DNA of 64,000 nt. It comes from Ignavibacteria bacterium (GTDB lineage: Bacteria > Bacteroidota > Ignavibacteria > Ignavibacteriales > Ignavibacteriaceae). Below are positions 1 through 64,000 of the stretch, one piece after another; position 1 is the stretch's first letter, and every line of letters starts with the position of its first letter. Made by a program: the position numbers and the translations under genes. Under the pieces are notes generated by a model. That model saw nothing but the letters and a program-made list of their open reading frames with translations, was not told where the DNA came from and did no database searches. Location: positions 1-64,000 of the forward strand of contig JAUXVN010000001.1 of the NCBI GenBank assembly GCA_030684555.1, given 5' to 3'.

Positions 1-69
1 GAGAATCATTTAGATAAAATGATAAACGAGAATACAAAAGAATATAAAATCAAAAACAACATTAAATAG
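1..69 (+). CDS. 3' end of a truncated unknown CDS
   Basis: Frame 1 is open from the left edge to a TAG at 67-69 and encodes 22 charged residues ending NNIK. The gene's body lies outside the window, so no function can be assigned. It is judged possibly coding because a gene end here would fit the ~100-bp spacing to the next start and because the residues (many K, N, E) resemble neighbouring proteins. A chance open frame of this length is also quite possible in AT-rich DNA. Confidence 0.3.
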   Translation, partial: ENHLDKMINENTKEYKIKNNIK

Positions 70-171
70 CTTTCTGAAAAAACGAACTTTTTCTAAAGTC
101 TGCCAGTCGATTTATAAAATGCTGTTTTTAGAGATGCCCTAAAGAGAAACAGCAAAAAAGGGGGATGAACA

Positions 172-645
172 ATGAATAATTGGACAATACAAAGCAATCC
201 GGTTAAACAAGCTGTTTTAACTATTATTATAATTATTCTTGGTCTTTTATTAATGTACGGTTTCCGCAATTTTGATAGCAGCAGTTTTAGTAATAGTCTT
301 GCAGGATTTTTACTCGGTGTATTGTTATTAGTAATAGGCATTCCGGGTTTGGTAACAATCGGCAAAGAAACAATTACAGTGCTTCCAAAGGAGCGCAAGA
401 TTTTAATTGTAAATAAAAATCTTTTTAGAAAAAAAAATCATGTTTTATCATTTAATGAGATTACAACAGTTCAGATTGGTTCATTAGGTACGAGGTCAAA
501 CGGAAGTAAAAATTACTATTTAACACTTCAACTTAAATCGGGGAAAAGCTTCCCTCTATTTTTTCCGGCATATTATAGCGGCAGATTTGATAGGGCTATA
601 GCGGAAGAAAGGCGCTGGAAACTTGAAAGTTATTTGAAGCAATAG
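172..645 (+). CDS. small membrane protein, two N-terminal TM helices
   Basis: A 157-aa protein that I cannot assign to a named family. Two hydrophobic helices (about residues 15-32 and 43-65) are followed by a soluble C-terminal half (about 70-157). That half is rich in alternating hydrophobic/polar strands and resembles the small PH-like domains found behind TM hairpins in bacterial membrane proteins; this is inference. The start is supported by a GGGGGA Shine-Dalgarno sequence about 8 nt upstream. It stands alone, before the B12 riboswitch, and is probably not part of that operon. Confidence 0.7.
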   Translation: MNNWTIQSNPVKQAVLTIIIIILGLLLMYGFRNFDSSSFSNSLAGFLLGVLLLVIGIPGLVTIGKETITVLPKERKILIVNKNLFRKKNHVLSFNEITTVQIGSLGTRSNGSKNYYLTLQLKSGKSFPLFFPAYYSGRFDRAIAEERRWKLESYLKQ

Positions 646-747
646 CTGCAAAGAAAACAAACAAAAATATGTCCCACCAAACGATAAAGTAATCGAATAA
701 GATTAAACATAATCAGCAAAAAATCCACATCCACTTTTAATAATTAT

Positions 748-778
748 TTTGAATTATTAACTAAACCTTATATCTTTG
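748..778 (+). promoter_or_regulatory. Bacteroidota-type promoter of the B12 locus
   Basis: TTTG at 748-751 is followed after 19 nt by TATCTTTG at 771-778, a full match to the Bacteroidota housekeeping promoter (-33 TTTG, -7 TAnnTTTG). Transcription should begin near 784, shortly before the cobalamin riboswitch fold. The same arrangement with identical spacing recurs at 9970-10000. Confidence 0.6.
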
Positions 779-802
779 CCCTCAGTTCTTTCAATTAATT
801 TT

Positions 803-958
803 ATGGTGTCTTTTCATCAATGGAAAGAAGAATAGGGAAACCGGTGTAAATCCGGTGCTGTCGCGCAACTGTGAAAAAACATTAACTTAATGCAAAATGC
901 CACTGATTATTCGGGAAGGCGCATAAAGTTGTTTTTAGCCAGGAGACCTGCCGTAATC
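803..958 (+). ncRNA. cobalamin (AdoCbl) riboswitch
   Basis: The conserved cobalamin-riboswitch core is visible in order: GGGAAACCGGTGTAAATCCG with GTGCTG (835-860), CGCGCAACTGTGAA (862-875), and the B12 box AGCCAGGAGACCTGCC (937-952). These are hallmark elements of the family, which binds adenosyl- or related cobalamins and usually turns genes off when B12 is plentiful. It lies in the leader of a TonB-dependent receptor, the commonest location in Gram-negative bacteria. No intrinsic terminator with a U-tract follows, so translational control is more likely. The exact ends of the outer stem are approximate. Confidence 0.95.
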
Positions 959-994
959 ATTTGAAACAATCTTCGCGGGTGAGATTGGGTGACT

Positions 995-1072
995 TCCCTT
1001 TTTACTTCCTTAACATCTCAACTCCCCACGAAATAATCATTTTATTTTTTTGTTCGCTTCGCGTAAAAGGGA
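995..1072 (+). promoter_or_regulatory. candidate Shine-Dalgarno-sequestering stem of the riboswitch expression platform
   Basis: TCCCTTTT at 995-1002 is perfectly complementary to AAAAGGGA at 1065-1072. The helix can be prolonged by AC/GT (1004-1005 with 1063-1064) across a one-base bulge. The right arm contains the only good Shine-Dalgarno sequence before the TTG start at 1080. Pairing would hide the ribosome binding site, giving a simple translational OFF state. This is an inference from complementarity; alternative pairings with the aptamer were not folded. Confidence 0.45.
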
Positions 1073-1079
1073 CATTATT

Positions 1080-3038
1080 TTGTACAACTTTCGTTTTATA
1101 CATTTATTTTTTCTATCTATTATTCTTGTGCTGTCACTCAGCGATACTGGAACAGCCCGTGTTTTAGGTGATTCGCTATCTGCAAAAGAATATAGACTCG
1201 AGAATATCATTGTAACTTCCAACCGTTTTAAAACATCTGTTACTGAATCCCCCACCAAAATTGAAGTCATTGATATCAATCAAATAAAAAACAGCAACGG
1301 TTTTCGGCTTCCGGAAATATTGAAAAATTCTAATTCGGTTTTTATTAAATCTTATGGATTAACACCACAATTGCAATCGATTTCAATTAACGGATTAGGT
1401 GCCGAACATACTCTCGTTTTACTTGATGGAGTAAGATTAAATTTTTATCAAAACTCTATGTTTGATTTATCATTACTCCCAAAAGAAAATATTGAGCGAA
1501 TCGAAATAATCAGCAGCGGAGCAAGTGCGATTTACGGAAGTGAAGCCATGAGCAGTATTATAAATATAATTTCTAAAAATGGATTTAAAGGTTCTGATCA
1601 TCTTTTATTACGGTATGATGCACTAATTTCTAAAGGTTCGTTTAATACCAATAAATATTCTCTTGGGTTAAAGAGTATGGGAAAGAATCTTTTCCTAAAT
1701 TTATTTTTTAATAAGGAAGATTCAGACGGTGATTTTAACTACATTTTCCGGAATGGAGATGAATCTATCTCAAAAAAAAGGGAGATTTCTTCATACAAGA
1801 TTTATGATGTTGGGTTGCAGGTTCACTACATAATCGACAAAAAACAATTGGTGAAATTTTTCTCAAGTTATAATAATCACAATAAGCAAATCCCCGGAAT
1901 TGAAACGGGGAATAAGCCTTCAATCTCAAATCAACTTGATAAAAACTGGAGTAACAATATTGTTTATGAAAATTTTCTTTCAGAAAATATTTCATGGAAA
2001 TCTAATTTAAATTTTCAAAACAACTTGCTCCATTATGAAGTTAAACCAATACTAAACAGTTTTTACAAAAATTTAGTTTACAATAGCGGGAACGAGATTT
2101 CCATAAAAAATGGAATCGCAAATTTAATAACCGGTTATAATTTTGTTCATGCCGTTTTAGAGAGTAATGATACAGAAAATGGAGTTAAGAGAAATCAACA
2201 CAGTATTTACCTACTCTCAGAGACAGAACTATTTCAAGGATTCAAACTATTCCCATCACTTCGTTCTGATTTTATAAGTGATTTAGATAAAAATATTATT
2301 ACTTATAAAGTCGGAATAAATTACCGACCGTTAAAAGATGTGCAGCTCAACCTTCGTGCAAATGCGGGAAAGAATTTCAGAGCACCTACATTTAATGATT
2401 TATACTGGAAAGAATCGGGAAACAAATCGCTTAAACCGGAATATTCAAATAATTATGAAACGGGAATTGTTTATTCATTTCATAATTATTTAAGTGGGAT
2501 GATAGATGTTAACTACACTTACGTTGAGGCAAAAGATAAAATCGTCTGGCAGCCTCAGCGTAATTTAATTTGGAGACCAAATAACGTAGCAAAATCGCTT
2601 TCGAGAAGTGTTAATATCTCCGGTTCTTTATCAAAGAATCTCTCTTCTGAATTGATTATTAAATCCGGAGTTGGTGTTTCATTTACAAATTCAAGAAAAA
2701 CAAGTTCATTATATCCCGGTGATCCGACTTATGATAAACTCTTTCCATATATCCCTCTTCAGAGTTATAAGGGGAATCTATCAATTCAACATTCGATAAT
2801 TTCTTTCAATTTGTTTTATACTTATTCGGGCGAAAGATTTTCCGATTATGAAAATAAAAACAAGTTAGAACCTTATAGAATCTGGGATGCGAATATTTCG
2901 GTTACTTCAAAATATTTCGGTCAGTTTGTTACTCTCCGATTTGAAGTGAACAACATTTTTAACAGTGACTATTTTGTTATATCGGGTTATCCGATGCCTT
3001 TAAGAAATTTTACAATAACTTTTTCATTAAACAATTAG
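1080..3038 (+). CDS. btuB: TonB-dependent outer-membrane receptor, BtuB-like (cobalamin uptake)
   Basis: Outer-membrane beta-barrel of about 652 aa that should import cobalamin using TonB energy. A signal peptide (about 1-25) is followed by a TonB-box-like stretch (LENIIVTSNR), a plug domain (about 35-160, with VLLDGVRLN and RIEIISSGASAIYGSEA), and a barrel of alternating strands to the C-terminus. No ATG lies near the start. TTG at 1080 is chosen because AAAAGGGA precedes it by about 8 nt; an in-frame TTG at 1050 is less well placed. The B12 riboswitch just upstream and the BtuG-like gene 12 nt downstream make cobalamin the likely substrate. Its length is close to E. coli BtuB (~600 aa). Confidence 0.88.
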   Translation: MYNFRFIHLFFLSIILVLSLSDTGTARVLGDSLSAKEYRLENIIVTSNRFKTSVTESPTKIEVIDINQIKNSNGFRLPEILKNSNSVFIKSYGLTPQLQSISINGLGAEHTLVLLDGVRLNFYQNSMFDLSLLPKENIERIEIISSGASAIYGSEAMSSIINIISKNGFKGSDHLLLRYDALISKGSFNTNKYSLGLKSMGKNLFLNLFFNKEDSDGDFNYIFRNGDESISKKREISSYKIYDVGLQVHYIIDKKQLVKFFSSYNNHNKQIPGIETGNKPSISNQLDKNWSNNIVYENFLSENISWKSNLNFQNNLLHYEVKPILNSFYKNLVYNSGNEISIKNGIANLITGYNFVHAVLESNDTENGVKRNQHSIYLLSETELFQGFKLFPSLRSDFISDLDKNIITYKVGINYRPLKDVQLNLRANAGKNFRAPTFNDLYWKESGNKSLKPEYSNNYETGIVYSFHNYLSGMIDVNYTYVEAKDKIVWQPQRNLIWRPNNVAKSLSRSVNISGSLSKNLSSELIIKSGVGVSFTNSRKTSSLYPGDPTYDKLFPYIPLQSYKGNLSIQHSIISFNLFYTYSGERFSDYENKNKLEPYRIWDANISVTSKYFGQFVTLRFEVNNIFNSDYFVISGYPMPLRNFTITFSLNN

Positions 3039-3050
3039 AAAGGAAATAAT

Positions 3051-4361
3051 ATGAGAATATTAATAGTTACGATATTCTATCTTCTTCAATTTTCATTGAG
3101 TATTCATGCACAAAATCTAAGCAAAGTATATGTGCTTTCAGAAGGAGGTTTTTCACCGGCTTCTTCAAAACTATCATTGTTGGATTTAAATAATAATTCA
3201 TTTCAAGGAAGTATTTTCAATCCGGGACAATTGGGATTATATCCGGACGGAATGATTCTCCATGAAAATTATCTATACATTCTTGAACAGGGTAATTACG
3301 GCGGGAGCGGAAAAATTTTCAAACTTGATACAAACGGGACGGTTATTAATTCAGCCTCTGTCGGAACAAACCCTTATTCTTTGGCGATTTCAAATTCTAA
3401 AATTTATATAACTAATGGTTCGATAGGCAAAGTTTCAGTTTTAAGTTTAACAGATTTCACATTGTTAAAAGAGATAACTGTCGGTGTTTATCCGCAGGAA
3501 ATAATCGCATATCAAAACCAGGTATTTATTGCCAATACAAGTTTTTGGGGAGGAGCATCTGATTCAACCATAACAGTAATTGATGCTCTTTCCGATTCCA
3601 TTATAAATACTCTTATCGTAAAAAAAGATCCTTCTGCATTAGCAATTTCAAATGATGGATTTTTATTAGTTGGCTGCCCGGGAGATGTTGAAACAGGTAG
3701 AATATTTAAGTTTAATCCCAATGATTTTTCATTAATTGATACTTATTCAATTTCCGCTGGAGGATTTTCAAAGGATATCAGTCTGGACAAAGTTAATGGT
3801 GATATTTATTTTATTGCATATTCAAATGATATTGTTAAAATGGACTTACAGAATAAATCTTCGAGTATCATAGTTACTTCAGTATTTCCAATAAATTACT
3901 TTTACGGTTATGCTTTCGATTATATTAATCAAAAACATTATTTACTTGACGCTAATGACTTTGTGGCAAGCGGTGAATTACTTGTATATAATAATGCCGG
4001 AGTTCAACAACAAAATTTTGCAACCGGTGTAGCTCCACGAAGAGTACTTCTCAAGTATAATGAATCTGTATCTTCTGTTAAGAATGAAGTTTCAACGAAA
4101 TCATTTTCACTTGAACAAAATTATCCGAATCCTTTTAATCCTACTACAAATATCAGTTGGCAGATGTCATCAACAAATCATGTTTCTCTAAAAGTTTTTG
4201 ACCTCCTGGGAAATGAGATAATTACTTTAGTTGATGAAGTTAAAAATTCGGGTCATCATTCAATTCAGTTTAACGGTAAGGGATTGAGCAGCGGTGTTTA
4301 TTTTTATGTAATTAAATCAGGTAATTACTCGGAGAAACGGAAAATGATTCTGCTTTATTAA
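3051..4361 (+). CDS. BtuG-like surface beta-propeller with T9SS sorting domain
   Basis: Secreted 436-aa protein. It has a signal peptide (1-20, cleavage before QNLSK) with no lipobox cysteine. A YVTN/DUF5074-type beta-propeller follows (about 25-335), opening with VYVLSEGGFSP and repeating blade motifs such as VGTNPYSLAIS, VGVYPQEIIA and KKDPSALAIS. A type A T9SS C-terminal domain fills 352-436 (SLEQNYPNPFNP, GVYFYVIKSG). In Bacteroides, BtuG is a DUF5074-like propeller lipoprotein that binds B12 very tightly and caps BtuB. Here the same kind of propeller sits directly behind a riboswitch-controlled receptor but carries a T9SS signal. The B12-binding role is inferred from fold and context. 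SD AGAAAGGA lies 6-8 nt before the ATG. Confidence 0.8.
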   Translation: MRILIVTIFYLLQFSLSIHAQNLSKVYVLSEGGFSPASSKLSLLDLNNNSFQGSIFNPGQLGLYPDGMILHENYLYILEQGNYGGSGKIFKLDTNGTVINSASVGTNPYSLAISNSKIYITNGSIGKVSVLSLTDFTLLKEITVGVYPQEIIAYQNQVFIANTSFWGGASDSTITVIDALSDSIINTLIVKKDPSALAISNDGFLLVGCPGDVETGRIFKFNPNDFSLIDTYSISAGGFSKDISLDKVNGDIYFIAYSNDIVKMDLQNKSSSIIVTSVFPINYFYGYAFDYINQKHYLLDANDFVASGELLVYNNAGVQQQNFATGVAPRRVLLKYNESVSSVKNEVSTKSFSLEQNYPNPFNPTTNISWQMSSTNHVSLKVFDLLGNEIITLVDEVKNSGHHSIQFNGKGLSSGVYFYVIKSGNYSEKRKMILLY

Positions 4362-4499
4362 TTCTGAATAAATCTTTTCAATAAGATGGTGCTTTTATAA
4401 AAGTTAAATTAGTATATTTTGGGTGTTGTTTTTACCATGTAAACCCAAAATCTGACGTTAAGAATTTTATATTAAATTAAATAATAATTGAGGTTATAA

Positions 4500-5033
4500 A
4501 TGAAAGAGAAAATTTCTTCAAAAAAGTTTTTGTTAATGACAGTGTTATTACTTGCTGCTGCATTTTCAAGGTTCATCCCCCATCCACCAAACTTTGCGCC
4601 TATAGCAGCAATGGCACTTTTCAGTGGTGCATATTTCAGCGATAAACGGATTGCATTTTTATTACCGATTTTTGCAATGTTTCTTTCTGATCTTTTCATT
4701 GGTTTGCATGAAGGTATGTGGTTTGTATATATCGGTTTTGCATTGATTGTAGGAATTGGATTTCTTCTTCAAAATAGAATTAAAGCTAAGAATGTTCTTC
4801 TTGCATCACTTTCTGCTTCCGTTGCATTTTTTGTAATTACGAATTTTGGTGTTTGGATTATGGGTTTATATTACCCAACAAACCTTGCCGGATTAGCACA
4901 ATCATACATCGCAGCTATTCCATTTTTCCATAATGCAATACTCGGAGATTTAGTTTATTCAGGTTTGTTATTCGGTGTTTATGAATTAGCAAAACGAAAA
5001 GTGCCTGAGTTGATTCCGGTAGAAGTAAAATAA
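4500..5033 (+). CDS. DUF6580-like integral membrane protein, putative B12 transport component
   Basis: A 177-aa protein with about five to six TM helices. The N-terminal block FSRFIPHPPNFAPIAAMALF and the later LPIFAMFLSDLFIG and FHNAILGDLVYSGLLFG look like the DUF6580 family, annotated as putative transport proteins and resembling ECF-transporter S components. It follows the B12 receptor and BtuG-like genes after 138 nt, so it may carry cobalamin or a precursor across the inner membrane; this is inference. The 4362-4499 spacer may contain its own weak promoter (TATATTTTG around 4412-4421, spacing imperfect). No ECF or BtuCD ATPase gene is nearby. Confidence 0.65.
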   Translation: MKEKISSKKFLLMTVLLLAAAFSRFIPHPPNFAPIAAMALFSGAYFSDKRIAFLLPIFAMFLSDLFIGLHEGMWFVYIGFALIVGIGFLLQNRIKAKNVLLASLSASVAFFVITNFGVWIMGLYYPTNLAGLAQSYIAAIPFFHNAILGDLVYSGLLFGVYELAKRKVPELIPVEVK

Positions 5034-5041
5034 TTTTTCTT

Positions 5042-5151
5042 AGGCTGTCTTAAAAAATATTTTGTCATTCTGAACTCGTTTCAGAATCTCATTTCAATTT
5101 TACAATTATTTATTTTAGAGTTGAAAGGAATAGCAAATTTTGAGACAGCCT
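5042..5151. repeat. MITE-like element with GGCTGTCT terminal inverted repeats, copy 1
   Basis: A 110-bp unit bounded by AGGCTGTCTTAAAA (left) and TTTTGAGACAGCCT (right), which are near-perfect inverted repeats. Inside is a second hairpin (ATTCTGAA...TTCAGAAT, about 5066-5088). It carries no ORF and sits exactly between convergent genes. The right end runs into TTTTTTT, so it may also act as a terminator. A second element with the same ends is at 40116-40262. Many IS families end in similar GGCTGTCTCAAAA repeats, so a non-autonomous transposon origin is plausible. Confidence 0.6.
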
Positions 5152-5155
5152 TTTT

Positions 5156-6217
5156 TTATCTCTCTATTTTGCTTTTTCGGGCGAGTGCATAACTTAAAAT
5201 TTTAACTAAAGTTTGGTTGTAAGTATAACCGGCAGTTTCTGTGGAGCGCATAAAACCTGCCCCCTCTGTAAGATCAGGATTAGGATTCACTTCTAAAACA
5301 TATACTTCATTATCAGGTGTCAAACGAATATCAATACGAGAATAATCCCTTGCCCCCATCAATTTAAAAGCTGTTAATGCAGCCTTTTCAACTTTCTCTC
5401 TAATATCATTTTGTAAATCAGCAGGACAAATCGGGATAGTTTTATGATATGCTTCATGCAATGGATCCCACTTTGCTTGATAGCTTACGATATTTGCGAG
5501 ATGTTCCGGCATTCTACTAAAATCAATTTCGCTTATCGGTAATACTTCCGGATCATCATCTCCTATAACCGCTACGTTCAGTTCACGTCCTTCAATATAT
5601 TCTTCAACGAGTGCGGGTTGTTTATACTGGGTAATAACATGATCTATTCTTTCCTTTAGTGCTGATGAGCCTTTTACAACTGAAGCATTTTCAATCCCAA
5701 CACTTGCATCTTCATAAGCGGGCTTTACGATAAGGGGATATTTCAATTTATGTTTATAACTCCCGGATATTTTTTTGAATAGGACAAATTTGGCGGTTTT
5801 AATCCCTTGAGAAGATAAGATTCTTTTTGTCAAAACTTTACTTTGACAATTTGCTAATCCCATCGGAGAAGCCCCCGTATATGGAATTCCCAGAATTTCA
5901 TATATCCCCGCGATATTCATCTCAAGTTTTGCATCGCTTTTGAAAATTTCGACAAAATTAAATATTACATCCGGTTTTTCATGTTCAAGATTATCAATTA
6001 AAAGTTTGAAATTATCCACAATATTCAGTGAATACGCATTAAAACCTTCTTCATTTAAACGGGAAACGAGGTCTTCATACTCATCCATCGGGGTTGTATT
6101 ATCTACTTCGAAATAGGGAACAAAATTGAGTTTGCTATCTTTGAGATCAGCTTTGTATGAATATAACTCGGGAAAGGCTTCGTTATAGATTACAGCTACT
6201 TTTAACTTAGGGTTCAT
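5156..6217 (-). CDS. ATP-grasp ligase, D-Ala-D-Ala ligase-like
   Basis: A 353-aa cytosolic ATP-grasp enzyme. The N-terminal preATP-grasp domain (about 1-110) ends in LGIPYTGASPMGLANCQSK. The central domain has YPLIVKPAYEDASVGI (ATP-binding lysine) and LVEEYIEGRELNVAVIGD. The C-terminal metal site shows RIDIRLTPDNEVYVLEVNPN. These match the Ddl fold, but the usual Ddl N-terminal HG(xx)GEDG motif is replaced by IFNFVEIFKSDA, so it probably joins substrates other than D-alanine. The divergent neighbour is a C39-like peptidase, hinting at a peptide or amino-acid conjugate pathway (inference). TATTTTTG at 6241-6248 (minus) could be its -7 promoter box. Confidence 0.8.
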   Translation of the reverse strand: MNPKLKVAVIYNEAFPELYSYKADLKDSKLNFVPYFEVDNTTPMDEYEDLVSRLNEEGFNAYSLNIVDNFKLLIDNLEHEKPDVIFNFVEIFKSDAKLEMNIAGIYEILGIPYTGASPMGLANCQSKVLTKRILSSQGIKTAKFVLFKKISGSYKHKLKYPLIVKPAYEDASVGIENASVVKGSSALKERIDHVITQYKQPALVEEYIEGRELNVAVIGDDDPEVLPISEIDFSRMPEHLANIVSYQAKWDPLHEAYHKTIPICPADLQNDIREKVEKAALTAFKLMGARDYSRIDIRLTPDNEVYVLEVNPNPDLTEGAGFMRSTETAGYTYNQTLVKILSYALARKSKIER

Positions 6218-6322
6218 TGAGAAAAAATAATTGTTTAATGCAAAAATATTTATCTAATTATTTCATTCTGATAAATAAATTTACGAGATTCAAGTATCAA
6301 TCAAAAATCTACTTTAGAAAAA

Positions 6323-7159
6323 ATGAGCTTTTATCCACAACCTTATAAATATCAATGCGGACCCTTTGCATTAAAATATGCACTTGTCATGCTAGGACAA
6401 TTTCAACATGAACGTGAAATCGGGAAACGTGCCGGCAGCAATTGGTGGTACGGCACCGATGAAATCGGTTTAGCAAAAGCTGCTCGTTCTTATAAATGTT
6501 CAATGAAGTATATTAAACGAGAAGAACCGGAAGAAGCAATATTTGCTTTATCAAATCAACTTAAAAGTGGATATCCATGCATTTTAAGTGTTGATAATTG
6601 GGAACATTGGTTTACAGTTATTCATATTCAGCAGAATAAATTTATTGTTGTTGACAGCGGATTGGATAAAGTAATTACTATTTACTCAGTTAAGCAATTA
6701 TTAAAACGATGGATTTACACCGATGAAGAATCGGGTGAAATCAGTTTTGATTGTTACGCATTAATCCCTAAATACAAGCCTAAAACTAAAGCAAGTTTTA
6801 CGCTTGAAAAAGCAAAAAAAGTAATGCATGTACGGAATAAAAATCTTGCTGAGAAATGGGATACTTATTTTAATGATCTAATAAATATTTGCCGTCCTCA
6901 AACACCCAATTCAAAGAAGATAATTTCATTCAATGAATTTTTGCGTAGATATGAAAAATTAATTGTAAAAGAAGTAGCAAACTGGCACGGCACGCCTTCA
7001 TATAACGAATTGAGTAAACTTTTGAGTAATCTTAAATTCATTGCTGAAGTGTATGATTTAGTAATCTATTCAGACGACCAAAAGAAAGCGTTAATTGACT
7101 TATCGGCACTTTTAATGATGTATTCATGCGGTAAATACGGAATGGATCCGATTTATTAA
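6323..7159 (+). CDS. C39-like cysteine peptidase domain protein
   Basis: A 278-aa protein without signal peptide. Residues about 1-150 form a papain-like C39 fold with the catalytic Cys in YQCGPFALKYAL (residue 12), His in WEHWFTVIHI (about 95) and Asp in FIVVDSG (about 111). C39 enzymes cleave leader peptides after double glycine or act as related cysteine hydrolases. The C-terminal 120 residues are helical and unassigned. No ABC transporter domain is fused, unlike bacteriocin exporters. It lies head-to-head with the ATP-grasp ligase across 105 bp, so the two may be co-controlled. The true substrate is unknown. Confidence 0.7.
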   Translation: MSFYPQPYKYQCGPFALKYALVMLGQFQHEREIGKRAGSNWWYGTDEIGLAKAARSYKCSMKYIKREEPEEAIFALSNQLKSGYPCILSVDNWEHWFTVIHIQQNKFIVVDSGLDKVITIYSVKQLLKRWIYTDEESGEISFDCYALIPKYKPKTKASFTLEKAKKVMHVRNKNLAEKWDTYFNDLINICRPQTPNSKKIISFNEFLRRYEKLIVKEVANWHGTPSYNELSKLLSNLKFIAEVYDLVIYSDDQKKALIDLSALLMMYSCGKYGMDPIY

Positions 7160-7226
7160 TTACTCCATTCATCTGAATAGTAGAATTCAAACAAGTTTCT
7201 AAACTGATTAAGAAGTTTAGTTAAAC

Positions 7227-8279
7227 TTATTCTTTTGGTTTTTTGTCGCGTTGTGCGGCTTTTTCTTCAAGCCGTTTCAGCGCATCAATTCTGTCGTTTA
7301 GCATATTTAATTTACGGTCGATTTCACCTATGTAATCGTTGAATTTATTTTCGGTTTCGAGTTTATCATAATAACCGCGTTGATCAAAATAGCTTTTGAA
7401 TAACCAATTTCTTTTAAGTGCTTCCATATTTTCTGAAAATCGGGAGGCTCCGATTGATGCTTCGTCTGAAATCAATATTAAGTTCGCCAGTATTTGTGTT
7501 GCAGATGAATCATAGTTACTTTTATCGGATATCAGTTTGCCGAGTAATCCTTTCCCTGCTTGCACATTATTCAAAATTTCATCAATATTAACAATCACTT
7601 GATCAACATTTGATACTACCGACTCAACACCACCGCTCAAAGAATTCACAACACTTGCAAGAGTATCCAGATTAGAAGTTATTGTTGAAAGACTTCTTTC
7701 TGCAGTATTTATCAATCGGTTGGTATTTTGATAAAGGTCATCGCTATTAATCATCTTACCGACAGAGCCTTCACCTTGATTCACTTTTTCAACAATTTCT
7801 GAAAGACTCTTAGTTAACGATTTTGTGTAGGATAACATTTCTTGAGTTTCCATAATTATTGCGCTAAAGCCAAGTGGATCAACTCCAATTATCAAACCTC
7901 CGTCTTTTACTTGAGGAGCAGATGAAGAACCGACTGATAAAACAATAACTTTATTACCAACTAAACCCTCTGTTTCAATGTTTGCACGGGTATCAGATTT
8001 AATAAATGGAGAAATTTCATGGTTCAGACGCATAAGGACTTCGACTTTACCGACAGAATCTTGTAAAATTTTAATTTCACTAACGGTTCCAACAGTGATA
8101 CCGCTAAGTCTCACTTGTGATCCGCTTCTAAGTCCTTCAATTGTTGAGAAATTTGCCCGCACATTAAATGTAGGTGTAAAGAGTGATTCTTTGTCTCCTA
8201 TAGTAAAAACTGCGATGATAATAAGCAGCACTCCTACGAAAACAAAAATTCCTAATCTAATTAAACTACCTCTTGTCAT
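7227..8279 (-). CDS. mlaD: MlaD-family MCE-domain lipid-binding protein
   Basis: Anchored periplasmic protein of 350 aa. One N-terminal TM helix (about 7-27, LGIFVFVGVLLIIIAVF) is followed by an MCE domain (about 37-118, with GLRSGSQVRLSGITVGTVSEI). A long helical tail reaches the C-terminus, ending in a charged coiled-coil-like stretch (KLNMLNDRIDALKRLEEKA). MCE proteins bind phospholipids and work with an MlaE permease and MlaF ATPase, both encoded directly upstream. E. coli MlaD is about 183 aa; the longer helical tail is typical of many other MCE proteins and may bridge the periplasm. No mlaB, mlaC or mlaA homologue is seen in the window. Confidence 0.9.
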   Translation of the reverse strand: MTRGSLIRLGIFVFVGVLLIIIAVFTIGDKESLFTPTFNVRANFSTIEGLRSGSQVRLSGITVGTVSEIKILQDSVGKVEVLMRLNHEISPFIKSDTRANIETEGLVGNKVIVLSVGSSSAPQVKDGGLIIGVDPLGFSAIIMETQEMLSYTKSLTKSLSEIVEKVNQGEGSVGKMINSDDLYQNTNRLINTAERSLSTITSNLDTLASVVNSLSGGVESVVSNVDQVIVNIDEILNNVQAGKGLLGKLISDKSNYDSSATQILANLILISDEASIGASRFSENMEALKRNWLFKSYFDQRGYYDKLETENKFNDYIGEIDRKLNMLNDRIDALKRLEEKAAQRDKKPKE

Positions 8280-8293
8280 AATTAAAAACTCCT

Positions 8294-9043
8294 TTATTGT
8301 TCATCAATGATCTCATTTGTAAAAAAGTTTTGCAAAAATGGATCATCTGATTTTATTAAATCACCTAACAAACCCTGATGTCGAATTTTCCCATCTTTAA
8401 TTATTATTGCACGATCTGCAATAATCTCAGCACAAATTAAATCGTGCGTAATGCTAATCGCACTCATTTTGAGTTCTTTTTGTAAATCACGAATTAATTT
8501 ACTTATTCCTTTAGTTGTGATCGGATCAAGTCCGGTAGTTGGCTCATCATATAAAATTAGTTCAGGTTCAGTTATTATAGCACGTGCTAGTCCAATTCTT
8601 TTTCTCATTCCACCAGATAATTCAGAAGGCATTTTATCAATTGCATTTAGAAGCTTTACAGAAGAAAGAGCTTTCTCAACTTTTTGATTAATCTCATCTC
8701 TTGTAAACTTGTAATTTCTTATGAGTGGAAATTCCAAATTTTCTCTTACTGTCATTGAATCATATAAAGCGCCGCTCTGAAAGAGGAAACTGATTTTCTT
8801 TCTCATTTCGTTTAAATCTTTTTGATTGAGATTTGCAACATCCTGTCCATTAATAAAGATCATCCCTTTTTCAGGTTTCAAGAGTCCAACCATACATTTT
8901 AATAAAACGCTTTTCCCTGTACCACTTTTACCGAAGATGACTAAATTCTCACCTCTCTCAACCTCCAGCGATACATCATCTAAGACTACAAAATCTCCAA
9001 AAGACTTTGAAACATTTTTTACTTCAACTATTAATTCGGCCAT
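8294..9043 (-). CDS. mlaF: ABC transporter ATPase, MlaF-type
   Basis: A 249-aa ABC ATPase that powers phospholipid transport with MlaE. Visible motifs: Walker A GKSGTGKSVLLKCM (about 38-51), Q-loop LFQSGALYDSMTV, signature LSGGMRKRIGLARAI, Walker B LILYDEPTTGLDP, and the switch His in SITHD. The GALYDSMTV stretch is characteristic of MlaF-like proteins. The start overlaps the end of mlaE by 13 bp, indicating translational coupling, and the stop is 14 bp before mlaD. Confidence 0.93.
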   Translation of the reverse strand: MAELIVEVKNVSKSFGDFVVLDDVSLEVERGENLVIFGKSGTGKSVLLKCMVGLLKPEKGMIFINGQDVANLNQKDLNEMRKKISFLFQSGALYDSMTVRENLEFPLIRNYKFTRDEINQKVEKALSSVKLLNAIDKMPSELSGGMRKRIGLARAIITEPELILYDEPTTGLDPITTKGISKLIRDLQKELKMSAISITHDLICAEIIADRAIIIKDGKIRHQGLLGDLIKSDDPFLQNFFTNEIIDEQ

Positions 9044-9822
9044 AGTATCAATGAAATTTTTACAAGAATCATATCTGCAACTAATATTAATAAAGATGCT
9101 AAAACTACAGAAGTTGTAGAAGCTTTCCCTACACCTTCCGTTCCTTTATCTGCGTTGTAACCTTTATACGCACCAACTATACCAACAATGAATCCAAAAA
9201 AGATTGTTTTTCCAACACCCGGAATTGCATCACTAAATGTAATAGATTGAATTACCGCTCCCGTATACAATTCAAATGATGAATTTTGAACTAACATCAC
9301 TGCTATAAAACCTCCGAATATCGCAATGAAAATAACATACACAGCGAGCACAGGAAGAATAATTGAACATGCAACCACCCGTGTAACAACTAAAAATCTA
9401 AATGGATCAATTGCTGAAACTTCCATTGCATCAATCTGTTCTGTTACTCTCATAGAGCCGAGTTCTGCTCCAATTCCTGAACTAACTCTTCCGGCAAAAA
9501 TAAGTGCTGTTAACACTGGACCTAACTCCCGTACAACAGAAAGTGCTACCATACTCGGAAGAAAAGATTCAGCACCAAATCTAGACAATACAGGCTGACT
9601 TTGGAGAGCAAGAACAAATCCAATGATTAATCCGGTAACACTAACAATCGGAAGCGTTTTAACACCAAGCTCGTCCATATGTTTTTTGATCTCCATAAAA
9701 TCATATGGGGGAAGAAAAACATTCTTAAAGAATCGGATGATGAAAAAAGAAAACAGACCTATATTGGTTAAAAATGATAGAATGCTATTTTCGATTGATG
9801 ATGTTGTGACTTTTTTGCCCAA
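9031..9822 (-). CDS. mlaE: MlaE-family ABC permease
   Basis: Inner-membrane permease of 263 aa with about five to six TM helices. MlaE hallmarks include LPIVSVTGLIIGFVLALQSQ, ELGPVLTALIFAGRVSSGIG, AELGSMRVTEQIDAMEVSAI and the C-terminal GYNADKGTEGVGKASTTSVV. It is the channel subunit for phospholipid movement between the inner membrane and the MCE protein and is the first gene of the mlaE-mlaF-mlaD operon. The 209-bp region upstream (9823-10031) is shared with the divergent Rof-like gene. Confidence 0.93.
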   Translation of the reverse strand: MGKKVTTSSIENSILSFLTNIGLFSFFIIRFFKNVFLPPYDFMEIKKHMDELGVKTLPIVSVTGLIIGFVLALQSQPVLSRFGAESFLPSMVALSVVRELGPVLTALIFAGRVSSGIGAELGSMRVTEQIDAMEVSAIDPFRFLVVTRVVACSIILPVLAVYVIFIAIFGGFIAVMLVQNSSFELYTGAVIQSITFSDAIPGVGKTIFFGFIVGIVGAYKGYNADKGTEGVGKASTTSVVLASLLILVADMILVKISLILWPN

Positions 9823-9969
9823 AAGTTTCCTTTTCGGTAACGACTGATTTGAAAATCTCTTTTACAAGTGGAAAAATAACAATTTTAGTTATTCAATAAA
9901 AATAATGTAATCATAATTATTTTATAACAGCTTTATTATTGATGACTGGTTTTACTGCCGATTTCTTTT

Positions 9970-10000
9970 TTTGATTGTATTAATGTTCTATCTATTTTTG
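9970..10000 (+). promoter_or_regulatory. Bacteroidota-type promoter of the Rof-like gene
   Basis: TTTG at 9970-9973, a 19-nt spacer, then TATTTTTG at 9993-10000. Elements and spacing match the -33/-7 consensus perfectly and place the transcription start about 26 nt before the ATG at 10032. Confidence 0.55.
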
Positions 10001-10031
10001 ATCATCTTTAATTTCAATTTTAATAGAAACA

Positions 10032-10286
10032 ATGGATGAATCAAAATACATTTCTGTAGCTTGTGGGCTTTATGAATCAATAGAACTTGCTGTTATCCGA
10101 AAGTCAATGATACGTTTAAACTATAAAACATCAGACGGTAACTTATCAGAAATAAGTGATCAACCGATTAATCTTATCTCAAAAAATAAAGCTGAATTTG
10201 TACTTCTAAAATCCGGTCTTGAGATAAAGCTTGATAAAATTCTGACTATAGATGGAATCACATTTGACTCTTGTAATACCAAATGA
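10032..10286 (+). CDS. Rof-like Rho-binding antiterminator
   Basis: An 84-aa cytosolic protein resembling the ROF/YaeO family, which binds Rho and blocks termination. The family pattern is visible as YISVACGLYESIELAVIRK at the N-terminus and AEFVLLKSGLEIKLDKILTI with DGI near the C-terminus. Bacteroidota Rof proteins of about 80 aa show the same tail (EF-L--G-EIRLDKI---DGI). It has a strong promoter of its own and precedes the TRAP binding-protein gene by 43 bp. Whether it acts locally or globally is not shown. Identification rests on pattern recognition, not a search. Confidence 0.7.
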   Translation: MDESKYISVACGLYESIELAVIRKSMIRLNYKTSDGNLSEISDQPINLISKNKAEFVLLKSGLEIKLDKILTIDGITFDSCNTK

Positions 10287-10329
10287 TTTTAATCAATGAA
10301 TTTCCAATCAACAACATTTATGAATCAAC

Positions 10330-11430
10330 ATGAAAAAATTTGAGCGGCGCGATTTCATTAAAACATCTGCAATTCTTACTGCCGGATCTTCGGCTTTATT
10401 TTTTGGTTGTAATGGTGAAAAGAAAAATGAAAGTGTCAATATTATAACGAATAAAAAATATGAGTGGAAATTAGTAACCGCCTGGCCCCCGCATTATCCT
10501 TTACTTGGAGAGTATGCTGAAAAATTTACGGAGATGATTTCCCGAATGTCTTCAGGCAGACTCAAAATTCAAGTCTATGGTGGTGGAGAGCTTGTTCCTC
10601 CACTCGAAACATTTGATGCCGTTAGTCAAGGACTTGTTGAAATGGGTCATTCAGCCTCATATTATTGGGCAGGAAAACTTTCAGCTTCTCAGTTTTTCAC
10701 AAGCGTTCCATTTGGAATGAATTCCGATCAATCAAATTCATGGTTAAATCATGGCGGCGGTTTGAAACTTTGGGAAGAAATGTATTCTCCTTTTAATATT
10801 ATTCCTTTTTGCTGTGGAAATACGGGGGGACAAATGGGAGGCTGGTTCGGGAAAGAGATTCATACAATTTCTGATATTAAAGGATTAAAAATTAGAATGG
10901 CAGGTTTGGGGGGAAAGATTATCAATAAACTCGGAGCCTCAACAATACTTTCACCAGGGGCAGAACTTTACACAAATCTTGAGCGAGGTGTTATAGACGC
11001 ACTTGAATGGATTGGGCCTTATCATGATTACTTAATGGGTTTTCAGAGGATTGCTCCTTATTACTATTATCCGGGTTGGCAGGAACCGACAGGAATACTT
11101 GAATTATTAATAAACAAAAATGCCTTCGAATCATTACCAATAGAACTACAGGATATGGTTAGATATTCTGCTGACGCTGTTAATACACAATGTTTAGCTG
11201 AGTTTAATTATCGAAATGCTGAATACCTTGAGAAAATTAAATCCGAAGGAAAAGTCCAATTAAAAAAATATTCTGATGAACTTCTTAAATTATTTAGAGA
11301 AACTACTCATCAAATTATAAGTGAAATTACCGCAAAAGATGTAATGAGTAAAAAAGTTTATGAATCATATTCAAAGTTCCAAAAACAAATTACTCAATGG
11401 AGTGATGTTGCGGAGATCAACTATTTATAG
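10330..11430 (+). CDS. dctP: TRAP transporter substrate-binding protein (DctP/TakP-like), Tat lipoprotein
   Basis: Periplasmic binding protein of 366 aa. The N-terminus carries a twin-arginine motif (FERRDFIKTS) and a lipobox-like LFFGC, with Cys about residue 27. The mature part has TRAP features: WKLVTAWPPHYPLLGEYAEK, LKIQVYGGGELVPPLETFDA, the DIKGLKIRMAGLGGK specificity helix region, and ALEWIGPYHDYLMGFQ with YYYYPGWQEP. The last two are typical of the TakP subgroup that binds 2-oxo acids, often with a metal ion. The substrate here is inferred only. It converges on dctM, leaving 13 bp between stop codons, whereas TRAP genes normally lie in one operon. Confidence 0.88.
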   Translation: MKKFERRDFIKTSAILTAGSSALFFGCNGEKKNESVNIITNKKYEWKLVTAWPPHYPLLGEYAEKFTEMISRMSSGRLKIQVYGGGELVPPLETFDAVSQGLVEMGHSASYYWAGKLSASQFFTSVPFGMNSDQSNSWLNHGGGLKLWEEMYSPFNIIPFCCGNTGGQMGGWFGKEIHTISDIKGLKIRMAGLGGKIINKLGASTILSPGAELYTNLERGVIDALEWIGPYHDYLMGFQRIAPYYYYPGWQEPTGILELLINKNAFESLPIELQDMVRYSADAVNTQCLAEFNYRNAEYLEKIKSEGKVQLKKYSDELLKLFRETTHQIISEITAKDVMSKKVYESYSKFQKQITQWSDVAEINYL

Positions 11431-11443
11431 AAAAAAGTGAAAG

Positions 11444-12763
11444 TCATAAACCTCTTAATGCAACGACTAAATAAGTCACCAGTTTAGGATTGAGTGCAAC
11501 TATTGTTAATACTAATATCTGAATGATCACATAGGGAATTATCCCACGGTATAGGTTGCCGGAGGTTATTTCAGGCGGTGAAACTCCTTTCAAATAGAAT
11601 AAGGAAAATCCAAAAGGGGGAGTTAGAAAAGAAGTTTGTAAATTAAGTGCAATCAAAATACCAACCCATAATAAATCAATCTGGTAATGTAGAAATATTG
11701 GAGCTACTATAGGTACAATTATAAAAATGATTTCTATAAAATCTATAAAAAAACCTGCGATAAATATTATTATCATAACTACCATTAAAAAATGGTGGGC
11801 ATCTAAATTTGCTGACATAATCAATTGCTTAAGATATATATCTCCATGTAAACCTCTAAAAACCAACCCGAACGCTGATGCACCTACAAGAATCATAAAA
11901 GTCATACTTGTCATCCAGGTAGTTTTTTGTGAAACTTCTTTTAATATTTTAATTGAAAACTTTTTTCTTAAAATAGTTAACATAGTTGCCCCAATCGCGC
12001 CTATCGCTGCTGCCTCTGTCGGTGAAGCAATTCCAAGAAAAATTGTACCTAACACCGCAATAACGAGTAACAATGGGAGCAAAAAAGTACTCAATATTTT
12101 TTTGAATTTTCCCTTCTCTCTAAATTGAGCCACTTCAATAACCGGCATTGCAGGAAATGCTTTTTTTCTAAAAATGGATAAGTAGAGTATCCACAAAAAA
12201 TAAAAGAATACTAAAATAAATCCAGGGATAACTGCACCGATAAATAAATCCCCGATTGGAACATTTAATACACTTCCAAGAAGTACAAGTACAATACTTG
12301 GAGGAATAATTTGTCCAAGTGTTCCACTTGCTGCAATAATTCCTGTTGCAGCATCCGGATCACAACCCCGCTTTAACATAACAGGTAAACTCAATACACC
12401 CATTGTTACAACGGTTGCTCCAACAATTCCGGTTGAAGCCCCCATGAGTACTCCAACCAAAAGTACAGCGTATCCAAATCCCCCGCGAACCTTGCCAAAT
12501 AATAATGCTGTCGTTTCGAGGAGCTCTTCGGAAATTCCTGACTTCTCAAACATTACTCCCATAAAAATAAATAGAGGAACTGCAATCAGAATATAATTCG
12601 ACATTATTCCCCATACACGTAGAGGAAGTAAATTGAAAAAATCGAATCCGAATACTACAATTCCAAACATTATCGATGCTCCGCCTAATGTAAAGGCAAC
12701 AGGAAAACCGGCAAGGAGTAAAAGTAATATCACCACAAAAAATATAATAGGAGTAAAATCCAT
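11444..12763 (-). CDS. dctM: TRAP transporter large permease (DctM)
   Basis: Inner-membrane protein of 439 aa with about 12 TM helices, the sodium-coupled transport subunit of a TRAP system. DctM motifs include AVPLFIFMGVMFEKSG, GASTGIVGATVVTMG, AASGTLGQIIPPSIVLVLLG, ASPTEAAAIGAIGA and the C-terminal LTPPFGFSLFYLKG. It lies 5 bp after dctQ and forms the Q-M membrane pair that should work with the binding protein converging from the plus strand. Confidence 0.93.
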   Translation of the reverse strand: MDFTPIIFFVVILLLLLAGFPVAFTLGGASIMFGIVVFGFDFFNLLPLRVWGIMSNYILIAVPLFIFMGVMFEKSGISEELLETTALLFGKVRGGFGYAVLLVGVLMGASTGIVGATVVTMGVLSLPVMLKRGCDPDAATGIIAASGTLGQIIPPSIVLVLLGSVLNVPIGDLFIGAVIPGFILVFFYFLWILYLSIFRKKAFPAMPVIEVAQFREKGKFKKILSTFLLPLLLVIAVLGTIFLGIASPTEAAAIGAIGATMLTILRKKFSIKILKEVSQKTTWMTSMTFMILVGASAFGLVFRGLHGDIYLKQLIMSANLDAHHFLMVVMIIIFIAGFFIDFIEIIFIIVPIVAPIFLHYQIDLLWVGILIALNLQTSFLTPPFGFSLFYLKGVSPPEITSGNLYRGIIPYVIIQILVLTIVALNPKLVTYLVVALRGL

Positions 12764-12768
12764 AACTT

Positions 12769-13275
12769 TTATCCTTCTCTCTCTTTTTTTAGAGAAATTA
12801 TGGATTTAAGCACCAATACAATGGACTGTAACAGTAATAGAAAAAAAGATAACGGCACCAGTGATTTTAATAAGTAACGTGCAGGTAAACCTCCGGCGTC
12901 AGGAGAAGTTTCACCGACTGCAAATGAGGTTGTTACAAAATCAATACTTGCCCAAATCATTATTAAACAGAACGGAATTAAAAAAATCATTACACCGACA
13001 ATATTCAGGATGTGTCTGTATTTGTTTGAAAATTTATTATAGAATAAATCAATTCTAACATGTTTATCATGTTTTAATGTCCAGCCTGCTGAAAGTAAAA
13101 ATAGAATAGCGAATAAATGCCATTCTAATTCTTGTAAAGCTAAACTGCTGATGGAAAATAAGTAACGTGAAACAACATCATAACTAACAACTAATACAAG
13201 AAGTGCAGCGATGTAAGCTACACCAATTCCAACTTTTTCTTGCAGATAGTCTACTCCACTAATAATTTTTTCCAT
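12769..13275 (-). CDS. dctQ: TRAP transporter small permease (DctQ)
   Basis: A 168-aa membrane protein with four TM helices, the small TRAP subunit that pairs with DctM. The family pattern WHLFAILFLLSAGWTLKHDKHVRIDLFY is split by eye into its helix II and HVRID motif; YDVVSRYLF is also typical. It follows yraN after 17 bp, so the dctQM pair may be read from the prenyltransferase-rnhB-yraN transcript. Confidence 0.88.
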   Translation of the reverse strand: MEKIISGVDYLQEKVGIGVAYIAALLVLVVSYDVVSRYLFSISSLALQELEWHLFAILFLLSAGWTLKHDKHVRIDLFYNKFSNKYRHILNIVGVMIFLIPFCLIMIWASIDFVTTSFAVGETSPDAGGLPARYLLKSLVPLSFFLLLLQSIVLVLKSIISLKKEREG

Positions 13276-13292
13276 GCAACTTTCACTTATTA

Positions 13293-13652
13293 TTAAAAAG
13301 CATTTTCAATATGATTAATTTTAGGTTTAGTAATGTCATCCATCATAATTGCAATCACATCAAAACGTATTAATTTATTTTCAATATTGTTTTCATAACA
13401 ATACATGCTCCCAATCTTTCTTAACTGATTAACTTTATTTTTCGTGATAGCTAATTCAGGTTCACCATAATTTAGGTTGGTTCTTGTCTTAACCTCTATA
13501 AAAACTAAAGTATCACCATCATTTGCAACAATATCAATCTCACCTTTTCCATAGCGATAGTTTTTTTTGATAATTTCAAAACCTTTATCCATAAGTAAGG
13601 TTGCCGCTAATTCTTCTCCATATTTTCCCATATCTTTTTTAGAGGAGTCCAA
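13293..13652 (-). CDS. yraN: YraN-family (UPF0102) endonuclease-like protein
   Basis: A 119-aa member of the UPF0102 family, with the nuclease-like core GEIDIVANDGDTLVFIEVKT (about 37-56) preceded by GEELAATLLMDKGFEIIKKN. The conserved E/D...EVK arrangement is that of Holliday-junction-resolvase-like nucleases; the cellular role is poorly known. It overlaps the 3' end of rnhB by 14 bp. The rnhB-yraN pairing is widespread in bacteria and supports both calls. Confidence 0.92.
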   Translation of the reverse strand: MDSSKKDMGKYGEELAATLLMDKGFEIIKKNYRYGKGEIDIVANDGDTLVFIEVKTRTNLNYGEPELAITKNKVNQLRKIGSMYCYENNIENKLIRFDVIAIMMDDITKPKINHIENAF

Positions 13653-14253
13653 GTTGTTCCTCCGATAATATTTTTTTTAGGAAGGATTTTCTATGGAATG
13701 GAGTAATTCCATATTCATTGACAGCTTTGATATGCAATTTGGTGGGATAACCTTTGTTCTGATGCCATCCGTAGTTTTGATAAGAGTATGAAAGTTCTTT
13801 CATGTATTCATCTCGAATTACCTTTGCAACAATCGAAGCCGCAGCTATTGATTGTGAAAGAGTATCCCCTTTTACAATTGTTAAGGTTTTACTTTGGGAA
13901 GGAAAAGTTTTATTTCCGTCAATTAAAACTATATCGGGTCTTATCTGTAATCCGTTTACTGAATTCTTCATAGCTAATAATGATGCTTGAAGAATATTTA
14001 TTGAATCAATAATCGTATGAGGGATTATACTATAGGAATAGGATAAAGCTTTCTGAATAATGACTTCAAACAATTCGCTTCGTATTTTTGCCGAAAGTTT
14101 TTTTGAATCATTAATTCCTTCAATATAAGTATTATCATCAAAAACTACTGCTGCAGCTACAACTGGTCCGGCTAAAGGTCCTCTGCCAGCCTCATCGACA
14201 CCGGCAATAATTTTGTATCCATCTTCTCTAAATTTATCGTCAAATATTTTCAT
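13639..14253 (-). CDS. rnhB: ribonuclease HII
   Basis: A 204-aa enzyme that cuts RNA in RNA-DNA hybrids and removes misincorporated ribonucleotides. The N-terminal catalytic motif GVDEAGRGPLAGPVVAAAV (DE..GRGP) is intact. Further conserved parts are INDSKKLSAKIR, VLIDGN, VKGDTLSQSIAAASIVAKV and the basic GYPTKLHIKAV. The length is typical. It overlaps the upstream prenyltransferase stop by 4 bp (ATGA) and yraN downstream by 14 bp. Confidence 0.95.
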   Translation of the reverse strand: MKIFDDKFREDGYKIIAGVDEAGRGPLAGPVVAAAVVFDDNTYIEGINDSKKLSAKIRSELFEVIIQKALSYSYSIIPHTIIDSINILQASLLAMKNSVNGLQIRPDIVLIDGNKTFPSQSKTLTIVKGDTLSQSIAAASIVAKVIRDEYMKELSYSYQNYGWHQNKGYPTKLHIKAVNEYGITPFHRKSFLKKILSEEQLGLL

Positions 14254-15098
14254 AAACCCAAAACTATTGCAATTAAACCGATAATCATAACTGCTTTAAG
14301 AATAGAACTTACTTTTCGCATCTCAACTTTAGAATCAGAATTGAATAATAATTTCAATGAGTATACTAAAAAAGGATTAAGTATTAACATTATTACAATA
14401 AAAAATTCAATATTGTATATCTTCAAAATGAAAGGAAGAGTTGTCATTATTATTAATAAAATGGTTAATGACAATATCAACCTCTTCGCCTTCGTTATTC
14501 CATATGCTATTGGAAATGAGTTCACAAAAAAACTTGAATCACCTTCCATGTCTTCAATATCTTTTACAATTTCACGAATTAGTGTAGTCATAAAAGCAAA
14601 AAGTGCGGGGAAAATATTTTCTGAATAATTTCCGGCTGCCACACCACCATAAATAAATGCAAATCCTGTTACAGTTGCGACTATCAAATTTCCCGCTAAA
14701 GGTAATCTCTTAAAATATTTTGAATAAATAAAAACAAGGATAGTCGCTCCGAGAACTATTAACAAATTCTGAATACTGATAATGTAACTTAATAATAGAG
14801 AGGTTGTAACAAGTAAAAAATAAAATATTACTGCTAACCTGGTACCAACTTTTCCTGAAACAAGAACTCTATCAGGTCTATTTATTTTATCAATCTCAAC
14901 ATCGTAAATATCATTAATTACATTTCCGGCAGCTCCGGTAATGGCTCCGCTTAATGCCGCTAATAAATAGATTGAAATAGTTGTTCCATTTTCTGAGGAT
15001 ATAAAAACGGCGACACAAATTGAAACAAATGCAATCACTCCATTTAGTGGTCGTGTGAGTTTTATTAAATTAAATAATGAGTTTAGAAGCATTGCCAA
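14250..15098 (-). CDS. UbiA-family prenyltransferase (geranylgeranylglycerol-phosphate transferase-like)
   Basis: A 282-aa membrane enzyme with about eight to nine TM helices that attaches an isoprenoid chain to an acceptor. The first Asp-rich motif is NVINDIYDVEIDKINRPDRV (about 60-79). The second is IREIVKDIEDMEGD (about 176-189). The RPLNG start and GAAGNVINDIYD resemble the archaeal digeranylgeranylglyceryl-phosphate synthase branch, also seen in Bacteroidota, rather than MenA or UbiA proper. The natural acceptor cannot be decided from the sequence. It is the first gene of the minus-strand run that continues into rnhB. Confidence 0.8.
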   Translation of the reverse strand: MAMLLNSLFNLIKLTRPLNGVIAFVSICVAVFISSENGTTISIYLLAALSGAITGAAGNVINDIYDVEIDKINRPDRVLVSGKVGTRLAVIFYFLLVTTSLLLSYIISIQNLLIVLGATILVFIYSKYFKRLPLAGNLIVATVTGFAFIYGGVAAGNYSENIFPALFAFMTTLIREIVKDIEDMEGDSSFFVNSFPIAYGITKAKRLILSLTILLIIMTTLPFILKIYNIEFFIVIMLILNPFLVYSLKLLFNSDSKVEMRKVSSILKAVMIIGLIAIVLGL

Positions 15099-15220
15099 TG
15101 ATTATACAAATAAATAGAAATTTCTAAAATAGTTTACTATTTTTTAGTCATAAAATAATAAAGCAACTTATTATAGATGCAAATTTAATAATAAATAATC
15201 ATTACAAAACGGAGGGAAGT

Positions 15221-15736
15221 TTGAAATCATCTATTTTTTTAATCGCGTTTATTTTAATGTTAATCATTGTACCTCTTAATGCCCAGGAAGCCAATTCAGA
15301 AATTGACGGCTATCAGTTGATAACAAAGTTTGATCCGGCAAGAGATGCAGATAATGATATTAAGGATGCTGTGACTGAAGCGAAAAAGAGTAATCGGCGA
15401 ATCTTACTTGATGTCGGTGGTGAATGGTGTATATGGTGTCATAGACTTGATGAATTATTTGAGTCGAATCAAGATTTGAATGAATTCTTACAAAACAATT
15501 TTGTAGTTGTAAAAATCAATTACAGTAAAGAAAATGAGAATAAAGAAGTTTTGTCAAAATACCCCAAAGTAGCCGGTTACCCTCATTTTTTTATTTTGGA
15601 TAAAAATGGAAAGTTCCTACATTCACAAAATACCGGTGATCTTGAAGCAGGCAAAGGACACGATAAAGAAAAAGTTTTTACATTTCTTAAGGAATGGTCA
15701 CCTTCAAAAATGAAGAAGAAAAAAGTAAGTAACTAA
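15221..15736 (+). CDS. secreted thioredoxin-family protein
   Basis: A 171-aa protein with a signal peptide (about 1-21, ending NAQ) and a thioredoxin fold. The redox motif is WCIWCHRLDE (CxxC, about residues 67-70), of the DUF255/thioredoxin_7 type rather than WCGPC. A cis-Pro region GYPHFFILDKNGKF follows at about 119-132. It likely reduces or isomerises disulphides, or handles haem or metal proteins, in the periplasm. The start is TTG at 15221, preceded by a strong GGAGGG at about 7 nt. Its stop overlaps the end of the convergent BamA-like gene by 4 bp. Confidence 0.85.
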   Translation: MKSSIFLIAFILMLIIVPLNAQEANSEIDGYQLITKFDPARDADNDIKDAVTEAKKSNRRILLDVGGEWCIWCHRLDELFESNQDLNEFLQNNFVVVKINYSKENENKEVLSKYPKVAGYPHFFILDKNGKFLHSQNTGDLEAGKGHDKEKVFTFLKEWSPSKMKKKKVSN

Positions 15737-17496
15737 AATTCGTTAATTAATCCGAAATGAATTTTGCCTTCGCTAAATGTTTCCCCTTTAGCTAATGCGA
15801 AACTTACAGCTATTACGCCTAATCCGGTTTCAAGATTTAATCCAATTCCATAACCGATTTTGAAACCGGAGTTTTCCAATAATTGTCGCTGTTCATCACT
15901 CTTTCTCAAATAGTACCCTGTATCCAAAAACAAAAAAGCGAACGTTCTTCTACTAAGTAAATAGCGGTATTCCATATTTGACCAGGCAATTCTTGATCCT
16001 TGAAATTGATTTTCACGATAACCCCGTAATGTATTTGTTCCACCTAAATAATAGAGATCACTTGGTTCGTACAAAGATGCTTGCAATTCTTTAGCATGAA
16101 TTCCTAATGAAATTACCTGTCTTCTAAATGGTTCCACGAAAATAGAGAAATCAAAAAATATCTTCTTCAAACTGAGATTACGTTTAGTCTCTGAAGTTAA
16201 ATATTGAGTTGGTCCATTTATTCGCTTGTTACTCAACCAATATGAATTGTATAAATAAAAACCTCTGGTCGGGGCATACGGATCATCACGTGTATCTATT
16301 TTTATACTTACACCTGTTGATATATTTGATGAATTGTAAACTGTAAAAATCGAATTATCACTAACCGTAGGAATAATAGATTCACTACTTAAACCCAATC
16401 CTAAAGTAATATCCTCGTCAGCCATATACTCTAAAGTACCTTCAATCTTTCTTTGCACGTATGATGAATCCTGTATTTTTTGATTGACCGAAGTAGAAAT
16501 GTTAAACGGAAAACCAAATATCCATGGTTCCATATATTTAATTTCTAATTCCTGAGATAAGCGGTCAATCTTTTGCCATCTAAAAGCTGCGGCTCTGCCT
16601 GTTCCAAAAAGATTACGCATAGATATATTTACCATTCCTGTAACATAACCACTTTCATCTTTCTTTTGAGAAGGGACAAAACCAATTATTCCGTCAAAAT
16701 TATTTGTTTGTTTCTCTTCAATCTTAATTTGTAATATTCCCTTCCCCTTCGAATTATTTACATATACAGGCTCTGTTACAGGCTGGAAAAATCTAAGTCT
16801 GTTTAATCTAGTCGGAATATCATCAATTAATTTTTGATTATACGGATCACCCTGTTTAATACCAATTTCACGAATGATAACATATTCTTCTGTATCACTA
16901 TTGCCTGATATCTCAATTGAATCTACTCTGCTGTAATTACCTTTACGATAATTTATAAATATGTCAACATAATTTGTGTTAGAAATAGAATCGACAAAAA
17001 AAGATAATGACGATAATTCAACAACTGTAAATGGAAATCCATTTTGTTCAAAAAGAATTAATGCGTCTTGTATTGTTCTTTCAATTTCAGAAGGAATAAA
17101 TATTTGATCTTCAAGGTATCCGTATGTTTTTTTCTCTATTAATAGTTCAAGACTATCAAGTCCTGTTATAATAATTTTATTTACGAATGTGGGGTCTTTG
17201 ACTTTTATAGAAAAAGACAAAATTATTTGTGAAGAATCATTTTTTAAATCAATTTTGATTGGGTCAAAGGATAAGTTGTAATAACCAATCTCTCTATACT
17301 CAAAATAAATTTTATTTTTAATTAGACTAACGAGAGAGTCATTAAATGTCAGATTATTATATTCACTAATAATTTTTTCAAAAGATGAATTTGGCAGATT
17401 AAGGTTACTGATTATTCTTAGTTCAGAAATTTTCTGTGAATAGATTATTGATGGAAGTAGTAAAATAAAAAATAAATATTTACTTCTAAGGAGCAT
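15733..17496 (-). CDS. BamA/TamA-family outer-membrane assembly protein
   Basis: A 587-aa Omp85-superfamily protein with signal peptide (about 1-20), POTRA-like repeats (about 22-250, e.g. VDSIEISGNSDTEEYVIIRE) and a C-terminal 16-strand barrel. The barrel contains LYYLGGTNTLRGYRENQFQG (the RGY/F motif of loop 6) and ends in a terminal F. It is shorter than BamA (~800 aa, five POTRAs), so it is probably a TamA-like or lineage-specific paralogue. It is the last gene of the long minus-strand envelope run and overlaps pfkB by 11 bp. Confidence 0.85.
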   Translation of the reverse strand: MLLRSKYLFFILLLPSIIYSQKISELRIISNLNLPNSSFEKIISEYNNLTFNDSLVSLIKNKIYFEYREIGYYNLSFDPIKIDLKNDSSQIILSFSIKVKDPTFVNKIIITGLDSLELLIEKKTYGYLEDQIFIPSEIERTIQDALILFEQNGFPFTVVELSSLSFFVDSISNTNYVDIFINYRKGNYSRVDSIEISGNSDTEEYVIIREIGIKQGDPYNQKLIDDIPTRLNRLRFFQPVTEPVYVNNSKGKGILQIKIEEKQTNNFDGIIGFVPSQKKDESGYVTGMVNISMRNLFGTGRAAAFRWQKIDRLSQELEIKYMEPWIFGFPFNISTSVNQKIQDSSYVQRKIEGTLEYMADEDITLGLGLSSESIIPTVSDNSIFTVYNSSNISTGVSIKIDTRDDPYAPTRGFYLYNSYWLSNKRINGPTQYLTSETKRNLSLKKIFFDFSIFVEPFRRQVISLGIHAKELQASLYEPSDLYYLGGTNTLRGYRENQFQGSRIAWSNMEYRYLLSRRTFAFLFLDTGYYLRKSDEQRQLLENSGFKIGYGIGLNLETGLGVIAVSFALAKGETFSEGKIHFGLINEF

Positions 17497-18445
17497 CGAT
17501 TGTTTTCATTTTTTTACCAATTTCATACACCGAGATTGATGGGATAATCTCTTTTACATCATTATAATCTGCATTACAAACATCAAATGATTGAGCATTA
17601 ATAACACCGGCTGCAACAGCGGTTTTAACTGTCTCTTCAAAAATTAAATCATGGAAATGACCATAAACAATTCCGGCAACAAAAGCATCACCACTTCCGG
17701 TCGCATCTTTAACATCTATCTTTGGTGGAATAATTTTATAATGAAAATCAGCCTTACTGCAAAAAACCGAATCTGCTCCGTTCGTAATAAATGACTGCTT
17801 AATCCCTTTTCTGTATAGAAAATTCAAAAATTCAATAATATCATTTTCATCTTGAAGATCAACATTAAGCGATGATTTAATTTCAGAAAGATTATTGTGC
17901 AAAATTGTTGGACATTCATCGATACAATTTTTCAAATGATTTCCATAAGTATCAAGGACTGATATCTTGTCATATTTATTTGCAAAGTGAATAAGTTGCG
18001 GAAATATTATATCTGCTTCAACCGAAGGGGTACTTCCTGATAAAACAACTATTTCACAATTTTGTATCATCTTTTCGAGTTTACTAATTACTTCTATTGC
18101 TTCAGCATGGGTGATAATATTATTCTCAGAGAAAAAAGTTGTAACACAATTCTTTTCCGTCTCAATTAGAAGCGTTGCTTCTCTTGTTTCAGTAGCTGTT
18201 TTTGAGGTCGTAAAATTGATTCTTTTCTTCTCAAGAAGATGACGGATTTTTTTTCCATTCTCACCTCCTAATATTGTGAATGTTAGAGAATCAACATTCA
18301 ACATTTTCAATTGTCGGCTGACATTAATTCCTTTTCCACCAACACTAAAAACTGGTGAAAGCGAACGGTACTCTTTTCCATTCACTACTTGTGGCAAAAA
18401 AAACTTTCGTTCTAAAAGTGGATTTATTGTGACAGTGAGAACCAT
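17486..18445 (-). CDS. PfkB-family sugar kinase (1-phosphofructokinase/tagatose-6-P kinase-like)
   Basis: A 319-aa ribokinase-fold kinase. The N-terminal substrate motif is SVGGKGINVSRQLKMLNV and the C-terminal catalytic motif DATGSGDAFVAGIVYGH holds the Asp base. VVLSGSTPS in the middle is typical of the 1-phosphofructokinase (FruK/LacC) branch, which phosphorylates sugar phosphates. No PTS or fru genes are nearby, so the physiological substrate is open; some PfkB enzymes serve as the main phosphofructokinase. Its placement between GWxTD and BamA-like genes with an 11-bp overlap suggests co-expression rather than a shared pathway. Confidence 0.85.
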   Translation of the reverse strand: MVLTVTINPLLERKFFLPQVVNGKEYRSLSPVFSVGGKGINVSRQLKMLNVDSLTFTILGGENGKKIRHLLEKKRINFTTSKTATETREATLLIETEKNCVTTFFSENNIITHAEAIEVISKLEKMIQNCEIVVLSGSTPSVEADIIFPQLIHFANKYDKISVLDTYGNHLKNCIDECPTILHNNLSEIKSSLNVDLQDENDIIEFLNFLYRKGIKQSFITNGADSVFCSKADFHYKIIPPKIDVKDATGSGDAFVAGIVYGHFHDLIFEETVKTAVAAGVINAQSFDVCNADYNDVKEIIPSISVYEIGKKMKTIDAP

Positions 18446-18463
18446 AATTGAATAGCTTAAATA

Positions 18464-19744
18464 TTATCTGAAACGGTAATTATCACCATACAGCGGAGTT
18501 GCTAATCGATAGTCGCCAAAACCGGTTCGATCGACAAAAACGAATTGACGGTTGATGTTATAATATTCCCAAATCTCGTATGGTTTTGAATCATAATCAA
18601 ATGGGTGACGGTCAACATTATTTGGAGCACCAAGAATAATATAAACCATCCCCATATCACTTTTCCAGCCTTCCATGTAGCTTGAAAAAGTTTTATTTGA
18701 ATATTCAACTCTTCTAAAATATTCGTTAAATATTTCATTCTCTAGAGTAGAAGGATTTGGATCTCGTAACTTCCAAAAAGAAAGAAAACGATCAAGTTTC
18801 GCTTCATAATTAGAGGCTTCTTTAATAAACTTTAAATCGCTTGTATTGGCAATGTAAATCATCTGTTCAATCGCTTTATCAAGGTCTTTTATTGATTCAG
18901 GAATTCCAATATGTCTTGAGTAAAATGATTTTGAACTTGTAACTAAAGTTTGTAATTGATCATTTTTCAAATTTATTTGCAGTAGATATTCACCGATACT
19001 AACATCAAGATTTTCAATTTGATAAAATATTTGGTTACGACCGGAATCAATCGTATAATCAATTGTATTAGAATAAATTGTTTCCTGTTGTTTATTTACA
19101 ATTAAATAATTGAGTACAATATTTTTTTTTGAATCAGAATAAACCTCATAGAAAAAAGGAATCATTCCTTTTTGTTGAACAATATTTCCCGAAATATTGG
19201 GTATAACTTTGCTATTCCCGTCAGTATTTGATTTGGATGATATTAACATTATTCCACTCATCGCTAAGCTATCGGAGAAATCTTCAACTTTATAAACATT
19301 GCTGTAAGAATAATTTTTACGTGAGTCTTTATCTTCAACCTCAATTCTAATGAGATAATTATTTGGTTGAAGTGAAAAAGATTTAAGACTCAAATTGGAA
19401 TTATTACGTGAAATGGTAATATCAAAATCAGCAGTTTCAATCTTCTCGGTCCATGATTTTTCACTCAACAAACGTAAACGGTGCTCATCGTAAATACTTA
19501 TGGTAACTAAATACTCGGCTAAAAATTTATCCTTTGATTTGATAAACTGGATCTGATTATAAGGAACTTGAATAAAAATATCGACACGGGTTTTACCAGT
19601 ATCACTTGATGGATATGAAACAGCATCATAATAAAAAACGGGGAGTGACAGTATTGAACGGTCCTCAACTGCATTTTCAACCTGAGCAATTGAGTAATTA
19701 CCTATAAAGAGAAGCAAAAATAACGGAAGGAGCCGATTCATCAT
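18464..19744 (-). CDS. GWxTD domain-containing secreted protein
   Basis: A 426-aa protein with a signal peptide (about 1-20) and a beta-rich body (two Ig-like or lipocalin-like segments, about 30-270). The C-terminal GWxTD domain (about 330-426) shows YMEGWKSDMGMVYIILGAPN and EIWEYYNINRQFVFVDRTGF. The function of this family, common in Bacteroidota, Chlorobi and Acidobacteria, is not established. It is often seen near cell-envelope and maturation genes, as here between rimO and pfkB. The S in GWKSD is a minor variant of the T. Confidence 0.85.
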   Translation of the reverse strand: MMNRLLPLFLLLFIGNYSIAQVENAVEDRSILSLPVFYYDAVSYPSSDTGKTRVDIFIQVPYNQIQFIKSKDKFLAEYLVTISIYDEHRLRLLSEKSWTEKIETADFDITISRNNSNLSLKSFSLQPNNYLIRIEVEDKDSRKNYSYSNVYKVEDFSDSLAMSGIMLISSKSNTDGNSKVIPNISGNIVQQKGMIPFFYEVYSDSKKNIVLNYLIVNKQQETIYSNTIDYTIDSGRNQIFYQIENLDVSIGEYLLQINLKNDQLQTLVTSSKSFYSRHIGIPESIKDLDKAIEQMIYIANTSDLKFIKEASNYEAKLDRFLSFWKLRDPNPSTLENEIFNEYFRRVEYSNKTFSSYMEGWKSDMGMVYIILGAPNNVDRHPFDYDSKPYEIWEYYNINRQFVFVDRTGFGDYRLATPLYGDNYRFR

Positions 19745-19758
19745 AAATTTTCCAATAT

Positions 19759-21054
19759 TTAATTATCTAAATTTGCAAAAAGATCATATTCATTACAATC
19801 ATAAATTCTCCCCATATAAAAACCTCCGGGAACAATTGCTGCTGAACTTTTAGGAATTAATACCTCTCCATCTACTTCAGGAGCATCACGATAAGATCTT
19901 GCAACGTAAAAGTCCCCTTCAATTCCATCAACAAGTAATCGCATTTCCTGACCTATCAAACTTTGGTTTTTTTCTAAAGAAATTTTCTTTTGAATTTCCA
20001 TAAGTTTTTGTTTGCGGCTCTCCTTTTGCTTCTTAGAGACGGGATCACCAAGTAAATAACTTGTTGTATTTTCTTCAATTGAAAAAGTAAAAACACCAAG
20101 ACGATCAAATCTTGTTTCTTCAACAAAATCACACAATTCCAGAAAATCTTTTTGAGTTTCTGCCGGATACCCGACAATAAATGTAGTTCTTATAGCAAGT
20201 TGCGGAATGTTTTCTTTTAATCGTTTGGTTAACTCTTTAGTTTTTTTAGAGGTGATTCCTCTTCGCATAGATTTAAGCACATCATCACTGATATGTTGTA
20301 ACGGGATATCAAGATAAGGTAGTACTTTCGGATTATTTGCAAGAACCTCCATGAGATCATCAGGAAAATGTGACGGATATGCATACATTAATCTAATCCA
20401 TTCGATGCCATCAACTTCGCTCAACTTTGTAAGTAATTCCGCTAAATTCCGTTTATTATAAATATCTTTACCGTAATCGGTTGTATCCTGTCCAATGATT
20501 ATTAATTCTTTAGTATTGTTACGAGCTAAAAATTCAGTCTCTTTAATTAATGAATTTATATCTATTGAATGATTTTTACCACGCATTAGAGGTATTGCGC
20601 AGAAGGAGCAAGGATGGTCACATCCTTCAGAAATCTTTAAGTATGCAGAGTGTGAGGGAGCTGTTAATACTCTTTCTCCAAGTAGTTCGTATTTTAATTC
20701 GCCCCCTAATTCTTTGACAATGCCTTCATAATTTTCTGTTCCAAAATAAACATCTACTTCAGGAATTTCCAGTTGTAAATCGGAGCTATATCGTTCGGAT
20801 AAACAACCTGCAACAATTACTTTTTTTATTTTACCACTTTGCTTTAAGCCCACAGCTTTAAGAATTGTATCAATTGATTCTTTTTTTGCATCTTCAATAA
20901 AGCCACAAGTATTTATAATAACAGTATCTGCAGAATTCGGATCGTTTATCAACCGGTAATCATTTAGTTCTAACTGCTTCATCAGTCGTTCTGAATCAAC
21001 AGTATTTTTGGAACACCCTAGAGTTATAACACTTACTTTATCATTTATTCTCAT
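19759..21054 (-). CDS. rimO: ribosomal protein S12 methylthiotransferase RimO
   Basis: A 431-aa radical SAM enzyme that adds a methylthio group to Asp of ribosomal protein S12. It has the UPF0004 N-terminal domain (VITLGCSKNTVDSERLMKQL, three Cys for the auxiliary Fe-S cluster), radical SAM motif EGCDHPCSFCAIPLMRGK (CxxxCxxC), and a C-terminal TRAM domain (about 365-431). VDSERL and SFCAIP distinguish RimO from MiaB, whose gene is also present at 31155-32507. It starts 3 bp after the cdsA stop. Confidence 0.95.
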   Translation of the reverse strand: MRINDKVSVITLGCSKNTVDSERLMKQLELNDYRLINDPNSADTVIINTCGFIEDAKKESIDTILKAVGLKQSGKIKKVIVAGCLSERYSSDLQLEIPEVDVYFGTENYEGIVKELGGELKYELLGERVLTAPSHSAYLKISEGCDHPCSFCAIPLMRGKNHSIDINSLIKETEFLARNNTKELIIIGQDTTDYGKDIYNKRNLAELLTKLSEVDGIEWIRLMYAYPSHFPDDLMEVLANNPKVLPYLDIPLQHISDDVLKSMRRGITSKKTKELTKRLKENIPQLAIRTTFIVGYPAETQKDFLELCDFVEETRFDRLGVFTFSIEENTTSYLLGDPVSKKQKESRKQKLMEIQKKISLEKNQSLIGQEMRLLVDGIEGDFYVARSYRDAPEVDGEVLIPKSSAAIVPGGFYMGRIYDCNEYDLFANLDN

Positions 21055-21057
21055 TCT

Positions 21058-21873
21058 TTAAGATCCGACAAAATATTTTATGTAGAGAAAGATTACCGGT
21101 GATGCGACCAATAATGAATCGAAACGATCAAAAATCCCGCCATGTCCGGGGATTAAATTTGATGAGTCTTTCACACCAGCATCTCTTTTAAATAGTGATT
21201 CGATTAAATCACCCATTTGCCCAACAGTCCCGACGATCGCCCCAATTATTATAGCATGTTCCATCATTAAAAAATCGAGTACCAAATACTTTGCAACAAT
21301 CATAGCAATTATTGAGAATACAAATCCAAATATTGCCCCTTCCCAACTTTTTTTTGGACTCACTCTGGGAAATAATTTATGTTTACCTAAATTAATTCCG
21401 CCAAAAAATGCGGCTGAATCACAAACCCAGATTGTAATAATAATTGCCATCATGAGAAATCCACCACGCTCATAAATAAAGAAGTTTTCCCTTATTGCTA
21501 AAATTGATGAAGTAAAAAAACCGATATAAAGCAGACCGAGTAGCGTTACCCCAATATTATAGATTGCAGAACCTTTGTTCCTAAATAATTCAACCAGTGA
21601 AAGTAACACTACGATTGCCAGGAGTAAATCGTAATACTCAATAAAGTTTAGCGACTTATTTAATATTATTGTCCCAACAGAAAGTATTCCAATTGCTATT
21701 TGTGGACTGTTTTTTTTGAGTTGAGAAAATTTCATAAACTCAAAAAACGAAACCATTCCAATTGCTAAAACAAAAAGAAGAAACGGGATTTTCCCGAAAT
21801 AACTGATATACAATATTCCAGGGATAAATATTACTGATACAACAACCCGTTTTAATGTATTATTCTTCGACAT
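21058..21873 (-). CDS. cdsA: phosphatidate cytidylyltransferase
   Basis: A 271-aa inner-membrane enzyme making CDP-diacylglycerol from phosphatidate and CTP, the branch point for phospholipids. It has about seven TM helices. The CDS signature lies near the C-terminus (GQMGDLIESLFKRDAGVKDS, then GHGGIFDRFDSLL), and the cytoplasmic VSPKKSWEG motif is intact. The start overlaps the preceding gene's stop by one base. Normally uppS or dxr lies nearby, but here its neighbours are a zinc-ribbon protein and rimO. Confidence 0.95.
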   Translation of the reverse strand: MSKNNTLKRVVVSVIFIPGILYISYFGKIPFLLFVLAIGMVSFFEFMKFSQLKKNSPQIAIGILSVGTIILNKSLNFIEYYDLLLAIVVLLSLVELFRNKGSAIYNIGVTLLGLLYIGFFTSSILAIRENFFIYERGGFLMMAIIITIWVCDSAAFFGGINLGKHKLFPRVSPKKSWEGAIFGFVFSIIAMIVAKYLVLDFLMMEHAIIIGAIVGTVGQMGDLIESLFKRDAGVKDSSNLIPGHGGIFDRFDSLLVASPVIFLYIKYFVGS

Positions 21874-22223
21874 TACTCCTCATCAAATTCGAAGTTAATC
21901 TCATTTGAACCTTTAATAAACTCTAAAGCAGCTTCGGCATCGTTATTCATAACAAAAAGTTTAATTATTGCAAGATCTCCTACACCGGGATAATTACTAT
22001 CTTTTTGTGATAATATAAAACTTTTAATACCGGCACTTTCCAGGTTTGATTTAATCATCTGTGCTTTATAGAGTTGATCACATTGATAAATCAATGTTAA
22101 ATCACTTTCCTCATTAATGATTTGCTCATCTACCGGTAAATTATTTACTAACTCCACATCACAATCAGAACAGATTTTTGCAGAGTCGATATATTCAGTT
22201 CGACAATTTGGACAGTACTTCAT
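21873..22223 (-). CDS. zinc-ribbon plus DUF2007 protein
   Basis: A 116-aa cytosolic protein. An N-terminal zinc ribbon (CPNC...CSDC, residues 4-20) is followed by a DUF2007-like ferredoxin-fold domain (about 42-108) with MIKSNLESAGIKSFILSQ and IKLFVMNNDAEAALEFI. The family is annotated as putative signal-transducing protein, with no proven role. An SD of the form AAGGAGA lies ahead of the ATG. Confidence 0.8.
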   Translation of the reverse strand: MKYCPNCRTEYIDSAKICSDCDVELVNNLPVDEQIINEESDLTLIYQCDQLYKAQMIKSNLESAGIKSFILSQKDSNYPGVGDLAIIKLFVMNNDAEAALEFIKGSNEINFEFDEE

Positions 22224-22254
22224 GATAATCTCCTTGTTGAGAATGAAATAAAAA

Positions 22255-23238
22255 TTAAACCTCTTCGATTTGTACTTTGTTTACATTTTTCTTGTGGTAA
22301 AAATAAAATATGACTGATAAAACTATCACAAACAATATTAGCAGTAAACCGAAAGCAATCCATGTACCACTTAATTCCGAAGCCGGAATTACTTTATTTT
22401 GTTTTAGTTCTTCATCACCGAAAATAAAATAGAGAATGACAGCAACAAAATTGTTAGTGAAATGTAAAATTATCGGAACAAAAATAGAATCTGTTTTATA
22501 AGCTGCAAATCCGAAATACAACCCCAACGAAGTTAGCGCTATTAACGCATAAGGATTAAAATGAAAAAGCCCGAAAAAGAGAGCTGTTATAAGTGCACCT
22601 AAAAACTTATTATATTTCAACTCAAAACTTTTTTGAATATAACCCCTGAACATTACTTCTTCACATATCGCCGGAGTAACAGCTACAACAAATATTACTA
22701 ACACGCCTTCAACTATTGAATTTGGCTGTAATAAACTCCCATAACTCTTTTCGATCATCTCATTTAATTGATCAAAAGCACTTTTCAGTTTCTCAAAGAT
22801 GTAAATATCTTTTGTCCAGAGTTCAATGTAATAATTTTGAAGTGTGAGAAAAGTCTGTAATAATGCGGTTAATGAAATAATTCCGACTAGGAAAATTCCA
22901 ATTTCTTTAATCTCCGGAATTTTGAACCGGATAACCTTTGTAACATTTTCATAAATTAGTTTTGAAAAAACAAGTGCCGGAAGCAGAATAAACAGAACTT
23001 GACCTGCCATTGTCATCAGTCTTAAAGCATTAACGTCAGCATTCTCAATGTCAGTTCCGAAAACTATTAATGTAAGCAAACCACCAAATATTTGGTAAAA
23101 AACTAATGCCCCAAAAAGTCCCAATAACCCGGCTTTAAATGGACTCATTTTTGGTTCAAGTTTTTCTTCAGGTAAAATGTTTAAGTTTTTCTTATCCTGA
23201 TTTTCTTGGTCATTATTGTTGGTCGGGAATTCATCCAT
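22255..23238 (-). CDS. CPBP-family intramembrane metalloprotease
   Basis: A 327-aa membrane protein with about eight TM helices. The Abi/CPBP (Rce1-like) catalytic motifs are present: EEVMFRGYIQ (EExxxR), FGLFHFNPYALI (FxxxH) and HFTNNFVAV (HxxxN). Such enzymes cleave membrane-anchored substrates; bacterial targets are mostly unknown. It begins at the base after the DUF3108 stop, so expression is tightly coupled. Confidence 0.88.
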   Translation of the reverse strand: MDEFPTNNNDQENQDKKNLNILPEEKLEPKMSPFKAGLLGLFGALVFYQIFGGLLTLIVFGTDIENADVNALRLMTMAGQVLFILLPALVFSKLIYENVTKVIRFKIPEIKEIGIFLVGIISLTALLQTFLTLQNYYIELWTKDIYIFEKLKSAFDQLNEMIEKSYGSLLQPNSIVEGVLVIFVVAVTPAICEEVMFRGYIQKSFELKYNKFLGALITALFFGLFHFNPYALIALTSLGLYFGFAAYKTDSIFVPIILHFTNNFVAVILYFIFGDEELKQNKVIPASELSGTWIAFGLLLILFVIVLSVIFYFYHKKNVNKVQIEEV

Positions 23239-24036
23239 TTACTTAACCTTTGATGTAAATTTTCCTGCAAGTCCTTCAAATGAAGTTAACTCAGCATCAA
23301 TTGAACCAATCACTACTTTAGTCTTAACTTTGATAGGAACTTTAAGGGTATCATCAGAGAGCCATATTACTATATTCCCCTCGCTTTTGAATAATCCCCC
23401 TTCTTGAACTAACGGTTCAACAATTACACAATCAAATGTACCGGCAGCAACTGTTATTCTTTCTCTCCCAAGAAATTTTACATCGAGATCAAAAACTTTA
23501 TCTTTGTAAAAATTTTTGAGTTCAATTTTGTCACCAACTTCCATATTAGAATAGTTAACAGTTCTTGCAAAATAAAATGCTGAAATAATATCATGAACAT
23601 TTTTAGGAATCGGGTATTCCCCTTCAGAAGTTTTTGCTCTTCCCCTTCTTTGATCAAAAAAGGCTGAAAAATCCCTAGAATAATTTCCTTCCCGGATATG
23701 CTGTTCAAATCTCCAGGGGAATAAGCCTTCAACATCTACATAACTTTCGTATTTATCACGTACTTTGAAAACCCAGTCAAAACTTGGTATAGAATTAACC
23801 TCAAAATTAACATGGTAAGCATTTCTACCTGATATTCTTCTAATTTTTGGTATTGACATAATAGCAACACCGGCTGTTACGAAACCATATTTAACATCAA
23901 AGGTTAATTTCTCCCCTTCTTTGAAAGCACTATTTTCAACTTTCTTAAATTCGTCTGCTAAACCATTTTTATTTGTAATACTTATAAATAGAATGGTGAA
24001 CAAGATGGTGAATAAATATATTTTTTTATTCTGCAT
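23239..24036 (-). CDS. DUF3108 domain-containing periplasmic protein
   Basis: A 265-aa protein with an N-terminal hydrophobic signal (about 5-22) and a DUF3108 beta-barrel-like domain (about 35-255). Typical strings are GEKLTFDVKYGFVTAGVA, YESYVDVEGLFPWRFEQHI and ITVAAGTFDCVIVEPLVQEG. DUF3108 proteins are lipocalin-like and of unknown function, often near LPS or outer-membrane genes. It overlaps the GT9 gene by 11 bp. Confidence 0.85.
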   Translation of the reverse strand: MQNKKIYLFTILFTILFISITNKNGLADEFKKVENSAFKEGEKLTFDVKYGFVTAGVAIMSIPKIRRISGRNAYHVNFEVNSIPSFDWVFKVRDKYESYVDVEGLFPWRFEQHIREGNYSRDFSAFFDQRRGRAKTSEGEYPIPKNVHDIISAFYFARTVNYSNMEVGDKIELKNFYKDKVFDLDVKFLGRERITVAAGTFDCVIVEPLVQEGGLFKSEGNIVIWLSDDTLKVPIKVKTKVVIGSIDAELTSFEGLAGKFTSKVK

Positions 24037-25081
24037 GAAAATCTCCGTTATTCAGATGTAACTTATAAATTTTTTGAACATTTGCAAAGACGTTGTTTAT
24101 ATTAATACTATCCATGCAATTCAATTTTTCGCACTGTTCTCTATCACAGTTTGAACAATCAATTTCGGGCATTACAATAATTTTCTTTTGAGTGTATGGT
24201 CCCCATCTTTTTGGCGAACAAGCTAATATTTTTGGATAAAACCCCACAACATATTTATTTAAAGCTGCTGCTATATGCAAAGGTCCGGTTGAATTACTAA
24301 TAAATATTATTGATAAATCAATTAATGCTACCAATTCGTTTAATTCAAATTCCCCTGCAAAGTTAAAAATATTATCTTTTACTACAAGTTCTTGACATAA
24401 TGCTACTTCCGATTTATTTCCCGTAACAAAGATATAACATTCAAGAGTTGAAAGTAATTCCATTAATTTTATCATTTTGGGTATCGGTAAATCAACGGCA
24501 CTACCACCGCTTCCAGGGTGCACAATGATTATTGGTTTATCAAGATTAATCTTATTTCTTGTTAAAATTGATAACACTTTATTCCGTGTTTCAACAGATA
24601 TAGTCAGATGAAACTTAATCGAACTCTCATTTATAACTTGATTAATCCCAATTTGCTTAAGAAGATTGAGATTATATTCTAATTCGTGCCGCTCGGCGGT
24701 TTTTCGATGTTCATATACTTTATGTGTAAAAAAGAATGAATACCAACGATAACCTGTACCAATTCTTTTTTTTATTCCGGATAGAAAAATAATTAGTGAA
24801 ATAATAAATGTTGGATAAACCACAATAACAGTATCAATATTTTGTCTCCGTAACATTATGACGTTTTGCAACAGATTCGGTTTTCCTTTTTGTTCAATTA
24901 ATAGCAGAACCTCGTTAATGCCGTCATAGTCTAAAGCAAGAGCCGATGTATATTCCCTCAGTAGGAAAGTTATTTTGCATAAAGGATATTTTTGCTTGAT
25001 AAAATCAATCAGTGGTAAAGAAAGCATTACATCACCAATGCGGTCAGTCCTAACTATCAATAAACTCTTCGGTTGCATCAT
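24026..25081 (-). CDS. glycosyltransferase family 9 (heptosyltransferase-like)
   Basis: A 351-aa cytosolic GT-B enzyme. The start LLIVRTDRIGDVMLSLPLID and the C-terminal IIVHPGSGGSAVDLPIPKM are GT9 hallmarks, as is FISNSTGPLHIAAALNKYVV. The family transfers heptose or related sugars to LPS core. A cysteine cluster (CSNCDREQCEKLNC, about 318-331) near the C-terminus is common in this branch. It overlaps mpg by 4 bp. LptE, GT2 and BamA-like genes in the same run fit an LPS role. Confidence 0.88.
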   Translation of the reverse strand: MMQPKSLLIVRTDRIGDVMLSLPLIDFIKQKYPLCKITFLLREYTSALALDYDGINEVLLLIEQKGKPNLLQNVIMLRRQNIDTVIVVYPTFIISLIIFLSGIKKRIGTGYRWYSFFFTHKVYEHRKTAERHELEYNLNLLKQIGINQVINESSIKFHLTISVETRNKVLSILTRNKINLDKPIIIVHPGSGGSAVDLPIPKMIKLMELLSTLECYIFVTGNKSEVALCQELVVKDNIFNFAGEFELNELVALIDLSIIFISNSTGPLHIAAALNKYVVGFYPKILACSPKRWGPYTQKKIIVMPEIDCSNCDREQCEKLNCMDSININNVFANVQKIYKLHLNNGDFHAE

Positions 25082-25698
25082 TTATTCAAAATATTTTGGG
25101 AATTTTTAATATAAAAACGCCATGGGAGATCGGTCGATTTTGTTATTCCGATTCGAGTTGATTCAACAAGTTCAAAATCCCTTAGCTCACTATTTTCAAC
25201 AATAAATATATGATTTTTGCTCAAATCTATTCCATCATTCTTTTTATCTATTCCAAATGCTGAACAAATTTTTCCTGGTCCATTTGTAAGGTTTTTAAAT
25301 AGATTATTTGAAATGATTTCTTTTCCGAATCTATTAATAACCATCTGATTAACACCGTAGATAGGCTCAATTGCACGTAATAAAACTGCATCTCCTGAAT
25401 TAATTTCTCCCGTCACAATATTTGCACAAAAATGAATTCCGTATGATGAGTAAACATAAAGAACCCCACCACCGCTAAACATCGATGTATTTCTCACAGT
25501 TTTACCATTGTAAGAATGTGAAGCTTTGTCTCCAAGCATTGAGTAAGCTTCGACTTCAACTATTACTCCTGCTAAAATTTGGTTTCTATTTTTTACAACA
25601 AATATTTTACCCGGTAGATTACGAGCCACTTCTAATACGTTCTGATTATAAAATTCTTTGGTGAGTTTTTGATTAGTTAGAAGAGATTTAAGTTTCAT
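25078..25698 (-). CDS. mpg: DNA-3-methyladenine glycosylase (AAG/MPG family)
   Basis: A 206-aa base-excision repair enzyme that removes alkylated purines. Family motifs: VARNLPGKIFV, VEVEAYSMLGDKASHSYNGK (catalytic Glu), NTSMFSGGGVLYVYSSYGIH, VLLRAIEP and NGPGKICSAFGI. The length matches bacterial AAG proteins. It is a DNA-repair gene inside an envelope-gene run, joined by a 4-bp overlap with the following GT9 gene. Confidence 0.93.
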   Translation of the reverse strand: MKLKSLLTNQKLTKEFYNQNVLEVARNLPGKIFVVKNRNQILAGVIVEVEAYSMLGDKASHSYNGKTVRNTSMFSGGGVLYVYSSYGIHFCANIVTGEINSGDAVLLRAIEPIYGVNQMVINRFGKEIISNNLFKNLTNGPGKICSAFGIDKKNDGIDLSKNHIFIVENSELRDFELVESTRIGITKSTDLPWRFYIKNSQNILNK

Positions 25699-25713
25699 AA
25701 CAAAACTTATTAA

Positions 25714-26406
25714 TTACAATTCTAACTTTTTATTCAGTTCTAAAATCTTTTGATCAAAATAGCTTTTTCTATCAGGTTTTAATGCACTCAATTTTTGATA
25801 AATTTTTATTGCTTCTTTAAATTCACCTTGAGCAATAAAAATTTTAGCCATGGTTTCTGAGGTAATAGATTTTTCTTTAATCGTATTAATGTTAGAATCG
25901 CTTTTTGCATTACTGTTTTGGCGGGAAGAGTCCGAAAGTTTTATTGATGATATTTTCTGAGCAATCTCCGAAAGCCTATCATCAACCGAATTTGATTTTG
26001 TTTGAAAATCTGTTTTATTTGAATCCTCAATTTCTTCAGGAATATCAACCCATGTTGAGAGCCTCTTATTCATTTCAAATGCGGAGCGCTGTTTTTTAAT
26101 ATTCTCAATTTCGTGAACGTAATAGTTGAATGAATCAGTCGAATTTATAACTTGAAACACTTCTTTAAATATTTTCAGGGAATTTGAGTAACTTCCTTTG
26201 AGTGCCAGTGCCCTTGCAAGAATAATTTTAGCAGTAAAATGAGAAGGGAAAAATCTTAATCCATTTTCTAAAATTTCAATTGCTGAATCAATGTTGTTAA
26301 GTAAAATCTCCTTATTTGCCTGTTTCACAAATAAGGGTGATTTCTTATTAAATTCATAAATTAAACAAGCTTTATCTTCAAATAAATCACGTTTAGATTT
26401 TGACAC
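25714..26406 (-). CDS. TPR-containing protein
   Basis: About 230 aa, with tetratricopeptide-like helices at about 25-110 (DSAIEILENGLRFFPSHFTA, ILARALALKGSYSNSLKIF) and a last TPR at the C-terminus (AKIFIAQGEFKEAIKIYQKL). A polar linker rich in Ser and Asn separates them. The frame is open to 26544, but that would overlap the GT2 gene by 130 bp. GTG at 26406, just behind the GT2 stop, is the better start. No signal peptide is evident from that start. The role is unknown, probably a scaffold. Confidence 0.7.
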   Translation of the reverse strand: MSKSKRDLFEDKACLIYEFNKKSPLFVKQANKEILLNNIDSAIEILENGLRFFPSHFTAKIILARALALKGSYSNSLKIFKEVFQVINSTDSFNYYVHEIENIKKQRSAFEMNKRLSTWVDIPEEIEDSNKTDFQTKSNSVDDRLSEIAQKISSIKLSDSSRQNSNAKSDSNINTIKEKSITSETMAKIFIAQGEFKEAIKIYQKLSALKPDRKSYFDQKILELNKKLEL

Positions 26407-26414
26407 ATCATGCT

Positions 26415-27866
26415 CTACTGTTTTGATAACGCATGTTTGAGTGAAGTTATGGAAACAAAAGAAAATCCAAAGAAAAATAGTAATTGAAATGGAAGTGCAG
26501 CAATTTCTACAAAATAAATTGATGAGATAATTCCGACTAAACAATAAAGAGCCATCATCAATTCCACTATCACACCTGGTTCAATTTTTCGGTTGTGATA
26601 TTTATTCCCCGTAACTTTCGTTTCTCCATCAACAGTTTTGAATTTGGGAGTTCTAACAAATTCGCTTTTTCGGCTTAGCAAACCTTCGATAACTGCCCGC
26701 GAATTATTGACCGCGAATCCCATACTGCCCGCCATGAATAACGGGAATAAAACTATTTTCTTTCGCCAATCTGCACGAATATCTTTTTGTGAATAAAGAT
26801 AAAAAGTAAAAGAACTGATAAAAGCTAAAACGAAAACAGACATCACACCAAAGTAAAGTTCATGTGACCCACTGTTTTTAACAAAAGTTAAAGGTACGTT
26901 TAGGATTGCAGCAAGAAGTATAAATGGGAAAACAAAATTGCTAGTCAAATGAACTGTTGCTTGTAACTTAATTCTTAACGGAATTTTTGATCTCCATACA
27001 TGCGGGAGAATCTTTTTTGCTGTTTCAATATGACCTTTGGTCCAACGGAATTGTTGAGTTTTTAAGGCTGTAATTTCTGCAGGAAGTTCAGCCGGAGAGG
27101 TATAATCTTTTAGATAAACAAAACGCCATCCATTAAGTTGCGCACGATAACTTAAATCAAGATCTTCAGCTAATGTATCAGCATGCCAATTTCCCGCATC
27201 CTCAATACATTCACGTCTCCAAACACCACCTGTACCATTAAAGTTGATAAAGAATCCGGCTTTATTTCTCACTGACTGTTCAATTACAAAATGACCATCT
27301 AAAGCCAAGGCTTGCGCTTTAGTAAGAAGTGAATAGTCACCATTTAAATGTTCCCAACGTGTTTGAACCATGCCGACTTTTATATCAGTAAAGAAAGACA
27401 AAGTTTTTTTTAAGAAATCTTTTTGAGGAATAAAATCCGCATCAAAAATTGCAATATATTCCCCTTTCGCAAGCTTCATTCCTTCTTTTAATGCACCTGC
27501 TTTATATCCTTCTCGTGATTCTCTTCTCACATGTTTGATGTCAAAGCCCAATTTTACTTTTTCACTAACTATATTAGCAGTAATATTTACTGTTTCATCA
27601 GTTGAATCATCAAGTACTTGTATTTCAAGTTTATCTTTAGGATAATCTATTTCGCAGACAGCATTGATCAAACGTTCAACAACATAGAGTTCGTTATATA
27701 CCGGGAGTTGGATTGTAACAACAGAGTCTGTCAGGTTTTCATCTTTTTGAGCATGCTTAACATCTTTATATTTATTGTAATAAAAAATCATTATAAATCC
27801 ATGTAAACCAAAAACAAAAAGGATAAACAATGAAATAAAATATGATATAAGTACTATATCATCCAT
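26415..27866 (-). CDS. family 2 glycosyltransferase, cellulose-synthase-like
   Basis: A 483-aa membrane enzyme with one N-terminal TM helix, a cytosolic GT-A domain (about 45-300) and four C-terminal TM helices. Catalytic motifs: VLDDSTDETV, the DxD in IAIFDADFIPQKDF, LAEDLDLSYRAQLNGW (TED-like) and QQFRWTKGHIETA (QxxRW). This architecture polymerises or transfers sugars onto lipid or glucan acceptors; glucomannan/beta-glucan synthase-like enzymes look the same. No PilZ domain is present. The product cannot be read from sequence. Confidence 0.88.
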   Translation of the reverse strand: MDDIVLISYFISLFILFVFGLHGFIMIFYYNKYKDVKHAQKDENLTDSVVTIQLPVYNELYVVERLINAVCEIDYPKDKLEIQVLDDSTDETVNITANIVSEKVKLGFDIKHVRRESREGYKAGALKEGMKLAKGEYIAIFDADFIPQKDFLKKTLSFFTDIKVGMVQTRWEHLNGDYSLLTKAQALALDGHFVIEQSVRNKAGFFINFNGTGGVWRRECIEDAGNWHADTLAEDLDLSYRAQLNGWRFVYLKDYTSPAELPAEITALKTQQFRWTKGHIETAKKILPHVWRSKIPLRIKLQATVHLTSNFVFPFILLAAILNVPLTFVKNSGSHELYFGVMSVFVLAFISSFTFYLYSQKDIRADWRKKIVLFPLFMAGSMGFAVNNSRAVIEGLLSRKSEFVRTPKFKTVDGETKVTGNKYHNRKIEPGVIVELMMALYCLVGIISSIYFVEIAALPFQLLFFFGFSFVSITSLKHALSKQ

Positions 27867-27891
27867 AATATACTCTCTCTTTTAATATTTT

Positions 27892-28473
27892 TTACCAGCC
27901 AGATACTGTATCTAACAGAATATCTTCGCTTATTTTTTCTATTGCTTCTTCAATTCCTTTAGCTCGTTCAGTTAAGCCGCCGCTAGCGGAATAATCGCCA
28001 TAATTTGAAAACTGTTTTTCGTAAATAGTTACTCTCTTAACCAAGTCTTTATATGTAACCTGCACACTAATTGAAATTCTCCTTGATTCAACTGATTCAC
28101 CCGATGTAACGACTGAAGGAGCATCATTAATTCCGGTTATTACACATTCCAAAAGTGCGTCTGCATTTGTTCTTTCCGAAATCGAAAGATTGTTATCATC
28201 AATAAATCTTTGTGTTAATTTATCGGTCAACATTTCTCTCAGTCCGGGTTCTCCAAATCCGCTACGATCATCAGCAAAAGGAATTGCCAACGTTTTTAGA
28301 TGTGGAGGAACAGATGCACCGGTAAAAGAATAAGGGCACCCGAAACAACCGTTAAAATTAACAAGAAATCCGATTCCAAACAACACAGTTAAGAGATAAG
28401 ACCCGAAGGTTCTGGTTCCTATTAAATCCCTAAAATATAAGGACTTACTCCCACTTAAAAATTTATTCATCAA
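27892..28473 (-). CDS. lptE: LPS-assembly lipoprotein LptE
   Basis: A 193-aa outer-membrane lipoprotein. A signal sequence ends in a lipobox-like FNGC (Cys about residue 42; an internal Met/Leu start may be used). The LptE family core follows: GASVPPHLKTLAIPFADD, DKLTQRFIDDNNLSI, ADALLECVITGI and RRISISVQVTYKDL. LptE plugs the LptD barrel that inserts LPS into the outer membrane. Its start lies inside the end of the sigma-54 activator gene (11-bp overlap), a pairing often seen in Bacteroidota and Chlorobi. Confidence 0.88.
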   Translation of the reverse strand: MMNKFLSGSKSLYFRDLIGTRTFGSYLLTVLFGIGFLVNFNGCFGCPYSFTGASVPPHLKTLAIPFADDRSGFGEPGLREMLTDKLTQRFIDDNNLSISERTNADALLECVITGINDAPSVVTSGESVESRRISISVQVTYKDLVKRVTIYEKQFSNYGDYSASGGLTERAKGIEEAIEKISEDILLDTVSGW

Positions 28474-29575
28474 TATTATACTCTTTTATTTTTCTATATA
28501 ATGTTCGTGTGCTGATGTTTAGCATTTTTGCTGCATCTGGTTTTCTTCCATTTGTTTTTTTAAGTGCAGTAATAATACTCTTCTTCTCAAGTTCGTCAAT
28601 ATTTAGAGTTTCTTCAGTTTGAATCAACATAGGGAAATCCATTCGCTCATCCCGATTCAGAATCAATCCTTTTAGATCAAGAATATCTTTTTTTAATTCA
28701 ATTAATGCCCGATAAATCAATTCACGATCAACTTCCTCGGCAGATTTCCTGACTAATACAGGAACTGATTTTCCATCATTACTTCTATAGTTAGTTTTTG
28801 ATGAAATTAAAGAAATTAAGGATTCTCCATCAATATAACCTGTCCGACTTAATGCCATTGCACTTTCAACAACATTTTTCAATTCACGAACATTTCCGGG
28901 CCATGAGTGATTATAAAGATTATCCCATGCATCTCTACTAAATTCTATTTTCGGAATTTTGTTTTCATCTTTAAATTTTTTAATAAAATGGTAAACCAAC
29001 ATTTCTAAATCTTCCTTTCTCCTTCTGAGAGGAGGAATATTCAGAGTTACTGCTTTTAATCGAAAGTAAAGATCATCCCTAAATTTTTTTGATTCAACTT
29101 GGGTTTGCAAATCTTTATTAGTTGCTGCAATGTATCTAACATTAACTTTTGTTAAAGATTCGCCTCCAATACGGAGGAATTCATTTGTCTCAATAGCTCT
29201 AAGAAGTTTTACCTGAGTAGTTAACGGCATTTCGGCAATCTCATCTAAAAATAAGGTCCCATTATCTGCCATTTCGAAATAACCTTTTCTAGTTTCAATA
29301 GCACCGGTAAATGAACCTTTCTTATGACCGAATAACTCACTTTCAAGTATTCCTTCAGGGATAGCACCGCAGTTAACACTTATCATAGACTGTTTTTCTC
29401 GCCTGCTAACCCCATGAATTGCTTTAGCAAATAATTCTTTGCCTACACCGCTTTCACCATAAATAAGAACCGAAATATCTGTTTGTGCAATTTGAAGAAT
29501 TATGTCACAGATATCTGCAATTTCTTTAGAGCGGCCTATTATTCCAAATTTATTTTGTAATTCTTCTGATGTCAT
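28463..29575 (-). CDS. sigma-54-dependent transcriptional activator without receiver domain
   Basis: A 370-aa bacterial enhancer-binding protein. The AAA+ domain starts almost at the N-terminus: Walker A GESGVGKELFAKAIHG (about 40-55), ESELFGHKKGSFTGAIETR carrying a GSFTGA variant of the GAFTGA loop, and Walker B GTLFLDEIAEMP. The R-finger/sensor region and a Fis-type HTH (KPDAAKMLNISTRTLYRKIK, 345-365) follow. No receiver, PAS or GAF domain is present, so control must come from a partner or from expression level. It is coupled to lptE by overlap. Confidence 0.93.
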   Translation of the reverse strand: MTSEELQNKFGIIGRSKEIADICDIILQIAQTDISVLIYGESGVGKELFAKAIHGVSRREKQSMISVNCGAIPEGILESELFGHKKGSFTGAIETRKGYFEMADNGTLFLDEIAEMPLTTQVKLLRAIETNEFLRIGGESLTKVNVRYIAATNKDLQTQVESKKFRDDLYFRLKAVTLNIPPLRRRKEDLEMLVYHFIKKFKDENKIPKIEFSRDAWDNLYNHSWPGNVRELKNVVESAMALSRTGYIDGESLISLISSKTNYRSNDGKSVPVLVRKSAEEVDRELIYRALIELKKDILDLKGLILNRDERMDFPMLIQTEETLNIDELEKKSIITALKKTNGRKPDAAKMLNISTRTLYRKIKEYNIDE

Positions 29576-29596
29576 ATTTTATTTATTTGATGATGT

Positions 29597-29627
29597 CAAA
29601 TATACATTATAGTTGAAAGGAATTAAA
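29597..29627 (-). promoter_or_regulatory. candidate promoter of the sigma-54 activator-lptE run
   Basis: On the minus strand TATATTTG (29597-29604) fits the TAnnTTTG -7 box, with TTTA 19 nt upstream as a 3/4 match to -33. It lies in the 68-bp gap between the MBL hydrolase stop and the activator start, the widest gap but one in this long run. It could therefore give the downstream genes an independent start. Confidence 0.4.
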
Positions 29628-29643
29628 GTGGATGTAGATTTGA

Positions 29644-30420
29644 TTAACTTGATAAGTTTAGGAGAAGTCCATCTTCAGCAAGAACAATTTTATCATCTAA
29701 TTCTTCCGGAAGTTTTTGTAAAAAATCATCAAGATTCTGTTTGTCTTCATCAGAATAATGAGTTAAAAGAATTTTATGAGGGAAAGGATTTTGCGCAACT
29801 ATTAGAACGTCTTCAAAAGAGATATGGGAAATCTCAGTAATTAATAATGTGGGAAGTTCTGATTTGAAAAGATAAAGATCATCAATTCCACCAATATCAG
29901 CAGTATAATGTATTTTATGGTTAGCGAATGTTATTAAAAAACTTGTTGACTCAAAACTCAACTGTTTGTTTACATCATTTAAGATATATTTATCGAGATG
30001 AGTATTCCTCTTTCCCATTAAACTAATTTTTTCATCAACAGAAAAAGAAATTCCTTCCTCAAATGCCACAAAATTAATTTGAAAGCTTAAACGACTTTGG
30101 AACAAATATGACTGGTACAATAAATCTTTTAATTTTTCAATATTATTTATACTTGAATAAATAAATAATGGTTCTTCCCTTTTATCTAAATGCATTTGAG
30201 TGATTAATGCAGGCAAACCTGAGGAGTGATCGGGATGCAAATGTGAAATCAAGATTGCGTTAATAGAATTAAAGTAAACGTATTGATGTAATAAGGCTTT
30301 TGTAATTGCTTCGCCTGCATCAAGCAAAAGAGTGAAGTCTTTTTCCTTAATAACAATGGATGAGTGAAATCTTTTTAAAGAAGTTTTTGCCGAACTTGTT
30401 CCTATGAAATGGATTTTCAT
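29644..30420 (-). CDS. MBL-fold metallo-hydrolase (RNase Z-like)
   Basis: A 258-aa cytosolic metallo-beta-lactamase-fold protein. The start IHFIGTSSAKTSLKRFHSS is RNase Z/ElaC-like, and the metal motif is ISHLHPDHSSGLPAL (HxHxDH, about 59-64). A second-site Asp in HYTADIGGIDDL and a late His in ILLTHYSDED complete the site. It is shorter than typical RNase Z and lacks an obvious exosite arm, so another phosphodiesterase or hydrolase role is possible. It starts 2 bp after the SPOR gene ends. Confidence 0.8.
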   Translation of the reverse strand: MKIHFIGTSSAKTSLKRFHSSIVIKEKDFTLLLDAGEAITKALLHQYVYFNSINAILISHLHPDHSSGLPALITQMHLDKREEPLFIYSSINNIEKLKDLLYQSYLFQSRLSFQINFVAFEEGISFSVDEKISLMGKRNTHLDKYILNDVNKQLSFESTSFLITFANHKIHYTADIGGIDDLYLFKSELPTLLITEISHISFEDVLIVAQNPFPHKILLTHYSDEDKQNLDDFLQKLPEELDDKIVLAEDGLLLNLSS

Positions 30421-30422
30421 TA

Positions 30423-31139
30423 TTAATTCTCAAGCGGCACAATCCGCCCGGTTATATTAAATTTTTCGAAAATTAAATTTAGATTATCACGAGCTTCATC
30501 TTCGGTTGCATAACGTCCAGCCAGCACAATATAAAAAGTTGTACCGCCGACATTTTTTTCTTTAATCTGAACTGAAAAATTATTTCGCTCAAAATCTCTT
30601 TTTAAAGATTCAGCGTTACCGGCTATCGAAAATGCTCCTGTTTGAATGGTATACTTAAAATTATTTGTATTTTTTATTGGGGAAAGATTCTCTTTTGAAA
30701 TTACCTCTTTCTCCATTTCCTCTTCTTGTTCGTCTATCAATAAAGAAACATTTTGTGAAGCACTTTTGATATATGGAGAAGTTGGATATTCTATTTTTAG
30801 TCTTTCAAAATATTTAGCAGCCGTTTGATATGAACCTATAGCGTAATAGTAGGAATATAATCTGAAAATTGCTGCGTCTGCATATTTAGATTGTGGATAT
30901 TTATCGGTAATGTTTATGAATTTTTTGACAGCATTCTCACCATTTTCTGTAACTAATGCATCTACAAAAAGGAGTGAGGGGTCACCGGCATTTCGAATTA
31001 ATAATCTTTGAACTTCTTTTTTAACTGAAAGAATTTCTCCCTGTTCAAGTTGCTTGAGTAGAGGAATGATATTGTATTCTTGAGAGTAGGATATTGTAGA
31101 AAATAAAATAATTAGTATTATAAAATTTATCTGTTTCAT
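30423..31139 (-). CDS. TPR and SPOR domain protein
   Basis: A 238-aa exported protein with signal peptide (about 1-19). TPR/outer-membrane-lipoprotein-like repeats occupy about 25-135 (KFINITDKYPQSKYADAAIF, YFERLKIEYPTSPYIKSA), as in YbgF/BamD-type proteins. The C-terminal SPOR domain (about 160-235) has YTIQTGAFSIAGNAESLKRD and FYIVLAGRYATEDEARDN. SPOR domains bind denuded peptidoglycan at division sites. It lies between miaB and the MBL hydrolase. Confidence 0.85.
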   Translation of the reverse strand: MKQINFIILIILFSTISYSQEYNIIPLLKQLEQGEILSVKKEVQRLLIRNAGDPSLLFVDALVTENGENAVKKFINITDKYPQSKYADAAIFRLYSYYYAIGSYQTAAKYFERLKIEYPTSPYIKSASQNVSLLIDEQEEEMEKEVISKENLSPIKNTNNFKYTIQTGAFSIAGNAESLKRDFERNNFSVQIKEKNVGGTTFYIVLAGRYATEDEARDNLNLIFEKFNITGRIVPLEN

Positions 31140-31154
31140 TATTAGGTCGCCCTT

Positions 31155-32507
31155 TTAGACAGCTATTGAATTAACTTCAGTTTCTCTCTTCGAAATTACC
31201 TCAACGAGGTCTCCAAACAAAGTAGCTGAAGTAGCACGATTTATTTTCACTTTTACATAATCGCCTTCAATTATTCCGATAGTAGCAGGAAAAATTACAA
31301 TTTTATTCGAATCAGTTCTTCCCGAAAAAAACAATTCGGATTTTTTACTCTCACCTTCAACCAAGACAATATCTTCAGTACCAATTAAACTTTGATTAAT
31401 CTCCAAAGAAATTTGCTGTTGTAAGTTGATAATTTCCTGCAGTCGTTTTGACTTTGTTTCTTCTGAAACATCATCTACCATTTTAAAAGCTTTTGTACCT
31501 TCTCGTGGTGAATATTTGAACATATATGCACCGTCATATCGAACTTTCTGCATGATGTCAAGCGTTGCAAGATGATCTTCGTATGTTTCAGTTGGGAAAC
31601 CAGAAATAATGTCAGTTGAAAAACTCACGTTAGGCATAAGTTTTCTTGCTTTATCTATAATAGTTAAATAATGCTCAATAGTATAGGTTCTATTCATTTC
31701 CTCTAAAATCCTATTCGAACCACTTTGTACAGGCAAATGAATATATTTACAAATATTTGTATTCGAAGCTATTGTTTCAAGTAATTTATCTGATAGGTCT
31801 TGTGGATGAGAGGTTGTAAAACGAATTCTCAAACTCCGATCTACAGCGGCGCTTGAGGCTAATAAATCTGAAAAATCGTAACTACCATCCATATAAGAAT
31901 TAACATTTTGTCCGAGAAGTGTAACCTCTCTAAACCCTCTTGAGGAAAGTAATTTAATTTCATCAATAATTGAATTAAGATCGCGGCTTCTTTCTCTTCC
32001 TCTGGTAAACGGAACGACACAAAAAGTACAAAATTTATCACATCCGCGCATTACAGAAATCCAGGCTTGCAAACCATCTTCGCGATAAGGGATAATATCG
32101 TCATAAGTTTCGGTGCGGGAAAGTTTAACGCCAATTCCTTTCTCTCCATTAAATGCTGAGTCGATCAATTCCGGCAAACGGCGGTATTCGTCCGGACCTA
32201 CAACTAAATCAACTATTTTTTTCTCTTCGATTAAATCTTTTCGAAGTCTTTCTGCCATACAGCCGAGAATACCGATAAGCATGTTTGGTTTATTTGATTT
32301 AATCTTTTTTAGATTTCCCAAACGTCCATAAATTCTTTGCTCAGCATTATCACGAATACTGCAAGTATTAAGAAGAACTATATCAGCTTTTTTAATTTGT
32401 TGAGTTAACTCATATCCGTTATTTCCCAAAATACCCATAACAATTTCAGAATCAGCAACATTCATCTGACAACCGTATGTCTCAATATAAACACTATTTT
32501 TTTTCAT
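31155..32507 (-). CDS. miaB: tRNA-2-methylthio-N6-dimethylallyladenosine synthase MiaB
   Basis: A 450-aa radical SAM methylthiotransferase modifying A37 of tRNAs. N-terminal UPF0004 domain (IETYGCQMNVADSEIVMGIL with three cluster Cys), radical SAM motif RGCDKFCTFCVVPFTRGRER (CxxxCxxC) and C-terminal TRAM domain (about 375-440). YGCQMN and FCVVPFTRG identify MiaB rather than RimO or MtaB. A TRAM-domain tail of about ten residues (KRETEVNSIAV) is extra. Its own promoter may lie ahead of the small ORF at 32585-32740. Confidence 0.96.
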   Translation of the reverse strand: MKKNSVYIETYGCQMNVADSEIVMGILGNNGYELTQQIKKADIVLLNTCSIRDNAEQRIYGRLGNLKKIKSNKPNMLIGILGCMAERLRKDLIEEKKIVDLVVGPDEYRRLPELIDSAFNGEKGIGVKLSRTETYDDIIPYREDGLQAWISVMRGCDKFCTFCVVPFTRGRERSRDLNSIIDEIKLLSSRGFREVTLLGQNVNSYMDGSYDFSDLLASSAAVDRSLRIRFTTSHPQDLSDKLLETIASNTNICKYIHLPVQSGSNRILEEMNRTYTIEHYLTIIDKARKLMPNVSFSTDIISGFPTETYEDHLATLDIMQKVRYDGAYMFKYSPREGTKAFKMVDDVSEETKSKRLQEIINLQQQISLEINQSLIGTEDIVLVEGESKKSELFFSGRTDSNKIVIFPATIGIIEGDYVKVKINRATSATLFGDLVEVISKRETEVNSIAV

Positions 32508-32584
32508 CTGTCTTATTATTATTTAACAAATTTTTGAACTACACTATAGGCAGAAATTAGAATGGTATTCTTTCCCCGATCAAA

Positions 32585-32740
32585 TCAAGAATTGGATATA
32601 AAATAGAGCACAACATTCAAAACTATAAAAGCAATTATTCCAAAAGAGATATAGAAATACAATTCTCTTCTTTTTCGGTCTTGTTCAATTTCGCCACCGA
32701 CTTCATTCTTCTCTTTTTGTGAATTAACAAATCCAAACAT
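32585..32740 (-). CDS. 51-aa single-TM small protein
   Basis: An ORF of 51 codons plus TGA. ATG at 32740 is preceded by AAGG at 8 nt. The product has a charged N-terminal half (SQKEKNEVGGEIEQDRKRRE) and one TM helix (LYFYISFGIIAFIVLNVVLY, about 27-46), a typical small bitopic membrane protein. A perfect TATCTTTG promoter box lies at 32831-32838 on the same strand. No homologue is known to me. It is the first gene of the minus-strand run leading into miaB (77-bp gap). Confidence 0.6.
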   Translation of the reverse strand: MFGFVNSQKEKNEVGGEIEQDRKRRELYFYISFGIIAFIVLNVVLYFISNS

Positions 32741-32830
32741 AAATAAAACCTTAAATTATTTATGGCAATATAATAATGCCATTCGAGAAATGCTGTGATA
32801 GAGCACACAACCAGTTAAAAAATTTTCGTG

Positions 32831-32862
32831 CAAAGATACATATTTACACTATAACATTGAAT
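32831..32862 (-). promoter_or_regulatory. candidate promoter for the small membrane protein and miaB run
   Basis: TATCTTTG on the minus strand (32831-32838) is identical to the -7 box of the B12 locus. The -33 region shows TTCA at the expected 19-nt distance, only a partial match. The predicted leader is about 85 nt and contains a short hairpin (ATGGCA...TGCCAT, about 32762-32782). Confidence 0.4.
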
Positions 32863-32913
32863 CCCTTTTTTTAGTTCTTTTTGAAGCAAATTATTTTACA
32901 AATGTCCATAAAT

Positions 32914-35900
32914 CTACTTTAAAAGCATCATTTTTCGACTCTGAATAAATTCACCACAACTTATTCTATAAAAATAGATTCCACTTGGTAAATTTTCAGC
33001 AGAAAATTTAATGGAATGTTTTCCAGTATCAAATTCATCCTTAATTAGTGTTGAAATTTCTCTCCCTAAAATATCAAATATCTTAATCTCAACAAATGAC
33101 CTAATAGGTAAATCGAAAGTAATTGTTGTACTTGGATTAAATGGATTTGGATAGTTTTGATATAGAGCGAAATCAACCGGTAGATTATCCTCAACTTTAC
33201 CACTTTCTATTGATGAGATAATAATAGTCGGATCCGGAATCCCATCGCCATTTTGATCAGGAAAAATTTGCGCAAGATAAATTAAGCTGTCCGGTCCGGC
33301 ATCACCGTCAGTATCAGGATTATCAGGGGAGGAATCGCCCGCACCCCAATTAAATCCGCCTGCTACAACGGAGACAAATTTTAATGAAATATTATTTGGA
33401 ATTAAACCGGGTTCTAAATTGTATAAATCATTCCACGAAACTGCCATTTCAGCACCTCGTCCGGCTCCTCCCCTTTTACTATTTGCATAAACATCGTAGT
33501 TTACACCGGAGCTGCTATCAATTTTATAAAAAATCGGTTTTGTTGTGAAATAGGCTGCGAAAAAATAGTCAATATTATCTTCATTTTTGAATCGGAAATT
33601 TTTAGCGTAATCGCCATTGTAAGCACTAGAATTAAAATTAGTAATTCCTGTTTGCAGACCTGCATCAATATAAAGCATCATACTATTAAAGTTATCGTTA
33701 ATAACATAATCAACTCCGAGATACAGAGAATCAGCATCCCATGTTGCAAAAAGACCAAGTAATTCATTATCAAGAATATTAGTCGGTCGCCAATAGCTGT
33801 CTGAATCAGAATCAACAGCAATTTGCCATTCTTGCAGCCAATCACCCTCTCCGACAAAAATATTCCCGTCAATGATTGGTTTACCATAAGTCGCTATCAG
33901 AGTATCAATATTTTGTAAAACATTTATCACAAACGAGGTTGAATCAAAAGCTCCTTTACCATCAGTAACTTTTAATGTAACATTGTAATTACCTGTATCA
34001 GATAACGATGGTGTACCACTACCTAACCCACTACTACTGCTTACATTTAACCAAGCCGGTGATGTAGTAAAAAAATATATAAGTGTATCATTATCAGGGT
34101 CTGATGATGATGCTTGAAATTCATATCTAACCGTAGCTTTAATAGTCGTGTCTAAAATTGCTGTTATTGTAGGAGGGAAATTTTTATAGACATCGAGATA
34201 AAAAGTATCCTTATCAAATGCTCCTCTACTATCAGTTACTGTAAAGACAAGTTGTGTTTTTCCGGTATCAGAAAATGAAGGAGTTCCATAAAACCTTCCA
34301 TTTTGAAAATTCAACCAGGAGGGTTTTCCCGAAACCGAATAAAAAAGTTGATCATTGTTTGCATCGGTAACATTTACAATTAATTCGAAATAGGAATTTG
34401 TCCAGGTTATTTGATCAATAATTTTTTGAATAATCGGTGGATTATTAATAAAGGATGATGTATCAGGAACATATACTGCATAACTTCTTGGTGGAGCATA
34501 AAGTTCAACTCTTCCATCACCGGCAGAAGTTTTATCAATTGCCTTTCCGGTAAAATCCCTAAAAACCTGATTGGGATGATTTGAATTCACCCAGACTCCC
34601 CTCCATTCGGTTGGATGATTATTAATTATTAAAAATGATTGAGGTTTTCCATCACCTCCCTCTCTTCTTGCAATGTATATTTTTTTTGAGAGATCAGTTT
34701 GTGAACCGGTTCCACCAACATAAAACGGATTTAGCCCGCTTCGTTTTGTTGTTGAGCCATAAAGAAAATTCTGTCTTATCCAGATTAACGTATCAATCTT
34801 CCCTGCAAATCCATACTCAAAATAATCTTTAAAAAATACTGAAGGTCTTCCTTCAGAAAAGAGGATATACGAATAAGCCATATCTTTATTTGTCATTATT
34901 GGATCGTGTCCATTATCAACGGATCCATCCCATCCTATTCTGTCAACATCATGATTTTCAACCCATGTTGAAACATTAAATCCCGACATCCCTGCATTAA
35001 TTAATCCGGCATTATCAAGAGAATTCATATCCCAGGATCCATTTGTATTATTACACATATCACGCAAGGTAAACCTTAAAGGGAAATCGAACATAGATAC
35101 ATTTCCACCATGAACATTTGCGGTTTGGTTAAACCAATACATTATGCCACCTGTGTCACCATAATACTCTGCAACTGCAAATCCATTTGAATTTGTAACT
35201 TGAAGCCAAGGTCCCATAAAAGCCGGATCAATTCCTTTAACAGCATCAATACGAAACCCATCAAACCCGATAACATTTTTAAGATAATTTCCCCAAGTGA
35301 TTAGACTATCTTTCACAATAGACCTATCATGGGCTAACCATTCACCGAAAGCAAAAATTGGATCGTCTGCACCATGGTAGGGTGGATTAACATCACACGT
35401 AACGGAATTGGGATAAAAATGTCGGGCATCTTTCTTAAATCTTCCGGAGCCATTTGGATAGTTAAACAGAAGATACGCTGAATCAGCAAAACTTGGATAC
35501 GGTTTACATTCGTAGGGTATTTTTTCTTCACCCCCATTCATATGGTTCATTACAGCATCGGCAAAGATTTGAATTCCTACTTGATGAAATGAATTGATTG
35601 AATTGATTAATTCACTTCGGCTTCCAAAGCGGGTTTCTCGTGTTCCCTTCTGAAAATATTCTCCGAAATCATAATGGTCATAAGGATCATAACCCATCGA
35701 CATCCCACCACCTGCTCCTTTCACTGAGGAAGGAAACCAGATTGCACCAAATCCGGCAGAAGCGAGTCTTGGAGCTAACCTTGCTAATGAATCCCACCAA
35801 ATTCCTCCGGGGGGAGAATTCCAATAAAAACCTTGGAGATAAACATCCGATTTAGGTGAATTCAATAATTCATTTTGACTTTGTGATAATGATGTATGAA

Positions 35901-35940
35901 TTATTACAAATGATAGTAATATCGTAAACAAATTTTTCAA
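32914..35940 (-). CDS. secreted alpha-amylase-family (GH13) enzyme with Ig-like repeats and T9SS domain
   Basis: A 1008-aa multidomain enzyme. Signal peptide 1-19; GH13 barrel about 30-490 with all four regions intact: DAVMNH (128-133), GFRIDAVKG (nucleophile D232), VAEYYGD (E258) and VENHD (327-331). Two cadherin/He_PIG-like repeats follow (about 505-690, e.g. GTPSFSDTG and GTPSLSDTG). A beta-sandwich substrate-binding-like region covers about 700-910. The T9SS type A tail (about 925-1008) has [20 protein letters not shown]. It probably degrades starch-like glucans outside the cell. It stands alone, divergent from recQ. Confidence 0.92.
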   Translation of the reverse strand: [1008 protein letters not shown]

Positions 35941-36227
35941 CTTTTAGACCTATATACTTTTTGTAGACTTAACTTATTTCACTTCGATTGATGAAATATT
36001 TTCCGGATTTCTTGATTCATTAAAAATTTCTATTCCGTTGTGGATTAGCACTACTTTTTTTATACAAATGAGTTTTCGTAGTACTTAAAGAAATTTGATA
36101 GAAAGATAATAGTTTCATCTAATGAAAGAAAATCTTTTATTTTTTTTACTTGAATTTGGTAAATTGAAATTGATAGTATAAATCTTTTTTACTCATTCAT
36201 AGAAAGCTATTTCAGATAAAAATATAG

Positions 36228-38837
36228 ATGACCTCCTTAGAAACTCTTAAAAAATATTTTGGTTATACTTCATTCAGACCCGGACAATCGGAAATTATTG
36301 ATACTATAATTTCAGGTCAAAATGTGCTTGCTGTTTTACCAACGGGAGCGGGTAAATCACTTTGTTATCAAATTCCGGGATTAAATCAACAAGGGTTCTC
36401 CATTGTAATTTCTCCGTTAATAGCTTTAATGAAGGATCAAGTTGATGCATTAAACCGCATTGAAGAAATTGCTGCTTTTATAAATAGCTCAATAGAATTT
36501 TATGAAATTGAAAAGATTATTAGAGATGTAGAATTTGGAAAAATCAAACTTCTTTATGTGGCACCAGAAAGATTAGAGAATATAAAATTTGCCGATCGAA
36601 TTGCCAAATTAAAACCAAACTACCTTTTTGTTGATGAAGCACATTGCATTTCCGAATGGGGACATAACTTCAGACCAAGTTATAGAAAAATTTCAGAATT
36701 TTCTGAATATGTCGGGATAAAATACATTGCTGCTTTTACTGCCACAGCTACACAGGAAGTTGTAAAGGATATCCTTTTACAATTAAAAATGAGTGACCCT
36801 AAAATTTTTGTGCGTGGTTTTGAAAGGGATAATCTTTCTTTAAATGTTGAATCGGTAAAACATAAGAATGAGAAGTTACTTGAACTTTTATCAAGACATA
36901 AAACTCCGGCAATAATTTATACTGCATCAAGAAGAAAAGCGGAAGAAGCAGCAGAATATCTTCTTCTTAATAAAATTTCATGCGCTTATTATCATGCGGG
37001 AATGTCGAGCCTAGAGAGGAAATTGGTTCAAGAAAATTTTATTGCTGACAAAATTCCCATTATTGTAGCAACTAACGCATTCGGAATGGGTATTGATAAA
37101 AAGGATATTCGCTTAGTTATTCATTATAATATTCCGGGTTCAATTGAGAATTATTATCAAGAAGTTGGGCGTGCGGGAAGAGATGGAAAAGAATCATCTA
37201 CTTATCTGCTCTTTGATAATTCGGATATTTCAATTCACCAGTTTTTTATAACTAATTCTTATCCCGATAAAGAACTTCTACCCAAAGTTTATGATGCAAT
37301 TTGCAATTATGGACAAGTTGCAGTTGGGATGAATTCAAATAAAGAAATTGCGATTAATCACGAATATATTGCAGCATTTTGTGGCAGACAACTTACAAAA
37401 AGCTTGCTGAATGCTTCTCTGAAATACCTTGAGCAATCCGGCTATCTAAAAATTCTAAATGAACTTGATAGAAAGTTTTATGTTGAATTTACTGTTCAAC
37501 CAGATAATCTAAAAAAATACATTAAGAATTTACCGGATGGAATCAAACGAGAATTACTAATCTACCTGTTACGTGTTTATGGTAGTCAAATGTTCCAAAG
37601 TAAACGTCTTATAAATTTGTCTGATATTGCTTCAAGTCTTTCAGCCAGTGAGGAAGAACTCGATGAGTTATTCTCGCAATTTAATAACAGCGGATTAATA
37701 AATTATGAAAAACCTCTTCAGCAGGATGCTGTGATATTAACGCAACCCCGAATCGATACAACCCGTATTTCATTTGACTACAAACGGATTAGCGATGGTT
37801 ATCTCAACGCACAAAAGAAATTAGATGAGATGGTTCAACTTGCCATTACTGAAGAATGTAGATTCAAATACATCCTGAATTATTTTGGTGAAGAAACAAA
37901 TAGTTATAAATGCGGGAAATGTGATAATTGCTTGTCAATTCATCGGATGAGTGATTCAACCGTTGAATATATTCAAGAATTAGTACTCAGAACTTTATTC
38001 GAAGTTGAAGATGGATTACCAGAAAATAATTTACTTTCAATTTTAATGGGTTCGAGTAAATCAGTCAACTTTAAAAATTTTAAAACTTTCGGCAGTTGTG
38101 CGAATTATACAAAATTCGAAATCCTGAGAATTGTCGACCATACAATCTCCCAAAAACTAATAAAACGCGAATTCGAAAGGAAGAAGAAATTCTTTTTAAC
38201 GAATAACGGCAAAAATATTCTTGCTGAACGTGGTTACATTAAGGAGGATAAAACTGAGTCAAATAATTATGAAGAGGATTTAAACTTATTATATCTTTTA
38301 AAGGAAGAACGAACAAAAATTGCCGCAAAATTTAGTCAACCGAAATACCTTATCTGTTCGGATGAAGTTTTAAAAGAAATAATTTCCAAAAAACCGACAA
38401 CTCGAAACGGATTACTAAGCATTAAAGGATTTAACGAAAGGACATTTACAAAAATTGGTGAACAGTTTTTAGAAATCATTAGCAATTTTAATCCTAAAGA
38501 ATTATTTGATGAAGTGGAACCGGTGAAAACCGAAAAAAATATTCCACAAACTATCATTGAGACTTTAACCTTGATAAATAAAGGGTATTCGTTAAAGGAA
38601 ATTTGTGAATTACGAAGCTTAACGGAAGCTGTCATTTCAATGCAAGTTGAAACGATATTGGAAATGAATAAAGATTTAAATATTTCAAAACTTGTTAGTG
38701 ATGATGATATAATCTTAATTAAAAATGAAATGTCGAAAGGATTTTTCGATATAAAAGAGTTGAAGGAAAAGTTACCGAAAACTATTAGTTACGGAATGCT
38801 GCGAATAGCTTTAGCGAGACTCAAGGGGTTGAACTAA
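36228..38837 (+). CDS. recQ: ATP-dependent DNA helicase RecQ, long form
   Basis: An 869-aa 3'-5' DNA helicase. Helicase core: Walker A AVLPTGAGKSLCYQIP, LFVDEAHCISEWGHNFRPSY (DEAH) and IVATNAFGMGIDKKDIRLVI. Then RQC zinc ligands YKCGKCDNC (about 560-568) and winged helix, HRDC (about 680-755, with LLSIKGFNERTFTKIGEQFL) and an extra HTH_40-like tail (about 765-869). E. coli RecQ is about 610 aa; the extra tail is common in Bacteroidota. The start is ATG at 36228 without a strong SD. The 3' end overlaps the convergent lipoprotein gene by 17 bp. Confidence 0.95.
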   Translation: MTSLETLKKYFGYTSFRPGQSEIIDTIISGQNVLAVLPTGAGKSLCYQIPGLNQQGFSIVISPLIALMKDQVDALNRIEEIAAFINSSIEFYEIEKIIRDVEFGKIKLLYVAPERLENIKFADRIAKLKPNYLFVDEAHCISEWGHNFRPSYRKISEFSEYVGIKYIAAFTATATQEVVKDILLQLKMSDPKIFVRGFERDNLSLNVESVKHKNEKLLELLSRHKTPAIIYTASRRKAEEAAEYLLLNKISCAYYHAGMSSLERKLVQENFIADKIPIIVATNAFGMGIDKKDIRLVIHYNIPGSIENYYQEVGRAGRDGKESSTYLLFDNSDISIHQFFITNSYPDKELLPKVYDAICNYGQVAVGMNSNKEIAINHEYIAAFCGRQLTKSLLNASLKYLEQSGYLKILNELDRKFYVEFTVQPDNLKKYIKNLPDGIKRELLIYLLRVYGSQMFQSKRLINLSDIASSLSASEEELDELFSQFNNSGLINYEKPLQQDAVILTQPRIDTTRISFDYKRISDGYLNAQKKLDEMVQLAITEECRFKYILNYFGEETNSYKCGKCDNCLSIHRMSDSTVEYIQELVLRTLFEVEDGLPENNLLSILMGSSKSVNFKNFKTFGSCANYTKFEILRIVDHTISQKLIKREFERKKKFFLTNNGKNILAERGYIKEDKTESNNYEEDLNLLYLLKEERTKIAAKFSQPKYLICSDEVLKEIISKKPTTRNGLLSIKGFNERTFTKIGEQFLEIISNFNPKELFDEVEPVKTEKNIPQTIIETLTLINKGYSLKEICELRSLTEAVISMQVETILEMNKDLNISKLVSDDDIILIKNEMSKGFFDIKELKEKLPKTISYGMLRIALARLKGLN

Positions 38838-39138
38838 TTAATTTTCTTTCTGATTCGAGTTTATCCATTACTTTGGTAAAAAAAGTGTCCCACCTTTTGG
38901 GATCATCATGAAAATATTTTAATGTATTATTAAACATCTTTTCATTGGTGCCATATTTTTCGTGTAATTTCAAGCGAATACTTTTGAGACTTTCTGTATC
39001 AAATCCAATTGTATCTGCAGCTAATGACATATCTGCATAAAAACTAATAAATTTTTCTTCATCAATTTTTGAATCGTTATCACAAGAGACAAAAAATATT
39101 TGCATTAAAACAATTAATAAGATTAACCTCAATTTCAT
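38821..39138 (-). CDS. small DUF4296-like lipoprotein
   Basis: A 105-aa lipoprotein with signal peptide and lipobox FFVSC (Cys about 19). The helical remainder has FISFYADMSLAADTIGF and FNNTLKYFHDDPKRWDTFFT, resembling the DUF4296 family of Bacteroidota, whose function is unknown. It lies 5 bp after the rhomboid gene, so the two are probably co-transcribed. Its stop lies within the end of recQ on the other strand. Confidence 0.75.
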   Translation of the reverse strand: MKLRLILLIVLMQIFFVSCDNDSKIDEEKFISFYADMSLAADTIGFDTESLKSIRLKLHEKYGTNEKMFNNTLKYFHDDPKRWDTFFTKVMDKLESERKLISSTP

Positions 39139-39143
39139 AACTG

Positions 39144-40055
39144 TTATTTCATTCTTTTGCTTGCTTCAAACAGAACCTTTTTTTCCTTTTCAGAAAGACC
39201 AACATATCCATATTTACTTATCTTATCAAGGATTTTATCAATTTCCTCCTGAGTTATATCTCTATCGTCAATTACATCATAAAAACTTGCATCTTGGACT
39301 TTATCATTCGTTTTTTTGTAAGTCGGATTAGAATTGGTCGAGTTATAATATGGTTGCTCAAAGGGATTTGGTCTCTTCTTCTTGAACATAGTTTTAAATG
39401 TTACATTTGTATTTTTATCAAACATAATAAACAAAAAGCCGACAAGTGCCCCGCCCAAATGTGCTAAGTGAGCAACTCCACTTGAAGCACTATCTACAAG
39501 CATAAATTCCATTACAATTAAAAAAGTAATTAGATATTTTGCTTTTACAGGAATTAAGAAGTAGATGTAAACTAATCTTTCCGGAAACATCATAGCGAAA
39601 GCAATCATAATTCCATAAACTGAACCTGAAGCTCCGATTGTAGGAGCACCCATTCCGGTGAGAATTGGTGATAAAAACATGTGCAATAGTCCTGCACCGA
39701 TTCCACTAATCAAGTAAAATGTCAAAAACTTTTTCGATCCCCAACTATTTTCAATTTCAACCCCAAACATCCAGAGGGCAAACATATTAAATAAAATATG
39801 TGAGAATCCTCCATGTAAAAACTGATAAGTTACAAGCTGCCAAATTTGGAAATTCCCACTTTCGATGGGCATTAATGCAAAATAATGAATAATCACTCTT
39901 TCAGCAGGAACACCGCGAAAAATGATGTTTTGCATTAACATCATCAGAAAAAAAACAGCCCCATTGATAATTAATAAATTTTTAATTACAGGAGGGAAAA
40001 AACTAAAACCACCAAATCCGCTTGGCTTATAGGAACCTTGATCGTATTGACTCAT
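39144..40055 (-). CDS. rhomboid-family intramembrane serine protease
   Basis: A 303-aa membrane protein with six TM helices (about 25-225). The catalytic serine lies in TIGASGSVYGIMIAF (GxSG), and the His partner in GVAHLAHLGGALVGFLF. FHGGFSHILFNMFALWMFG is the conserved rhomboid loop and helix. The soluble C-terminus (about 230-303) ends in a short helical domain (TQEEIDKILDKISKYGYVGL) commonly attached to Bacteroidota rhomboids. The promoter at 40069-40100 predicts a very short leader. Confidence 0.92.
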   Translation of the reverse strand: MSQYDQGSYKPSGFGGFSFFPPVIKNLLIINGAVFFLMMLMQNIIFRGVPAERVIIHYFALMPIESGNFQIWQLVTYQFLHGGFSHILFNMFALWMFGVEIENSWGSKKFLTFYLISGIGAGLLHMFLSPILTGMGAPTIGASGSVYGIMIAFAMMFPERLVYIYFLIPVKAKYLITFLIVMEFMLVDSASSGVAHLAHLGGALVGFLFIMFDKNTNVTFKTMFKKKRPNPFEQPYYNSTNSNPTYKKTNDKVQDASFYDVIDDRDITQEEIDKILDKISKYGYVGLSEKEKKVLFEASKRMK

Positions 40056-40068
40056 TCATTTATCCTTG

Positions 40069-40100
40069 CAAATCTATTTACTCTAAAACTAAACAACAAA
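40069..40100 (-). promoter_or_regulatory. Bacteroidota-type promoter of the rhomboid gene
   Basis: On the minus strand TTTG (40097-40100), a 20-nt spacer and TAGATTTG (40069-40076) match the -33/-7 consensus. The predicted start of transcription, about 40062, leaves only some 7-9 nt before the ATG, which would make the mRNA nearly leaderless. Confidence 0.5.
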
Positions 40101-40115
40101 ATATAGAAAAAAAAG

Positions 40116-40262
40116 AGGCTGTCTCAAAAGTCGAAAATAGTCATGCTGTTCACCAATGGCGAATTGATTCAGCATCTCTTTTTACCAAATTGAAAGATTA
40201 GATTCCGGGTCTTCCGAAGGAATTCCTTTGGTAAAGCCCGGAATGACATTTTGAGACAGCCC
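40116..40262. repeat. MITE-like element with GGCTGTCTCAAAA terminal inverted repeats, copy 2
   Basis: A 147-bp non-coding unit. AGGCTGTCTCAAAA at the left and TTTTGAGACAGCCC at the right are inverted repeats, nearly identical to those of the element at 5042-5151. The interior holds two further hairpins. One is ATGCTG...CAGCAT (about 40142-40176), corresponding in position to ATTCTGAA...TTCAGAAT of copy 1. The other is a long ATTCCGGG...CCCGGAAT stem (about 40202-40245) absent from copy 1. It lies between pgk and the rhomboid gene, just after the pgk stop. Confidence 0.65.
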
Positions 40263-40284
40263 ATTTAATAATTAAATATAACGA

Positions 40285-41478
40285 TTAATCATTTAAGGCA
40301 GCAACCCCGGGTAATATTTTACCTTCCAAAAACTCTAATGAAGCTCCTCCGCCTGTTGAGACATGAGAGACTTTATCTTCAAGTCCGGCTTTACTTATTG
40401 CAGCTGCAGAATCACCACCACCAATAACAGTAATTGCACCATTAGACGTAGCTTCCACTAAAGCAGTTGCAATTGCATTTGTTCCCTTTGCAAAATTATC
40501 AAATTCGAACACGCCCATTGGTCCGTTCCAAACAATCGTTTTTGCACTTTTTATTGCATCACAGAATAATTCGATTGAGTCTGGTCCAATATCTAAACCC
40601 ATTTTATCCGATGGCATTTCATCGATTTTTTTAATTTCGCTTGGAGAATCATTATTAAATTCAGTTGCGACTACAACATCAAGAGGAAGTAAAAACTTCA
40701 ACTTTTTTGTTTTTACTTTTTCGAGAAGTTCTTTTGCGAGATCAACTTTTTCAATTTCTAAAAGGGATGTCCCGATTTCAAATCCCATGGCTTTATAAAA
40801 AGTGTAAGCCATACCGCCGCCAATAATAAGTGTATCAACTTTATCGAGAAGATTATTGATTACATCAATTTTACCGGAAATTTTCGCCCCGCCAAGAATA
40901 GCGCAATATGGTTTTGCAGGTTCTGAGAGTGCTTTACCAAGGTAATTCAGTTCCTTTTCCATAAGATAGCCGCCAACTGAAGTTGAGATAAATTTCGTTA
41001 TACCTTCAGTTGAAGCATGTGCACGATGTGCGCTTCCAAAAGCATCATTGACATAAATATCACCAAGTTCTGATAATTTTTGAGCGAATTCAGGATCATT
41101 CTTTTCTTCTTCGTCGTGATACCTAAGGTTTTCTAAAAGAAGAACTTCACCTGGATTTAGTGAATCAACCATTGCTCTTACTTCTTCACCAATACAATCA
41201 GGTGCAATCTTAACTTCTTTATTCAGAAGTTCTGAAAGTTTTTCTGCACAAGGTTTAAGTGAATATTTTGGATTAACCTTTCCTTTTGGTCGTCCTAAAT
41301 GACTCATTAAAATTGCTTTACCTCCATCTGCAATAATTTTTTTTATTGTCGGAAGAGATTCTACAATTCTTTTATCATCGGTAATTTTTAAGTTCTCATC
41401 AAGCGGAACATTGAAATCGACTCGAACAAGAACTCTTTTATCTTTTAGATCAACGGAATCAATTGTTTTTTTATTCAT
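40285..41478 (-). CDS. pgk: phosphoglycerate kinase
   Basis: A 397-aa glycolytic enzyme converting 1,3-bisphosphoglycerate and ADP to 3-phosphoglycerate and ATP. The N-terminal substrate motifs [18 protein letters not shown] and [12 protein letters not shown] are intact, as are [31 protein letters not shown] and the C-terminal nucleotide site [12 protein letters not shown] with [16 protein letters not shown]. The length is standard. It lies downstream of gapA but is separated by an intrinsic terminator, so it is only partly co-transcribed. Confidence 0.97.
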
Positions 41479-41547
41479 AATTTCACCATGAAAGTTTATT
41501 ACATTTTCAAAAATTAATTTTGATTAATACTACTTCTGCAAACAAAA

Positions 41548-41575
41548 ATAAACCCCGCTTAAATGCGGGTTTCAA
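41548..41575 (-). terminator. intrinsic terminator after gapA
   Basis: Read on the minus strand, AAACCCGC-ATTTAA-GCGGGGTTT forms a GC-rich hairpin followed by ATTTTTG. It begins about 20 nt after the gapA stop and precedes pgk, so it should end or weaken the gapA transcript. Confidence 0.75.
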
Positions 41576-41593
41576 AAGAATAAGCTATAAGAA

Positions 41594-42728
<1,135 letters not shown>

Positions 42729-43012
42729 TAATCATAATTAAATATTCATGCAATTATTCTTCTACTCTTAACATCTATATAGAAAATTGTGGGACTAAAA
42801 TTATTTTGAACTGCTTCAACCGAAATATACTGTGCTCCGTTATCGGAAATATTTCCTTGTTTAGCAGAGAGATACCTCTCCCTATCCTTCTGTTTATCTG
42901 AATCTGAATTATTTGAACTGTAACAATTCTGACGTAATATAATCTTTATGCATCTCATTTTAGAAATAGTTAAGTTTCCAATCATAATTTTATTTTTTCA
43001 GCGGGAGTTAGT
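42729..43012. other. intergenic region between divergent gapA and M28 peptidase genes
   Basis: This stretch must hold the control signals for the secreted peptidase gene, but no clear -33/-7 pair was found on the plus strand. A 79-codon minus-strand frame (42746-42985) crosses it. It lacks a Shine-Dalgarno sequence before either Met and gives no recognisable domain, so it is not called as a gene, though its C-terminal half does look protein-like. Confidence 0.4.
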
Positions 43013-45367
43013 ATGAATTTAGTTTTACGTTCATTTATTGTTACATTTCTATTCACTTTTAGCACATTTGCCCAATCAAGTTCCATTATTCAAAACATTC
43101 TCAACGAGACAAAAATTGATTCTCTGATGAAATACGTAAGAGAATTATCAGGTGCTATTCCAGTTATAGTAAATGGTCAACAAATTACGATTGCTTCACG
43201 AAATAAGAACTATATTGGAAACGATCAAGCAGCTAATTATTTGATGCAAAAACTTAACTCGTACGGATTAACCGTAACAAACCAGACTTTTAGTTCTACC
43301 GGACGAAATATTTATGCAGTTCAACCCGGAACAGAATTTCCTAATAAAAAATTTATAATCTGCGGACATTACGATTCAATGCCAAGCGGTGCACTTGCTC
43401 CCGGGGCAGATGATAATGCAAGCGGTACAGCCGCTGTTATTGAGGCTGCTAGAGTTTTTTCAAATTATTCTTTCCCATACACAATTGTTTATGCTTTGTG
43501 GGATGAAGAAGAACAAGGATTAATTGGAAGTGCTTACTATGCAACACAAGCATCAAATGCCGGTGACTCAATTCTTGGTGTTATTAATCTGGATATGGTT
43601 GCCTGGGATAGCAATAATGATGGTGTTGCCAATATTCACTCACGTCCAACAGCCGGTAATTCTACTCAATTAAAAGATAAAATGGTTGAGCTAAACTCAC
43701 AGTATGAAATTAATCTTACTCTTGTAATTAAAAGTCCCGGAAGTACTTATAGTGATCATGCATCTTTTTGGACACGTAACTATGGAGCAATTCTTCTTAT
43801 TGAAGATGAAAATGATTTTCACGCATACTACCACACGGTAAATGATTTGATAACTCATTTTAATATTTCATATTTTGAAAAATCAGTAAAACTTTCGTTA
43901 GCTACTCTTGCTGCATTTGCCTTAAATCTTGACATGACTATTTCTCATACTCCGGTTGCATCATCCGATAATACTAACAATATTTTAATTAGTGCTCTCA
44001 TACAAACAGGGTTAAAAATCGGAACTGGGAATCTGGCTCCTCGTTTATATTATCGCATAAATACCGGAACAGGATTTTCCTCTTTTCAATCAGTAACAGG
44101 TACTCCTGCTAAAGGGAGTGAAACATGGAATTTTGTTTTACCCGGACAGCAATTAGGTACAATTGTTCAATACTATTTAGCAGCACAAGATTCAGCCTCT
44201 TCAATAGTAACAACGCTACCAAAAGGTGGGAGTGGATATAATCCTCCGGGATCAGTACCACCGACATCCTTCTTCCAATATTACGTTGCTAATAATAGCT
44301 TAGCATTTAATGATGACTGTTCTTCTATTTCTAATTGGACGGTTAGCGGAACATGGGGTATTACTACTTCGAAATATGTATCAGCCCCATCATCATTAAC
44401 TGATTCTCCGGTGGGTAATTATGCAAACAATGCTACTTTAACTATGACAACAACTACCCCAATAAGTCTAACGAATATGCTTGGAGCTTCATTAGAATTT
44501 GCGACTCAATGGAATATTGAAGCAGATTGGGATTACGGTCAAGTTTTAATTTCAACAAATAGCGGAAGCACCTGGACTCCACTTGCAGGACAATATACAA
44601 ACTTGGGGACGGGTTCATTCCAACCGGCTAATCAACCTCTTTATGATGGAGTTCAATCAAATTGGGTTAATGAAAATATTGATTTAACGCCATATATCGG
44701 GAGTACAATTCTTCTAAGATTTCTTCTAAGATCGGATGACTCTGAAGTGAGAGATGGCTGGTACGTCGATGATATAAAAATATCAACTTATAATTTAGTA
44801 CCTGTTGAATTGACTGCTTTTAACGGACAAAAAAGTGATGAAGGAATTGTTATAACCTGGGCTACCGCTTCAGAGTTGAATAATAAAGGGTTCTCAGTTG
44901 AAAAGATGGATGGAAATGGTAATAATATTTCCTGGAGTGAATTAAGTTTTATTTCGGGACAAGGGACAAAGAATGAAATGACTCCTTATTCATTTACTGA
45001 TGTAAATCCTTTCAATGGTCAAAATAGTTATAGATTACGTCAAGTTGATTTTGATGGAACATCTAAAATCTATGGACCAATCACTGTTAACTTTGAGAAC
45101 AATTTCACTTATTCATTAGAACAAAATTATCCAAATCCATTTAACCCTTTCACTACAATTAATTGGCAAATTGCAAAAGATGGATTTGTCACATTAAAAG
45201 TCTACGATCTTCTTGGAAGAGAAGTGGCACAGCTTCTTAATGAAGAAAAGAAAGCCGGAAATTATAAAGTTAAATTTGATGGAAGCAGCTTACCAAGTGG
45301 TGTATACTTATATGAATTAAGTTCTGGTGGGTTTAAATCAACAAAGAAATTTGTTTTGATGAAGTAA
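43013..45367 (+). CDS. secreted M28-family metallopeptidase with T9SS sorting domain
   Basis: A 784-aa exported peptidase. Signal peptide 1-20 (ending TFAQ). M28 zinc aminopeptidase domain about 45-305 with ligands in [12 protein letters not shown] (His), [12 protein letters not shown] (Asp), [11 protein letters not shown] (Glu pair), [10 protein letters not shown] (Asp) and [10 protein letters not shown] (His). An Ig-like segment (about 310-420) and an immune-inhibitor-A/MAM-like beta domain (about 430-590) follow. The T9SS type A tail (about 700-784) has [19 protein letters not shown]. It probably digests peptides at or beyond the cell surface. SD GCGGGAG lies ahead of the ATG. Confidence 0.93.
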   Translation: [784 protein letters not shown]

Positions 45368-45381
45368 TTCAAAAATATATT

Positions 45382-45407
45382 TAGAGACGGGGCATGCCCC
45401 GTCTCTA
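45382..45407. repeat. 26-bp perfect palindrome between convergent genes
   Basis: The half-site TAGAGACGGGGCA is followed immediately by its exact reverse complement, with no loop. It lies between the stops of the M28 peptidase and glnA genes. Very similar GC-rich GTAGAGAC-type palindromes with a GCATGC core are dispersed in many bacterial genomes (well known from cyanobacteria and others), so this is probably one member of a repeat family. It may also terminate transcription from both sides. Confidence 0.75.
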
Positions 45408-45419
45408 CTTAATTAGTGT

Positions 45420-46802
45420 CTACAAATTAAAGTACATAGTATATTCGAACGGATGTGGCATTGTTCCAATTGCCTTAATTTCTTTCTTTTTAATATTTAC
45501 CCATTGTTGCAAAAGTTCATCTGTAAATAATCCTCCTCTACGTAAAAATTCATTATCAACTTCTAACGTATCAATTGCTTCTGTAAGATTACGCGGCAGA
45601 AAATGTATATGATCATCTTTCGGCTCTTCGAGGAAATTTCTATCAATCGGTCCAAATCCCTCTTTTACCGGATCAATTTTATTTACAACACCGTCAATAC
45701 CTGCTAATAACATTGCCGATAAACATAAATAAGGATTAGCTGTAGCATCAGGTGGACGATATTCAAAGCGTGTCTCTTCGGGATTAATCACATATTTTGG
45801 AATCCTTATAGCTGATGCTCTGTTCCCCTGCCCATAGGTTAATGCTACTGGAGCTTCAAAACCCGGGACTAATCTCTTAAACGAATTTGTACTTGGATTT
45901 GTAAAAGCCGAAAGTGCGGGACCATGTTTTAAAAGTCCGCCAATAAAAAATCTACCCAGTTCATTAATATTTCCATATTCTCCCTTCTGATGAAAAGCAT
46001 TTTTTCCATTTTTTGTAAGATAAAGATGAAGATGCATTCCATTTCCGGCTTGATGGTACATCGGTTTGGGCATGAACGTTATAAATATATCATTCTTTCT
46101 TGCAAGGTTGAATAACGCATACTTTACAGTAACTATGTTGTCTGCTGTTTGTAATAAGTCACTAAAGTAGGTTTCAATTTCCTGTTGCCCGCGTTCTCCA
46201 ACTTCATGATGGTGGTATTTCACTTTTACACCAAATTGCTGTAATACTTTACAAGCCATATCTCTGAAATCATCATAGACATCAAAAGGATTTGCGGCAT
46301 GATAAGCGTTTGTGTAAAATTCCTCAGCATGTTCTACTTCATAATATGCTGAAGAAGTTCGAGTATCGAATCTTACTTTTTTGAAAATATAGAATTCAAA
46401 TTCCGGTCCCCATAAAGACATATCAGCACCGGTGAACTCTTTTAGTAATTGCTCAGCACGTTTTGCAATATACCTGCCATCTTGTGAGAAGGGAGAATGA
46501 GCTTTGTCAGTTAAATTGATGTGAGCATAAAAACTTAGCGTTGGGGCATCTCTAAATTGATCAAGGACAGCAGTAGATAGATCGGGAATAAGAATCATAT
46601 CACTATTCTCAACTTTTAGGAAGCCATAACTGGAGCCATCAAAACCAACTCCTTCTTCAAGTAGTTTTTCGATTATTCCGTTATAGTATGGAAGTGTGAT
46701 ATGATGTAATCTTCCTTGCAAATCGATACACTTTAAATCAATAAATTCGATTTTATATTTTTCAATTAGTGCTTTTGTATTAGCTAAAGAATCAGTTTGC
46801 AT
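45420..46802 (-). CDS. glnA: glutamine synthetase, type I
   Basis: A 460-aa enzyme making glutamine from glutamate, ammonia and ATP. GSI motifs: VGFDGSSYGFLKVENSDMIL, GPEFEFYIFKKV, the ATP site KPMYHQAGNGMHLHLYLTKN, NPSTNSFKRLVPGFEAPVAL and RASAIRIPK with FEYRPPDATANPYLCLSAML. An adenylylation-type tyrosine region (NLTEAID in place of NLY) is not conserved, suggesting regulation by feedback or PII rather than by adenylylation. It stands alone, divergent from fumC. Confidence 0.95.
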   Translation of the reverse strand: MQTDSLANTKALIEKYKIEFIDLKCIDLQGRLHHITLPYYNGIIEKLLEEGVGFDGSSYGFLKVENSDMILIPDLSTAVLDQFRDAPTLSFYAHINLTDKAHSPFSQDGRYIAKRAEQLLKEFTGADMSLWGPEFEFYIFKKVRFDTRTSSAYYEVEHAEEFYTNAYHAANPFDVYDDFRDMACKVLQQFGVKVKYHHHEVGERGQQEIETYFSDLLQTADNIVTVKYALFNLARKNDIFITFMPKPMYHQAGNGMHLHLYLTKNGKNAFHQKGEYGNINELGRFFIGGLLKHGPALSAFTNPSTNSFKRLVPGFEAPVALTYGQGNRASAIRIPKYVINPEETRFEYRPPDATANPYLCLSAMLLAGIDGVVNKIDPVKEGFGPIDRNFLEEPKDDHIHFLPRNLTEAIDTLEVDNEFLRRGGLFTDELLQQWVNIKKKEIKAIGTMPHPFEYTMYFNL

Positions 46803-46994
46803 AAAATATCTCCGAAGATTTATGATGGGTTTTAATCAAAACAATAAAACCAAAACATTTTTTAAATGACATATTAAAAATAGTGCTTATTCATCATCCG
46901 GCAAAGGAGAATCAGGAATAGAAATTTTGCAATACGAGAATTAATAATAATTCCAAAATATTCTGTTCAATATTCCGTATCTAAAAACTCTTCT

Positions 46995-47024
46995 TTCGAT
47001 TTCTTAAAGAAAAAACTAAATTTG
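46995..47024 (+). promoter_or_regulatory. candidate promoter of fumC
   Basis: TAAATTTG at 47017-47024 fits the -7 box. TTCG at 46995-46998 is a weak -33 match with an 18-nt spacer. The transcript would begin about 30 nt before the fumC ATG and include its GAGGAG ribosome binding site. Confidence 0.4.
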
Positions 47025-47059
47025 AGTCATAATTATATTTTAAATAGAGGAGATATTTT

Positions 47060-48451
47060 ATGAGCTTCAGAATCGAAACTGACACAATGGGGGAAATTCA
47101 AGTTCCTTCCGATAAATATTATGGCGCGCAAACTGCACGTTCACTAATGAACTTCAAAATAGGCGGGGAAAGAATACCAAAACCTCTAATTAGAGCTTTT
47201 GGAATCCTTAAAAAAGCTGCGGCTCTCACAAATAAAGAACTTGGAATTCTTTCAGATGAAAAAACCACCCTTATCGTTCAAGCAGCTGATGAGGTAATTG
47301 ACGGAAAACTTGAAGAGCATTTTCCTCTTGTAGTATGGCAAACAGGCAGCGGCACTCAATCAAATATGAATGTGAATGAAGTGATCTCAAACCGGGCTAT
47401 AGAAATTGCAGGTGGAGTAATGGGAAGTAAAAAACCAATTCACCCGAATGATGATGTAAACAAAGCTCAATCTTCAAATGATACTTTTCCAACTGCAATG
47501 CACATCGCGGCTGTTGAAGAAATACACGCTGAATTAATCCCTATGGTAACAAAATTGCGTGATGCACTCGCTAAAAAATCTGTAGAATTTACGGATATTA
47601 TTAAAATTGGCAGAACCCATCTAATGGATGCAACTCCCCTGACTCTCGGGCAAGAATTCTCAGGATATACTCAACAATTAACAAACGGATTAGAAAGAAT
47701 TCATGCAGCTCTACCAAGATTATACGAATTAGCACTTGGTGGAACAGCAGTTGGTACAGGTCTAAATACACACCCGGAGTTTGCTGTTAAGTCAGCAGAA
47801 AAAATTGCAGAACTAACAGGAAAGAACTTTATCACTGCAAGAAATAAATTTGAAGCTCTTGCCACTCACGATGCTTTAGTTGAATTTCACGGAGTTCTAA
47901 AAACATTAGCTGCTTCTTTAATGAAAATCGCAAACGATGTAAGGTGGCTTGGTTCCGGTCCAAGATGTGGTATTGGAGAGTTAAGCCTTCCTGAAAATGA
48001 ACCGGGAAGTTCAATTATGCCCGGAAAAGTTAATCCTACACAATCAGAAGCTATGACGATGGTTTGCGCTCAAGTTTTTGGAAATGATGTAGCTGTAAAC
48101 TTTGGCGGCGCAATGGGAAATTTTGAACTGAATGTTTTTAAACCTGTTATTATTTATAATGTCCTTCAATCAATAAAACTAATTGCTGATGCTTGTGATA
48201 GTTTTACAGAACATTGTGTTGCTGGGATCTTACCAAATACATTAAACATTCAAAAACATCTTGAAAATTCTTTGATGCTTGTAACATCTCTAAATCCACA
48301 TATAGGTTATGATAATGCAGCTAAAGTTGCAAAAAAAGCTCACAAGGAAAACACAACACTAAAAGAAGCTGTTATTGCTTTGGGATTATTAACATCTGAA
48401 AAATTTGATGAAGTTGTAAGACCTGAAAATATGATTGGACCAAAAGCATAA
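47060..48451 (+). CDS. fumC: class II fumarate hydratase
   Basis: A 463-aa tricarboxylic-acid-cycle enzyme interconverting fumarate and malate without an Fe-S cluster. Conserved parts: [20 protein letters not shown], the substrate motif [55 protein letters not shown] and the signature [20 protein letters not shown] with the catalytic Ser. Length and order are normal. SD GAGGAG lies 7-9 nt before the ATG. It is followed by a strong intrinsic terminator and is monocistronic. Confidence 0.97.
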
Positions 48452-48471
48452 TTAATTTTACTCACATGAAG

Positions 48472-48499
48472 CCCTCTCCAATGAGAGGGTTTTCTTTTT
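48472..48499 (+). terminator. intrinsic terminator after fumC
   Basis: CCCTCTC-CAAT-GAGAGGG makes a perfect 7-bp stem with a 4-nt loop, followed by TTTTCTTTTT, 20 nt after the fumC stop. Confidence 0.88.
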
Positions 48500-48512
48500 C
48501 TGAAGGTATTTC

Positions 48513-49202
48513 ATGTTTTCCCATGTAAACTTTGATGGACTATTTTCTTTATTCATATTTTGTATTGAAATTTTGTTCATTCTTAATCTTCTCTACTTTG
48601 CTAACAGAAATCGTACAAACCTAATTGGACTTGCGATGCTGACTGTACTTGCGTGTTATCAATTCATTGAATTTCTAATTTGTAATCAGATGATACAATC
48701 ACCGACGATAGCCTATTTTGCTTTTGTTGATATTTCATTTTTGCCCCCATTCGGGCTAATGCTTTCATTATCGCTTAACAACAAACTAAAAAAAGTACAT
48801 TTACTTGCATTCGTACCGGCTTTAACTTTACTCATCTATTATGCGGGAATGATTGAAACATTTAAAGTTGTAAGATGCTCTTTCTTTTATGCAATGTACC
48901 ACTACCCGTTTGGTGATCTATATGGATTCATATATTATATTCCTGTTATTCTCACTCTTATAATCTTTACTCTCGGAATAAAAAATAATATAGATCCCGA
49001 AAAAATATTTTTCAATAAAGTACTATTAACAGGTTATTTGTTATTTGTAATACCATCGATTATAGCATTCATCGTTTATCCTGAATTTTGGCGAATGGTT
49101 GAAAGTGTTATGTGTAAGTTCGCCTTTTTATTTGCCTGTTGCGTGAGTTATTTTATTCTGAAAAACGGTAGACTAAGAAAAGAAATTAAAGTTGTCTTTT
49201 AG
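48513..49202 (+). CDS. unknown seven-TM membrane protein
   Basis: A 229-aa protein with about seven TM helices and short loops. The topology resembles the 7TM sensor halves of histidine kinases and other signalling proteins, but no soluble output domain follows. Noticeable are paired aromatic and cysteine residues (QFIEFLICNQMIQ, VRCSFFYAMYHYPFGDLYG). ATG at 48513 follows the fumC terminator directly; GAAGGTA could be a weak ribosome site. The next gene begins on the base after its stop, so the two are likely translated together. No family was recognised. Confidence 0.7.
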   Translation: MFSHVNFDGLFSLFIFCIEILFILNLLYFANRNRTNLIGLAMLTVLACYQFIEFLICNQMIQSPTIAYFAFVDISFLPPFGLMLSLSLNNKLKKVHLLAFVPALTLLIYYAGMIETFKVVRCSFFYAMYHYPFGDLYGFIYYIPVILTLIIFTLGIKNNIDPEKIFFNKVLLTGYLLFVIPSIIAFIVYPEFWRMVESVMCKFAFLFACCVSYFILKNGRLRKEIKVVF

Positions 49203-49538
49203 ATGAAGGAAAATATGGAAACAATTCTAAATATATATGTAATAATCGATAATAATTTTGTGACTTCCTTTAAGGCTAAAGCATATAGTATAGGCGGAAG
49301 CGATGATGAGAAAATTTCTTTTTTAAAATCGAATTCAGTCAAAGATTATGATTCTGCTTATGTTTTTGATTCTCCCAAAGATGAAAAAAATCAGTTCATG
49401 ACTTATAAGAAATTTTCAAAAATGGAGAAACATGAGAAACAATATATGCTGTTTGAAGAAATCTTCGAAAAGTTTAAAGTTCCGGAAAGTCCTCTAATCT
49501 GTGTTACTCCTGTTGTTGACGGTAAAATAATAGATTAG
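49203..49538 (+). CDS. unknown 111-aa cytosolic protein
   Basis: A soluble protein that I do not recognise. It is made mostly of alternating strands and helices (ILNIYVIIDNNFVTSFKAKA, FDSPKDEKNQFMTYKKF) and ends with PLICVTPVVDGKIID. The ATG directly abuts the preceding membrane protein's stop; a second ATG 12 nt on is possible. The pairing suggests a partner of that membrane protein. Its stop is one base from the convergent methyltransferase stop. Confidence 0.65.
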   Translation: MKENMETILNIYVIIDNNFVTSFKAKAYSIGGSDDEKISFLKSNSVKDYDSAYVFDSPKDEKNQFMTYKKFSKMEKHEKQYMLFEEIFEKFKVPESPLICVTPVVDGKIID

Positions 49539-49539
49539 T

Positions 49540-50343
49540 TTATTTTTTGCGAAGCACGATTACAAAAGAATCAGAATCATCGCTATCATCAAGTTCCCGC
49601 GGGGGGATTAACGAATTTCCATAAAACCAATAAGCATCAAATTGCTGTGAGAGTTCGATAAATAATTTCATTTCTTGCGCCAGGTAAAAACGATGATAAC
49701 TTTTACTTTCACTTTTATCTTTTAATATTCCATTTTCCCAAATCTTAAATCCGGTCGTTACATTCCAAAGTTGTGTTATAGAATTATATTCATCTGAAGG
49801 ATCACCGAATTGAATTTCCACTTTAAAATCATCCTGTTTTGTAATCCATCTATTTGCTTCTTCATCCGGAAAAAAATAACGGGGATGAGTTCCTTCAATC
49901 AAGTAAATTCCCCCTTTAACCATAACCTCTGCAACTGATTGAAAGTGTTTAAGCAGATTTTCATTTGTTGTAATGTGTGAAATGCTCTCCATCAAATTGG
50001 TTATAAAATGAACTTTTTTCGGAAGGGTAAAATTGACAAAATCATCAACAACATATTCACAATAATATTTTTCATCTTCATCTTTAAGTTTAGCATATTC
50101 AATCATGTCATTTGAAAGATCAAGTCCGATTGAACTCCACCCCCTTTTTACAAACTCGCGTGCGTGGTTTGCGGGACCACATGCAAGTTCTAGAAAGTAT
50201 TTTTGTTTTGATTCCTCACAAACTGAATGTTTATTAAAAATCCATTCAAGAAAATCGCACTCCGTTATATAATCTCTGTCAGAAAAAGCTATATCGTAAG
50301 CTTTAGCAAGTCGATAGAATTCTTTGTTACCCATGTAAATCAT
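49540..50343 (-). CDS. class I SAM-dependent methyltransferase
   Basis: A 267-aa enzyme with a Rossmann-type SAM site: motif I YFLELACGPANHAREFVKRG (about 44-63), followed by SIGLDLSNDMIEYAKLK (acidic loop) and motif IV VHFITNLMESISHIT. The N-terminus FYRLAKAYDIAFSDRDY is typical of small-molecule methyltransferases. The substrate is unknown. It is a single gene, in a tail-to-tail position with the 111-aa protein. Confidence 0.85.
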   Translation of the reverse strand: MIYMGNKEFYRLAKAYDIAFSDRDYITECDFLEWIFNKHSVCEESKQKYFLELACGPANHAREFVKRGWSSIGLDLSNDMIEYAKLKDEDEKYYCEYVVDDFVNFTLPKKVHFITNLMESISHITTNENLLKHFQSVAEVMVKGGIYLIEGTHPRYFFPDEEANRWITKQDDFKVEIQFGDPSDEYNSITQLWNVTTGFKIWENGILKDKSESKSYHRFYLAQEMKLFIELSQQFDAYWFYGNSLIPPRELDDSDDSDSFVIVLRKK

Positions 50344-50754
50344 CAGTTGTTAATAAAATAGCGTTGCAAAATAGCATAAATAATCCGATATCTTCAAATA
50401 TTTTCCCAACTCCTTATACTTATAGAGATATTAAAACGAGGCATTAATGTTGAGAAGAGAATAATGAGAAACCGTAGATGAAATCTAAAAAATGGTTTTC
50501 CTTACAAACGAAAAGCTTCCACACCATAGCGAATTTTTAATTATTATTGAGTATGGTAAACAAACCAAGTTAAACAAACAATTTGATATAGCCTTTGATT
50601 AAGGAGGTTCAAGCAAAGCAATATCGGATTTAAGATAATTATTCTTCTATATCCAAAGTGAATTTTGATAAAAGAATTGTACAATAGATTGGTTATAATT
50701 TGACTTTATCACACTGCTCACCTATATTAAACAACAATTTTCAGAAAGTAGATA
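50344..50754. other. 411-bp intergenic region ahead of the Crp-family gene
   Basis: No gene was found, and the longest ATG-started frame is 20 codons (about 50478-50540). It contains a very strong Shine-Dalgarno-like TAAGGAGGTT at 50600-50609 with no ATG, GTG or TTG at a usable distance. AT-rich stretches occur near 50690-50705 (TTATAATTTGAC), but no full -33/-7 promoter pair. It presumably carries the promoters of both divergent neighbours. Confidence 0.5.
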
Positions 50755-51441
50755 ATGTTAGAACAGAAGGATGAGTTTTTAAAGTACGTCCCAATTTTTA
50801 CAGGTCTAAATTCAGGTACACTTTCCAAAATCGCACAATTAGGAAAGTTGTTATCTTTTCCGACTGAATCGCTTATTCTAATGGAACATGAAACCGGTTC
50901 AGCTCTTTTTGTAATTGCAAAAGGAAGTGTAAAAGTTTCAAGGGTAAGTGAAGACGGAAGAGAAGTTATATTAACAATCTTACAGGAATCTGATTTTTTT
51001 GGTGAAATGGCCATACTCGATGGTCTCAACCGTTCTGCCAACGTTACTGCGATGGAAGAGGTTGAAATTTTTATGATTCAAAGAACCGACTTTCTTGATC
51101 TGCTCTACAATCACCCTGAAGTCTCAATTGCCCTTCTTCAGGAACTAACAAAACGCCTGCGTGCTGCCGATATGAAGATTAAATCTCTCTCCCTTAAAGA
51201 CGCAGAAGGAAAAGTTGCAACAGTTATTTTACAATTGGCTGATGATATCGGTAGAATAAGGCAAGGGAAAGTTGAAATAGAACGACTTCCTTTGCAAAAT
51301 GACCTGGCAAATATGGCAGGGACATCTAGGGAGACAATTTCTAGAACTCTACATTCATTCGCAAAAAGAGGTTATATTGAATTGGAAGGAACTCGTCTCA
51401 TTATTCCGAACTACGAAGCATTCAGAGACATTTTCAAGTAA
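50755..51441 (+). CDS. Crp/Fnr-family transcriptional regulator
   Basis: A 228-aa regulator with an N-terminal cyclic-nucleotide-binding-like beta-roll (about 10-125, ESDFFGEMAILDGLNRSANV) and a C-terminal HTH_CRP winged helix (about 150-225). The recognition helix lies in LANMAGTSRETISRTLHSFA. The cysteines needed for an FNR-type Fe-S cluster are absent. The beta-roll FGEMAIL...RSA block resembles the CRP phosphate-binding cassette, so a nucleotide ligand is plausible. Its target genes are unknown. Its 3' end overlaps the following PHP gene. Confidence 0.92.
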   Translation: MLEQKDEFLKYVPIFTGLNSGTLSKIAQLGKLLSFPTESLILMEHETGSALFVIAKGSVKVSRVSEDGREVILTILQESDFFGEMAILDGLNRSANVTAMEEVEIFMIQRTDFLDLLYNHPEVSIALLQELTKRLRAADMKIKSLSLKDAEGKVATVILQLADDIGRIRQGKVEIERLPLQNDLANMAGTSRETISRTLHSFAKRGYIELEGTRLIIPNYEAFRDIFK

Positions 51442-52267
51442 CAGTATTAAAAAGAATAGAGTTGATCTCCATATTCATACAACCGCTTCCGATGGTTTTT
51501 ATTCCCCTCAAGAAGTAATTAAAAAAGCTGTATCTGCCGGATTAAATATTATTAGTATTACTGATCATGACACAATTGATGAAGTTAAGTTATATGCTGA
51601 TAAAGTTGGGATAGAAGTTGTCACAGGTATTGAATTAAGTGCTGAATTTGATAACCGCGAAGTACATATCCTAGGTTATTTCTTCGATCATAAAGATAAA
51701 GAATTTCTACTCTCAATCGATAATTTTAGGAAAAGTCGATTTGAACGAGTTAAAAAGTTTATCACAAAACTGAATGAACAAGGAATTATGATTACTCTTA
51801 ATGATGTAATTGCAAAATCTAATTCTAGTTCGTTAGGCAGACCGCATATTGCACAAGCAATTATCGATAAAGGATATGCCAAAAGTTTTTATGAAGTCTT
51901 CGCAAAGTATTTAGGAAACAATTCACCATCATTTGTTAAAAAAGATTTTTTAGCTCCGGAAACTGCTTTCGAGCTGATAAACCGAGCTGGCGGTATATCA
52001 ATAATAGCGCATCCCGGAGCTATTTCCGAAGTGACAGTCAGAAATTTCATTAAATCTGGAGTTAATGGCTTTGAGGTAAATCATCCTTCCCATTCTTCAT
52101 TACAAAAAAAATATTATAGTGAAGTAATAACAAAATATAATTTAATTGGAACTGCCGGTTCTGATTTTCACGGTGGAAAACGATCGGATGAATCTAATCT
52201 CGGGAATTTTTACCTCACAACTACACAATTCAATTTGATACGCGAAAGAGTTCATAATTTAAAATGA
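51377..52267 (+). CDS. PHP-domain phosphoesterase
   Basis: About 296 aa with a PHP metal-binding domain. The motifs are VDLHIHTTASDG (HxH), ISITDHDTIDEV, GIELSAEFDNREVHILGYF, GGISIIAHPGAI and AGSDFHGG. Relatives are RNase AM/TrpH (5'-3' exonuclease/3',5'-nucleotide phosphatase), the likely activity. No standard start lies after the Crp stop codon. TTG at 51377 (AGAGG 6 nt upstream) implies a 65-bp overlap with the Crp gene. ATT at 51446 or a +1 frameshift fusion are alternatives. The frame itself remains open to 51299. Confidence 0.85.
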   Translation: MNWKELVSLFRTTKHSETFSSNSIKKNRVDLHIHTTASDGFYSPQEVIKKAVSAGLNIISITDHDTIDEVKLYADKVGIEVVTGIELSAEFDNREVHILGYFFDHKDKEFLLSIDNFRKSRFERVKKFITKLNEQGIMITLNDVIAKSNSSSLGRPHIAQAIIDKGYAKSFYEVFAKYLGNNSPSFVKKDFLAPETAFELINRAGGISIIAHPGAISEVTVRNFIKSGVNGFEVNHPSHSSLQKKYYSEVITKYNLIGTAGSDFHGGKRSDESNLGNFYLTTTQFNLIRERVHNLK

Positions 52268-52308
52268 ACAAAAAGTATTGTAATTTTAGACGTTAATTAT
52301 TTTAGGAA

Positions 52309-52779
52309 ATGAAAATGAATTTTATCGAAGGTCATCTTAAAGCAGATTCATTAAAAATCGCTTTGGTTCAAAGTCGTTTTAATGATTTTATAACACAAAA
52401 ATTAGTGGAAGGTGCAACCGACTGTCTTTTAAGACATGGCGGGAATGAGGAGAACTTTACTTTAGTTAAAGTCCCCGGTGCTTTTGAAATTCCGCTTGTG
52501 GCTGAAAAATTAGCAGCTTCTAAAAAGTATGATGCAGTTATCTGTTTAGGTGCAGTGATTAGAGGCGCAACTCCCCACTTCGAATATGTTGCAAGTGAAG
52601 TTACAAAAGGAATTGCTCATGTTAGTTTAAAATACGGAACACCTGTTTCTTTCGGAATTTTAACAACAGATTCAATCGAGCAGGCAATTGAACGTGCAGG
52701 AACTAAAGCCGGTAATAAAGGCTGGGATGCCGCTCTTTCTGCAATTGAGATGTGTAATCTTCTGAAAAATTTAGTTTAG
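52309..52779 (+). CDS. ribH: 6,7-dimethyl-8-ribityllumazine synthase
   Basis: A 156-aa riboflavin-pathway enzyme that joins the pyrimidine and the four-carbon phosphate and normally forms an icosahedral shell. Key motifs: [55 protein letters not shown] (catalytic His nearby), [20 protein letters not shown] and [16 protein letters not shown]-like AGGAAA lies just upstream of two possible ATGs (52309, 52315). The other rib genes are not in the window. Confidence 0.96.
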
Positions 52780-52809
52780 AATTTAAGGCCTCCCTTTTTG
52801 TGGAATCTT

Positions 52810-54441
52810 TTATTTGAATTTAATTCGTCTAAAATCATTTCCGTCATAATAAAGATGGAAATAATTTTTCATTTCATTGGATACCACAACATCGCATTTC
52901 GCATGAGGGTAAATCGAGTCGTCTAATTTATTCTTAACCTTAATACTGTAATCACTATTTGCAAATTCCAATTCCTCGTTAATGAATACTCTTCTTGATT
53001 TTCCCCCTTCCTGTAAAAATCGACCTCCCTCCAAAACCAGTGTAAAAGTTGAATCAGATTTCCTAACAAATTCAATATTTGAATTAGACAATGCTATTTC
53101 GCTCCTTAGAGGGGAAAGAACCTCAATCATTTTACCATCTAAAGCATATTGGAAAGTTTGTTGAGATCCTAATTTCATTATTGGAACCCTTTTATATTTA
53201 TCAGGCAATCCCCAAACAACTATTGTGTCCGAATCAAGATGATTTTTGTTTTGCTGAATATTTTGAATAATCCTATCCATTTTTGCTCCAGCTTCATTCC
53301 AGTTCAGCGAAGCTGAAATATTTGTATAAAAAAGTATCAGAAAAATAATCAAACCCATCACATAGAAATATTTTTTTGAAATTAATCTTTCAGATATTTT
53401 AATTATCAAAAATGATAGTAACCAGACTAATCCGATAGATGCTATAAAAGCATACCATCTCATAAATGCCGGAAGAACGGGAATGATAAAAATTAAATAC
53501 CATCCACCTGAAAATAGCAGCATCTCCTTTTCCCTTTTTTTAATGGTGGGATAAATCTTCATAATTATCATTGCGAGTAAGACAGTCACGACAATACCAC
53601 TAAAAAGCAATTGTGTGAGAGAAAATTTGAAAAATATTATTTCTAACCAATCAGGAGAAACGAAAGAAACCGGAATATATAGAAGGAAGTTTTTAATCAT
53701 TGATATAATATTAGAGTCATTAAAATGATGGGCGCCGAATGGATTACTGTTAATAAACACTATTCTATAAAACAAATAAAGGCTGAAAGTAATAATCATC
53801 AAACCAATTGTGTTTAATGTTTTTCTTAATTTAATTTTATCCAGAGGTTTGATAATTATTAAAATTAACAACGGGAGAATAAGCAGGATAAAAGCAATTT
53901 CTTTTGAGAATAGTGATAGAAGGAAAAAAAGAAATACCCAAAAATAATCTGCACTAACTGTGATTTTCTTTTCTATCAAACTTATAACTTTTATAAATGT
54001 AATCAATATGAATATAGCAGATAAATTTTCAACCATATCAGATAACCATGCTGTGTGCAACTCATGTGATGGAAGCATGGCAAAAACTAATCCGGAAAGA
54101 ACTGCTACCCGTCTATCAAATCCAATTTTGTGAGCGCTTAAAACAACTAATCCGGGGACTATTGAATAAAGTACAAGCGCAGTTAGATGGAATAAAAAAG
54201 GTTGGAAACCGTTTAGGAAAAGTAAAATATTGTAGATTAATTTTACCAATGGTCGCCAATAATATCCCCATGAATGTAAATTCCAAAATGGAGAAAATAT
54301 TTCCAAAAAATTACCTGGAGTGGTTCCACCAATAATTTGAAAATCATCATTCATAAAAGAGACAAAAATCATTGGAAACCATGAGACAAAAGCAACTGAG
54401 CTGCAAATGATAATATCACTAATTTGAATTTTGCGGTTCAA
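52810..54441 (-). CDS. GT-C-like polytopic membrane protein
   Basis: A 543-aa protein with about 10-12 TM helices in its first 390 residues and a periplasmic C-terminal domain (about 395-543). The first loop carries SFMNDDFQII, an acidic pair placed like the catalytic Asp of GT-C glycosyltransferases (PMT/ArnT type), followed by YYWRPLVKLIYNILLFLNG and AMLPSHELHTAWLSDMVENL. It likely transfers sugar from a polyprenyl carrier to an envelope acceptor, but no close family was identified. It is monocistronic and converges with ribH, leaving 30 bp. Confidence 0.7.
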   Translation of the reverse strand: MNRKIQISDIIICSSVAFVSWFPMIFVSFMNDDFQIIGGTTPGNFLEIFSPFWNLHSWGYYWRPLVKLIYNILLFLNGFQPFLFHLTALVLYSIVPGLVVLSAHKIGFDRRVAVLSGLVFAMLPSHELHTAWLSDMVENLSAIFILITFIKVISLIEKKITVSADYFWVFLFFLLSLFSKEIAFILLILPLLILIIIKPLDKIKLRKTLNTIGLMIITFSLYLFYRIVFINSNPFGAHHFNDSNIISMIKNFLLYIPVSFVSPDWLEIIFFKFSLTQLLFSGIVVTVLLAMIIMKIYPTIKKREKEMLLFSGGWYLIFIIPVLPAFMRWYAFIASIGLVWLLSFLIIKISERLISKKYFYVMGLIIFLILFYTNISASLNWNEAGAKMDRIIQNIQQNKNHLDSDTIVVWGLPDKYKRVPIMKLGSQQTFQYALDGKMIEVLSPLRSEIALSNSNIEFVRKSDSTFTLVLEGGRFLQEGGKSRRVFINEELEFANSDYSIKVKNKLDDSIYPHAKCDVVVSNEMKNYFHLYYDGNDFRRIKFK

Positions 54442-54603
54442 ATTTTACCTTTTGATATTTGTACTGTTTCGATAAATTTATCAATCGAAATATAAACAGT
54501 TTAAACTGTTACTTGATAATGATTTTTCTAATTCACGTATAAAGATTTTTTAATGAAGATATCGCTTACCCAAAATCTCCTTTTACTATCAATAAGGAAT
54601 TTG

Positions 54604-56868
54604 ATGAAATTTAACAAACTGTTACTAATCGTCTCATTATTCCAAATTACATTATTATCGCAAAATGTTATTGGATGGCAAAACTATTCTGACATGAAAA
54701 ATATTTCTGGTGGTGTATTCGCTTCGAATATAATTTGGGCGGCTACTCAAGGAGGTGTTTTTCAAGTAAACATTTTAGATTCTATCTATAATACTTTCAA
54801 CAAAACCGAAGGGCTTAACGGTTCTGCAATAACCGCAATAGCAACTGATAATTATGGTAAAATTTGGTTAGGCAGTCAGAATGGGATTATTGATGTTTAT
54901 GACCCAACTTTAAAATCATTCAAGCGAATACTTGATGTTTATAATTCCGAAAGAACTTTAAGGCAAATCAATGATCTGCGTGTTGTTGGGGATATTCTTT
55001 TTGTTTCAACAGATTTCGGGTTATCGACCATTGATACCAAAACTTATAGTTTCATCGACACATATTTTAAATTCGGAAATCTTTCGTCAAACATAAAAGT
55101 TAATTCAAGTTTTGGATCGGAACAGTTATTTGTACCGACTGAGTTAGGTTTAGCCGTTCAAATTCCAGGCTCAACAAATCTTTCTGCCCCTGAATCATGG
55201 TCAATATTTACAACCTCAAATGGTCTGGGCTCAAATAACGTATTCAAGGTTTCAAAATTCAGAGATACAATTTTAGTTTCAAGCAATAAAGGATTTGCAT
55301 TTTTTAATGGAACAAATTATTCTCGATTTCTTCCTCAATTTAATCAGTCATATATAAGTGATTTTCATATTTCTGGTGATACTTTATTCATTTTGACCGA
55401 GGAGACTATTTCTTCGGTAAAAGTTAGTTCACTCTATTTTTATCAAAACGGATCGGTTCAACAGTACGCAACAAACTTACCATTGATTAACAAAATCATA
55501 ACATCAACAGAAAATGGGTTAATACTTGCAACAAATAAAGGGGTGTTAATTTTATCTGATACTAATTCACATTATTATTTTCCGGATGGACCTCAATCAA
55601 ATTTTTTCAGCGATTTAAGCATTGATAATAATATGAATTTGTGGGCAGCCAGCGGAACTGATGTCTCCGGTGTCGGTTTTTATAAATTTAATGGAGATAC
55701 ATGGAAGAATTACAATTTAACAACTACTCCAAATATTTTGTCGAATAGTTATTATAATACGTTTAGTGCTCCAGATGGGAAAACATATCTTGGAAGTTAT
55801 GGAGGAGGTTTTGCTCGAATAGATTCGGATGGTGAAGTTGTTGTTTTCAATACAAACAATACACCTATGCTCGGGACTACCCGCGCACCAAATTATCTTG
55901 TAATCCCCGGTTTAAGAACTGATTCCAAAAATAATCTCTGGATATTAAATCATGATGCAGTGAATAGAAAAACATTGAGCATGTTAACAAAAGACAGCGT
56001 GTGGTATCATTTTGTCAATCCGGCAGACTCAAATCTTAATCAATATACAAAAATTCTAATCGACCAATACGACACTAAGTGGTTTGTTTCAGCGGCTCCT
56101 TCAAAATCAGGTTTATTTTATTTTAATGAAAATAATACTCTCGATAATTTGACAGATGACAAATATGGTCTCCTCTCACAAACAACCGGACTTAATAGTA
56201 ACTCTATAACTTCATTCGCTCTTGACAAAAGAGGTGATCTGTGGATTGGGACAAATTTAGGTGTAAATATAATTTCAAATACATCGGTTGTTCTTGGGAA
56301 TGTTGCAAATCCACAATTTAAAATTTCATCAGTTTTTTCACTACGTTCATATTCAATAAACTGTATTGCAGTTGATCCAATCAACAGAAAATGGATTGGA
56401 ACTAATCAAGGATTAATTGTTGTCTCATCTGACGGAACAAGTCTTATCGCAGCCTATGATACCAAAAATAGTCCCCTATTATCAGATCAAATTAAAAGCA
56501 TTACGATTGATGAACAAAGAGGAATCGTATACATCGGTGTTGATGGTGGACTAACTTCTGTTCAAACTTCTGCAATACTACCTAAAGAAAATTTTGATGA
56601 ATTAGTTATTTATCCAAGTCCGTTTATTCTGAACAATTCGAATAATAATTTAAAGATTGACGGATTAATCCGTGATACCGATATTAAAATAATTACTATA
56701 TCAGGTAAATTGATAAAAGAGTTTTCTTCTCCCGGTGGTAGAATAGCCTACTGGAATGGAAGAGATGAATCAGAAAATTTAGTTAGTACAGGAATCTACT
56801 TTGTTGTTGCATATGATAAAGAAGGGAATAATATTGCAATCGGAAAAATTGCAATTATTCGGGAATAA
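54604..56868 (+). CDS. porZ: PorZ-like beta-propeller protein of the type IX secretion system
   Basis: About 754 aa: signal peptide (about 1-20), two large propeller-type repeats of the two-component-regulator kind (about 25-660), and a T9SS-type C-terminal domain (LVIYPSPFILNNSNNNLKID, YWNGRDESENLVSTGIYFVV). Repeats include KIWLGSQNGIIDVYDPT, LWIGTNLGVNIISN and KWIGTNQGLIVVSSD. Length, order and the NYSDMK...GLNGSAITAIATD start resemble PorZ, the T9SS attachment-complex protein that binds anionic LPS. ATG at 54604 (AAGGAA upstream, followed by a good signal peptide) is preferred to ATG at 54553. It may instead be an ordinary secreted propeller. Confidence 0.68.
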   Translation: MKFNKLLLIVSLFQITLLSQNVIGWQNYSDMKNISGGVFASNIIWAATQGGVFQVNILDSIYNTFNKTEGLNGSAITAIATDNYGKIWLGSQNGIIDVYDPTLKSFKRILDVYNSERTLRQINDLRVVGDILFVSTDFGLSTIDTKTYSFIDTYFKFGNLSSNIKVNSSFGSEQLFVPTELGLAVQIPGSTNLSAPESWSIFTTSNGLGSNNVFKVSKFRDTILVSSNKGFAFFNGTNYSRFLPQFNQSYISDFHISGDTLFILTEETISSVKVSSLYFYQNGSVQQYATNLPLINKIITSTENGLILATNKGVLILSDTNSHYYFPDGPQSNFFSDLSIDNNMNLWAASGTDVSGVGFYKFNGDTWKNYNLTTTPNILSNSYYNTFSAPDGKTYLGSYGGGFARIDSDGEVVVFNTNNTPMLGTTRAPNYLVIPGLRTDSKNNLWILNHDAVNRKTLSMLTKDSVWYHFVNPADSNLNQYTKILIDQYDTKWFVSAAPSKSGLFYFNENNTLDNLTDDKYGLLSQTTGLNSNSITSFALDKRGDLWIGTNLGVNIISNTSVVLGNVANPQFKISSVFSLRSYSINCIAVDPINRKWIGTNQGLIVVSSDGTSLIAAYDTKNSPLLSDQIKSITIDEQRGIVYIGVDGGLTSVQTSAILPKENFDELVIYPSPFILNNSNNNLKIDGLIRDTDIKIITISGKLIKEFSSPGGRIAYWNGRDESENLVSTGIYFVVAYDKEGNNIAIGKIAIIRE

Positions 56869-56880
56869 AGTTCAGATTAT

Positions 56881-58839
56881 ATGATTGATCTCTCTTCAAT
56901 TTCACTTCAGTTCGGCGGAAAGTATCTATTCAAAGATATTAACTATCGTATTAATGCCGGTGATAGGCTCTCTTTAGTCGGTGCGAACGGAACAGGTAAA
57001 ACTTCTTTACTCAAAATTATCAGCGGTTCTTTATCGCCTGAAAGCGGCAAACTATTAAAACAAAAAAGAATTAGCATTGGTTATCTTCCTCAAGAAAATG
57101 TTACCCACAAAGGTAAAAGCCTAATCGAGGAGGCTTCACTCGCACTAACCGATATTTACGAACTTCAGAATAAAGAAATCGAAATTACAAATCAACTTTC
57201 AGAGAATTCTTTAACTAATGATGAACACGATGACCTTATTAATCAGTTGGGGGAAGTACATTACAGACTACAGGAATTAGACTCGTATAGTGCTACATCT
57301 AAAGTTGAAAAGGTTTTGCTTGGGCTTGGTTTCCTGGAAAAAGATTTTGACAGGTTAACGGATGAATTTTCCGGTGGATGGCAAATGCGAATTGCTCTTG
57401 CCAAGATTTTAATTTCTCAAAATGACTTACTCCTGATGGATGAGCCAACAAACCATCTCGATCTTGATTCTCTAAATTGGTTAATCTCTTTTTTGAAAAG
57501 CTACAAAGGTTCGTTGTTGATTGTAAGTCACGATAAATATTTTATAAATTCGGTAACAAATAAAACATTGGAGATTTATTTAGGCAAATTCAATACATTC
57601 AATGGAAATTACGACGCCTATTTTAAATTCAAAGAGGAGAGAGATTTACAAGCCGAACAACTCTATACCGCTCAACAAAAGAAAATCAAAGAAACTGAAA
57701 AGTTTATTGAACGATTTCGATATAAATCTTCAAAAGCTAAACAGGTTCAAAGTCGAATCAAACAACTTGATAAAGTTGAGTTGATAGAGTTACCCGAGTT
57801 TTCAGGTAAGATTAATATTAAATTCCCATCTGCCATCCAAAGTGGAAGAATGAATATTGAATTAAATAATATCTCCAAATATTATACTGATAATTGTGTC
57901 TTTGAAAATTTGAATTTCCGAATCGAGCGGGGAGAAAAAATCGCCTTCGTAGGAAGAAATGGTGCCGGAAAATCAACCTTAGCAAAAATTATTTTTGGAA
58001 CTTTACCACCAACTACCGGTGAACGAATTGAAGGACACAATACAATCTTTGCGTATTACTCACAAGATGTAGCTGATAATCTTGAACCTGAATTAGACAT
58101 AATTGAAACCATAGATGGCATTGCGGAAAATCAGACGGTTGGTCAACTTCGCTCATTACTTGGTTGTTTTTTATTTACAGGTGATGATGTATTTAAAAAA
58201 GTGGGTGTTTTATCTGGAGGAGAAAAAAGTCGTGTAGCACTCGCAAAAATACTATTGACCAAAGCAAATTTTATAATTTTGGATGAGCCGACCAACCACC
58301 TTGATATAAGTTCTAAACAGATATTGCAACAAGCATTAATCAACTTCAATGGTACGTTATTGTTGATTTCTCATGATATTGATTTTCTTCGTCCGGTTGC
58401 AAATAAAGTAATTGAGATGAATTCAGGTAAATTAAATGTTTATCCGGGAGATATTGATTATTATCTTTTCAAGAAAAATGAGTTATTAAATTCAGCATCG
58501 ATTAGTGAAAGAGAAAAAACAGTCACAAATACAGTTTCAAAAAAAGAACAAAAAAGAATTGAAGCAGAGTTAAGGCAGCAACGATACAAACTTACAAAAG
58601 ACATTCTAAAAGAAATTGAATCTACCGAAAAATCAATCAGTAAAATTGAAGGAGAACTTGCACTTTTAGAAGATGAATTAGGGAATAGCGAGATTTACAC
58701 TGATCCCGGTATTGCAAAAGCAAAAACTCAAAGATATAATGAAGTTAAAGATGAACTCTCAAAAACTCTTGGAAAATGGGAACATCTTCAACTTAAACTT
58801 TCTGAAATTGAGAACCAGCTATTCTCTGCAAGTGAATAA
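56881..58839 (+). CDS. ABC-F family ATPase
   Basis: A 652-aa soluble protein with two ABC domains (about 1-255 and 322-535), a linker and a C-terminal coiled coil (about 545-650, Uup-like). Walker A: GANGTGKTSLLKII and GRNGAGKSTLAKII. Signatures: FSGGWQMRIALAKI and LSGGEKSRVALAKI. Walker B: LLMDEPTNHLDLDS and IILDEPTNHLDISS. No TM helices are present. ABC-F proteins act on ribosomes (translation factor or antibiotic protection) or, in Uup, on DNA and ribosome assembly. The gene starts 12 bp after the PorZ-like gene. Confidence 0.93.
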   Translation: MIDLSSISLQFGGKYLFKDINYRINAGDRLSLVGANGTGKTSLLKIISGSLSPESGKLLKQKRISIGYLPQENVTHKGKSLIEEASLALTDIYELQNKEIEITNQLSENSLTNDEHDDLINQLGEVHYRLQELDSYSATSKVEKVLLGLGFLEKDFDRLTDEFSGGWQMRIALAKILISQNDLLLMDEPTNHLDLDSLNWLISFLKSYKGSLLIVSHDKYFINSVTNKTLEIYLGKFNTFNGNYDAYFKFKEERDLQAEQLYTAQQKKIKETEKFIERFRYKSSKAKQVQSRIKQLDKVELIELPEFSGKINIKFPSAIQSGRMNIELNNISKYYTDNCVFENLNFRIERGEKIAFVGRNGAGKSTLAKIIFGTLPPTTGERIEGHNTIFAYYSQDVADNLEPELDIIETIDGIAENQTVGQLRSLLGCFLFTGDDVFKKVGVLSGGEKSRVALAKILLTKANFIILDEPTNHLDISSKQILQQALINFNGTLLLISHDIDFLRPVANKVIEMNSGKLNVYPGDIDYYLFKKNELLNSASISEREKTVTNTVSKKEQKRIEAELRQQRYKLTKDILKEIESTEKSISKIEGELALLEDELGNSEIYTDPGIAKAKTQRYNEVKDELSKTLGKWEHLQLKLSEIENQLFSASE

Positions 58840-58843
58840 ATAA

Positions 58844-59827
58844 TTAAACTTTTATTTCTAAAAATTCTTCGGCTAATGCAAGACCACCATATAATGCAGC
58901 ATCATCACCTAACTTAGTAGCAACAACCCTAACTCCTCTTGCACTTGATGCCAGCGAATGATTTTTAAAAGACAATTTAATCTTAGGCATCATAAATGTG
59001 TGGAGAGCTTCAATAACTCCACCTCCGAGCACAATAATCTCAAGATTCAATAAATTATTCAAGTTCGCAAGAACCAACCCAATGGTTTCACAAGCATCGG
59101 AAATATGTCGACTAACAAGTTTGTCTTCATTATTAACTGCATTTAATAATGCTTTACTTTTTATCGGAATATTATCTTTCACTAATTTACTTAATAAGCT
59201 TTTTTTACCGAGTTTAATATCACTAATAATATTTCTTACAATCGCAGTTCTACTAGCTAACGCTTCAAAACAACCATTTTTACCGCATCCGCATTTTGGT
59301 CCATTTTTCATTATTTCGATATGACCAATTTCTCCGGCAAAAAAAGTTGATCCCCGATAAAGTTGAGAATTAAAAACTAAGCCCCCGCCAATACCAGTTC
59401 CAACAAAAACAACCAGCATATTTTGCTTATCTATTCCATAACCATAGTGCTGAATACCGAGAGTTGCAAGGTTAACATCATTTTCTATCAATACTGGTAT
59501 CTTGGTATACTTTTGAAGTCTCTGTTTGATGTTATAGTTTTTAATATTAAGATTGGGTGCAATTCCAATTTTTCCGGTATGCGGATTAACTGAACCAGGA
59601 ATCCCCAGGCAAATAGCTTTAATCTGTGATTCGGGAATTTTGGATGAAAAGATTAATTCGGAAACAATTGTAAATAAAGTTTCGGCAAAATCAACTTTTT
59701 TAACTTTCTCTTTTTGAACTTTAGTGGAACGCTTATATCTTGCTACAATTCCCTCTTTAGAATTGATTATGGAACCGAGAATTTTTGTTCCTCCCATATC
59801 GATGCTTATGATATATTTTCTTTCCAT
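58844..59827 (-). CDS. ROK-family sugar kinase (glucokinase-like)
   Basis: A 327-aa kinase with ATP motif IISIDMGGTKILGSIINS, sugar-binding NDVNLATLGIQHYGYG, phosphate loop VVFVGTGIGGGLVFNSQLYR, zinc site CGCGKNGCFEAL (CxCGxxGCxE) and the catalytic GEIGHIEI block. Lack of a HTH domain points to an enzyme, probably glucokinase, rather than a regulator. The preceding SD GGAGG is clear (59833-59837 on the plus strand as complement). It is monocistronic, tail-to-tail with the ABC-F gene by 4 bp. Confidence 0.9.
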   Translation of the reverse strand: MERKYIISIDMGGTKILGSIINSKEGIVARYKRSTKVQKEKVKKVDFAETLFTIVSELIFSSKIPESQIKAICLGIPGSVNPHTGKIGIAPNLNIKNYNIKQRLQKYTKIPVLIENDVNLATLGIQHYGYGIDKQNMLVVFVGTGIGGGLVFNSQLYRGSTFFAGEIGHIEIMKNGPKCGCGKNGCFEALASRTAIVRNIISDIKLGKKSLLSKLVKDNIPIKSKALLNAVNNEDKLVSRHISDACETIGLVLANLNNLLNLEIIVLGGGVIEALHTFMMPKIKLSFKNHSLASSARGVRVVATKLGDDAALYGGLALAEEFLEIKV

Positions 59828-59936
59828 TTTACCTCCGTTGAAGAAATAGTTTAAAATGTTTATATCGTATTATTGTAATATCAATAATAATGTGATAAAT
59901 TTTATTTTCATTTTGCAACCTCAAGTTAGGAAAGAG

Positions 59937-60749
59937 TTGATTAATAATTCAAATAAAAAATTAAAGCCTCTTAAAAAATTCGGGCAGAACTTTTTACATG
60001 ATAAAAATATTCTAAGGAAAATTGTTGATGAGATAAACCCGCAACCTGATGATAATCTAATTGAAATTGGTCCGGGACAGGGTTCATTAACCCAGGAATT
60101 GTTCGAGAAGACTGAAAAATATACCGCAGTTGAAATTGATTCACGTGTTATAGAGGATTTGAATATTAAATTCGCCGGAATAAATTTAGTTCACGCAGAT
60201 TTTCTTAAACTTGAATTAACAAATTATGGAACATCAACTAACCCAATTAGAATTGCAGGAAATATTCCTTACAATCTTACTTCTCCAATAATCTTTAAAT
60301 TACTCGAGAACCGCTTGATTGTAAATGATGCGGTTTTGATGATTCAATTAGAAGTCGCTCAAAGAATTGTTTCTTCAATCGGAATAAAGGATTACGGAAT
60401 TCTTTCCGTTATACTAAACGCTTTTGCTGATATTAAATTATGTTTCAAAGTCTCACCAAATGTTTTTTATCCTCGTCCGAAAGTTTTTTCTGCCGTTATT
60501 CATATTAAGTTTCACAAAGATGTAAAAAAATATGATGAGCATTTATTCAAAAGTTTAGTTAAAGCAGCATTTAATCAACGTAGAAAAACTTTAAGAAATT
60601 CACTTGGTAATAGTATATTTGCTGACATAAATTTTGAACAAAGTCCCATTGATCTTGGACTTCGCGCTGAACAATTATCAATCAACGATTTTATTGCTTT
60701 AACTAATTTCATTAAACAGACATCAGAGTCAAAACCAATTAATTATTAA
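59937..60749 (+). CDS. rsmA: 16S rRNA dimethyladenosine transferase
   Basis: About 270 aa (KsgA). It dimethylates two adjacent adenines of 16S rRNA helix 45. Motifs: LKKFGQNFLHDKNILRKI, LIEIGPGQGSLTQELFEK (SAM site), AGNIPYNLTSPIIFKL (NxPY catalytic) and FYPRPKVFSAVI. The C-terminal AAFNQRRKTLRNSL is typical. The open frame reaches ATG 59856, but the extra 27 residues do not belong to the family. TTG at 59937 is preferred, with AGGAAAG directly upstream. Its stop overlaps the PAP2 ATG (TAATG). Confidence 0.94.
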   Translation: MINNSNKKLKPLKKFGQNFLHDKNILRKIVDEINPQPDDNLIEIGPGQGSLTQELFEKTEKYTAVEIDSRVIEDLNIKFAGINLVHADFLKLELTNYGTSTNPIRIAGNIPYNLTSPIIFKLLENRLIVNDAVLMIQLEVAQRIVSSIGIKDYGILSVILNAFADIKLCFKVSPNVFYPRPKVFSAVIHIKFHKDVKKYDEHLFKSLVKAAFNQRRKTLRNSLGNSIFADINFEQSPIDLGLRAEQLSINDFIALTNFIKQTSESKPINY

Positions 60750-61720
60750 TGTTTCAAAAGTTTCATAAACATCTACGCTATCTTACCCCAACAGACTATG
60801 TGGTAATCGTTTTTTACGTTTTCCTTTCAATTTTAAACATAGTTTTTGCAAACAGGGTAAACCACTGGTTTGGATTGATTGTTATGAATTTTGTCGTAAT
60901 AGCTGCGACAATTTTTATAGCGAGTGCACATGCTAAGAAAAACTCATTTTGGCGTAGACAAATTCACTACTGGTACACTGCACCATTAATTCTGTTGACG
61001 TTCAAAGAAATTTATTTAATGATTAAACCGATAAGACAAATTGATTATGATTATCTTTTAATCAAGATGGACCGAATGATTTTTGGTTTTGATCCAACCG
61101 TTGAACTGATGAAAATAGCAACTCCGCTTTTAACTGAATTGCTTCAAATAATTTATGCAACGTTTTATTTTCTGCCGATGATTCTTGCAATTTCACTCTA
61201 CTATAAAAAGAAAAATGTTGAAGTTGATTTTGTGATTTTTTCGACCGTTTATGGATTTTTATTTTCTTACATCGGTTATTTACTTGTACCTGCAATCGGA
61301 CCTCGTTTTCATCTTCATGATTTCTTTGTAACAAATACTGAATTACCCGGATTGTTTCTAACCAATTTTTTGCGTGAAATTGTTAATACCGGTGAATCAA
61401 TCCCAACAGGTACTCTAAATCCAATGGAAGTAGTTCAGCGGGATGTATTTCCGAGCGGACATACAATGATGACCGTTATAATAATGTATCTCTCCATCAA
61501 GTTGAAAAGCAAAACTAAATATTTTTTAATTCCGGTAGGAACTTTACTAATCTTTTCCACTGTTTATTTAAGATACCACTATGCTGTTGATGTAATTGCC
61601 GGATTGATTTGTGCAATATTTTCTTTGATTTCAGGTTATTACATTTTTAATTGGTGGCAAAAACTAAATGGAAAGAAATTGTTTACTTATCCCCAAAAGG
61701 AAAATCAACTTGAACAGTGA
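60749..61720 (+). CDS. PAP2-superfamily membrane phosphatase/transferase
   Basis: A 323-aa protein with about six to eight TM helices. The PAP2 active site has VFPSGHTMMTVIIMY (SGH motif) and YLRYHYAVDVIAGL (RxxxHxxxD). A GPRFHLHDF motif after VPAIGP suits the inositol-phosphoceramide-synthase/PAP2_3 branch, which may transfer phospho-headgroups rather than only dephosphorylate lipids. It is translationally coupled to rsmA (stop/start overlap) and overlaps menG by 11 bp. Confidence 0.85.
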   Translation: MFQKFHKHLRYLTPTDYVVIVFYVFLSILNIVFANRVNHWFGLIVMNFVVIAATIFIASAHAKKNSFWRRQIHYWYTAPLILLTFKEIYLMIKPIRQIDYDYLLIKMDRMIFGFDPTVELMKIATPLLTELLQIIYATFYFLPMILAISLYYKKKNVEVDFVIFSTVYGFLFSYIGYLLVPAIGPRFHLHDFFVTNTELPGLFLTNFLREIVNTGESIPTGTLNPMEVVQRDVFPSGHTMMTVIIMYLSIKLKSKTKYFLIPVGTLLIFSTVYLRYHYAVDVIAGLICAIFSLISGYYIFNWWQKLNGKKLFTYPQKENQLEQ

Positions 61721-62399
61721 ATTAAAGAAAAGAGAAGTGCGGCGGATGTTTGATGCCATTGCTTATAAATATGATTTCTTAAATCACTTTTTAAGTGCCG
61801 GTATTGATATTTACTGGCGTAAAAAAGCATTAAAACTTACAGGACTTAAATCCGAAGCTATTCTTTTAGATGTTGCTTGCGGGACAGGTGATTTTGCAAT
61901 TGAAGCAAAAAAGATGGGAGTCAACAAAATTATCGGAGCTGATTTTTCATTTAATATGCTCTCTCTATTTAAAAAGAAAAGTGATTGGATTATCGGGAAA
62001 AATGTACAAGTAGCGGCGGAGTTTTTACCATTGAAAAATGCAGTTGTAACAAACATTACTGTTGCATTTGGTGTTAGAAATTTCTACGATATTCCTTTAG
62101 CGTTCGAATCTTTTTTCAGGGTATTAAAGAATGAAGGAAAGGTAACAATTCTTGAATTCAGTATGCCGAGGAATTTTATTTTAAAACTACTATACAGGTT
62201 TTATTTTCATTCTATTCTACCTCTTGTTGGAAGACTGATTTCAAAAGACAATAGTGCTTACACTTATTTACCAGACTCTGTGGAGGAATTCGATCAGAAA
62301 ATCAATTTAGTAAAACTTCTGCTAGATGCCGGGTTTAAAAAAGCAGAACGAAAAGATCTGACTTTCGGTTTAGTTCAAGTTGTAATAGCAATCAAATAG
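61710..62399 (+). CDS. menG: demethylmenaquinone methyltransferase
   Basis: About 229 aa, UbiE/MenG family, performing the last C-methylation in menaquinone synthesis. N-terminal REVRRMFDAIAYKYDFLNHF, SAM motif ILLDVACGTGDFAIEAKKMG, the family block VAFGVRNFYDIPLAFESFFR, ILEFSMP and YTYLPDSVEEFDQKINLVKL. Start TTG at 61710 is chosen because AAAAGGAAAA lies about 8 nt ahead; ATG at 61668 would overlap the PAP2 gene by 53 bp. With rsmA and PAP2 it forms a compact operon. Confidence 0.93.
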   Translation: MNSELKKREVRRMFDAIAYKYDFLNHFLSAGIDIYWRKKALKLTGLKSEAILLDVACGTGDFAIEAKKMGVNKIIGADFSFNMLSLFKKKSDWIIGKNVQVAAEFLPLKNAVVTNITVAFGVRNFYDIPLAFESFFRVLKNEGKVTILEFSMPRNFILKLLYRFYFHSILPLVGRLISKDNSAYTYLPDSVEEFDQKINLVKLLLDAGFKKAERKDLTFGLVQVVIAIK

Positions 62400-62403
62400 T
62401 TGT

Positions 62404-63171
62404 TTAGAATCTATACCCTGTCATTGTTTGTTTTAATTTGTCTGATTCAGTCTGAAGATTAATTGTACCCCCTGCTAACATACTTAGAATTAAATTACTC
62501 CCCTCAATCTTTACAAAACCGATTCCATTGACATACCATCCTGTAGCAGAATACTTAGTTTTATCTTCCAGGTCTAGTGGATTGTTAACAATGATTAATT
62601 CAAAAATCATTCTTTGAGCAGTGATGTTTTTTATCTCTTTATTTAAATACATTTCAAAGTTATCCTTAGTATACACTGAAATTTTAAGTTCTATCAATGG
62701 TATATTAAAAAAAGAAAGGGAAAACGCAGTCCAATATTTACCAACCTGTAAAGGAAAAGAAAAAACTGTAATCTCAGAATCAATTTTTATAAGACTCCGC
62801 AGTGAATCAGGAATTTCTGCCGGAATTAAACTTGTGAATGCTGTTGTATCAACATAAAAGTAAACACCGGCTGAAGTTTTACGGAAGTATGAAATGGCTG
62901 TAGTCAATGTATTGTTAATTGTTGTTGAATCTATCTGCATTAAATATTCGACACCATTTAATTGTATTAGATTTCCATAATCCGACTTCCTATAACCAAT
63001 ATTATATTTAACACCGTTTTGATCAGTAGAATCTATATCATAATAAAAAATTGAACCTATTTTTGATGGGTATTCATTTGGATCTTCTGCAGTAACACTT
63101 TGGATTGGAGCTTCTTTACAAGCAGTTATAAATAAAAGTAATCCCAAAAAACTTATTAATATTTTTTTCAT
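62404..63171 (-). CDS. unknown lipoprotein
   Basis: A 255-aa protein with lipobox LFITAC (Cys about 18). The remainder is mostly beta-strands (IGSIFYYDIDSTDQNGVKYN, IGYRKSDYGNLIQLNGVEYL) without a recognised domain. Lipoproteins of this size with YYDIDS-type starts are common in Ignavibacteria, but no function is known to me. It overlaps rdgB by 4 bp, so it is co-transcribed with it, and lies tail-to-tail with menG (4-bp gap). Confidence 0.78.
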   Translation of the reverse strand: MKKILISFLGLLLFITACKEAPIQSVTAEDPNEYPSKIGSIFYYDIDSTDQNGVKYNIGYRKSDYGNLIQLNGVEYLMQIDSTTINNTLTTAISYFRKTSAGVYFYVDTTAFTSLIPAEIPDSLRSLIKIDSEITVFSFPLQVGKYWTAFSLSFFNIPLIELKISVYTKDNFEMYLNKEIKNITAQRMIFELIIVNNPLDLEDKTKYSATGWYVNGIGFVKIEGSNLILSMLAGGTINLQTESDKLKQTMTGYRF

Positions 63172-63755
63172 CTGCTCCCTTTCAATAGTTCTTCGCTTAA
63201 AGCTCTAAATGCTTTAGCTCTATGACTAATTTTATTTTTCTCATTCAAATCTAATTCAGCGGTTGTTTTGTCGTAGCCATTTGGTTTAAATAATGGATCA
63301 TACCCAAAACCGTTTTCACCTTGTGGTGAGTCTATTATTTCACCTTCGATTGTACCATGAGAAGAGATATACTTTTTACCATCAAAGTAGACTGCACAGC
63401 ATACAAATCGTGCACTATGTGGAGTCAGATGATGCTTTAGTTCCGTTAAAAGTTTGGCATTGTTTTCATCATCATTTGCATTTTCTCCCGCATATCTTGC
63501 TGAGTAGACACCCGGAGCACCGTTTAACTGATCAACCGCTAATCCCGAATCATCCGTTAAAACAGGGATTCTAAATGCCTCATAAAACGCAGTGGCTTTT
63601 TTCTTGGCATTAGATTCAAAAGTATCGCCATCTTCAATTACATTTGGAATATCCTCAATCCCCGTAAAAGTAAGGACTTCAATCCCTTTCTCTTTGAATA
63701 GTTTTTTTACTTCTTTAACTTTCCCAAAATTTTGAGTTGCGAACAGAATAATCAT
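63168..63755 (-). CDS. rdgB: dITP/XTP pyrophosphatase (RdgB/HAM1)
   Basis: A 195-aa housecleaning enzyme removing deaminated purine NTPs. Motifs: LFATQNFGKVKEVKKLF (start), TFESNAKKKATAFYEAF, VLTDDSGLAVDQLNGAPGVY, SARYAG and GENGFGYDPLFKPNGYDKT. The length is standard. It overlaps the amidohydrolase gene upstream by 4 bp (ATGA-type) and the lipoprotein downstream by 4 bp. Confidence 0.96.
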   Translation of the reverse strand: MIILFATQNFGKVKEVKKLFKEKGIEVLTFTGIEDIPNVIEDGDTFESNAKKKATAFYEAFRIPVLTDDSGLAVDQLNGAPGVYSARYAGENANDDENNAKLLTELKHHLTPHSARFVCCAVYFDGKKYISSHGTIEGEIIDSPQGENGFGYDPLFKPNGYDKTTAELDLNEKNKISHRAKAFRALSEELLKGSR

Positions 63756-64000
63756 ACACCCGTCCTTTTTAATAATAAGTTTAATTCTTCCTTTGCATAA
63801 AAATATAATTCTGATTGATTATAAATCAACGATATTCCGTCACGCACTTTCCAATCGCCATTAATCATTACATCAGATATATGTTTTTGGTTTGCTGAAT
63901 ATACGATCTTAGAATAAAAATCTTCATCCCTATTTGACAAAGGTAATGATGGATCATTTAAATCAAGCAGAACCAGGTCGGCAAATTTTCCAATCTCAAT
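63752..64000 (-). CDS. C-terminal part of an amidohydrolase (TRZ/ATZ-like), cut by window edge
   Basis: The frame is open through the right edge (82 residues visible). It begins IEIGKFADLVLLDLN and continues to VMINGDWKVRDG, which is the closing beta-sandwich of metal-dependent amidohydrolases of the cytosine-deaminase/chlorohydrolase family (GKxADLVL...V(M/F)V(N/D)G..V). These enzymes remove amino or chloro groups from heterocycles such as S-adenosylhomocysteine or 5'-methylthioadenosine. The catalytic part lies outside the window, so the substrate is unknown. Confidence 0.82.
   Translation of the reverse strand: MEIGKFADLVLLDLNDPSLPLSNRDEDFYSKIVYSANQKHISDVMINGDWKVRDGISLIYNQSELYFYAKEELNLLLKRTGV

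Follow-up and report, generated by a model that had tools for sequence, protein, structure and literature searches.

Why should a β-propeller gene that stands directly behind the gene for a BtuB-like receptor, under a cobalamin riboswitch, end in a sorting domain of the type IX secretion system (T9SS)? BtuG has been reported to be exclusive to Bacteroidetes and nearly always to carry a lipobox together with a surface-export signal (PMC6143338). The gene at 3051–4361 is located in the window, the stretch of 64,000 nucleotides of Ignavibacteria bacterium DNA that we analysed, whose first base is also that of a 136-kb contig in a 4.34-Mb genome (99.97% complete). Its product is probably a BtuG, a surface lid of BtuB that captures corrinoids and is delivered by T9SS; corrinoid binding, the complex with BtuB, export and processing, and retention are the parts of this reading that we infer.

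The first-pass annotation of this DNA had placed the propeller gene 12 bp downstream of a riboswitch-controlled BtuB-like receptor. This arrangement was confirmed by the riboswitch match, the receptor end at 3038 and the next start at 3051, and a genome scan identified the riboswitch as the sole cobalamin riboswitch of the 4.34-Mb genome. The gap between receptor and propeller genes contains AAAGGAAATAAT, a fair ribosome site. The propeller gene therefore lies next to btuB under a cobalamin riboswitch, the setting expected of btuG, and is followed after 138 bp by a gene for a DUF6580 membrane protein (Table 1). A sequence scan revealed no terminator-like sites between the receptor, propeller and DUF6580 genes, and promoter-like matches between them did not exceed the chance frequency. 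No clear expression-platform hairpin was seen 3' of the aptamer (z −0.24). In the nearest named relative, an Ignavibacteriaceae MAG, the propeller is 70% identical and the gene order is alike.

Table 1 Coordinates of features of the B12 locus within the window
Feature	Position	Strand	Evidence
Cobalamin riboswitch aptamer, RF00174	787–969	+	cmscan 117 bits (cut-off 31.5), E 1.1e-28
BtuB-like TonB-dependent receptor	1080–3038	+	PF00593/PF07715; TIGR01779 163.9 bits; BtuB1 of B. theta E 9e-31
12-bp gap, ribosome-site-like AAAGGA	3039–3050	+	Sequence
Signal peptide, residues 1–20, predicted cut SIHA/QN, without lipobox cysteine	3051–3110	+	Sequence
BtuG-type β-propeller, residues 21–338	3111–4064	+	Profile search, AlphaFold, VIA-align
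Flexible linker, residues 339–350	4065–4100	+	pLDDT <50 at model residues 319–330
Type A T9SS sorting domain, residues 358–433	4122–4349	+	PF18962 E 6.6e-12; TIGR04183 41.8 bits, cut-off 23
DUF6580 membrane protein, candidate inner-membrane cobamide transporter	4500–5033	+	PF20221 199.5 bits

The receptor is composed of a TonB plug and barrel. The top NCBIfam model for it was TIGR01779 (TonB-B12), at a score under the model's cut-off of 599.7, and its closest solved structures were BtuB1, BtuB2 and BtuB3 of B. theta followed by BtuB of E. coli. By its solved relatives, it is thus a TonB-dependent protein nearest to cobalamin receptors. Trp498 of the receptor aligns with Tyr538 of BtuB3, the aromatic residue of loop EL8 that is thought to push B12 off BtuG (PMC10404256). 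Among the alignable receptors, this column holds Trp in all 11 that adjoin T9SS forms of the propeller and an aromatic residue in 24 of the 27 that adjoin lipoprotein BtuGs. The aligned aromatic is only suggestive and could partly reflect a motif common to such receptors.

In the 436-residue product of 3051–4361, a hydrophobic signal precedes the propeller, and a linker connects the propeller to a sorting domain of type A. The Sec signal peptide and its cleavage site were assigned by eye, and no cysteine, and hence no lipobox, is present close to the signal peptide. With the Por_Secre_tail match (PF18962) likewise above its cut-off, the protein combines the Sec signal and the sorting domain of T9SS type A cargo. 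The plain signal peptide and C-terminal sorting domain of the first-pass annotation are thus upheld by the sequence, PF18962 and TIGR04183. Its label of a DUF5074/YVTN-type propeller held only for the propeller: the protein had no match to Pfam DUF5074 at E ≤ 1, and a T9SS-tailed relative scored 26.5 bits, just below the cut-off of 27.2, so that DUF5074 was dropped as proof of family.

We then relied on structure models and profiles. In the AlphaFold model (mean pLDDT 91), residues 1–318 form the propeller, residues 319–330 a disordered linker and residues 332–416 a separate β domain. A search of solved structures with the single sequence returned BtuGs at E values of about 1e-6 to 3e-7, and a single archaeal propeller scored marginally better. 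A profile built from 27 relatives matched BtuG1, BtuG2 and BtuG3 across the whole propeller (E 2.8e-54 to 5.2e-49), the next propeller being the archaeal surface-layer protein 1l0q (E 6e-43). Foldseek with the predicted structure placed BtuG chains at ranks 1–15 and 17, with the B12-binding protein BtuK1 next. Superposition on the PDB with VIA-align put every BtuG entry on top, with Z scores of 33.3 to 36.5 (the highest to BtuG1) and rmsd values of 2.5–2.9 across approximately 300 residues, compared with 32.1 for the next chain. The model and this ranking indicate a seven-bladed propeller of the BtuG type, in agreement with the resemblance to Bacteroides BtuG proposed earlier. Propellers generally score high in fold searches, yet the ranking order obtained with the model is specific to BtuG; a shared fold is not proof of function. 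On the basis of profiles and predicted fold, we assign the protein to the BtuG family, as a variant rather than a typical member, since the missing lipobox is a trait of localisation and not of fold or ligand.

To what extent the ligand site is retained was examined by alignment of 59 sequences with BtuG2, in which loop 54–64 and loop β5A clamp the ligand as pliers would, with Trp194, Tyr239, Trp272, Tyr316 and Tyr335 lining or touching it (PMC10404256). Loop 54–64 corresponds to the motif SEGGF..GSSKL, the most conserved stretch, with Glu at column 55 in 58 of the 59 sequences and Gly at column 56 in all of them. Tyr316 corresponds to Tyr285 of the window protein and is Tyr in all nine T9SS forms, and aromatic residues are also retained at the positions of Tyr335 (Phe304) and Trp272 (Phe239). 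The β5A loop is deleted together with its ligand-contacting Tyr239, and Trp194 is not kept. Given that close lipoprotein relatives share these losses with the T9SS forms, they characterise the subclade rather than T9SS delivery. As far as the alignment allows, the pocket appears only partly conserved. Of the similar propellers BtuK1 and BtuK2, only the former binds B12 (PMC12751083); fold and context therefore do not prove B12 binding. Net charge, which might have pointed to electrostatic capture of the kind proposed for BtuG2, was uninformative: it was −9 for the window propeller and −16 for BtuG2, and near relatives were scattered around 0.

Given that the genome encodes the T9SS core components SprA and PorV, a C25 peptidase (PorU-type) located 1.3 kb from the latter as in porU–porV, and no fewer than 150 sorting domains of type A, the type IX route exists in this organism. 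We propose that, when B12 is low, the riboswitch would permit expression of btuB and btuG, both of which would be repressed when B12 is plentiful. BtuG would cross the inner membrane via Sec, with signal peptidase I cutting before Gln21, and the C-terminal sorting domain would direct it to the type IX translocon and across the outer membrane, where a PorU-type peptidase would remove that domain, as in the general T9SS scheme (PMC10202324). The propeller would then capture a corrinoid and cap BtuB, which would import the ligand on TonB energy. Retention at BtuB might be achieved by the BtuB–BtuG interface, by linkage of the newly formed C-terminus to surface lipopolysaccharide, or by both. In BtuB2G2, the lipid anchor and the N-terminal linker serve as a hinge (PMC10404256). 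Neither element is present in the window protein, which counts against the lid reading. Any tether of this protein would have to be C-terminal. Both ends of a propeller usually lie in the same blade, and a C-terminal tether might therefore act at about the same place. In several genomes of the same family, the spacing between riboswitch and DUF6580 is only 2.4 kb, which leaves space for BtuB but not for BtuG and thus indicates that BtuG is not essential to uptake.

The first-pass annotation had asked whether T9SS-tailed propellers follow cobalamin riboswitches in relatives, and a survey of 294 genomes of the class Ignavibacteria answered in the affirmative; the other checks suggested there that we ran likewise favoured its interpretation. 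A propeller match was found in 134 of the genomes, weak matches probably being generic propellers; BtuB adjoined the propeller in nearly all of 60 loci examined, T9SS forms were recurrent, and a cobalamin riboswitch was present in each of the 25 scanned loci with such forms. In a phylum-wide sample of 395 genomes, T9SS forms were also detected in six families outside Ignavibacteria, in nearly all cases directly 3' of BtuB. Most orthologues were lipoproteins. Among 112 complete unique BtuGs, 75 had a lipobox without a tail and 37 a T9SS tail without a lipobox, with none having both or neither; the loci were chosen for long open frames, so that 37:75 is not a frequency, but the mutual exclusion of lipobox and tail is independent of locus choice. 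The lipobox was called by a simple custom rule rather than by SignalP. One relative that apparently had neither anchor proved to carry an in-frame stop, behind which the tail is intact. From the mature N-terminus to the propeller, the spacer had a median length of 5 residues in T9SS forms versus 17 in lipoproteins, as expected if the tether has moved to the other end.

The survey also revealed several variant loci. In two genomes (G159 and G193), a T9SS BtuG and a lipoprotein BtuG lie approximately 0.9–1 kb apart in one B12 locus (L040 and L044), which allows both delivery routes to be compared within one cell. Six loci of close lipoprotein relatives in one family (f8) harbour a corrinoid adenosyltransferase gene, recognised from sequence, between btuB and the gene for the lipoprotein BtuG, a context in favour of the BtuG assignment. 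Two others (L143 and L148) encode a lipoprotein BtuG fused to an extra domain of about 300 residues, which we presume to resemble the BtuG–BtuH fusion of B. theta BtuG1. At two loci read on the minus strand (L160 and L161), a lipoprotein BtuG is followed approximately 1.1 kb downstream by another propeller, which has a T9SS tail. A different family of the order has, directly 3' of BtuB and under a cobalamin riboswitch, a T9SS-tailed YVTN propeller that lacks the N-terminal motif of BtuG (L090:7013-8419) and is possibly an independent recruit.

To trace the change of anchor, we constructed a class tree of 62 rows with IQ-TREE. Nine T9SS forms clustered (87/78) within a clade of 33 rows (100/98), the remaining 24 rows of which are lipoproteins; this nesting suggests that the lipoprotein form gave way to T9SS delivery in Ignavibacteria. 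A larger, quick tree of 108 rows called for about five anchor changes, with well-supported branches forcing at least three; it was rooted at its midpoint, and a direction of change is read only for Ignavibacteria. The delivery route thus appears to have been swapped several times in the phylum, and transfer of BtuG between lineages is possible.

These data bear on other readings of the window protein. T9SS cargo may be either released or anchored (PMC10202324), and the sorting domain is silent on the fate of the protein. As it lacks a lipid anchor and has hardly any N-terminal spacer, the propeller might be freed into the medium after T9SS processing, to act as a diffusible, haemophore-like B12 catcher that returns loaded to BtuB. 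We consider this unlikely, if on indirect grounds: Bacteroides BtuG binds BtuB very tightly (PMC10404256) and may be held at once, and a single gene pair in one operon fits a 1:1 lid. The broader picture, in which several lineages possess T9SS-secreted BtuG and in some of them a released 'cobalophore' brings B12 back to BtuB as the vitamin counterpart of haemophores, is similarly improbable. The losses at the ligand site, where two of the five named ligand-contacting aromatic residues are gone, one of them with its entire loop, would also suit a BtuG-derived propeller that no longer binds corrinoids and assists BtuB only in structure or gating, a loss for which BtuK2 provides a precedent (PMC12751083). 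Against this stand the high conservation of the N-terminal ligand loop and of the Tyr316 column, as well as the lasting linkage to riboswitch and BtuB, and we regard a non-binding partner as quite improbable.

YVTN propellers are common and sorting domains abundant in this genome, so that an ordinary T9SS-tailed propeller could in principle have come to lie behind BtuB by chance. The synteny is conserved across many genera and several classes, however, the likeness in both sequence and fold is specific to BtuG, and the genome contains just one other propeller match, which is weak and partial (E 3.6e-4). We judge this explanation hardly credible and rejected it on the synteny and profile evidence. 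A surface lid of BtuB delivered by T9SS is therefore the reading that we prefer.

The third gene of the locus may provide the next step of uptake. A genome search detected no FecCD (BtuC-type) permease. Across the 294 class genomes, DUF6580 occurred without a strong FecCD match in 151, FecCD without DUF6580 in 117, both in 12 and neither in 14, counts that ignore relatedness. DUF6580 and a cobalamin riboswitch were at most 5 kb apart in 27 of the 53 genomes for which both positions were listed. The predicted fold of DUF6580 (pLDDT 79) had ECF S-components as its top match, a weak one (TM about 0.53, E 0.13). Given the near-exclusion with FecCD, the nearness to riboswitches and the weakly S-component-like fold, we propose DUF6580 as a candidate inner-membrane cobamide transporter, possibly a stand-alone importer. 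No mention of DUF6580 was found in our literature search, which covered open-access journal papers.

The first-pass annotation had also remarked that, if the protein binds B12, delivery of a vitamin-capture protein by T9SS was not known to be described. In line with this remark, searches of the same scope found no literature joining BtuG with T9SS, one paper in which BtuG and type IX secretion co-occur but are unlinked, and no T9SS cargo that catches a vitamin for a TonB-dependent receptor. The present findings link T9SS to vitamin uptake and extend the range of BtuG to Ignavibacteria and other classes. That a T9SS-tagged lid has appeared repeatedly, with no intermediate forms, suggests an exchangeable anchor, and T9SS BtuGs constitute a natural experiment on the requirements for the hinge.

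Among known systems, BtuG1, BtuG2 and BtuG3 of Bacteroides thetaiotaomicron (PMC6143338, PMC10404256; PDB 8blw, 8bmx, 8okv) share with the window protein the propeller fold, the N-terminal ligand loop, adjacency to btuB and the cobalamin riboswitch. They are lipobox lipoproteins with a surface-export signal and an N-terminal hinge linker, whereas the window protein, approximately 19% identical to them, has a plain signal peptide, a near-zero N-terminal linker and a shorter β5A loop, and its C-terminal part comprises a flexible linker and the T9SS sorting domain. With T9SS type A cargo (PF18962/TIGR04183), it shares the signal peptide, the C-terminal sorting domain and the presence of SprA, PorV and a PorU-type peptidase in the genome. 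BtuK1 of B. theta (PDB 9s6c, PMC12751083), which binds B12, is a propeller with a fold related to that of the window protein (Z 28.6) but is a lipoprotein and is further away than BtuG in both sequence and fold.
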